A DNA stretch of 35,071 nt. Origin: Methanosphaera sp. (GTDB lineage Archaea; Methanobacteriota; Methanobacteria; Methanobacteriales; Methanobacteriaceae). The notes below the pieces were generated by a model. The model ran no database searches. It was not told where the DNA came from and saw only the letters and a program-made list of their open reading frames with translations. Below are positions 1-35,071 of the stretch, in pieces; position 1 is the stretch's first letter; each line of letters starts with the position of its first letter. The position numbers and the translations under genes are program-made. Location of the stretch: assembly GCF_016282985.1 (NCBI RefSeq), contig NZ_JAEELZ010000093.1, positions 1 to 35,071 of the forward strand. Direction: 5' to 3'.

Positions 1-235
1 CCAGACATGATAACAAATAAAAGGGGAACTGATAACTAATATAAAACCCATAATCAAATAAATATAATAATAAACAAAAAAATGTCAAAATGATAAAAAG
101 TATTACAAAAACAAATAAAAAGATAATTTTGTCAGATACTCTTCCTATAAAAAAAGTTTAAAAAGTATTTTTAATATAGATATTATTAACGATATACAAA
201 AAATATAGACTAATTTAACTGGGGCTAAACATAAT

Positions 236-946
236 ATGAACAAGGAAGACATACCACCAATTACATCAGACATTTACATTATTTTATCTTGTTATAACGA
301 AGAGGAAACATTAGAAGAAGTAGTAACTGGATTAGTGGAACGTGGATTTAAAGTTATAATAGTTGATGACGGGTCTAAAGACAATAGTCCTGTCATTGCA
401 AGACAATTAGTTAAAAAATTTAATCCAAATGTTTACCATTACAGACACATTATAAATGTAGGATTAGGTGGAGCAATTAAAACGGGTATTCAGGCTGCTC
501 TAAGCAAAGGTGCCGATATAATGATTACCTTTGATGCTGATGGCCAACACAACCCTGATGATTTATATAATATATATCCACCATTACAAGAAGGTAAGGC
601 AGATGTTGTTATAGCTGCCCGTGATTTTGATGATATGCCTACAGGTAGACGTTTTGGTAATACTGTAATGAATTACATTACTTTCTTATTCCAGGGAAAA
701 ATGGTAAAAGATTCACAGTCAGGACTAAGAGGATTCACCAATAAAGCAGCACGTCAACTTAATTTAAAAAGTCCCCACTATGGAGTAAGTAGTGAAATAA
801 TTGGTGAAATAAATCGTAAACATTTAAAACTATTGGAAGTTCCTATGACCACCATTTATGATGAACGTACCATTCAAAAAGGAACAAACACTATTGTTGG
901 AATAAAAATTGTTTTAGAGTTTATTAATGAAACTCTGAAAAAATAA
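236..946 (+). CDS. GT2 family glycosyltransferase, dolichyl-phosphate sugar synthase-like
   Basis: This is a 236-residue GT-A fold family 2 glycosyltransferase. Visible motifs are SCYNEEET at residues 18-25 (nucleotide-binding start), VDDGS at 43-47, the metal-binding DADGQH at 100-105 and DSQSGLRGF at 159-167. This set is typical of enzymes that move a sugar from a nucleotide donor to dolichyl or polyprenyl phosphate on the cytoplasmic membrane face. There is no hydrophobic C-terminal anchor, so membrane contact may come from the DUF2304 protein encoded 12 bases downstream. The likely role is lipid-linked sugar supply for surface glycans or glycoproteins. The exact sugar cannot be read from sequence. 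The start is preceded only by a weak G-rich stretch (TGGGG) about ten bases upstream. Family is certain; substrate is open. Confidence 0.9.
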   Translation: MNKEDIPPITSDIYIILSCYNEEETLEEVVTGLVERGFKVIIVDDGSKDNSPVIARQLVKKFNPNVYHYRHIINVGLGGAIKTGIQAALSKGADIMITFDADGQHNPDDLYNIYPPLQEGKADVVIAARDFDDMPTGRRFGNTVMNYITFLFQGKMVKDSQSGLRGFTNKAARQLNLKSPHYGVSSEIIGEINRKHLKLLEVPMTTIYDERTIQKGTNTIVGIKIVLEFINETLKK

Positions 947-958
947 GGTGGAAGTAAA

Positions 959-1288
959 ATGTTAACTTATCAGATTATATTACTGTTACTTAGTATAATT
1001 GGCATTGCATTAGGTATCTTTAGATATAGAAACGAATCATTCAGCAATAGCGTATTTGCATTATGGACATTCGTATGGATAATAATAATAATCGTAACAC
1101 TATTTCCAGCAATTACAACACACTTTGCTAACTTATTTGGTATTGGTCGTGGTTTAGATAGTGTTTATATTGTTTCTATATTGTTCCTTTTCTACATAGT
1201 TTTTAAATTATATAATAAAATAGAACAACAGAAGAAAAGAATAAACGAACTTGTTAGTCAATTAACCCTCAAGGAAAATGAAGAATAA
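959..1288 (+). CDS. DUF2304 membrane protein
   Basis: This 109-residue protein has three hydrophobic segments (about residues 5-21, 33-55 and 70-86) and a charged, probably coiled-coil tail from about 87 rich in Lys, Gln and Glu. The layout matches DUF2304, a family repeatedly found directly after GT2 glycosyltransferase genes. GGTGG lies nine bases before the ATG and 12 bases separate the two genes, so they are almost surely one operon. By analogy with that genomic pairing it may tether or assist the glycosyltransferase at the membrane; this is inference, as no biochemical role is visible. Its stop codon lies inside a perfect palindrome that looks like a terminator. Confidence 0.8.
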   Translation: MLTYQIILLLLSIIGIALGIFRYRNESFSNSVFALWTFVWIIIIIVTLFPAITTHFANLFGIGRGLDSVYIVSILFLFYIVFKLYNKIEQQKKRINELVSQLTLKENEE

Positions 1289-1308
1289 TTATTCTTCAAT
1301 ATTTTTTT
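1280..1308 (+). terminator. Hairpin plus T-run terminator after the DUF2304 gene
   Basis: A perfect 18-base palindrome, GAAGAATAATTATTCTTC at 1280-1297, contains the stop codon of the DUF2304 gene and is followed within a few bases by a run of T. A T-tract alone can terminate archaeal RNA polymerase. The hairpin is AT-rich, so its contribution is uncertain. Confidence 0.6.
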
Positions 1309-1529
1309 TAAATAAAGATTATATAACCTGTTTTAATTTTTTTTTATATATAATAAGATAAGAAATGTATTTCTTTAAGGTATTATTACAATATCCTTAT
1401 ATTTTCTTTTGCTTCAAAAAATTGCTTTTCTACAAACATTAATAGTAAATAAATTACATAATATATATAGAATAAATTAATATTATAATATAATATTTTC
1501 ACAGGTTTTAAAACAAAGGAGGAGAAATA

Positions 1530-1901
1530 ATGTTCCCAGGTGGCAAAATAAGTCCAAAACAACTAAAACAAATGGAAAAGAAAATGAAACAAATGGGTAT
1601 GAACATGAAAGAACTTGAAGGAGTCGAACAAGTAGTTATTACCCTCAAAGACAAAGAAATTGTTATTAAAGATGCAGAAGTCAGTATCATGAAAGCTATG
1701 GGTACTGAAACTTACCAAATATCAGGTAATGCAGAAGAAAGAATTAAAGGTGCAGACACTGAAGATGCTTCAGAAGTTGAAATTTCAGAAGACGACATTG
1801 ATTTAGTAGCTTCACAAACTGGAAAATCAAAAGAAGAAGCAGAAAATGCATTAAAAGAAGCTAATGGTGACTTAGCTGAAGCTATTATGAGATTATCATA
1901 A
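1530..1901 (+). CDS. nac: Nascent polypeptide-associated complex protein (archaeal NAC)
   Basis: This 123-residue protein has the archaeal NAC architecture: a basic, Met/Lys-rich N-terminus (about residues 8-28), a NAC beta-barrel domain (about 30-70), an acidic linker, and a C-terminal UBA domain (about 86-123, ending in a NGDLAEAIMRL-type helix). In archaea NAC is a homodimer that binds ribosomes and shields emerging chains. The strong ribosome binding site AGGAGGAGA at 1517-1525 fixes the start. The gene appears monocistronic: 241 bases of AT-rich sequence precede it and 246 follow, and apart from the terminator at 1280 I see no feature in either gap beyond TATA-like tracts. Confidence 0.93.
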   Translation: MFPGGKISPKQLKQMEKKMKQMGMNMKELEGVEQVVITLKDKEIVIKDAEVSIMKAMGTETYQISGNAEERIKGADTEDASEVEISEDDIDLVASQTGKSKEEAENALKEANGDLAEAIMRLS

Positions 1902-2147
1902 TACTGAAGTATACCCAACATTAATATTAGAAAAAATATAGTGTGTTCTTAGTAAAAAATCAGAAATATTTTAAATTCTTAAGATTAACAAAAGATTATT
2001 ATCAATTAAAAAGGTATAAAACGATTGTAAATCATTAAAAATACAAGATAAAAGAAATTTTGAAATAAATAAATACTAAGAAAACTATATTAAATATTAG
2101 AAAATAATGAACAGAGAATAAAAAAATAAAAGAAAAAAGGTGATCTT

Positions 2148-3188
2148 TTGAAAATAATTGTTGACGGGTCAAATGTTGCTTACTACGGACAACAACCCGA
2201 TGAAGAAACAGGTAAAGTAACACCAAGTCTTAAAACATTAAAAGTAGCTATAAGTACGCTTGAAAAATTAGGACACGAACCAATTGTATTATCAGATGCA
2301 CCATTAAGACATGAAATTGATGATAAAGATGGCTTTAATGAAATGATCCAAAATGAAGAAGTATTTCCTGTACCGGCAGGTACTATAGCTGATCATTACA
2401 TTTTAAACTTAGCATATGAAGAAGATGCTAAAATATTATCCAATGATTTCTTTAGAGATTATCAGGATGAATTCCAAGATATAAACAGTAGAAGATTACC
2501 GTACAGGGTTAAAAATGGTAGATTCCAAATAGGAAAACCAGCACCACCTAAAAAAGTAAAAAACTTACTACAAAAAATCTGTTCTAAATCTTTAAATGAA
2601 TTTGAAACAAGAGGATTTGATGTATATAAGTCAAAGAAAAACAGAAAATTCTCAGGATTAGCCGTAGCACAAGAAGCAATTAATAGAGTAAATAAAGAAG
2701 AAGATAATGCAATAGATTCAAAATTAGAAAACATCTTTATGAAAGTTCCTATCTTAAATAAAATGGTAAGCTTTGTTGATGATGATGTTGAAGAAGCAGA
2801 TTTCTTAATATTTGTATTAGTTAATCCAAAAGACTACAAAGAAGCTGTTAAAAATGCAGGAACTATTGCAGTAACTGTTAGAAACAAACTTAACTTAGAT
2901 CATTCACCATTAGTAGCTGTAAGAAATGATTTATTCACAAGACCTGGAACCTTCGAATTAAACATAATTTACTCAGATGAAGTATTAGAAGAATCACCAT
3001 TTAATTTAAATATCATAATTAACGATTCTGATTATTCATTCATTAAACATAATTCAAGAAATATTGCAAGTACTATGGCAGCTAGATTAGGAACATGGAA
3101 ATTCCCGATTGTATCTGTTAAACCAAGTATGCTTATGGAAAAACCAGGACAGTTCGAAATATCTATAGAACGTGGAGGAAGAAGATAA
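2148..3188 (+). CDS. Zc3h12a/Regnase-like NYN domain ribonuclease with duplicated C-terminal domain
   Basis: The 346-residue protein starts at TTG, fixed by AGGTGAT at 2138-2144. Residues 1-130 match the NYN/PIN domain of Regnase-1-type endoribonucleases: VDGSN at 5-9, a second acidic motif LSD at 48-50, ADH at 81-83 and SNDFFRDY at 98-105. Asp6, Asp82, Asp100 and Asp104 are the expected metal-binding residues, so the nuclease looks active. The rest is not a zinc finger. After a basic linker (134-170) there are two similar units, about 219-276 and 285-342, each an alpha/beta segment with a short Pro-Gly turn (RPGTFEL and KPGQFEI). The stop is one base before the next gene's ATG, so the two are translationally coupled. 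RNA target and partner are unknown. The nuclease call is firm for the domain and open for the biology. Confidence 0.82.
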   Translation: MKIIVDGSNVAYYGQQPDEETGKVTPSLKTLKVAISTLEKLGHEPIVLSDAPLRHEIDDKDGFNEMIQNEEVFPVPAGTIADHYILNLAYEEDAKILSNDFFRDYQDEFQDINSRRLPYRVKNGRFQIGKPAPPKKVKNLLQKICSKSLNEFETRGFDVYKSKKNRKFSGLAVAQEAINRVNKEEDNAIDSKLENIFMKVPILNKMVSFVDDDVEEADFLIFVLVNPKDYKEAVKNAGTIAVTVRNKLNLDHSPLVAVRNDLFTRPGTFELNIIYSDEVLEESPFNLNIIINDSDYSFIKHNSRNIASTMAARLGTWKFPIVSVKPSMLMEKPGQFEISIERGGRR

Positions 3189-3189
3189 A

Positions 3190-4404
3190 ATGGCTTTTAA
3201 TAATCTAATGAAAAGATTATTCAGCCAACTTCTTCATAAACGAGTTATAAGTATAGGAACAAGTTATTTTGCAACAAATGAATTAGAAACAGATTATGTT
3301 TCTTTAATTAATCTTACTAAAACTATGTTGGTTGAAATAAAACCGGCAGAGATAAACAGTAAAACAATATTTGCAAATTTAGAACAGGAAATTGACCAAA
3401 GAGATTTACCTCAAAACAGGAAATTCATTGAAATTAAACCTGCAGAAGATGAAGTAAATGAATTTGCATTATTAAGTAACATCATTATGGGTAATGACCG
3501 TTACTTGTATGTGGAATTATTTAAACCATCTCCTATCATGGAAACATTTGCTCAAATGATTCTTAAAGCAAATGGTGAAATAATAGAAAAAGGTAAAACC
3601 GAACTTGTTTCTAGAATGCCCTCCAAAAAAGAAGGAATAAGAGTTGCAATAAGACTTATTTCTTTAGGTATGCAAAATGGGTGTAATGTTAGAGCAGCAG
3701 TGGGAATGACTGGTGCAGCATCCATTGAACGTGCAATTGACATGAATATGGAAATTGGACCTACAAGTGGAGTGGGCTTCACAAAACTTGGTGGAGAATA
3801 TGGAGTAATCTTTGAAACAATTCCAACTTTAGAACGAGTAGATTTAACTCCAATGCAAATAGATAACTTCATGTACATAGATGCTAAAGATTCAACAGGA
3901 TTTATTTCTAAATATGGTAAAGATAAACTAATTGAAATAATGAATGACATCAATGCATATATTGCTAATGAAAGTGAAGGGAAAATTGAAGGATATCGTG
4001 TTGGTGGAGATGATTTAATCATTAACTTCCCAAATAAAGAAATTGCTTTAAAAACGGGATTGGACTGTGCATGGTATGCTATGAATAATGGATTAAACCT
4101 AAGGGTAGGTATAGGAAAAAGTAGAAGAGAAGCTGGTGAAAACGCACATTTAAGTGACCAATTAAAAATTTACGATGATACTCCTGTTATTGTCTTTGAC
4201 TTAGCAAATGGTAAGTATGGATATTACATACCATCAGAGTTTACAAGAAGTGCTTTGGACTTTATTACAAATAAAAGTTCTTTATTAATAGGTGTCTTCT
4301 TATTTGTTTTCATCGTTACAATGATTGGATGGAATACTGGTAATGCATGGTTAGGATTTGTTGCATTGTTATTTGCATTATTAGTTGTTACAATTGCTAG
4401 TTAA
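3190..4404 (+). CDS. Membrane-anchored GGDEF/GTP cyclohydrolase III-like palm-domain protein
   Basis: I start this at ATG 3190, served by GGAGG at 3174-3178, rather than at GTG 3172, giving 404 residues. A palm-like domain spans about 225-340: YIDAKDS (229-235; Asp231 and Asp234), then GGDD at 272-275, the two metal-binding positions expected of nucleotidyl cyclases, polymerases and GTP cyclohydrolase III. Residues about 105-210 resemble the same fold without those acidic residues, so the protein may be a duplication with one dead half. Two transmembrane helices (364-381 and 386-402) anchor it at the C-terminus. It may cyclise or hydrolyse a nucleotide, but substrate and product cannot be read. 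Coupling to the NYN ribonuclease upstream suggests a common pathway. I recognise no named family for the full length. Confidence 0.65.
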   Translation: MAFNNLMKRLFSQLLHKRVISIGTSYFATNELETDYVSLINLTKTMLVEIKPAEINSKTIFANLEQEIDQRDLPQNRKFIEIKPAEDEVNEFALLSNIIMGNDRYLYVELFKPSPIMETFAQMILKANGEIIEKGKTELVSRMPSKKEGIRVAIRLISLGMQNGCNVRAAVGMTGAASIERAIDMNMEIGPTSGVGFTKLGGEYGVIFETIPTLERVDLTPMQIDNFMYIDAKDSTGFISKYGKDKLIEIMNDINAYIANESEGKIEGYRVGGDDLIINFPNKEIALKTGLDCAWYAMNNGLNLRVGIGKSRREAGENAHLSDQLKIYDDTPVIVFDLANGKYGYYIPSEFTRSALDFITNKSSLLIGVFLFVFIVTMIGWNTGNAWLGFVALLFALLVVTIAS

Positions 4405-4417
4405 GGAGGGAAAATAT

Positions 4418-4852
4418 ATGAATGGTGAAACAAAATCAAAAATTCTATTAATTTTAGTAGTAGGACTTGCCGCTTTAGCCTGTGGAACAATAGTATCAGC
4501 ATTTGTACATATAGACCTCCCACAAGAAAGTTTACTTGATGATTTAGAAGAATTAGAAAATGACACCGTGTTATCTATAAATGACTCAAATGTAACTCAA
4601 AACTATACAAAAACTACGACAAAAAAATCTAGTTCAAACAATTATAAAAAATCTAGTTCATCTAGTAATAATAGTGATTCCTCAAGTAGTTCAAGTGATT
4701 CCTCAAGTAGCTCTAGTGGAAGCGGTTCTTCATCAGGCAGTAGTAGTTCCGGTTCTTCCTCTTCTGGAAGTTCTGGTGGAAGTTCACCACACACCAGTAG
4801 TGGTGGATCACAATCAGGTGGAAGTGGATCAAGCCAACAGTCTACAAGATAA
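4418..4852 (+). CDS. Ser/Gly-rich membrane-anchored or secreted protein
   Basis: Start ATG 4418 is set by AAGGAGGG at 4403-4410, which overlaps the stop of the preceding gene. The protein has 144 residues. Residues 8-29 form a signal anchor or signal peptide, followed by an acidic stretch (about 34-55) with possible N-glycosylation sites. A low-complexity tail from about residue 66 is made almost only of Ser, Gly, Thr and a few Asn, ending in a His/Gln-containing segment. The tail is probably extracellular, disordered and possibly heavily O-glycosylated; this is inference. It is co-transcribed with the ribonuclease and palm-domain genes. No function is recognised. Confidence 0.7.
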   Translation: MNGETKSKILLILVVGLAALACGTIVSAFVHIDLPQESLLDDLEELENDTVLSINDSNVTQNYTKTTTKKSSSNNYKKSSSSSNNSDSSSSSSDSSSSSSGSGSSSGSSSSGSSSSGSSGGSSPHTSSGGSQSGGSGSSQQSTR

Positions 4853-4935
4853 ATATAAACTAGATTTAATATTTTGAATAATTAATCTCCTCTTATATTT
4901 TTTTAGAATATTAATTTTTTTTAGGAAATAAGAAT

Positions 4936-6132
4936 ATGAAAATTTTAGATAATGGAATTTGTGCAATTGATTCTGTGAAAGTTAGTGGATACAGAGAAGG
5001 TAAATACGGTGTGACCATCATTTATCATGAAAATTCTACAGCCGTTGGAGTATACACTACAAACCAAGTTTATGCAGCACCAATTGACATTACAAGAAAA
5101 CATATAGCAAATGGTAATATTTCTGCCATAATTGTTAATAGTGGAAATGCGAATTGTTACACTAAAGAAGATGGAATAAAGAAAGGATTGGAATTAGCAC
5201 AGCTAGTTGCTGATAGTTTAAATATTCCTGTTGAAGATGTAGCTGTAGCCAGCACCGGTGTTATTGGTAGACAAATGCCTATGGAGATTTTAAAACCGGT
5301 TGCTGAAAAATCATTATCACAATTAGATAATAACAGAGAATCAGCAAATAATGCTGCAGATGCCATTCTTACTACTGATACTGTACGAAAAGAATGTGCG
5401 GTTGAACACAAATTGAAGGATGGAACTGTATTTAAAGTTGCAGGTATTTGTAAAGGTTCAGGTATGATTGCACCTAATATGGGAACTATGTTAGGATTTA
5501 TTACAACCGACTTAAAAGTACCTCAGGAATGTTTACAGGAAGCTTTAAACAAAAGTATCAAAAAATCATTCAACATGGTTGTTGTTGATGGTGATGAAAG
5601 TACTAACGATACTGTTTTACTATTAAGTACCAATGATGTTGAAGGTGAAATAGATGATAATTTCCAAGAAGCATTAGATTACGTATGTACCAGTCTTGCA
5701 AAACAAATTGCCCGAGATGGTGAAGGAGCAGATAAGTTTATGGAAGTTATTGCCAGTGGAGCTAAAACTGAAGATGATGCAATAAGTTTATCAAAAAGTA
5801 TAGTTTCTTCAAGTCTTGTAAAAACTGCATTAGCTGGTGCAGATCCAAATTGGGGAAGAATTATTAGTGCAATGGGATATTCTGGTGTAGAATTTGATCC
5901 GGAAAATGTTTCAATTAGTATAGGAAATAGAGACAAAGATGTTGTAATTGTAGATAAAGGTTTTGTCACAACTTATGATAAACCAGAATTACTTGAAGAA
6001 GCTGAAAGCATAATGAAAGAAAAAACTGTCATAATCAAAGTGGATGTGCATGATGGAAATTATAATGCTACTGCATACGGTTGTGACTTAACATGTGAAT
6101 ATGTACATATTAATGCAGATTATACGACATAG
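4936..6132 (+). CDS. argJ: Bifunctional ornithine acetyltransferase / N-acetylglutamate synthase
   Basis: The 398-residue protein is ArgJ, which transfers acetyl from N-acetylornithine to glutamate (step 5 and, where bifunctional, step 1 of arginine synthesis). The self-cleavage site is clear: [14 protein letters not shown], with Thr184 as the nucleophile that becomes the N-terminus of the beta chain. The stretch VNSGNANC (67-74) and the late GADPNWGR motif are also typical. The usual Ala before the nucleophilic Thr is Gly here. The start has only a modest GGAAAT upstream. The stop TAG overlaps the ribosome binding site of argB, so argJB is an operon. Whether it also makes N-acetylglutamate from acetyl-CoA cannot be decided by eye. 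Confidence 0.95.
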
Positions 6133-6143
6133 GAGGAATAAAA

Positions 6144-7040
6144 ATGGTAGACTATGAACCAATAGACATTAGTAATGTATTAATAGAAGCTTTACCTTAT
6201 ATTAAAAAATTTCATAATAAAAAGATAATGATTAAGTATGGTGGACATGCTATGATAGATCAACATGCAATGAGTTCAACAGCAAGAGACACCGTCCTTT
6301 TAAAATATGTGGGAATGCAACCATTAGTTGTTCATGGAGGAGGTCCGGATATATCCAGAGCAATGGATAAAATGGGTAAAACTCCAAAATTCGTTGGTGG
6401 ACTAAGAGTTACCGATTCTGAAACCATGGATATTGTTAAAATGGTTCTTATTGGTAAAATTAACATAGACATAGTATCAAAAATAGGTTTACATGGTGGA
6501 AAAAGCATAGGTATTTCAGGAAAAGATGATTTCCTAATAGAAGCTTCAAAAAGAGATTTAACAAAAATTCAACAAGAGGATGGTGAAATACTTGAAGTTG
6601 ATTTAGGATATGTTGGAAAAATTAATAAAATCAATAGTAATTTAATTGATGTGTTAACTCAAGAAAATTATATACCTGTTATTGCACCATTAGGTACTGA
6701 TGAATCAGGAAATACATTGAATCTTAATGCAGATACCGTTGCAGGTAGTCTTGCTTCCGATATTAATGCTGAAAAACTTGTTGTTTTAACTGATGTTCCA
6801 GGTATTTTAACAGATCCTGATGACCCTGAAAGTATTATAAGAAGAATACATGTTGATGAATTAAAAGAACTAGTTAAAGAGGGTATCATTACTGGTGGTA
6901 TGATTCCTAAGGTTGAAACTTGTATTAATGCTGTTGAAAATGGTGTTAAAACCGCCCATATTCTTGATGGTAGAATTGAACATTCCATATTATTAGAAAT
7001 TTTCACAAAAGATGGTATCGGTACTATGGTACGTGAATAA
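6144..7040 (+). CDS. argB: Acetylglutamate kinase
   Basis: This 298-residue amino acid kinase family protein phosphorylates N-acetylglutamate, step 2 of arginine synthesis. KYGGHAM (31-37) is the phosphate-binding start, HGGGPDIS (64-71) the substrate loop, and GGMIPKVE near the C-terminus the conserved ATP-site segment. AGGAGG at 6131-6136 fixes the start. The N-terminus before the kinase core is short (about 25 residues), so I do not see the long helix linked to the arginine-sensitive hexameric form; feedback inhibition is uncertain. It lies eleven bases after argJ. A T-rich stretch at 7059-7080 may end the argJB transcript. Confidence 0.96.
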
Positions 7041-7089
7041 TTAATTCGATTAACCTCCTTTTTTTATTTAATTATTTTTTAAGATTGTT

Positions 7090-7977
7090 ATGAAATCTGT
7101 AGAATTAACTGATAATGAAATTAATCGTTTTTTAAATTTAACAAAAGAATATAAACATGAAAAACCCCATCAATATGAACATACACGTATTAAAGATGGA
7201 AAAATTGTTTTTATTTTGTATAATTCAAAAAAGTTAGTTTATAATGACAATGCTGAATGTTATGATTTGTTAAGTAAGATACTTGAAGATAAAGAATATT
7301 ACTCCAATCACACCAAACAATATACTGAAAATAATAATAAAAATACTGTGAGTTTTCTTGAAAACTATGAATTTACTATAGGTTCTGATGAAACTGGTAA
7401 GGGTGAATGGTATGGACCATTAGTTATTACTGCTGTATGTACATCACATGAAGAAAATTTAAAGTTAAAAGAAATTGGTGTAACAGACAGCAAAAAATTA
7501 TCCCGGAAAAATATTTTGGATTTGTACTGTGAGATTGAAAAATTAAATATTAAACAGGAAAGCATAGTTTTAACACCATTTAGTTATAATAAATTATATG
7601 CTAAGTTTAAAAGTGAAGGAAAAAATTTAAACCATTTATTAGCTTATCTTCATTCAAAAGTCATTACAAATCTTCTAAGCCAAATTAACACAACAAATGT
7701 TCTTGTAATTATTGATAAATTTGATTATAAGAAAATGAACGAATATCTTGATGTGAATAAAAATATTAAAATTATTCAAGAAACAAATGGTGAAAGATTC
7801 ATTCCTGTTGCAACCAGCAGTATTATTGCTAAGTATCATTATGAAAAAAGATTAAAAGATATAGAAAAAAGATATAATATTAACCTTAGAAAAACTAAAC
7901 CAAAAGATATTGATAAAAATATCATAGATAAAGTTGCAAAAGTACATTTTAAAAATGTAAAAAAATATTCAGATTAA
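7090..7977 (+). CDS. rnhC: Ribonuclease HIII
   Basis: The 295-residue protein removes RNA from RNA-DNA hybrids. GSDETGKGEWYGP (98-110) holds Asp100 and Glu101, VTDSKKL (131-137) follows, IIDKFD (207-212) gives Asp209, and Glu235 in GERFIPV takes the fourth metal-binding place, the DEDE set of RNase HIII rather than the DEDD of HII. About 90 residues precede the catalytic core, as expected for the TBP-like substrate-binding domain of HIII. HIII is mainly a bacterial (Firmicutes) type, so its presence in an archaeon suggests old transfer. It lies between argB and argC on the same strand, and 22 bases before argC, without an obvious role in arginine synthesis. No strong ribosome binding site is visible. 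Confidence 0.88.
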   Translation: MKSVELTDNEINRFLNLTKEYKHEKPHQYEHTRIKDGKIVFILYNSKKLVYNDNAECYDLLSKILEDKEYYSNHTKQYTENNNKNTVSFLENYEFTIGSDETGKGEWYGPLVITAVCTSHEENLKLKEIGVTDSKKLSRKNILDLYCEIEKLNIKQESIVLTPFSYNKLYAKFKSEGKNLNHLLAYLHSKVITNLLSQINTTNVLVIIDKFDYKKMNEYLDVNKNIKIIQETNGERFIPVATSSIIAKYHYEKRLKDIEKRYNINLRKTKPKDIDKNIIDKVAKVHFKNVKKYSD

Positions 7978-7999
7978 AAAAAAAATAGGAGAAATATAA

Positions 8000-9028
8000 A
8001 TGAGTAAAATAGATGTTGCAATTATTGGAGCTAGTGGATATACCGGTGGAGAATTAATGAGATTACTTTCAAGACATAACAATGTAAACATTAAATATGT
8101 TACAAGTCGTAAAAATGAAGGAGAATATGTTAGTGAACTTCACCCAAATCTTGAAACATTAGATCTAAAATTTTCCAACCCGGATCCAAAGGATATTGAT
8201 GCTGATTTAGTATTCAGTGCTCTTCCTCATGGTGCATCAATGAAACTAGTGCCTGAATACTTAAATAATGATTCCAGAGTTATAGATTTAAGTGGAGATT
8301 TCAGATTTAAAGATATTGAAACTTACGAAAAATGGTATCATAAGGAACATTTACATCCAGAATTAAATGCTGTATTTGGTTCACCTGAAATTAACAGAGA
8401 ACTAATTAAAGATGCAGACCTTATTGCAAACCCTGGTTGTTTTGTTACCGGAGCAATTCTTTCCAGCCTCCCTATTGTTGAAAATGAATTGGTTGATAGA
8501 ATAATTTTAGACAGTAAAACTGGAGTTAGTGGTGCTGGAGTAAATCCATCAGCAACTACACACTATCCAACCTGTACTGACAATGTAAAACCGTATTCCA
8601 TTTCAAATCATAGACATACTCCTGAAATTAGAGAACAATTGAATAATTTTGGTTCAGGTAATGTAAAAATATCATTTACACCACACTTAGTACCGGTTAT
8701 TAGAGGTATCATTACAACAAACCACAGCTTCCTTTTAAAGGATGATGTAACTGCTGAAGATGTTTATTCATTATACTCTGAATATTATAAAGATGAACCG
8801 TTTGTACAGGTTCTAAAAGATAACAAAGTACCACTTCTTGCAAGCGTTCGTGGTTCCAATAACTGTCAAATTGGTGGTATCTCATTAGATGATATGGATC
8901 ATTTAGTTATTGTATCTGCTATTGACAACCTTGTTAAAGGTGCTTCCGGCCAGGCTATCCAAAATATGAACATCATGTTCGGATTTGATGAAACTGAAGG
9001 ATTGAAAGAAGTAGGGTTATATCCTTAG
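8000..9028 (+). CDS. argC: N-acetyl-gamma-glutamyl-phosphate reductase
   Basis: The 342-residue protein carries out step 3 of arginine synthesis, NADPH-dependent reduction of acetylglutamyl phosphate to the semialdehyde. [10 protein letters not shown] (10-19) is the dinucleotide-binding loop, and Cys147 in ANPGCFVTG is the catalytic thiol. The conserved TGVSGAG and HRHTPEI segments follow, and length matches the standard long ArgC type. AGGAGA upstream supports the ATG. It is separated from argJB by the RNase HIII gene, but all lie on one strand with short gaps, so co-expression is possible. Confidence 0.96.
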
Positions 9029-9039
9029 GAAGTTTTAAT

Positions 9040-9501
9040 ATGGATTTAATTATATTTTATTCAAGAACAAACAATACTAAGGAAGTTGCAGAATTAATTG
9101 CTGAAGAAAAAAATGCAGAACTTCTAGAAATTAAAGATAAAAAAAGTAGATCAGGGCCACTTGGTTATGTTATAGGAGCTATTGATTCTTTTCGAGGAAA
9201 AAAAACTGGAATTAACTATGAAAAAAATGATTTAAGCAAATATGATACTGTTTACATAGGTACTCCTGTTTGGGCTTCAAAACCTACTCCAGCTATAGTT
9301 CAATTTATCGAGGAAAATGATTTTTCCGGAACCAATGTTGTTACTTTTGCAACATTTATGGGAAGTGGTGGTGAAGCAACAATTACCGCCATGAATAATA
9401 GGATTAAAGATAAAGGCGGTAAGATTAAACGTTCTTTTGCTTTTAGGATGACTGGAAACGATAAGAAACAGTTAGTTCAAGAAGCTTTAAACGATGATTA
9501 A
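9040..9501 (+). CDS. Flavodoxin family protein (first of three)
   Basis: The protein has 153 residues in a short-chain flavodoxin layout: YSRTNNTKEVA (7-17) is the FMN-phosphate loop, YIGTPVWASKPTPAI is the first isoalloxazine loop with an aromatic residue, and TFMGSGGEAT is the second. It should bind FMN and act as a one- or two-electron carrier or quinone-reductase-like protein in the cytoplasm. It lies 11 bases after argC with AGGAAG before the ATG, so it may be read from the same transcript. A T-rich tract at 9505-9530 follows. Its redox partner is not identifiable. Confidence 0.88.
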   Translation: MDLIIFYSRTNNTKEVAELIAEEKNAELLEIKDKKSRSGPLGYVIGAIDSFRGKKTGINYEKNDLSKYDTVYIGTPVWASKPTPAIVQFIEENDFSGTNVVTFATFMGSGGEATITAMNNRIKDKGGKIKRSFAFRMTGNDKKQLVQEALNDD

Positions 9502-9680
9502 ACTCTTTTTTATATTTTTTTTATTTTTAACTACATATTTTATAAAATACTTTGAAAAATAAATCCAATTTTATTTTAAATCAATGATTTTTTATTTTTG
9601 ATTAAATAAGTTTAAATAAATTTATTTTTATAGAATATATTAAAGAAATTTAAGTCATGTAAATTTTTATGGTGTATTAT

Positions 9681-10148
9681 ATGAGAAGTTTAGTTGTTTT
9701 TTACACAAGATCAGGAAATACGGGATTAGTCGCACATACCATTAAAAGAGAAATAAAATCCCATATTAAAGAAATAACCGATTATACAACACAAAGAACC
9801 GTTTTTGACTATATGTTCACAAGTTTAATCGATTCAGCAAGTATAAATCCTAGAAAAATAGACATAGATTACTACGAAACCATTTTTATTGGAACTCCCA
9901 TATGGTTAGGAAGCATTACTCCTGCAATAAAAAAAATTATAGATAATACCGATTTCAAAAATAAGAATGTAGTACTGTTTAATACTATGAAAATTGGTGG
10001 TAGCCATAATGCAATGAACAAAATGGCTAAACTGGTACGAAAACAAAACGGAAATGTAGTCGGAGCATTTTCTATAAGAACAAACTGTTCCGATTTGGAA
10101 ATTATGAGTCGTACACGTGAAGCACTAAATGATTTAAATTTAACTTAA
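9681..10148 (+). CDS. Flavodoxin family protein (second of three)
   Basis: I choose ATG 9681 over ATG 9669 because it follows GGTG with good spacing and begins the protein at MRSLVVFYTRSGNTG, the normal flavodoxin N-terminus; this gives 155 residues. YTRSGNTG is an intact FMN-phosphate loop, and FIGTPIWLGSITPAI matches the loop of the upstream paralogue. The pair with the 9040 gene clearly arose by duplication. The 179-base gap before it is AT-rich and should hold its promoter. It is probably an FMN electron carrier; the partner is unknown. Confidence 0.86.
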   Translation: MRSLVVFYTRSGNTGLVAHTIKREIKSHIKEITDYTTQRTVFDYMFTSLIDSASINPRKIDIDYYETIFIGTPIWLGSITPAIKKIIDNTDFKNKNVVLFNTMKIGGSHNAMNKMAKLVRKQNGNVVGAFSIRTNCSDLEIMSRTREALNDLNLT

Positions 10149-10149
10149 A

Positions 10150-10650
10150 ATGGCGAAAAATATGTCTTCTATAATAATCTTCTCATCAAACAAAAAAACC
10201 AAATTTATATCCCAAATTATTCAAGAAAAAATTGAAGCTGAAATAGTTGAAATTAAAGACTTGAATAAAAAAACTGGTATCCTAGGAAATATTAAAAATA
10301 ATTATAATGCACTTCGCTCAAATAATACTGACATTTATCCTGAAACAATTGATTTAAATGGTTATGATTTAATTATCGTTGGAAGTCCCTCCACATTTGG
10401 TGGAATATCACCCTCAATATCTACATTCATAGAAAATAATTCATTTAAAAATAAAAAAGTAGTGATATTTACCACCACCAATTCAAGACAGGGTTATGAT
10501 GTTTTAAAACATATGAAAAAGAAAATCGAAAATAACGGTGGAATAATTTTAAACTCGTTTATTATGAGAGTCAATAACAAAAGTGAAAATGAAATAAAAA
10601 TCAACACATTAAAAATCATTAAAGAGTTAGATCTGGATTTATATTCGTAA
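10150..10650 (+). CDS. Flavodoxin-like protein with degraded FMN loop (third of three)
   Basis: The reading frame of 166 residues begins one base after the stop of the second flavodoxin. A second ATG at 10162, after GGCGA, is equally possible and would start at the fold itself. The order of segments matches the two upstream flavodoxins (IIIFSSNKKTKF, then IVGSPSTFGGISPSI), but the phosphate loop has lost the Ser/Thr-x-Thr/Ser-x-Asn-Thr pattern and the aromatic Trp of the flavin loop is replaced by Phe/Gly. It may bind FMN poorly or serve another role. The frame is intact over its whole length, so it is not a pseudogene by that measure. Confidence 0.75.
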   Translation: MAKNMSSIIIFSSNKKTKFISQIIQEKIEAEIVEIKDLNKKTGILGNIKNNYNALRSNNTDIYPETIDLNGYDLIIVGSPSTFGGISPSISTFIENNSFKNKKVVIFTTTNSRQGYDVLKHMKKKIENNGGIILNSFIMRVNNKSENEIKINTLKIIKELDLDLYS

Positions 10651-10833
10651 TCTCCCATACTATCTTTTTTTAAAGCATAACCCCCATTCATCAAAATTAT
10701 TATCTTTAAAATTTTTTTCTAACAAAATACTTTTTTATTAAATAATACGAAAAATTACTTTAATATTAAATATCGTAAAAAATATAAATAATAGCATAAT
10801 AAATGAAAATTTAAAAAAATGAATAATTTATTT

Positions 10834-10851
10834 TGATGATTTATTTCATCA
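10834..10851 (+). other. Small inverted repeat upstream of secF
   Basis: TGATGA at 10834-10839 and TCATCA at 10846-10851 form a six-base stem around a six-base loop, 21 bases before the secF start. It would lie in the 5' untranslated leader or core promoter. No function is assigned; it may be chance in AT-rich DNA. Confidence 0.25.
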
Positions 10852-10872
10852 GATAACATAGGAGAACATGAG

Positions 10873-11724
10873 ATGGTAGATGTAATCACATATATTACAA
10901 GAAAATCTCATAAGCCTTTAATTATAATTCCCGTGTTACTAATGATTTTATCATTATTATACCTTGGAATCTTTGGATTAAATGAAGGTGTTGATTTAAA
11001 AGGTGGAACATTAGTAACATTAGAATTAAAAGAACCTATGTCTGAAGTAGAAGTAACAAACATTATTTCTGGAGAATTGGGAATACATGACGTGAAAACT
11101 TCCCTATCAGGAAACACGGCAACAGTTACAATATCAGGTGATGTTGATCAAGCCCAATTTGAACAGAAATTTTCGGATAGATTCAATATCATGAGCTTTA
11201 AAAGTGTAGGAGCTCTTTTAAGTAAAGCTGCTATGGAACAAATTGCGTATGCACTCATATTCGCATTCCTTTTTATGGCCATTACAGTATTTTATGTATT
11301 TAGAGATCCTGTACCATCATTAGCTATTATCCTTTCAGCAGTATGTAACTTATCAATTGCTGTGGGTAGTATGTCAGTATTTGGAATACCACTCTCTGTA
11401 GCTAGTGTAGGTGCATTACTGATGCTTATAGGGTATGGAGTAGACACAGATATCCTTCTTACAACACGTTTACTTAAACGTAAAGATGGAGATCTTGATG
11501 ATAGAGCAGAAGGTGCTTGTAAAACAGGAATAACCCTTACAATTACAGCACTAGCCTCAATGATTGTACTATTTATAGTAGTAAAAATATTCATACCTTC
11601 AGCTCAAGTATTAGCAGACATATCAGCAGTTCTTATAATGGGATTACTCTCAGATTTATTATCCACATGGCTTATGAACTTAGGAATTCTTAAATGGCAT
11701 ATGGAAAGGGGTGGTCACAATTAA
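10873..11724 (+). CDS. secF: Protein translocase subunit SecF
   Basis: The 283-residue membrane protein has a first transmembrane helix at about 17-35, a periplasm-equivalent domain opening with the [10 protein letters not shown] motif, and then five helices from about 120, the SecF pattern. With SecD it pulls secreted chains across the membrane after SecYEG. ATG 10873 is served by GGAG at 10861-10864; another ATG at 10868 leads at once to a stop. SecF before SecD is the archaeal order, and the two genes overlap by 14 bases, so they are co-translated. No SecA gene is expected in archaea, so SecDF here must work without it. Confidence 0.95.
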
Positions 11725-13048
11725 TCAAGCCACCAAACAATTTTTAAAACGACCTAGAACAATACTGCTTATAGTATTATTACTGATTAGTGTAATATCC
11801 ATAGGCATATTTGGTCTTCAGGAAGGTCTTGATTTAGCTGGAGGTTCAATGATACAGTTACATCTTGAAGAACCAGTAGATCAGGATACAATGAATACAG
11901 TAACCGCAGTTCTTGATAAAAGGTTAAATGCATTTGGTATAAGTGATGTTCAAGTAAGACAAAGTGGTAGTCAAGATGTTATCGTTGAAATAGCGGGAGT
12001 ACAACCCGAAGAAGTAGAACGTATTATTAGTACACCAGGTAAGTTCGAAGCAAAAATTAATAACAAAACAGCTTTAACCGGTGCAGATATTACAACAGTT
12101 TCTGCTGCAGAAGTAACAGGAACAAGATGGAAAGTACCATTTAGTGTATCAACAGAAGCTGCAAATAAATTTGCAGAAGTTGCTAAAGGACAAGCTGGTG
12201 CTGAAGTACAAATGTACCTTGATGACAAATTGATTTCTTCACCACAACTCGATGCAGGATTAGCAAACGGTGTAGGTTCAACAGATATAGAAGTATCTGG
12301 AGGAGAACAAACCAAAGAACAAGCACAAACTCAAGCAAATGAGATCCATACAGTATTAGAATCTGGTGCATTACCTGTAAAACTATCAATCAGTGGTGTA
12401 AACAGTGTATCAGCCGAATTAGGTTCACAGTTTGAAACCGGTTCATTGATTGCAGGTTTACTAGCTTTAATTGCAATAGTAATCATTGTATCATTAAAAT
12501 ATAAATCACCATCATTAGTACTTCCAATTGTTGTAACAAGTTTATCAGAACTTGTACTCATCCTTGGATTTGCATCATTAATCCATTGGAACTTGGACTT
12601 ATCTGCTATTGCGGGTATGATTGCAACAATAGGTACTGGTGTAGACGATCAAATCGTTATGACTGATGAAGTATTAGCACGACGTGATAAAAGTAACAGA
12701 AAAAATATTGTTAAAACAAGAATTAAAGATGCATTTTTCATAGTGTATGCATCTGCAGGAACACTTATTGCAGCTATGCTTCCATTAGCATATATCGGAT
12801 TTGCTAGAGGTGCAACAGGTATTGGTATGCTTACTGGTTTTGCAGTAACTACTGTAGTTGGGGTTCTAATTGGTATATTCATTACAAGACCTGTGTTTGC
12901 TGATTATATGGAAACATTCCTTGTAAGAAATCCAAGAGAAGAGATTAACATTAGTAAATCTTCAGAATCCAAACCTAAAAAGAACAAAAAGAAAGGAAGA
13001 AAAACAATCGCTCGTGAAGAAGCTGAAAAAGCTAAAAAAAGACGATAA
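11711..13048 (+). CDS. secD: Protein translocase subunit SecD
   Basis: The 445-residue protein starts at GTG, inside the 3' end of secF, with GGAAAGG upstream. An N-terminal helix (about 15-35) is followed by the [12 protein letters not shown] motif, a large extracytoplasmic domain, and five helices from about 245 with the conserved [13 protein letters not shown] segment in the fourth-helix region. The last 35 residues are a Lys-rich cytoplasmic tail. It partners SecF in the translocon accessory complex. The tail is a common feature of low-GC Methanobacteriaceae proteins and need not be functional. Confidence 0.95.
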
Positions 13049-13155
13049 TTCTTCTTTTAACTTTTTTTTAAAAAAATAAAAAGTTTATATTTAATCTTAT
13101 TAAACAGTCTTTTTTTTAATCAAAAATAAATAGTAAAAAATACTTAAACTATATT

Positions 13156-13896
13156 ATGATAAACAAAGATCATCCAAGATATCAATCATTACTTTATAGA
13201 GAAAAAATTGTAGAAGCCCATAAAAAGGGTATACTTGCAGATTCAGGTATGATTGCTCATGGTAGAGGCGAAACTTTCGATTATCTTATAGGAGAAAAAA
13301 CGACCGACAATTCTAAAAAAACCATTGAAGTGGCTGCTTGTTACTTTTTAACTAGAAAAAGACCCGTATTATCTGTAAATGGTAATACAACAGCATTAGT
13401 TTCAGAAGAGATTGCAGAATTATCCAAAATATTAGACATACCTGTTGAAATTAATCTTTATTATAGAACACCTGAAAGAATTAAAAATATTGAAGCGGTT
13501 TATAAAAAATTAGGTGTTAAAGAAATTTTAGGTACTGATGATGATGATTTTATAGACACACCTGATTTAAACGGTCCTAGAAGTCCAGTGAGTATTGAAG
13601 GTATTAATAAAGCAGACTTAATTTTCATCCCATTAGAAGATGGTGATAGGGCAGAAAAATTAGCTGCACTTAAAAAAGATATTGTAAACGTTGATTTGAA
13701 TCCATTATCAAGGACTGCGATTACTTCAACAGTAACAATTGTAGATAATATAGTCAGAGCAATGCCTCTTTTAATTGAATACGTGAACAAATACGCCGAA
13801 TGTGATAAAGATATTCTTCTAGAAAAAATTAAAAACTATGATAATAGAAAAAATTTAGATAACGCTATCCATGACATTTTAAAAAGATTTGAATAG
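13156..13896 (+). CDS. 4-phosphopantoate--beta-alanine ligase (phosphopantothenate synthetase)
   Basis: The 246-residue protein belongs to the archaeal phosphopantothenate synthetase family (DUF137), which joins 4-phosphopantoate and beta-alanine using ATP, replacing bacterial PanC and CoaA chemistry in CoA synthesis. Typical segments are HPRYQSLLYREK (6-17), GMIAHGRGETFDYL and the late VDLNPLSRTA and ATP-site region. Length is as expected. No ribosome binding site precedes the ATG, so the transcript may be leaderless. The next gene, 49 bases on, is a CoaE-like P-loop kinase, which makes a small CoA-related cluster possible. Confidence 0.93.
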   Translation: MINKDHPRYQSLLYREKIVEAHKKGILADSGMIAHGRGETFDYLIGEKTTDNSKKTIEVAACYFLTRKRPVLSVNGNTTALVSEEIAELSKILDIPVEINLYYRTPERIKNIEAVYKKLGVKEILGTDDDDFIDTPDLNGPRSPVSIEGINKADLIFIPLEDGDRAEKLAALKKDIVNVDLNPLSRTAITSTVTIVDNIVRAMPLLIEYVNKYAECDKDILLEKIKNYDNRKNLDNAIHDILKRFE

Positions 13897-13945
13897 AAAA
13901 AAAAGTTAAAAAAGCTGTATAAAAATTATTTAAGAGGTTAAGATT

Positions 13946-14695
13946 TTGAAAGTTTTTGGTGTCACAGGTCTTCCAGGTTCAGGCAAGAGTATTATTTCCA
14001 GAATTGCTGAAAAAGAAGGAATATATACTGTGAGCATGGGTGATGTTGTTCGTAAAGAAGCTGAAAAACAGAACTGTACTACTGGAGAAGCTGCGGTTAA
14101 TCTTAGAAAACGTTATGGAAACAATGTCGTAGCTGACAGATGTATTCAAGAAATATTCAATCATTCCCGAAATAGACACAACAATAAACATATGGTTAAG
14201 AAAATTTACAAAAACAACAATAAATACCAGCAACCCAAGAAATATAAGAAAATTGAGCAGGATGTTTATATCATTGAAGGTATACGCAGTCCATATGAAG
14301 TTCAATATTTTAGAAAACGTTTTAAAAACTTTAAAATAATAGCCATACATTCAAACCCTAAAGAAAGATTTAATAGACTTATTCGAAGAAAAAGAAGTGA
14401 TGACTCAACAGATTTTAAAGTTTTTAGAGAAAGAGATGAAAGAGAGCTTAAATTCGGGATAGGAAATGTAATTGCACAAGCTGATTACATGCTTATTAAC
14501 GAAGGCCATATACAAAAATTTAAAAATAGAGTAAGAGTACTGATTCAAAATGAAATCAAACCAAAAAGAAATATCAAAAAACCATCAAATAAAATTAAAA
14601 ACAAAGCTAAACCCAACAGAAAACCAAACCAAGGTAGAAAACAGTATTCGAAATATAATGGGCGAAAAGATTATAATAAAAAAAAGCAAAGATAA
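13946..14695 (+). CDS. UPF0200 family P-loop nucleotide kinase with basic C-terminal extension
   Basis: The start is TTG, with GAGGT at 13934-13938. GLPGSGKS (8-15) is the Walker A motif, and the VSMGDVVRKEA helix and YIIEGIRSP strand follow, as in UPF0200 proteins, which look like CoaE or adenylate kinase relatives. The frame has 249 residues, against roughly 180-190 for the family. A Lys/Asn-rich insert at about 72-98 (near RHNNKHMVKKIYKN) and a basic tail from about 200 account for the excess. That tail overlaps the start of the UPF0201 gene by 146 bases in another frame. Substrate is unknown. UPF0200 and UPF0201 are fused in some archaea, so the two proteins probably act together. Confidence 0.85.
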   Translation: MKVFGVTGLPGSGKSIISRIAEKEGIYTVSMGDVVRKEAEKQNCTTGEAAVNLRKRYGNNVVADRCIQEIFNHSRNRHNNKHMVKKIYKNNNKYQQPKKYKKIEQDVYIIEGIRSPYEVQYFRKRFKNFKIIAIHSNPKERFNRLIRRKRSDDSTDFKVFRERDERELKFGIGNVIAQADYMLINEGHIQKFKNRVRVLIQNEIKPKRNIKKPSNKIKNKAKPNRKPNQGRKQYSKYNGRKDYNKKKQR

Positions 14696-14954
14696 TTATC
14701 TGATTGTTGAAGATGATTTAACCTCATTATCTTTAATAAACCATCTTATTATTAAAAATGAAATGGAAGAACTGGCTAAAAATATTTTAGAAAAAAATAA
14801 AACAGATACTTCTATTAAATTTTTCATAAATAAACAGGCAGCTTATAATAATACCTTTCATATGATTGATGAAAACATGTCCCCTCTTGGAGATATTGAA
14901 ATAACTATTAAAACAGATAATCCAGAAGAAGTAATTGAATGGATTACTTCTTAA
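14550..14954 (+). CDS. UPF0201 family protein
   Basis: The protein has 134 residues. The stretch KTKLNPTENQTKVENSI (18-34) matches the NPTE-type beginning of UPF0201 proteins, and IDENMSPLGDIEITI near residue 110 matches the conserved end. The fold resembles a ribosomal L5-like RNA-binding domain, but function is unknown. The only usable start that keeps the family N-terminus is ATG 14550, so the first 146 bases are also coding for the UPF0200 tail in another frame. No convincing ribosome binding site precedes it. The stop lies two bases from the convergent stop of the diphthamide gene. Confidence 0.78.
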   Translation: MKSNQKEISKNHQIKLKTKLNPTENQTKVENSIRNIMGEKIIIKKSKDNYLIVEDDLTSLSLINHLIIKNEMEELAKNILEKNKTDTSIKFFINKQAAYNNTFHMIDENMSPLGDIEITIKTDNPEEVIEWITS

Positions 14955-14956
14955 AC

Positions 14957-15658
14957 TTATTCTTCTAAACTGTAATCGTATTTTTCTTCAAGATGAGCTT
15001 TTTTGATATCGTATGTTCCACTATCAAAGTGCCAGTTAATATCTGCCTCATCAATCACTATTTTTCTATCATAAAATGGGGTATCCAATACTAACGTTTC
15101 TGCTTCCCCACCCTCAAATGCAGGATGAATACCATATTTTTCATTTAATTGAATTAATTCATCTATGCTTTCATGTGTAATTGTTTTTCCCAACCATTTT
15201 TCATCAAGTCCGTATGCTGAAACACTTGTCAGTATCACTTCAAAACCTAAATCAACTATTTGTCTCATATATTCTATTGGATCTTTATGCCATAACGGTG
15301 AAACGGATATTAAATCTAATTTTTCACATATTTTATCTATTCTGGATTTTTGATATACTGATTCCAATGCACCAGAATAAACTGCATCCACACCTTTATC
15401 TTTAAGTCTTCTTAACATATGTTCCAGATCATTTAATTCTTCTTCCTTAATCCCATCAGTTAATACATCAATTGAAGGAATTTCCATAGCTGCCGAACAA
15501 TAATCCACCATGTGTATAGCCGGCACATGAAACATATATGACTCGTTATTACGTGAATGCATAGCCAACAATGCGTAAATTTCATCACCATTGTTTAAAG
15601 CTTCATAAACAGCCATAGTACTATCTTTACCACCTGAATATAATATTACTGACTTCAT
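14957..15658 (-). CDS. Diphthine--ammonia ligase-like ATP pyrophosphatase (Dph6)
   Basis: This 233-residue PP-loop ATPase has SGGKDS at 8-13 directly after the first strand, followed by the AMHSRNNESYMFH segment, GALESVYQKSRID and EGGEAETLVLD motifs of the Dph6 (MJ0570-type) family. It should amidate diphthine on elongation factor 2, the last step of diphthamide formation, in the cytoplasm. The other diphthamide genes are not in this window. It is transcribed against UPF0201, ending two bases from it. A 66-base gap separates its start from the upstream membrane-protein gene. Confidence 0.88.
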   Translation of the reverse strand: MKSVILYSGGKDSTMAVYEALNNGDEIYALLAMHSRNNESYMFHVPAIHMVDYCSAAMEIPSIDVLTDGIKEEELNDLEHMLRRLKDKGVDAVYSGALESVYQKSRIDKICEKLDLISVSPLWHKDPIEYMRQIVDLGFEVILTSVSAYGLDEKWLGKTITHESIDELIQLNEKYGIHPAFEGGEAETLVLDTPFYDRKIVIDEADINWHFDSGTYDIKKAHLEEKYDYSLEE

Positions 15659-15724
15659 AAAAATAAACTCCCAATAAAATAAATTAATTAAAAAAAAAGA
15701 ATATTAGAAAGTGGATTTTGAAAA

Positions 15725-16921
15725 TTAATTTCTACGTTTAGGTCTAAATCTAGGAGTTCCACGTTTTTTAGACTTTTTATTTTCTCTTCTACTTTCTTTT
15801 TTCTGTTCTGTTTTATTTTCTGATTTTGATTCTGATTTTGATTCTGATTTTGATTCTGATTTTGATGAACGGTTAAATAATGAAAATCTCTTTTTAGATT
15901 TTTCTTTTTTAACATTTTTAATCTCATCTTCTGATTTAAAATCATCAACAGTTAATTGTTTGAAACGTTTATTTGAACCTATGTTCTGTTTTGGACTTTC
16001 ATCAAAAGATTCATCAAATATATCAATGGAATTAGATTTTCTTCTCCTATTTCTTCTAGGAGATCCTTTTGTATCTGTTCCAGGAACAACTTTTCTTTTG
16101 ATTTTTTCTCGTTCCGTAGGTTTTTTCTTCCTTTTCTTTCTGAAATTATTGATAAATGTAATTAAAGAATCTACAAAGAATCCTGCTATTGCTACAATTA
16201 TACCCAATACCCCTGAAGCTAAAATAACATTAGTTCCGGTAGGCATGAATTGACTTAAAAATGCATTCTGTGTCTCTGTAGGACCAGTCACATTCAATAC
16301 AACTACTTCATTTTCTGATATTGCATTTAAAATTTTTGTAACATTATTTGCTTGAACTGTAGCATTTGCACCCATTGAAGTATATCTAAGATGAGTGTAA
16401 GTTGCATAACTAAATGTACTGTAAATACTGTTTAAAACTCCCTGAGGATCACCATTTTCTGCGATTTCTACAAGAAATGTTTTATCATCTATTTCAATAA
16501 CATTTGAAATATCTTTATTACTATCATTTATCGATTGCTTTATCAGCCGCTTTTCAGTATCCGAGTCAAAATCCTCATCAATTTTAATAGTTATTCCATC
16601 ATAATCTACACTTTCTACTCCCGTTATGGAGGAAATATTTTGAATAATCTGTGTTAAGTTTCCGTTAGTCGATAAATCTAGCTCAATAACATCAGTACCA
16701 TCAACACTTTCCTCTACTATAACCCTAGTAAAGTCAGGTATATCCCCCACTATTGGCGTGAGCAAAAACGCTCCTGAGGCTAAACCTACAATTAAACCCA
16801 ATAATATTACGGATATTAAATTTTTTTTACCTATATATGGTGTTAATAATGCTGTTGAAAAAACAAATAACATAGCTAGAATAAATAAAACTATCATTAT
16901 AATGATTGTTAAAACATCCAT
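15725..16921 (-). CDS. Membrane protein of unknown function with basic, repetitive cytoplasmic tail
   Basis: The 398-residue protein has two N-terminal helices (about 3-27 and 35-58), an acidic soluble domain of about 170 residues that is probably extracytoplasmic (with several N-x-S/T sites), a third helix (about 232-252), and a strongly basic tail of 145 residues. The tail carries four copies of Ser-Lys-Ser-Glu encoded by an exact 12-base tandem repeat at 15819-15866. No family is recognised. The soluble part resembles the layout of SecD/SecF-like extracytoplasmic domains only in position. The basic tail could contact nucleic acid or the ribosome; this is a guess. It is divergent from the M42 peptidase gene across 199 bases. 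Confidence 0.7.
   Translation of the reverse strand: MDVLTIIIMIVLFILAMLFVFSTALLTPYIGKKNLISVILLGLIVGLASGAFLLTPIVGDIPDFTRVIVEESVDGTDVIELDLSTNGNLTQIIQNISSITGVESVDYDGITIKIDEDFDSDTEKRLIKQSINDSNKDISNVIEIDDKTFLVEIAENGDPQGVLNSIYSTFSYATYTHLRYTSMGANATVQANNVTKILNAISENEVVVLNVTGPTETQNAFLSQFMPTGTNVILASGVLGIIVAIAGFFVDSLITFINNFRKKRKKKPTEREKIKRKVVPGTDTKGSPRRNRRRKSNSIDIFDESFDESPKQNIGSNKRFKQLTVDDFKSEDEIKNVKKEKSKKRFSLFNRSSKSESKSESKSESKSENKTEQKKESRRENKKSKKRGTPRFRPKRRN
15819..15866. repeat. Four perfect 12-base tandem repeats inside a coding region
   Basis: The unit TCTGATTTTGAT occurs four times without change at 15819-15866 and encodes, on the minus strand, alternating Ser-Lys-Ser-Glu. Length is a multiple of three, so copy-number change would preserve the frame. 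Confidence 0.95.
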
Positions 16922-17120
16922 AATTAATCCACTCTCTATTGAATGATTTCATTAAGAAACCACCCTATGTTAATTTTTTCAATATTATTATATATTTTGT
17001 AAACAATCCTATTAGTAGTTACTTATTTTAGTTTTAATATATAACTAAACAAAAGTTATTATAAATGATGTTATAAAATTAAATATAGAAACAAAAATTT
17101 TATAATAAAGAGGTTTTACA

Positions 17121-18149
17121 ATGAAAGATTTATTAAAAAGATTATCAGAAGCCTGCGGTATATCAGGATTCGAAGATGAAATACGTGAAATACTTAAAGA
17201 TGAATTAAAAGACTGCGTAGATGAAATGGAAACTGATATAATGGGAAACCTTATTACCACCCACAAAGGTAAAGAAGGAAAACCTAGTGTAATGTTAGCT
17301 TCCCACATGGATGAAATCGGATTAATGGTAAGTTTCATTGATGATGATGGATTTTTAAGATTCGTTAAAATTGGTGGAATAAACGATCAAATGTTATTAA
17401 ACCAAAAAGTATATGTTCAAACTGAAAATGGAGAAGTGCCAGGTATTATCGGTTCTAAACCACCACACATTACCAGTGCTGAAGAAGCTAAAAAAATCAT
17501 CACTTATAAAGACATGTTTATAGACATTGGTGCAAAAGATAAAGAACAGGCAGAAACACTTGTTTCAATAGGAGATGCTATTGTATTCCACACAGACTTT
17601 GAAGAATGCTTAAACGATTTAGTAATGGGTAAAGCATTAGACAACCGTGTTGGCTGTGCAATAATGACAAAAGTTATGCAACAATTAGATACTGAAGCAA
17701 CAGTATATGGTGTTGGAACAGTACAAGAAGAAGTTGGACTTAAAGGAGCAAAAACTTCAGCATTCAAACTTAATCCTGATATGGCAATAGCATTAGATGT
17801 TACCATTGCTGGTGACCACCCAGGTGTTAAACCAGAAGATGCACCTGTAAAAGCAGGTTCCGGACCAGTAATCTCATTTGCAGATGCAAGTGGTAGAGGT
17901 TTAATCACACATCCTATGATGAAAAAATTATTACTTGAAGCAGCAGAATCTGCAGGAATTGAATGTCAGTTAGAAGTTGGTGATGGTGGAACAACAGATG
18001 CTACAGCAATCCACTTAACACGTGAAGGAATTGCAACTGCAACTTTATCTGCCGGTTCAAGATATATTCACACCCCAATAAGTGTTGTAAATCTTAAAGA
18101 CATGGAAGACACTGTAAAACTTATCTTAGAATTCTTAAAACGTTTATAA
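17121..18149 (+). CDS. M42 family metallopeptidase (glutamyl/leucyl aminopeptidase type)
   Basis: The 342-residue protein is a TET-type M42 aminopeptidase, a large cytoplasmic dodecamer that trims peptides. Metal ligands are all present: His62 and Asp64 in ASHMDEIG, bridging Asp174 in KALDNRVG, Glu203 and Glu204 in GTVQEEVG (catalytic base and ligand), Asp226 in ALDVTIAGD and His317 in SRYIHTP. Length matches the family. AGAGG lies upstream of the ATG. The gene is single, with a divergent promoter region shared with the membrane-protein gene on its left and a terminator hairpin directly at its stop. Substrate preference cannot be told from sequence. Confidence 0.93.
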
Positions 18150-18178
18150 GTGATTTTTTTTCACTTATATAATTTTTT
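18145..18178 (+). terminator. Hairpin and T-runs after the M42 peptidase gene
   Basis: TATAAGTGA (18145-18153) and TCACTTATA (18161-18169) form a perfect nine-base stem around a loop of seven T, followed by another T run from 18173. The stop codon lies within the left arm. Being between convergent genes, it may serve both strands. Confidence 0.65.
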
Positions 18179-18242
18179 TATCCCCACAATAAAAAACTAT
18201 TTTTAAAATAATTTATGATTAAAAAATCAATAAAAAAAAAGA

Positions 18243-19046
18243 TTAATTAGAGAATGATTGAGTATTTACTCCACCAAGTCTAATGTTATTATGTACAATT
18301 AATTTATTATTGGATGAATCAAATTCATTTCCTTTAAATTCCACATCAGAGATTTGTTGATAATCTCCTGAATTTATTCCGCCAACATCAATGTTTGAGA
18401 ATATATCTGCTATTGGTCGTCCTAATTGTAAGTTTAATCCACCAATTTGAATTTCAGAGTTAATTGTTGTTACACCATTTGGTTCTCCGATGATGTTTAA
18501 ACCACCAGTAGTAATAATAGTATTTAATGTATTGAGACTTCCTCCATTAAATCTTATATTAACTCCACCCAATGTAGCATTGATATTCATTTGATCTATG
18601 GTTGCATTATTATTTAAATTTGCATCAAATCCGCCTGCTATAAAGTTTCCACTGATATTATAATTATATTTATTACTTAAGAATATCGTGTTATCTGAAG
18701 AATTTGAATGTACAACAACATCTAAATGATCTCCTGTTTGATTGGTTGTTACATTTGTTGTATCATTTTCATTTTCTTTGGATGTGATATTATAAACTGC
18801 AGTCATATTATCTACAAATTCAATGTTTGCACCACCAGTTTTTTGGTCTATGACCAGGTTAACTGTTGAAATGTTTTGAACACTTGAATTGTTTAAATCA
18901 GCCTCATTAAGAATTACCTGATTTTCAACAACTCCTTCCTCGGAAGCATTATTCAAGCTTTTATTAACTGCACTATATCCAACTACACATAATGACAATA
19001 TCAAAGCAATCAAAATTAAAATACCTAAAATTTTACTACTATCCAT
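18243..19046 (-). CDS. Anchored surface protein with GG(L/V)N repeats and many N-glycosylation sites
   Basis: The 267-residue protein has one N-terminal hydrophobic segment (about 6-27), then an extracellular domain rich in Asn, Ser and Thr. At least nine N-x-S/T sites are visible in residues 50-160. From about residue 135 to the end a short unit ending in GG(F/V/L/I)(N/D) recurs roughly every 18-25 residues (AGGFDAN, LGGVNIR, TGGLNII, IGGLNLQ, VGGINSG, LGGVNTQ), which suggests a right-handed beta-helix or stacked-strand fold like that of bactofilin- or DUF4097-like domains. Function is not recognised; an adhesin-like or envelope role fits. It follows the Yip1-like gene without any gap, so the two are one operon. 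Confidence 0.7.
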   Translation of the reverse strand: MDSSKILGILILIALILSLCVVGYSAVNKSLNNASEEGVVENQVILNEADLNNSSVQNISTVNLVIDQKTGGANIEFVDNMTAVYNITSKENENDTTNVTTNQTGDHLDVVVHSNSSDNTIFLSNKYNYNISGNFIAGGFDANLNNNATIDQMNINATLGGVNIRFNGGSLNTLNTIITTGGLNIIGEPNGVTTINSEIQIGGLNLQLGRPIADIFSNIDVGGINSGDYQQISDVEFKGNEFDSSNNKLIVHNNIRLGGVNTQSFSN

Positions 19047-19580
19047 TTATATCAACCCTCCAATAAACACGATTATAATAAAGATTATTAGTGGTATACC
19101 TAATGTTGATAAAAATGATTTTGCATATCCTAAATTGTGTTCTTCACTAACAGCCACTATTTCTATAACCATTTTCCATAAGAATACAAGGAACATTAAT
19201 GGAATAATTACGGCAAAACCTAATGTTGCTAATGCAATTCCAATTATTAACAATACATTCAATACACTGGAATAACTCATTAAATTAAATGTATTAAAAA
19301 ATGAACCGGAACCTCCCAAAATTCTTGCAAATATGAATGTAAAAATGGAGTGTATTAATTTACATAGTAATGGAATAATTAAAAATACAACCAAAAGAAT
19401 TCCCGTAAGTACAATATCCCCAGTTGCTATTCCTATCACTAATCCCAACATGAGACTATAAAATAATAATGAAATAATTCCATTTTTATCAGAGCCCTCT
19501 GTTTTAATGTAAAACAAGTCGTCAGGATTTGTAAAAACTTTTGCACTTTCAGTGAAGAACTCCATAATTTTTGTCTTCAT
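19047..19580 (-). CDS. Yip1 domain membrane protein
   Basis: The 177-residue protein opens with the short amphipathic stretch and PDDLFY motif typical of prokaryotic Yip1-domain proteins, followed by about five transmembrane helices from residue 29 onward. Such proteins are widespread and of unknown function. Its stop is immediately followed by the ATG of the surface-protein gene, indicating translational coupling. The 84-base gap to the divergent flavoprotein gene must hold both promoters. Confidence 0.75.
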   Translation of the reverse strand: MKTKIMEFFTESAKVFTNPDDLFYIKTEGSDKNGIISLLFYSLMLGLVIGIATGDIVLTGILLVVFLIIPLLCKLIHSIFTFIFARILGGSGSFFNTFNLMSYSSVLNVLLIIGIALATLGFAVIIPLMFLVFLWKMVIEIVAVSEEHNLGYAKSFLSTLGIPLIIFIIIVFIGGLI

Positions 19581-19664
19581 ACTTAAAAATTTGATATATA
19601 TAATATAAATAATTACTTTTTATAAAGTTGACATATATGTAACTATGTTTATAGTTGTGATATT

Positions 19665-20225
19665 ATGAAAGCTATTTCAGTTATTGCCAGCCCCAGAAAG
19701 AAAGGAAATTGTAGTCAAATAGTAGAATACATTACTGAAGGGTTGAAAGAAAAAAATTCCACTAATAAAATTTACTTTATAGACGACCTGAATATCAACA
19801 CATGCAAGGCCTGCAGAATATGTAAAAATATGGATAAACCTTCAAAATGTATTATAAAAGATGATTTTATTAAAATAATGGATGAAATTGAAGAATCGGA
19901 TATTTTTATATTTGCTGCTCCAAATTATTTTGGTGAAATAAATGCACAGGGACATATTTTTATAAATAGATTCTATTCTATGACAAAAACTACTCCCAAC
20001 CAATTAAAAAATAATCCCAAATGTGTTATAATCCATACTTACGGTGCTAATGAGGGACATTATGACAAATACATAAATAAACGATCCCGAGTATTTGAAT
20101 CAATTGGTTGTGAAATAGTTGAAATATTAAGCGTTGGAAAAAATAAGCCAAGTATTGGAAATTGTGATGATTTAATTGAATATGCAAAAAATCTGGGCAG
20201 ACGGCTGGGTGAAAAAGATGACTAA
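19665..20225 (+). CDS. Iron-sulfur flavoprotein (Isf-like, NADPH-dependent FMN reductase fold)
   Basis: The 186-residue protein starts with MKAISVIASPRKKGN, the FMN-phosphate loop of the FMN reductase fold, and carries Cys47, Cys50, Cys53 and Cys62, a compact Cys cluster like the [4Fe-4S]-binding motif of methanogen Isf proteins (here CX2CX2CX8C). APNYFGEINA supplies the flavin loop. Isf proteins pass electrons from ferredoxin to oxygen or peroxide and may protect against oxidants. GTGAT stands before the ATG. Its last eight bases overlap the start of the next gene, so it is co-translated with the first acidic paralogue. A close relative lies at 23263. Confidence 0.85.
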   Translation: MKAISVIASPRKKGNCSQIVEYITEGLKEKNSTNKIYFIDDLNINTCKACRICKNMDKPSKCIIKDDFIKIMDEIEESDIFIFAAPNYFGEINAQGHIFINRFYSMTKTTPNQLKNNPKCVIIHTYGANEGHYDKYINKRSRVFESIGCEIVEILSVGKNKPSIGNCDDLIEYAKNLGRRLGEKDD

Positions 20226-20781
20226 TATTGAAGAGATAATTGAAATAATTAAAAAAGAAGACAGAGTTATTAAAGTGGACATAATGGATGATGAATGTAA
20301 AAAAACCATTACCCAACTAGAAATGAAAAGACTGGAAGAACTTGTCCCTCTTATCAACAGGGGTCTTGAAGAAACTTTAAAGGAGGAATATGCTCTAATT
20401 GTTCTTAAAGATAAAAGGGATGTTTTTCTTGAAGATGAAGAGTTAATTCCTACCCTAACATTAATGAGTGAAAATGGTACATTAATTGGTGAAGAAATTT
20501 ACGACCCTGAAGAATTAGAAGAATTACGTGAAGATCCAAACGTATATTTTATATCTGAACATTTTGTAACATATCCCTCACTTTCAACTCCCGGAGATAA
20601 ACAATTTTTTGTAGTGAATCAATTACGTGGAGAAATGGAATGTGAAGAAAAAATAGAAGAAATTGTTTCAAGTTTATCCATTGCCACACCCTCAACTGAA
20701 GCCGACCATTACATTAAAGATTTGTATGATATGGATTATGTTGATGGAATAATTACTATGGTAATTGGAGTTACTCTATAA
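20218..20781 (+). CDS. Acidic protein of unrecognised family, paralogue 1 of 3
   Basis: I start at ATG 20218, after GGTG at 20207-20210, giving 187 residues; an earlier in-frame ATG at 20176 lies deep in the flavoprotein gene. Shared marks of the family are LEMKRLEELVPLIN near residues 34-47, a beta-rich middle with NGTLIGEEI, DPEELEELREDPNV, FVTYPSLSTPGDKQFFV, and a C-terminal TEADHYIKDLYD followed by a hydrophobic strand. It is soluble, strongly acidic and without Cys motifs or a known fold that I can name. It is closest to paralogue 3 (21956). Coupling to an iron-sulfur flavoprotein suggests a redox-linked role; no function is claimed. Its stop abuts the convergent HxlR stop directly. Confidence 0.75.
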   Translation: MTNIEEIIEIIKKEDRVIKVDIMDDECKKTITQLEMKRLEELVPLINRGLEETLKEEYALIVLKDKRDVFLEDEELIPTLTLMSENGTLIGEEIYDPEELEELREDPNVYFISEHFVTYPSLSTPGDKQFFVVNQLRGEMECEEKIEEIVSSLSIATPSTEADHYIKDLYDMDYVDGIITMVIGVTL

Positions 20782-21189
20782 TTATTCTATTTCCAACAAT
20801 TCTTTATAACCCACCCTACATTTTTCTTGGAAATTATCCACCAGATCGGTATCACAATCTAAAACATCAACACCATACAAAACCAGATCATAAATAATTT
20901 TGTTTAATTTTTTTGCTTTAGGCGTTAAAATATACTCAGTATTACTACGGTTATCCCCGTTACATGCTCTTTTTTCAATTAAATTTTTATTTTCCATGAA
21001 TTTTAAAGTATCTGATAAAACAGAATTATTTAAAGTAGGTTTATTCTCTTTAAATTCACTGAAATGTTTTTTTCCTGTATACATATCGCGTATAATTGCA
21101 ATTACCCATTTTCTACTTATTAGTTCCAAAGTTGCATCTATTGGACAATCAGGTCCACCCCAATAATTAAAAATTTCATTATAATCCAT
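20782..21189 (-). CDS. HxlR family winged-helix transcriptional regulator
   Basis: The 135-residue protein is an HxlR (MarR-like) DNA-binding protein: CPIDATLELISRKW (15-28) is the family signature, residues about 51-71 hold the recognition helix, and RSNTEYILTPKAKKL (81-95) forms the wing and following helix. Cys15 occupies the place of the redox-active N-terminal Cys of bacterial relatives such as HypR and YodB; further Cys are at 76, 112 and 124. It therefore may sense oxidants or electrophiles; this is inference. The gene is divergent from the operon that begins at 21325, with a paired palindrome between them, and convergent with paralogue 1 without any gap. Confidence 0.9.
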   Translation of the reverse strand: MDYNEIFNYWGGPDCPIDATLELISRKWVIAIIRDMYTGKKHFSEFKENKPTLNNSVLSDTLKFMENKNLIEKRACNGDNRSNTEYILTPKAKKLNKIIYDLVLYGVDVLDCDTDLVDNFQEKCRVGYKELLEIE

Positions 21190-21226
21190 AATATAAAATA
21201 TGTTAAGTTAAAAAAATAACTTTTTG

Positions 21227-21260
21227 GTATGTTAGAACATACAAGTAGGTTAGAAAATAC
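21227..21260. promoter_or_regulatory. Tandem palindromic operator candidate for the HxlR regulator
   Basis: GTATGTTAGAACATAC at 21227-21242 has perfect seven-base arms around AG. A second copy, GTAGGTTAGAAAATAC at 21245-21260, keeps 13 of 16 positions. The copies start 18 bases apart, close to two helical turns. They lie 38 bases upstream of the regulator's start codon and just before a TATA-like TTTAAATTATA (about 21270-21280) of the divergent operon, where binding could block or aid the transcription factors. Confidence 0.6.
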
Positions 21261-21324
21261 AATAAGTTATTTAAATTATAATAAACAAGTTTAAAATATA
21301 ATAAAAAAATAGGGAGGAATTTTC

Positions 21325-21927
21325 ATTACAAAAAATCCGGATGATGTACTTCAGGAAGTATTAGACACTCTTACACCTTTGAGAGGAGTTCAAAGTGTAG
21401 GTGTGTTAAATGATGATGTACGTAAACATATCCTTGAAATTGAAATGGAAAAAACGGGTGAACTTATACCGGTAATTAACGTTGGCGTTCATGAATGTTT
21501 GAACAGAGAATATACTGTTGCAATAATTAAAACAGCAACATTCCGACCACCTCCAACCCCTACAGTACAATTAGTTGACAACAAAGGAAATATTCTGGGT
21601 GAAGAGATTGTTAGTGTAGAACAAAAGAAAAAACATGAAGCTGATGAAAATGCTACTTTTGTAGCACCAGATTTTGTTTTAACCGTTGATCCAAATGATA
21701 TACAAAAAACACTAACCACAGATTATTTAGAAAAAAATAAGGCAAAACAAGCATTTATTTTACCACCTGTTCAATTTATCGAAGTTGAAGAACTGGAAGA
21801 TACCTGTGATGTTGTATCCAGTAGTCCCGATCCGTTAGCAGATTTGTATATAAAAGAATATTTTAACTTTGAAGATGATGCAAAATTAGCTTCAATTTTA
21901 GTTGGATTTAATGTTAAAAAAGATTAA
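21325..21927 (+). CDS. Acidic protein of unrecognised family, paralogue 2 of 3, with probable ATT start
   Basis: The frame is bounded by an in-frame stop at 21310-21312. GGGAGGA at 21312-21318 sits six bases before ATT 21325, and no ATG, GTG or TTG occurs until TTG 21379, which lacks a ribosome binding site. Starting at ATT gives 200 residues and an N-terminal region of 38 residues before IEMEKTGELIPVIN, against 33 in paralogues 1 and 3; TTG would leave 20. The protein is the most divergent of the three: GNILGEEI and DPLADLYIKE are kept, but the FVTY and GDKQFFV segments are replaced and a Pro-rich strand is added. It is the first gene of a four-gene operon under the operator candidate. Function is unknown. 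Confidence 0.7.
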   Translation: MTKNPDDVLQEVLDTLTPLRGVQSVGVLNDDVRKHILEIEMEKTGELIPVINVGVHECLNREYTVAIIKTATFRPPPTPTVQLVDNKGNILGEEIVSVEQKKKHEADENATFVAPDFVLTVDPNDIQKTLTTDYLEKNKAKQAFILPPVQFIEVEELEDTCDVVSSSPDPLADLYIKEYFNFEDDAKLASILVGFNVKKD

Positions 21928-21955
21928 TTCCAACCTACTTTTTTTAGGTGATACT

Positions 21956-22531
21956 ATGAGTATTAAATCAGATCTTATCGCATTACTACTAACCGATGAA
22001 TCAATAATGATTGCAGCACCCATGTCTGATGAAATGAAAAAACAAGTTCTAAAACTAGAAATGAAAAGATTAGAAGAACTGGTACCTTTCATAAATGAAG
22101 GAATGGAAGAAGCTTTTGAAGAAGAAGATGCAATAGTGGTTATATTAGACAACACAGTTAAAAATGAAAGAATAGAAAATTCATATGATGAACAGGACAC
22201 CAGTTTTACTCTTAGAACAGAATCAGGACAAATCATTGGTGAAACAATAATGGACGAGGAAGAACTTGAAGAATTAAGAAATGATCCAAACGTTTTCTTC
22301 TTGTCTGACAATTTTGTAACATATAGTAATCTTTCAAAACCCGGAGAAAAACAATTCTTTGTCATGAGTTCTACAAAAAGCTCATTTTTCACCGATACAA
22401 ATCCGGAAAGTCTTGTAAGTAGTTTAACTGTTGCAATTCCATCTACAGAAACAGACCATTACATTAAAGATTGTTTTGATTTACCTCATGATGAACCTAT
22501 AGGGACTATGATTATTGGTTATACAGAGTAG
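21956..22531 (+). CDS. Acidic protein of unrecognised family, paralogue 3 of 3
   Basis: Start ATG 21956 follows AGGTGAT at 21946-21952, giving 191 residues. It resembles paralogue 1 closely: LEMKRLEELVPFIN, GQIIGETI, EEELEELRNDPNVFF, FVTYSNLSKPGEKQFFV and TETDHYIKD are all in the same order. The two are probably products of recent duplication. It is acidic and soluble, without a recognisable catalytic motif. The gap to paralogue 2 is 28 bases and to the QueG-like gene nine bases, so these belong to one transcript. Confidence 0.78.
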   Translation: MSIKSDLIALLLTDESIMIAAPMSDEMKKQVLKLEMKRLEELVPFINEGMEEAFEEEDAIVVILDNTVKNERIENSYDEQDTSFTLRTESGQIIGETIMDEEELEELRNDPNVFFLSDNFVTYSNLSKPGEKQFFVMSSTKSSFFTDTNPESLVSSLTVAIPSTETDHYIKDCFDLPHDEPIGTMIIGYTE

Positions 22532-22540
22532 GAGATAATA

Positions 22541-23242
22541 ATGTCCATCGTAGAATATATTGGATCTTTATCTGATGTTTATGGAATTGCTGACTTTTCA
22601 ATTGAAAAGGAAGAATTAATTGAAATGTATGGTGAAGATATCTGCAAGTATCCTTATGCCATAGCAATTGGTCATAAGATGATAGAAGAAATCATTGAAA
22701 AAATACCTTTAACATACACCGATGATGACCTTGCTAAGGAATATCTTGACGAATATTTTAATTCTTTCCAAAGAGTTTCCAAGATTGCTGATAAAATTAT
22801 TGATTATATCCAAAATGAAGGATTTAATGCAATCAAATTAGATGTTTCAGGCACAAATCCTGAATTAAATCTTAAAAAACCATTCAGTAATAAAGCCAGT
22901 GCAAATCTTTCGGGAATTGGTTGGCTGGGAAAAAATAATTTACTGACTACAAAAGAATTTGGTCCGCGACTAACTTGGGCAACTGTATTAACCGATGCAC
23001 CTTTGGGTGAATATGCCGGAAGACCCATCGAATCTCTATGTGGAGATTGCCAGATGTGTGTTAAAGCGTGCCCTGGTAAAGCAATTGTTGATTTGCCAAA
23101 TCCAAAGGAATCATATAGTCCGGAAAAATGTGGTGAATTTTTGATGAAACGTAAAGAAAGCGGTCATCAAGTAGCTTGTGGAATGTGTCTTTACATTTGT
23201 CCTTTTGGAAATAAAAAATCTAAAGAATTAATGGGATGGTAA
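22541..23242 (+). CDS. QueG-like double [4Fe-4S] cluster protein
   Basis: The 233-residue protein matches the core of epoxyqueuosine reductase relatives: the GIGWLGKNNLLTTKEFGPR segment (125-143) with the cobalamin-side loop, then two ferredoxin-type Cys sets, Cys167/170/173/177 and Cys197/213/216/220, the latter ending in ICPFG. It lacks the C-terminal HEAT repeats of true QueG (usually over 300 residues). Archaea use archaeosine, not queuosine, so another reductive reaction is likely, perhaps corrinoid-dependent. GGAG lies before the ATG. It sits in the operon after paralogues 2 and 3 and before an iron-sulfur flavoprotein that could pass it electrons; that is inference. Confidence 0.8.
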   Translation: MSIVEYIGSLSDVYGIADFSIEKEELIEMYGEDICKYPYAIAIGHKMIEEIIEKIPLTYTDDDLAKEYLDEYFNSFQRVSKIADKIIDYIQNEGFNAIKLDVSGTNPELNLKKPFSNKASANLSGIGWLGKNNLLTTKEFGPRLTWATVLTDAPLGEYAGRPIESLCGDCQMCVKACPGKAIVDLPNPKESYSPEKCGEFLMKRKESGHQVACGMCLYICPFGNKKSKELMGW

Positions 23243-23262
23243 AAAATTACGTGGTGAATTAT

Positions 23263-23844
23263 ATGAAAGTGTTAACCTTAATAACCAGTCCAAGGAAACA
23301 TGGATATACTAAACAAATTGTTGATAGACTTACAATAGGTATTAAAGATAATGATGGAACAAATGAAGTTTTATTCATGGATGATTTTAATATTCAACAC
23401 TGTACCGCATGTAGAGCTTGTGAAAAGGGTGGAGGATGTGTATTAGATGATGATTATAATTTAATTATGGATAAAATTAGGGAAGCTGATTATTTTATTT
23501 TCACAGCACCAATATATTACAATGACATTGCAGGATATTCCAAAATGTTCCTAGACAGATTAGGTTCCTGTAATTATGATCCAGAATTAACAATACCTGA
23601 AACTAAAGCTTTATTAATGATTACTCATATGTCAACAAACATTAATCCATTTGTTATCGAAAATACCCATAGATGCTTAGCAACAGGCAACTTTAAAGTT
23701 AATAAAATTTTAGATATTGGTAACTTAATGGTTGATGGAAAACTTGAAGAATTTGAATTAGAAGATTATGAGGACATAGGTTATGAATTAGAAGAGTATG
23801 AAATCATTCCTCATAAACTAGATTTAGACTCTGCAACACTCTAA
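23263..23844 (+). CDS. Iron-sulfur flavoprotein (Isf-like)
   Basis: ATG 23263, after GGTGAA, is chosen over ATG 23236, which overlaps the previous gene and has no binding site; the protein has 193 residues. MKVLTLITSPRKHGYT is the FMN loop and Cys47, Cys50, Cys53 and Cys59 form CX2CX2CX5C, within the CX2CX2CX4-7C pattern of Isf. APIYYNDIAG gives the flavin loop. It is a paralogue of the 19665 protein, so the two operons of this region each carry one. The stop overlaps the convergent uvrC stop by four bases. The likely role is electron transfer or oxidant detoxification. Confidence 0.87.
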   Translation: MKVLTLITSPRKHGYTKQIVDRLTIGIKDNDGTNEVLFMDDFNIQHCTACRACEKGGGCVLDDDYNLIMDKIREADYFIFTAPIYYNDIAGYSKMFLDRLGSCNYDPELTIPETKALLMITHMSTNINPFVIENTHRCLATGNFKVNKILDIGNLMVDGKLEEFELEDYEDIGYELEEYEIIPHKLDLDSATL

Positions 23845-25664
23845 TTCTTACTTTTTTTATTATTTTTATCATTTTCAAGTGTTTCATAGATTGTCTGAGC
23901 TAATTTTTTATTTATTCCTTCAACATTTGATATTTCTTCAAGACTTGCATCATATATGGCATCAAGATTTTCAAAATGTGTTAACAATGCCTGTTTTCTC
24001 TTTTTACCAACTCCTGGAATTTCATCAAGAATTGATTTTGTAAAAGCCTTACCTCTTAACTGTCTGTGGAATGTAATTGCAAATCTATGTGATTCATCAC
24101 GCACATATTGTAAAAGATGTAATGCCGTTGATTTTCTAGGCAATATTATTGGTTCACTTCTACCGGGAACATATAACTCTTCAAATTTCTTGGCCAGACC
24201 TACAAGAGGTACATCAGTAATATTTAACTCATTAAATACTTCTACTGCCATCCCTAATTGTCCCTTACCCCCATCAATAAGAACAAGGTCTGGTTTGATA
24301 AACATGGAATCATTAGAATCTATCTGTTTATCATAGTTTGGAGATATTCTCGAATATCTTCTTGTAATAACTTCTTTCATCATTGCAAAATCGTTTGGTC
24401 CCGGCGTATTCATTTTAAATTTTCGGTACATCTTTTTTGCCGGTTTAGCATTTTCAAAGACCACCATTGATGCTACCGCATGAATACCCGAAATATTTGA
24501 AATATCAAACGCTTCTATATGATAAGGTAATTTTGGTAGATTTAAATATTGTTCCAACGTTAATAACGGATTTTCTTCTTCTTTAGTGTTTTCTGTTAAA
24601 CTTATATGTGCATTTTTCTTAGCTATTTTAATTAACGTTAAATAATGTCCCTCTTCAGCAACTTTGATTTTTATTTTATGTCCCTGTTTTTCTTCCAACC
24701 ATTCTTTAATGATTTCTTCATCATTAATTTTATCTTCCAATATTATTTCATCCGGTGCAGGTGCGGTGGAATAGTATTGTTTAATAAATTCTGTGAGTAT
24801 TTCAGTGTCTGTGAATCCTTCAATCTGTTTAAGTACCAGGTCATCTTTTTTGTTGGTTTTACCATTTCTAACTGATATTATTACTACTGCTGCTTCAGAA
24901 TCATTATGATCGATACCAATTATATCCTGATCAACTTCCCTTGTCGGTTGGATACTTTGTTTTTCCAAGGTGATTTTGATTGTATCTATTTGATCTCTTA
25001 CCATTGCCGCTTTTTCGAATTCCATATTTTTAGAATATCGGTTCATATCCCTTTCCAATTGTTTGATAATTGTCTTATATTTTCCCTGTAATAATAATTT
25101 TGCCCGTTTAATATTTCTTTTATAATCTTCTAATGAGATGTTATTTATACATGGTGCATCACATTGTTTTATTTGATAATTTAAACAAGGACCATCCATA
25201 TGTTTACATGTTCTGATTTTAAAATTCTTATTTAAAAAGTCTATAAATCCCCGTGCATTTGTTGCATCAGTATACGGACCATAATAGGATGCACCCTCAT
25301 TGTTTAAACGACGTGTAATATGAATTCTAGGATATTCTTCGTTGGTAATCTTAATATATGGATACTGTTTCCCATCTTTAAGAGAGATATTATAATGGGG
25401 CTGATGTTTTTTAATAAGATTTGCTTCTAAAATTAATGCTTCTTTTTCTGTGTTTGTTAATATATATTCAAGGTAAGCAAAATGTTTCATTAGAACTTGT
25501 GTTTTTGGCCTATCTAATTTATCATCATCCCTGAAATAACTTTGAACCCTACTTTTAAGTCTTTTTGCTTTTCCCACATATATTATCTCATCATCACTAT
25601 TATGCATGATATATACGCCGGGTTTTTGTGGTAATTCTTCAGGACTTGTAATCATCATAGACAT
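23841..25664 (-). CDS. uvrC: Excinuclease ABC subunit C
   Basis: The 607-residue protein makes both incisions of nucleotide excision repair. A GIY-YIG nuclease domain is at the N-terminus (GVY 16-18, YVGKA 29-33, Arg39), a Cys-containing segment (CKHMDGPCLNYQIKQC) follows, then a UVR motif near 200-235 that contacts UvrB, the RNase H-like second nuclease domain with AFDISNISG and VLIDGGKGQL, and two helix-hairpin-helix motifs in the last 60 residues (EIPGVGKKRKQ). AAGGTG precedes the ATG on the minus strand. UvrABC is of bacterial origin and known in several mesophilic methanogens. The gene follows the 129-residue orphan gene by 33 bases. Confidence 0.96.
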   Translation of the reverse strand: MSMMITSPEELPQKPGVYIMHNSDDEIIYVGKAKRLKSRVQSYFRDDDKLDRPKTQVLMKHFAYLEYILTNTEKEALILEANLIKKHQPHYNISLKDGKQYPYIKITNEEYPRIHITRRLNNEGASYYGPYTDATNARGFIDFLNKNFKIRTCKHMDGPCLNYQIKQCDAPCINNISLEDYKRNIKRAKLLLQGKYKTIIKQLERDMNRYSKNMEFEKAAMVRDQIDTIKITLEKQSIQPTREVDQDIIGIDHNDSEAAVVIISVRNGKTNKKDDLVLKQIEGFTDTEILTEFIKQYYSTAPAPDEIILEDKINDEEIIKEWLEEKQGHKIKIKVAEEGHYLTLIKIAKKNAHISLTENTKEEENPLLTLEQYLNLPKLPYHIEAFDISNISGIHAVASMVVFENAKPAKKMYRKFKMNTPGPNDFAMMKEVITRRYSRISPNYDKQIDSNDSMFIKPDLVLIDGGKGQLGMAVEVFNELNITDVPLVGLAKKFEELYVPGRSEPIILPRKSTALHLLQYVRDESHRFAITFHRQLRGKAFTKSILDEIPGVGKKRKQALLTHFENLDAIYDASLEEISNVEGINKKLAQTIYETLENDKNNKKSKN

Positions 25665-25697
25665 ATTTGCACCTTGTATTTATCTTATATAATATAA

Positions 25698-26087
25698 TCA
25701 GTATTTCCTTATTAAATCTTTCCAGAATGGATATCTTTTAACAAAATCTTCAACTTCCCCCACCATGAAAGCATAGTAATACTTCAATCCATTATTATGT
25801 GCTTCCTGTCTTTTGGCTCTTTGCTTCATTCTCTGAGGCAATAACTTTTCCATAATTTCTTCCTCTCTTTTTGGAGAAAATAATACTTTATAACGTGCAT
25901 TTATCCCATTTGATGTGTAATACATAATATCATTGAAAATATCAGGAATCAATACTTCTTCATTCATTGCCATAGTATATATTTCTTCAAAATGCCTACA
26001 GAAATATATTAAATTAACACTGGGGTTAAGTATTTCCTGGTAATGTTTATCCATAAGAGTAATAGTTTTTGCATCCCAATCTATCAT
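25698..26087 (-). CDS. Protein of unknown function upstream of uvrC
   Basis: The 129-residue protein has no motif I recognise. It is soluble and probably mostly helical, with aromatic and basic residues concentrated in the second half (KREEEIMEKLLPQRMKQRAK, then YYYAFMVGEVEDF) and a conserved-looking end (KRYPFWKDLIRKY). GTGAAAAT lies before the ATG on the minus strand. It shares a strand and a short gap with uvrC and is divergent from uvrB across 160 bases, so it is likely co-expressed with repair genes. A role in repair is possible but only from position. Confidence 0.6.
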   Translation of the reverse strand: MIDWDAKTITLMDKHYQEILNPSVNLIYFCRHFEEIYTMAMNEEVLIPDIFNDIMYYTSNGINARYKVLFSPKREEEIMEKLLPQRMKQRAKRQEAHNNGLKYYYAFMVGEVEDFVKRYPFWKDLIRKY

Positions 26088-26247
26088 ATTTTCACATCAA
26101 CGGATTATATATAAATTTATAATTTTAGATGGTAATAATATCTTCTTAGAGTAAATTAAAATTTAATGTATTAATTATTACTTATTTTTTATTGAATAAT
26201 TTTGATAAATAATATTATCAATTACCTTTAAGAAATATAATGTTATT

Positions 26248-28197
26248 ATGTCAAAATTCAATTTACATTCCGATTATAAACCCTTTGGTGACCAGCCTAA
26301 AGCCATTAAATCACTTGTAGAACATTTCAAAAATGGAGATAAGGAACAAACTTTAGAAGGTGTGACCGGTTCTGGAAAAACTTTTACTATGGCAAATGTT
26401 ATTGAACAATTGGATAAACCAACACTCGTGATGAGTCATAATAAAACACTGGCTTCCCAATTATTTGAAGAATTTAAAGAATTTTTCCCTGACAATGCTG
26501 TGGAATATTTTGTCAGTTACTATGATTTTTATCAGCCGGAAGCTTATGTTGCACAAACTGATACGTTTATTGATAAAGAATCTTCAGTTAATGAAGAAAT
26601 TGACAGATTACGACACTCTGCAACCCAATCATTACTTACCAGAGATGATGTAATTGTTGTTAGTAGTGTATCCTGTATTTATGGTATTGGTTCACCTGAG
26701 GATTATGCGGAGTTTACATTACAATTAGAAGTTGAACAAGAAATTTCTAGGGAAGAAATTCTTAGAAATCTTGTTGAAATGCAATATTCACGAAATGATA
26801 TTGAATTTGACAGAGGTAAATTCAGAGTACATGGGGATGTAATTGAAATATTCCCTATAAATGCAAATTACTCTCTTAGAATTGAAATGTGGGGGGATGA
26901 GATAGATTGTATCTATAAAACAGACCCTCTTACAAATAATATTGAAGAAGAAATTCGTAAAGTTATTATATTCCCTGCAAAACACTTCGTAATTGCACGT
27001 GAAAAACAGGATGTTGCAATTAAGAACATTAAAAAGGAATTAGCTGAACGTGTTGCAACTTTTCAGGCTACTGGAAAATATGTTGAAGCCCAACGTATTG
27101 AACAAAGAACCAATTTTGATTTAGAAATGATTCAGGAGATTGGTTATTGTTCAGGGATTGAAAACTATTCAATGCATATGAATGGTAGAAAATGGGGAGA
27201 AACTCCTTATTCTTTATTAAAGTATTTCCCAGAGGATTATCTTACAATTATTGATGAATCTCACGTAACCGTTCCACAAATTAGGGGAATGTATGAAGGA
27301 GACAGGGCACGTAAAGAAACGCTTGTACAGTATGGTTTTAGATTACCCAGTGCTAAAGAAAACAGACCTTTACGTTTTGATGAGTTTTTAAAAGCTCAAA
27401 ACCAGGTTTTGTATGTTTCTGCCACCCCTTCTGCTTTTGAATTAGGAAGAAGTAAGAATAAAGTCGAACAAATCATCCGTCCTACAGGATTAGTGGATCC
27501 AAAACCAATTATAAGACCTGTAAAGAACCAAGTTGATGATCTTCTCGGTGAAATTAGAAAACGCGTTGAAAAGAATCAGAGAATACTTGTCACTGCACTT
27601 ACTAAGAAAATGGCAGAAGATTTAACAGATTACTATATTAAGATGAACGTAAAATGCAGATATTTACACTCCGAAATCACAACACTTGAAAGAACAGAAA
27701 TAATTGATGACTTAAGACGGGGCGAATTTGATTGCCTTGTAGGTGTAAACCTGTTAAGAGAAGGTCTTGACTTACCAGAAGTTTCATTAGTAGCAATTTT
27801 AGACGCAGATAAAGAGGGATTCCTTCGTTCTCAAACATCACTTATACAGACTATTGGTAGGGCCGCACGTAATGTTGATGGTGAAGTTATTCTCTATGCC
27901 GATAATATAACAGATTCTGTTAGAAATGCTGTAAATATTACCGAACGTAGAAGAAAAATACAGATAGCTTATAATCAGGATCATAATATTACACCAAGAA
28001 GTGTTGTTCGTAAACTTAAAGATAAAAAAATTGAAAGTAAAGTTGAAGATATACAAGAAATCGACAATATTACGATTGAAGAAGTTGATATGTTAATTGA
28101 AGAACTTGAAACAGAAATGAAAGAGGCTGCACAGAAATTAGACTTTGAAAGAGCTGCTAAACTAAGAGATAGAATAATGGAATTAAAAGAGGAATAG
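26248..28197 (+). CDS. uvrB: Excinuclease ABC subunit B
   Basis: The 649-residue protein is the damage-verifying helicase of excision repair. GVTGSGKT (38-45) is Walker A; the [11 protein letters not shown] beta-hairpin that probes DNA is intact near residue 91; the DESH box appears in [26 protein letters not shown] and QTIGRAARN are helicase motifs V and VI, and a UVR domain closes the protein (about 612-647) for contact with UvrC. The ATG has no ribosome binding site, so the transcript is probably leaderless. uvrA starts one base after its stop. Confidence 0.97.
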
Positions 28198-28198
28198 T

Positions 28199-31066
28199 AT
28201 GGAAAGCAAAGAAGAAATAAGAAATAGGGCTATTCAAGACAGAAAGATTATTATCAAAGGAGCAAGAGAACACAATCTCCAAAATATTGATGTTACTCTT
28301 CCCCGTGACCAATTTATTGTAATTACCGGACTTAGTGGTTCCGGTAAATCATCTTTAGCATTTGATACCATATACGCGGAAGGTCAAAGAAGATATGTGG
28401 AATCATTATCAGCTTATGCAAGACAATTTCTAGGACAAATGGAAAAACCAGAAGTGGATTATATAGAAGGATTATCACCTGCCATATCCATTGATCAAAA
28501 AACAACCAGAGTAAATCCACGTTCAACTGTTGGAACTGTTACGGAAATTTATGACTACTTGAGATTGTTATATGCTAGAATTGGAATTGCACACTGTTAT
28601 AACTGTGGGAAAGAAATTTCTCAACAGACCCCAGGACAAATTGCAGAAGCCATTATTGAGGAAAATGAACATGAAAAAATACTGGTTCTAGCTCCTGTAA
28701 TCAAAGGCCGAAAAGGACAACACTTAAAAGTCTTTGAATCATATAAGGAAAAGGGTTTTGTTAGAGTAAGAGTAGACGGTGAAATATTATCATTAGATAA
28801 TGAAATAAATCTTAATAAAAACAATAAACATAGTATTGAAATTGTTGTTGATAGACTTAAAGTTGCAAACAACGAAAACTTCAGAAAGAGACTTGTAGAA
28901 TCCGTTGAAACAGCACTACAAATTGGTGAAGGCCTTGTTACTATTGCAAACAATAACCCGGACATAGCTGATCAATATTATAGTGAAGCACTTGCATGCC
29001 CTGATTGTGGAATTAATTTTACTGAAATCAGTCCGAGAATGTTTTCATTTAATAATCCTCAAGCAGCATGTCCTAGATGTAATGGTATTGGAAGTACATT
29101 AGAAGCCGATCCTGATCTAATTGTACCTGATAAAACATTATCCTTACACCAGGGAGCAATTAAACCATGGAGTAATTCCCAAAAAACGGATAACTATTAT
29201 AACAAAATGTTGGATGGTGTTGCAAAGCACTATGGAATTGATTTGGATGCTCCATTTGACAGTATTGCTAAGGAATACCAGGACATCATATTATATGGTA
29301 GTGGTGATGAAAAAATTAAATTCCTCTTTGGAAACGGTAGAACAAAACGTGAAGTCAGCAAGCCTTTTGAAGGTGTTATACCTTACATGAAAAGATTATT
29401 TATTGAAACAAGTTCACGTTACAGGAGAAAAGCTGCACGTACTTACATGACTTTAAATGATTGTCCCAAATGTCATGGTGACAGGTTAAAACCGGAAATG
29501 TTGGCTGTAACCGTGGGTGATTTAAATATCGCTGATTTAACAAAATTGTCTCTTAGTCAAAGTAGAGAATTCTTTGAAGATTTAGAACTTACTCCAAGAC
29601 AAGAATTTATTGGAAAAGAAATTTTAAAAGAGATAAAGGAGAGACTGGAATTTTTAAATGATGTTGGTCTGGATTACCTTACTTTAGCTCGTTCATCAGG
29701 TACATTATCTGGTGGAGAAGCTCAAAGAATACGGCTTGCCACACAAATCGGTAGCAGACTTGTTGGAGTACTATATGTTTTAGATGAACCAAGTATTGGT
29801 TTACATCAAAGAGACAATATGAAACTCATTGAAACTCTAAAACATTTACGTGACATAGGCAATACGTTAATTGTTGTTGAACATGACGAAGAAACCATTA
29901 TTGAAGCAGATCATGTTGTTGATATAGGTCCGGGTGCCGGAGAACATGGTGGAATATTAACTGCCCAAGGAACTCCCGATGATATTAAAAACAATGAACA
30001 TTCACTTACAGGCCAATATTTATCAGGAATTAAAGAAATTCCCGTTCCAAAACAACGGCAAGAAGGAAATGGTAAATTCATTACTGTTTATGGTGCAGAA
30101 GAAAACAACCTTAAAAATATAGATGTCACATTCCCATTGGGTAAGTTTATCTGTGTTACAGGTGTATCCGGTTCCGGAAAAAGTACTCTTGTTAATGAAA
30201 TTCTTTATCACGGTATCGATGAAATATTAACAAACAAACATAAGCATAAAATTGGTAAGCATAAATCAATTGAAGGTGTTGAAAATATTGATAAAATTAT
30301 TGTAATAGACCAATCCCCTATTGGTAGAACTCCACGTTCCAATCCTGCAACATATATTGGATTATTTACATACATACGGGAGTTATTTTCACAAACTGCC
30401 GAATCAAAACAACGTGGTTATAAACCTGGACGATTTAGTTTTAATGTTAAAGGTGGAAGATGTGAAGCATGTAGTGGAGACGGAATTGTTCAAATCGAAA
30501 TGCACTTTTTAGCAGATGTTTACGTTCCATGTGAACTTTGTGAAGGAAAGAGATATAATAGAGAAACTCTGGACATCAGATATAAAGGAAAAAACATTAA
30601 TGATGTTCTAGAAATGACCAGTGAAGAAGCTTTAGAGTTCTTTGAAAATATTCCTAAAATTAAAAGGAAATTACAAACGTTAGTAGATGTAGGACTTGGT
30701 TATGTTAAACTTGGTCAACCTGCAACAACATTATCCGGTGGAGAAGCCCAGAGAGTAAAATTAGCTAAAGAATTAAGTAGACAAAACACATCAAACACAT
30801 TATACATTTTGGATGAACCTACAACAGGATTACATTTTGATGACATTAATCGATTGTTACAGGTATTGATTAAATTAAGAAATCAGGGAAATACTTTAAT
30901 CATTATTGAACATAACCTTGATGTGATTAAAACAGCAGACCATATAATTGATTTAGGTCCGGAAGGTGGAGATAAAGGAGGACAAATTGTTGCTGAGGGA
31001 ACTCCCGAAGAAGTAGCTAAAACAAATTCCTATACTGGAATTTACTTAAAACCTATGTTAAAATAA
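28199..31066 (+). CDS. uvrA: Excinuclease ABC subunit A
   Basis: The 955-residue protein is the DNA damage sensor ATPase that loads UvrB. The first ABC module has GLSGSGKSS (44-52), a Cys pair CYNCGK, a CPDCG...CPRCNG zinc module, and the LSGGEAQRI signature with [14 protein letters not shown]. The second has GVSGSGKST, the CEACSGDG...CELCEGKRY zinc finger and its own LSGGEAQRV signature with [12 protein letters not shown]. All functional elements of UvrA are present. GAGGAATAG at the end of uvrB serves as binding site, so uvrBA is one tightly coupled operon. Confidence 0.97.
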
Positions 31067-31240
31067 GTCCTTTAAAATAATTAATCTTAAAAATTTCATC
31101 AAATCTTTAACTGTACATTTAATCCTAAAAAAATGTATTATTTTATTAAACATAGGAAAATATATATACTTATCTTAGCATATAAACACATAGATAATAT
31201 TTTAGAATAATATTATCATCTCAAAAATTTTGTAGGAGAT

Positions 31241-32026
31241 ATGATGAAATTACAATTTTTGGGAACCGGCGGCGGTCGTTTTGCTACCATCAGCCAAAAA
31301 AGAATGACTGGTGGATTTAGAATAGACGATATTGGTGGTAAAAATATCCATGTAGACCCTGGACCAGGTGCTTTAGTAAGAAGCCATCAATTCGGTTTAA
31401 ACCCAAGAAAGATTAACATGCTCCTTGTTAGTCACTGTCATACCGATCATTATAATGACGCCGAGATTATGATTGAAGCTATGACTCAAGGAATGACAAA
31501 AAAGACGGGACATGTTATCGGTAGTGAAAGTGTAATTAATGGAAATGGGGAAATAGGTCCCGGTATATCAAAATATCATCAAACAAAATCAGATATTTCT
31601 GTATTACATCCCGGGGATGTTATTAAGGAAGATGAAATAACAATTAGAGGTACTGCTACCCATCATGGAGATTCTACGTGCGTAGGATTTAACATTAATT
31701 ATGATGGATTAAATATTAATTACACAGCAGACACTGAATACTTCCCAGAATTATCTAAGGAACATGAAGGTGCCGATGTATTAATTGGTTGTGTAATTAA
31801 GGAAGGAGAACGAAAAATTAAAGGTCATATGAGAACTATGGACTTTGAAAAATTAGTAGAAGAAGTTCAACCGCAAATAGCGATTATGACCCATTTAGGC
31901 GTTAACTTAATTATGAACAATCCGTTCCAAAACACCAGAATCATAACAAACAATACAGGTGTTAGGACGGTTGCTGCAACTGATGGATTAACTATGAGTT
32001 TGGATCAGTTTATACGAAATGTTTAA
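31241..32026 (+). CDS. Metallo-beta-lactamase fold hydrolase
   Basis: The reading frame has 261 residues; a second ATG at 31244 is better spaced from GGAG (31234-31237) and would give 260. LQFLGTGGGRF opens the fold, SHCHTDHYNDAE (64-75) is the HxHxDH zinc motif, THHGDST gives the third His, YTADTEYFPEL the bridging Asp, and MTHLGVN near residue 216 the last His, so a binuclear zinc site is complete. It resembles RNase Z and phosphodiesterase-type members rather than glyoxalases. Substrate is unknown. The gene is single; a TATA-like AAATATATATAC at about 31158-31169 may be its promoter. Confidence 0.83.
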   Translation: MMKLQFLGTGGGRFATISQKRMTGGFRIDDIGGKNIHVDPGPGALVRSHQFGLNPRKINMLLVSHCHTDHYNDAEIMIEAMTQGMTKKTGHVIGSESVINGNGEIGPGISKYHQTKSDISVLHPGDVIKEDEITIRGTATHHGDSTCVGFNINYDGLNINYTADTEYFPELSKEHEGADVLIGCVIKEGERKIKGHMRTMDFEKLVEEVQPQIAIMTHLGVNLIMNNPFQNTRIITNNTGVRTVAATDGLTMSLDQFIRNV

Positions 32027-32087
32027 AACAACATAACTAAATAAGATAATAAACATATAGTTAATCTGTTGTTACTTTTTTTTATTT

Positions 32088-32161
32088 GCCCTGATGGCTC
32101 AGCCCGGCACAGTACCTGACTCGTAATCAGGGGATCGGGGGTTCAAATCCCCCTCGGGGCT
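32088..32161 (+). tRNA. tRNA-Thr (anticodon CGU)
   Basis: A full cloverleaf can be drawn. The acceptor stem GCCCTGA pairs with TCGGGGC; the D arm is GCTC with a loop containing GG; the anticodon stem CCTGA/TCAGG encloses CTCGTAA with anticodon CGT; the variable loop has five bases; the T stem GGGGG/CCCCC encloses TTCAAAT. The discriminator base is T at 32161 and CCA is not encoded, both normal for archaeal tRNA-Thr. It reads ACG codons. No intron is present. A TATA-like ACATATA lies about 30 bases upstream. It ends seven bases before the convergent aroC stop. Confidence 0.95.
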
Positions 32162-32168
32162 TTAATTA

Positions 32169-33263
32169 TTATATTTTATCAGGATGTATAAATCCTGCTC
32201 TTATCATATGATCAACAATTACCATACTACAAGCTGATTCAGCTACGGTTGTTACTCTTGGACAGATACATGGATCGTGACGTCCTTCTATTTCTATTGT
32301 TGAATTTTCATTTGTTTCTAAATTAACTGTTTTTTGGATTCCACTTACAGATGGTGTAGGTTTAACAGCTATTTTAAGTATTATTGGCATCCCATTAGAC
32401 ATTCCACCCAATATTCCACCAGCATTATTTGTTTCTGTCATTATTTTTTCATTTTCCATATGATATGGATCATTAAACTCTTTACCTGTAAGTAATGTAC
32501 TTTCAAATCCCAAACCTACTTCTACACCTTTTACGGCACCAATATTCATTAATGCTTTTGCAAGATCCCCATCCAACTTATCAAATACCGGTTGACCCAG
32601 CCCTATTGGAATATTATCAATTATAATTTCTACAATTCCTCCGACTGAATTTCCTTCTTTTTTAGCTTTCAGAATTTCTTCTTCCATTTCCTGAGCTTTA
32701 TCCAAATCAGCACATCGGACATTATTCTTTGTAATATTTTCCTTAATTTCGTTTAATGAATACTTATTTTCTGTATGAATATGATGTATGGAAGTAACGT
32801 GAGCAGTAACTGTAATATCATGTAAGGCCAATAACTTTTTACTTACTGCTCCTCCTATTACATGACCGATTGTAATTCTTCCACTACCTCTTCCTCCACC
32901 ACGATAATCATAGTTATTGAATTTTTTCTGCCAACATAAATCACCATGACCCGGTCGGGGATTATTCTTTAAATTATCATAATTTTTACTTCTTTGGTCT
33001 TTATTTCTTATGATTGCAGTAATTGGAGTTCCATCTGTTTTTCCATTGAAAATACCCGATAATATTTCAACAGAATCTTTTTCATCACGTGCCGTTGTTA
33101 AATTACTTGTTCCAGGTCGTCTTTTATTTAATTCTTCTTGAATATCTTCTCTTGTTAATGATAATCCTGCAGGACAACCATCTATTGTTGCTCCCAGTGC
33201 TGTTCCATGACTTGCACCAAAAGTTGTTACTTTAAATATTTCTCCAGTAGTGTTTGATGCCAT
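32169..33263 (-). CDS. aroC: Chorismate synthase
   Basis: The 364-residue protein converts EPSP to chorismate, the last shikimate step, using reduced [21 protein letters not shown] near the start, [18 protein letters not shown], the RGGGRGSGR flavin-phosphate site, [10 protein letters not shown] and [10 protein letters not shown] are all present. GGAG at 33273-33276 on the minus strand fixes the start and overlaps the end of the upstream gene. It is the last gene of a likely three-gene operon (aroD, unknown gene, aroC). It seems monofunctional, so the reduced flavin must come from another enzyme. Confidence 0.96.
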
Positions 33264-33269
33264 ATATTA

Positions 33270-33929
33270 TTACTCCTGTTGTTGATTATTCTTTTCCAGA
33301 TAATTTACGGATTGGATTATTGATTCCTGTACATTTGGTATATGCTTTTCTAAAAAGTTTAGTATTTCCTTATTGTTATCTTCATTCATTTCTTTTCTTG
33401 ATGAATATTTTATATTGGTACTTTCTACCCAATCACAAATCCATTGATGTTTAACGTGTTTTAACGGATATATTGTGTTTTCTTCAAGATTATTTGTTAT
33501 TTTTCTTCCTTCAGTCATTGAATTTAAATAATTTAAACAAAAATCGTCTTGACAATAATTACTTACATTTAGTGTATCTTCACTTTTAGTTTCAAGTATT
33601 TTGACACCATACTTTCTTTTGTATGGTTCCAAAACCAAATATAATAAAATATTTTCTAAGCTATTATTATTTTCTATGTATAATTTGACTTGGGGTTTTA
33701 TCTGATTTTTTACGGTTCTTGATACTTTAATACATATTTTTTGAAATAGTTTAGAACGTATGACTTCTATTTGAGGATATTCTTTCCGAAAATCATCTTC
33801 TTTCTTTCTTGAAAACTTGGAAAATTTTAGATTGTTAATATAAATACCATTTTTATACAAACTTATAAACCTGGTGTCTACCCCTATTTTATTTAATGTT
33901 TTGATTATGTTTTTTTCTTCCGCATTCAT
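33270..33929 (-). CDS. Protein of unknown function between aroD and aroC
   Basis: The 219-residue protein is soluble, Lys/Asn-rich and of no family I can name. Visible points are a basic N-terminal half (residues 1-80), LEPYKRKYGVKIL (95-107), a possible metal or redox pair in YCQDDFC, and KHVKHQWICDWVEST near 158-172. It starts two bases after the aroD stop and ends six bases before aroC, so it is translated from the same message. Only weak TGAT precedes the ATG. Position suggests a link to aromatic amino acid synthesis; no function is claimed. Confidence 0.65.
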   Translation of the reverse strand: MNAEEKNIIKTLNKIGVDTRFISLYKNGIYINNLKFSKFSRKKEDDFRKEYPQIEVIRSKLFQKICIKVSRTVKNQIKPQVKLYIENNNSLENILLYLVLEPYKRKYGVKILETKSEDTLNVSNYCQDDFCLNYLNSMTEGRKITNNLEENTIYPLKHVKHQWICDWVESTNIKYSSRKEMNEDNNKEILNFLEKHIPNVQESIIQSVNYLEKNNQQQE

Positions 33930-33931
33930 AT

Positions 33932-34612
33932 TTAATCAGTTTTTAATTTTTTTATCATTTGACTTGTTGTTTTAATATCCAATTGACCTGGAGCAGATTC
34001 GTTATTTATAGCAGCATAAGTGACTGGTGCTCCCATTACCGGCCCCATTACTCTTGTATATGAACCTATTTTATCCATACTTATTGCAATTATTCCATTG
34101 TTTTCCATCAATAACTGTAAAACTGTGAAAGTATCTTCAAGTTTATTTGGTTTAACTGCTATTTTAGGTATATCCCCTATTTCAAAAGAACTGTCTATAA
34201 TTTCCTGTAAAAATTCTTTATCAGGTGTTTTTTCAAAATTATGATAAGATATGATTGTTTTGTTAGCTTTATCTATCACTTTTTGTCTAAGTTCTTCATC
34301 AGTACTTAATTCTATATCCGTGATTTCAACCAAGTGGGCATTTTCCAGTAAAATTGTTATTCGTTCCTCTTCTGATTTATCAAATAATCCCCCTTCTTTC
34401 TTTGTTCTGTTAGTCAAAATAATTGGCGTTTGGGTAATCTGCTTTATTGATTTAATTATATCTGTTGCTTTACTGCTAGTTATATCCTCTATAACATCCA
34501 ACCTCAGTTCCAAATAATCAACATTTTCATAAGATAAGTTTTTAACCAACTTTAATATATTATCCTTATTTTCTTCTATTATCGAAGCACATACTCCAGT
34601 ATTTATTTTAAT
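33932..34612 (-). CDS. aroD: Type I 3-dehydroquinate dehydratase, with non-canonical start
   Basis: The enzyme dehydrates 3-dehydroquinate through a Schiff base. ELRLDVI is the early strand motif, IISYHNF holds the catalytic His, PKIAVKP the Schiff-base Lys, and [20 protein letters not shown] the C-terminal substrate loop. A TTG start at 34549 would give 205 residues and lose the first beta strand. Upstream in frame, to a stop at 34613-34615, the sequence reads [17 protein letters not shown], which matches the expected N-terminus. No ATG, GTG or TTG is there, so ATT 34612-34610 or ATA 34606-34604 is the likely start (226 or 224 residues), behind a G-rich AGTGGGG. Function is firm; the start is inferred. 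Confidence 0.85.
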
Positions 34613-34616
34613 CTAC

Positions 34617-34975
34617 CCCACTTATTTCTATTACATATCTTTATACATTTTAATAAAAATAATTTTAAAAATAATTAAAATTAAAGAACAATATATTACT
34701 ATGAGTCCCCGACAAATTATTTTTTTGATAGAATAAAAGTATTACTAAATAATAATAGTAATAATCTTTGTTCTTATTCTAAAAAAAACATAAGATTATA
34801 TCTTTTTTTTGTCTTTGTTCAAATCAAACAAACAACATTATTATACAATGAAATAATAATGATGATGAGATAAAAACATATAAAATTAAAAGAAAAAATA
34901 AATATTATCATCTTTTATATTCTTTGTTTAAATCCCCATCCAACATTTATCTTTTTATATGTATGATTATTTTTG
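34617..34975. other. AT-rich region without a recognised gene
   Basis: About 360 bases of AT-rich DNA lie between aroD and the partial gene at the right edge. It should hold the aro operon promoter and the end of the partial gene's transcript. An eight-base inverted repeat, TATTACTA and TAGTAATA at 34740-34763, and three copies of TCTTTGTT (near 34766, 34812 and 34921) are visible. Their meaning is unknown and chance is likely in such composition. Confidence 0.4.
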
Positions 34976-35071
34976 TTATATGAGTTTGATTTTAGCTGGA
35001 GCGGACTGTACCCACTTACACAGTCGTTCATTATTGAATTTCTGCTTACTTTTACGTATAATATTGCAGGC
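34976..35071 (-). CDS. 3' end of a minus-strand gene cut by the window edge
   Basis: Thirty-one codons are open from the window edge to a TAA at 34976-34978. The peptide is basic and well mixed, with KFNNERLCKWVQSAP in its middle and no homopolymer bias, and the base composition is clearly less AT-rich than the flanking 360 bases, as expected for coding DNA. T-rich sequence follows the stop. The character is reminiscent of a transposase or other nucleic-acid enzyme end, but I cannot assign it. Confidence 0.4.
   Translation of the reverse strand, partial: ACNIIRKSKQKFNNERLCKWVQSAPAKIKLI

Follow-up and report, generated by a model that had tools for sequence, protein, structure and literature searches.

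The methanol:coenzyme M methyltransferase system MtaABC-RamA was described in Methanosarcina and is also present in Methanosphaera, which lives on methanol and H2, and in some Methanobrevibacter; methanol-driven methanogenesis in gut archaea of these two genera is a recognised route to methane. Corrinoid proteins of the MtaC type are inactivated as their cobalt drifts to Co(II), with Co(I) being restored by an ATP-driven activase. RamA restores Co(I) in methylamine corrinoid proteins and has homologues that possibly serve other pathways (PMC2933860); in addition, ferredoxin or flavodoxin has been named as the likely donor for a related bacterial activase (PMC6739815). Our literature search returned no paper naming an accessory gene at the MtaABC-RamA system here, and a search for the M. 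smithii locus tags likewise returned none.

The window, a stretch of 35,071 nucleotides of Methanosphaera sp. analysed as a whole, comes from a genome of 1.86 Mb over 151 contigs and harbors at positions 19665-23844 an island comprising isfA-AP1, a convergent HxlR gene and AP2-AP3-QueG-like-isfB, with uvrC on the minus strand after isfB (Table 1). The initial annotation had listed three acidic paralogues (AP1 to AP3) of an unrecognised family, two Isf-type flavoproteins, a QueG-like double-cluster protein devoid of HEAT repeats and an HxlR regulator with an N-terminal Cys, all of which our analysis bears out, with three corrections: the genes number seven in all, HxlR included, AP1 starts at 20218, inside the 3' end of isfA, and AP2 apparently starts at the ATT codon at 21325. 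No ATG, GTG or TTG start in AP2 preserves the conserved N-terminus, and the apparent ATT start lies behind a GGAGG. At the same position, the codon is ATT or ATA in ten island copies and mostly ATG in the mta-linked copies (one ACG, one GTG); the island copies of AP2 appear to use a conserved non-canonical start codon.

Table 1. Features of the island, in window positions.
Feature	Position	Strand	Basis or remark
isfA, flavodoxin-fold iron-sulfur flavoprotein	19665..20225	+	PF03358 E 1e-13; CX2CX2CX8C
AP1, acidic family clade II	20218..20781	+	paralogue alignment, tree; 8-base overlap with isfA
HxlR-family regulator	20782..21189	-	PF01638 E 1e-13; Cys15 ahead of helix-turn-helix domain
Palindrome GTATGTT-AG-AACATAC, candidate HxlR operator	21227..21242	.	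intergenic comparison
GGAGG, AP2 ribosome-binding site	21313..21317	+	sequence
AP2, acidic family clade I (methanol-locus clade), Cys58	21325..21927	+	apparent ATT start
AP3, acidic family clade II	21956..22531	+	paralogue alignment, tree
QueG/RdhA-like, cobalamin-binding-region motif and two 4Fe-4S clusters, without HEAT repeats	22541..23242	+	Fer4_16
isfB, iron-sulfur flavoprotein	23263..23844	+	PF03358 E 2e-15; CX2CX2CX5C; 7d38 E 6e-11

IsfA and IsfB both score over the PF03358 cut-off (FMN_red/flavodoxin fold) and resemble the Isf iron-sulfur flavoproteins in this fold and, less certainly for IsfA, in a compact CX2CX2CXnC motif. Judged against the CX2CX2CX4-7C of Isf, the X5 spacing of IsfB lies within the range whereas the X8 spacing of IsfA is longer. 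What sets the two apart from Isf is the acidic partner encoded in the same operon, to which IsfA is fused in one species pair. The QueG-like protein, over cut-off for Fer4_16, has a CX2CX2CX3C motif and four more Cys, making eight clustered Cys that would hold its two 4Fe-4S clusters. It aligns best with corrinoid enzymes (QueG 5d08, E 9e-11, and also RdhA), sharing the motif region and the two clusters with the core of QueG epoxyqueuosine reductase and reductive dehalogenase, but differs from them in its length of 233 aa and in falling under both family cut-offs (QueG, TIGR00276: 51 bits, E 9e-14, cut-off 200; reductive dehalogenase, TIGR02486: 55.5 bits, E 8e-15, cut-off 160). The match to QueG is confined to residues 114-222 of the 233, which leaves no space for HEAT repeats. 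An orthologue in another genome (G006) is an orphan with an in-frame stop, with neither AP nor Isf adjoining. The HxlR regulator matched PF01638 at 51 bits vs. a cut-off of 20.8, with the RrpB-like model under cut-off. Elsewhere, at 9040-10650, three flavodoxin-like genes lie in a row, two of which match PF03358 (one under cut-off).

The three acidic paralogues, alignable end to end (AP2 and AP3 at 30% and 47% identity to AP1) and with a computed pI of 4.1-4.4, are the only AP copies in the source genome (E 1e-80 to 1e-95). None matched a Pfam or NCBIfam model, and a profile search of the PDB with AP found nothing. The AF2 models of AP2 (pLDDT 86) and AP3 (pLDDT 80) display a mixed alpha/beta fold, for which Foldseek gave no significant match among solved folds in the PDB. 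A nitroreductase or CblC-like fold was considered for AP and rejected, the Foldseek trend being weak for AP2, weaker for AP3 and without profile support.

Using a profile of AP1-3 on 139 Methanobacteriaceae genomes, we found AP in 36, comprising 20/20 Methanosphaera and 16 genomes from five other genera. A phylum-wide search with a 50-sequence AP profile returned the same 36 genomes and two chance-level matches only; outside the phylum the search was one low-sensitivity scan, and the viral contigs searched yielded no AP. MtaB (PF12176) occurs in 31 of the 139 genomes and RamA over cut-off in 32, every one of them with AP, while the five genomes with AP and without MtaB are all Methanosphaera drafts. 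Outside Methanosphaera, the genomes with AP and those with MtaB are the identical 16 of 119, with a chance of p 4e-20 by simple counting that ignores phylogeny and 1e-12 on permuting within genera, shared descent within genera remaining in both. The other 103 genomes of the family lack AP and MtaB alike. In a draft that also has no MtaB (G112, C161:14104-15491), the RamA sequence is broken up into three reading frames, by decay or assembly error.

The neighbourhoods of AP tell the same story. NCBIfam equivalog or subfamily models identified MtaA, MtaC2 and RamA next to AP, and the MtaB neighbour at one locus (L061) was slightly under its NCBIfam cut-off but over that of PF12176. In the genomes with MtaB outside Methanosphaera, the gene next to AP is that of MtaA, in most cases tail to tail, or that of RamA; among the 19 copies there, none has an Isf, QueG-like or HxlR neighbour and nearly all adjoin methanol methyltransferase genes. 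AP is thus like the MtaABC-RamA system in its genome distribution and in the adjoining genes (mtaA, mtaB, mtaC2, ramA), but AP is none of MtaA, MtaB, MtaC or RamA and is without a family model. These data argue that the AP family very probably belongs with the methanol methyltransferase system. As AP adjoins mta, linked inheritance alone would yield much of this co-occurrence, but AP2 was kept after leaving the locus.

In the AP tree of 81 rows, clades I and II separate with support of 100/99. Clade I (38 rows) comprises all 23 mta-linked copies, 12 island AP2 and 3 solo copies; clade II (43 rows) is confined to Methanosphaera, with AP1, AP3 and solo copies. Cys58 in window AP2 numbering is Cys in 36/38 clade I copies and Ser in two, vs. 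Ala in 91% of clade II, with Cys in 1/43, nearly all copies of that clade having lost it. Clade I, with its near-invariant Cys and its place beside mtaA/ramA, is best explained as the ancestral AP form. In several Methanosphaera species, the clade I gene lies between mtaA and mtaB, divergent from mtaBC, and the AP2-type copy sits either there or in the island: three genomes (G000, G126 and G117) have no AP2 in the mtaA-mtaB gap and do have an island AP2. All island AP2 are nested among the mta-linked Methanosphaera copies, within the mta-linked clade (100/99), which indicates from the tree that AP2 moved out of the methanol locus. In approximately ten genomes the island AP2 is retained while a copy at mta was looked for and not found; where measured, these island copies share 84-97% identity with window AP2. 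One genome (G124) has AP2 at both sites (L067 7608-8237 and L068 6776-7375) as sister copies, which may reflect a recent duplication or gene conversion.

The island itself recurs in many Methanosphaera genomes, between a peptidase/Yip pair and uvrC, with AP1, AP2 or HxlR sometimes missing, and gene order recurring across species places it far beyond chance. The initial annotation had paired acidic paralogues with Isf and surmised that they were partners of the redox proteins. Within the genus, the pairing is upheld, the partner idea is partly supported and the Isf-AP link is real, as exemplified by: 1) the conservation of the island, which holds 46 of the 81 AP copies; 2) a single in-frame ORF of 372 residues joining isfA and an AP1 copy in a two-contig genome (G110); and 3) an open frame of equal length at the corresponding gene of G109. 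This fusion is direct sequence evidence of partnership, in one species pair only. Outside Methanosphaera the surmise of redox partners is not supported: no other genome with AP has the Isf island, so that electron delivery by Isf cannot be a universal role of AP. The proposed profile search with neighbourhood counts, which took as adverse an AP family found mostly without flavoprotein or HxlR neighbours, gave that outcome outside the genus and not inside it. The data do not support the island as the home of the family, and its reading as redox-responsive takes second place. AP tracks MtaB and RamA, a link that the initial annotation did not see.

We favour, at somewhat better than even, the view that AP is a new accessory family of the methanol:coenzyme M methyltransferase system, with the island being a genus-specific redox annex. 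In Methanosphaera the family grew by clade II, with AP1, AP3 and the solo copies, and a clade I copy, AP2, relocated to an island that also encodes two iron-sulfur flavoproteins, the QueG-like corrinoid/iron-sulfur protein and, in many cases, HxlR. We surmise that AP may act as docking or adaptor subunits through which flavin/iron-sulfur electron donors of low potential serve the maintenance of corrinoids, e.g. when MtaC is reactivated from Co(II) to Co(I) with RamA, and that HxlR would raise the dose of AP2 under redox stress. Docking with Isf, together with membership of the MtaABC-RamA gene set, would suit such an adaptor, and the best alignment of the QueG-like protein with corrinoid enzymes fits it too, without proving it; electron delivery, albeit our preferred mechanism, is a tentative choice that may well prove wrong. 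More speculative still, and rather doubtful, is the notion that AP supplies a fifth, missing component to the methanol methyltransferase system of gut methanogens. It would have a new fold, with its conserved Cys acting in corrinoid handling, and Methanosphaera would have used duplicated AP copies, fused or coupled to Isf, to build a second reactivation route driven by flavin/iron-sulfur proteins. Found in each of the 31 Methanobacteriaceae genomes with MtaB and without a family model, AP is a testable missing part that comes with a list of partners (MtaA, MtaC, RamA and Isf). It also offers a new handle on those mtaABC carriers that have not been seen growing on methanol (PMC6120340).

The main rival to the electron-delivery adaptor is a regulatory role, in which AP senses, for instance, corrinoid or methanol status and controls mta expression or MtaABC activity, with its paralogues controlling other redox genes. 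The divergent orientation of clade I AP from mtaBC in Methanosphaera speaks for such a role, as do one conserved Cys and the failure to find a catalytic motif in AP. Against it, no DNA-binding domain was found by Pfam and none is evident in the AF2 secondary structure of AP2, and the IsfA-AP1 fusion points towards interaction with a protein instead of with a gene; we regard a regulatory AP as unlikely. No better placed is the reading close to that of the initial annotation, an island for redox or electrophile stress in general. HxlR would respond to oxidants by inducing flavoproteins together with acidic scaffolds, and methanol metabolism would be incidental. The HxlR regulator with its Cys15, the Isf-AP pairing and fusion, and a conserved palindrome (GTATGTT-NN-AACATAC) in the HxlR-AP2 intergenic region speak for it, the palindrome being perfect in 4/7 regions, compensated in G122, mismatched in G126 and absent from G124. 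HxlR is found only in islands that hold AP2 (8/12 vs. 0/7 without AP2; Fisher p 0.013). Many islands have no HxlR, however, and outside Methanosphaera AP is at mta and not at redox genes; moreover, AP does not occur in the remaining 103 genomes of the family, which all lack MtaB and in which HxlR and QueG-like relatives are common. We thus hold the stress island to be improbable as well.

That AP is itself an enzyme that binds flavin or corrinoid, its fold being a degenerate version of the nitroreductase one, seems less probable again: the top Foldseek match of AP2 was the FbiB C-terminal domain (TM 0.40), followed by several nitroreductases, but with E 0.19 and a probability of 0.51, whereas FbiB reached E 1.1 and a probability of 0.12 with AP3, and hhalign of AP against a nitroreductase profile gave 0.2%. 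A passive hitchhiker, carried with mta by linkage and without a role, would account for the tight AP-mta linkage outside Methanosphaera but is very hard to reconcile with the clade I AP2 kept in the island where none was found at mta.

In four Methanosphaera genomes, the solo copies of clade II (L063, L065, L076 and L080) share one common neighbourhood, comprising flippase-like, 365-aa membrane-protein-like and 356-aa genes with an ArsA-like ATPase upstream. Another solo AP copy (L079 3088-6771) lies downstream of cobalt-transport-like (CbiM/N/Q-like) genes.
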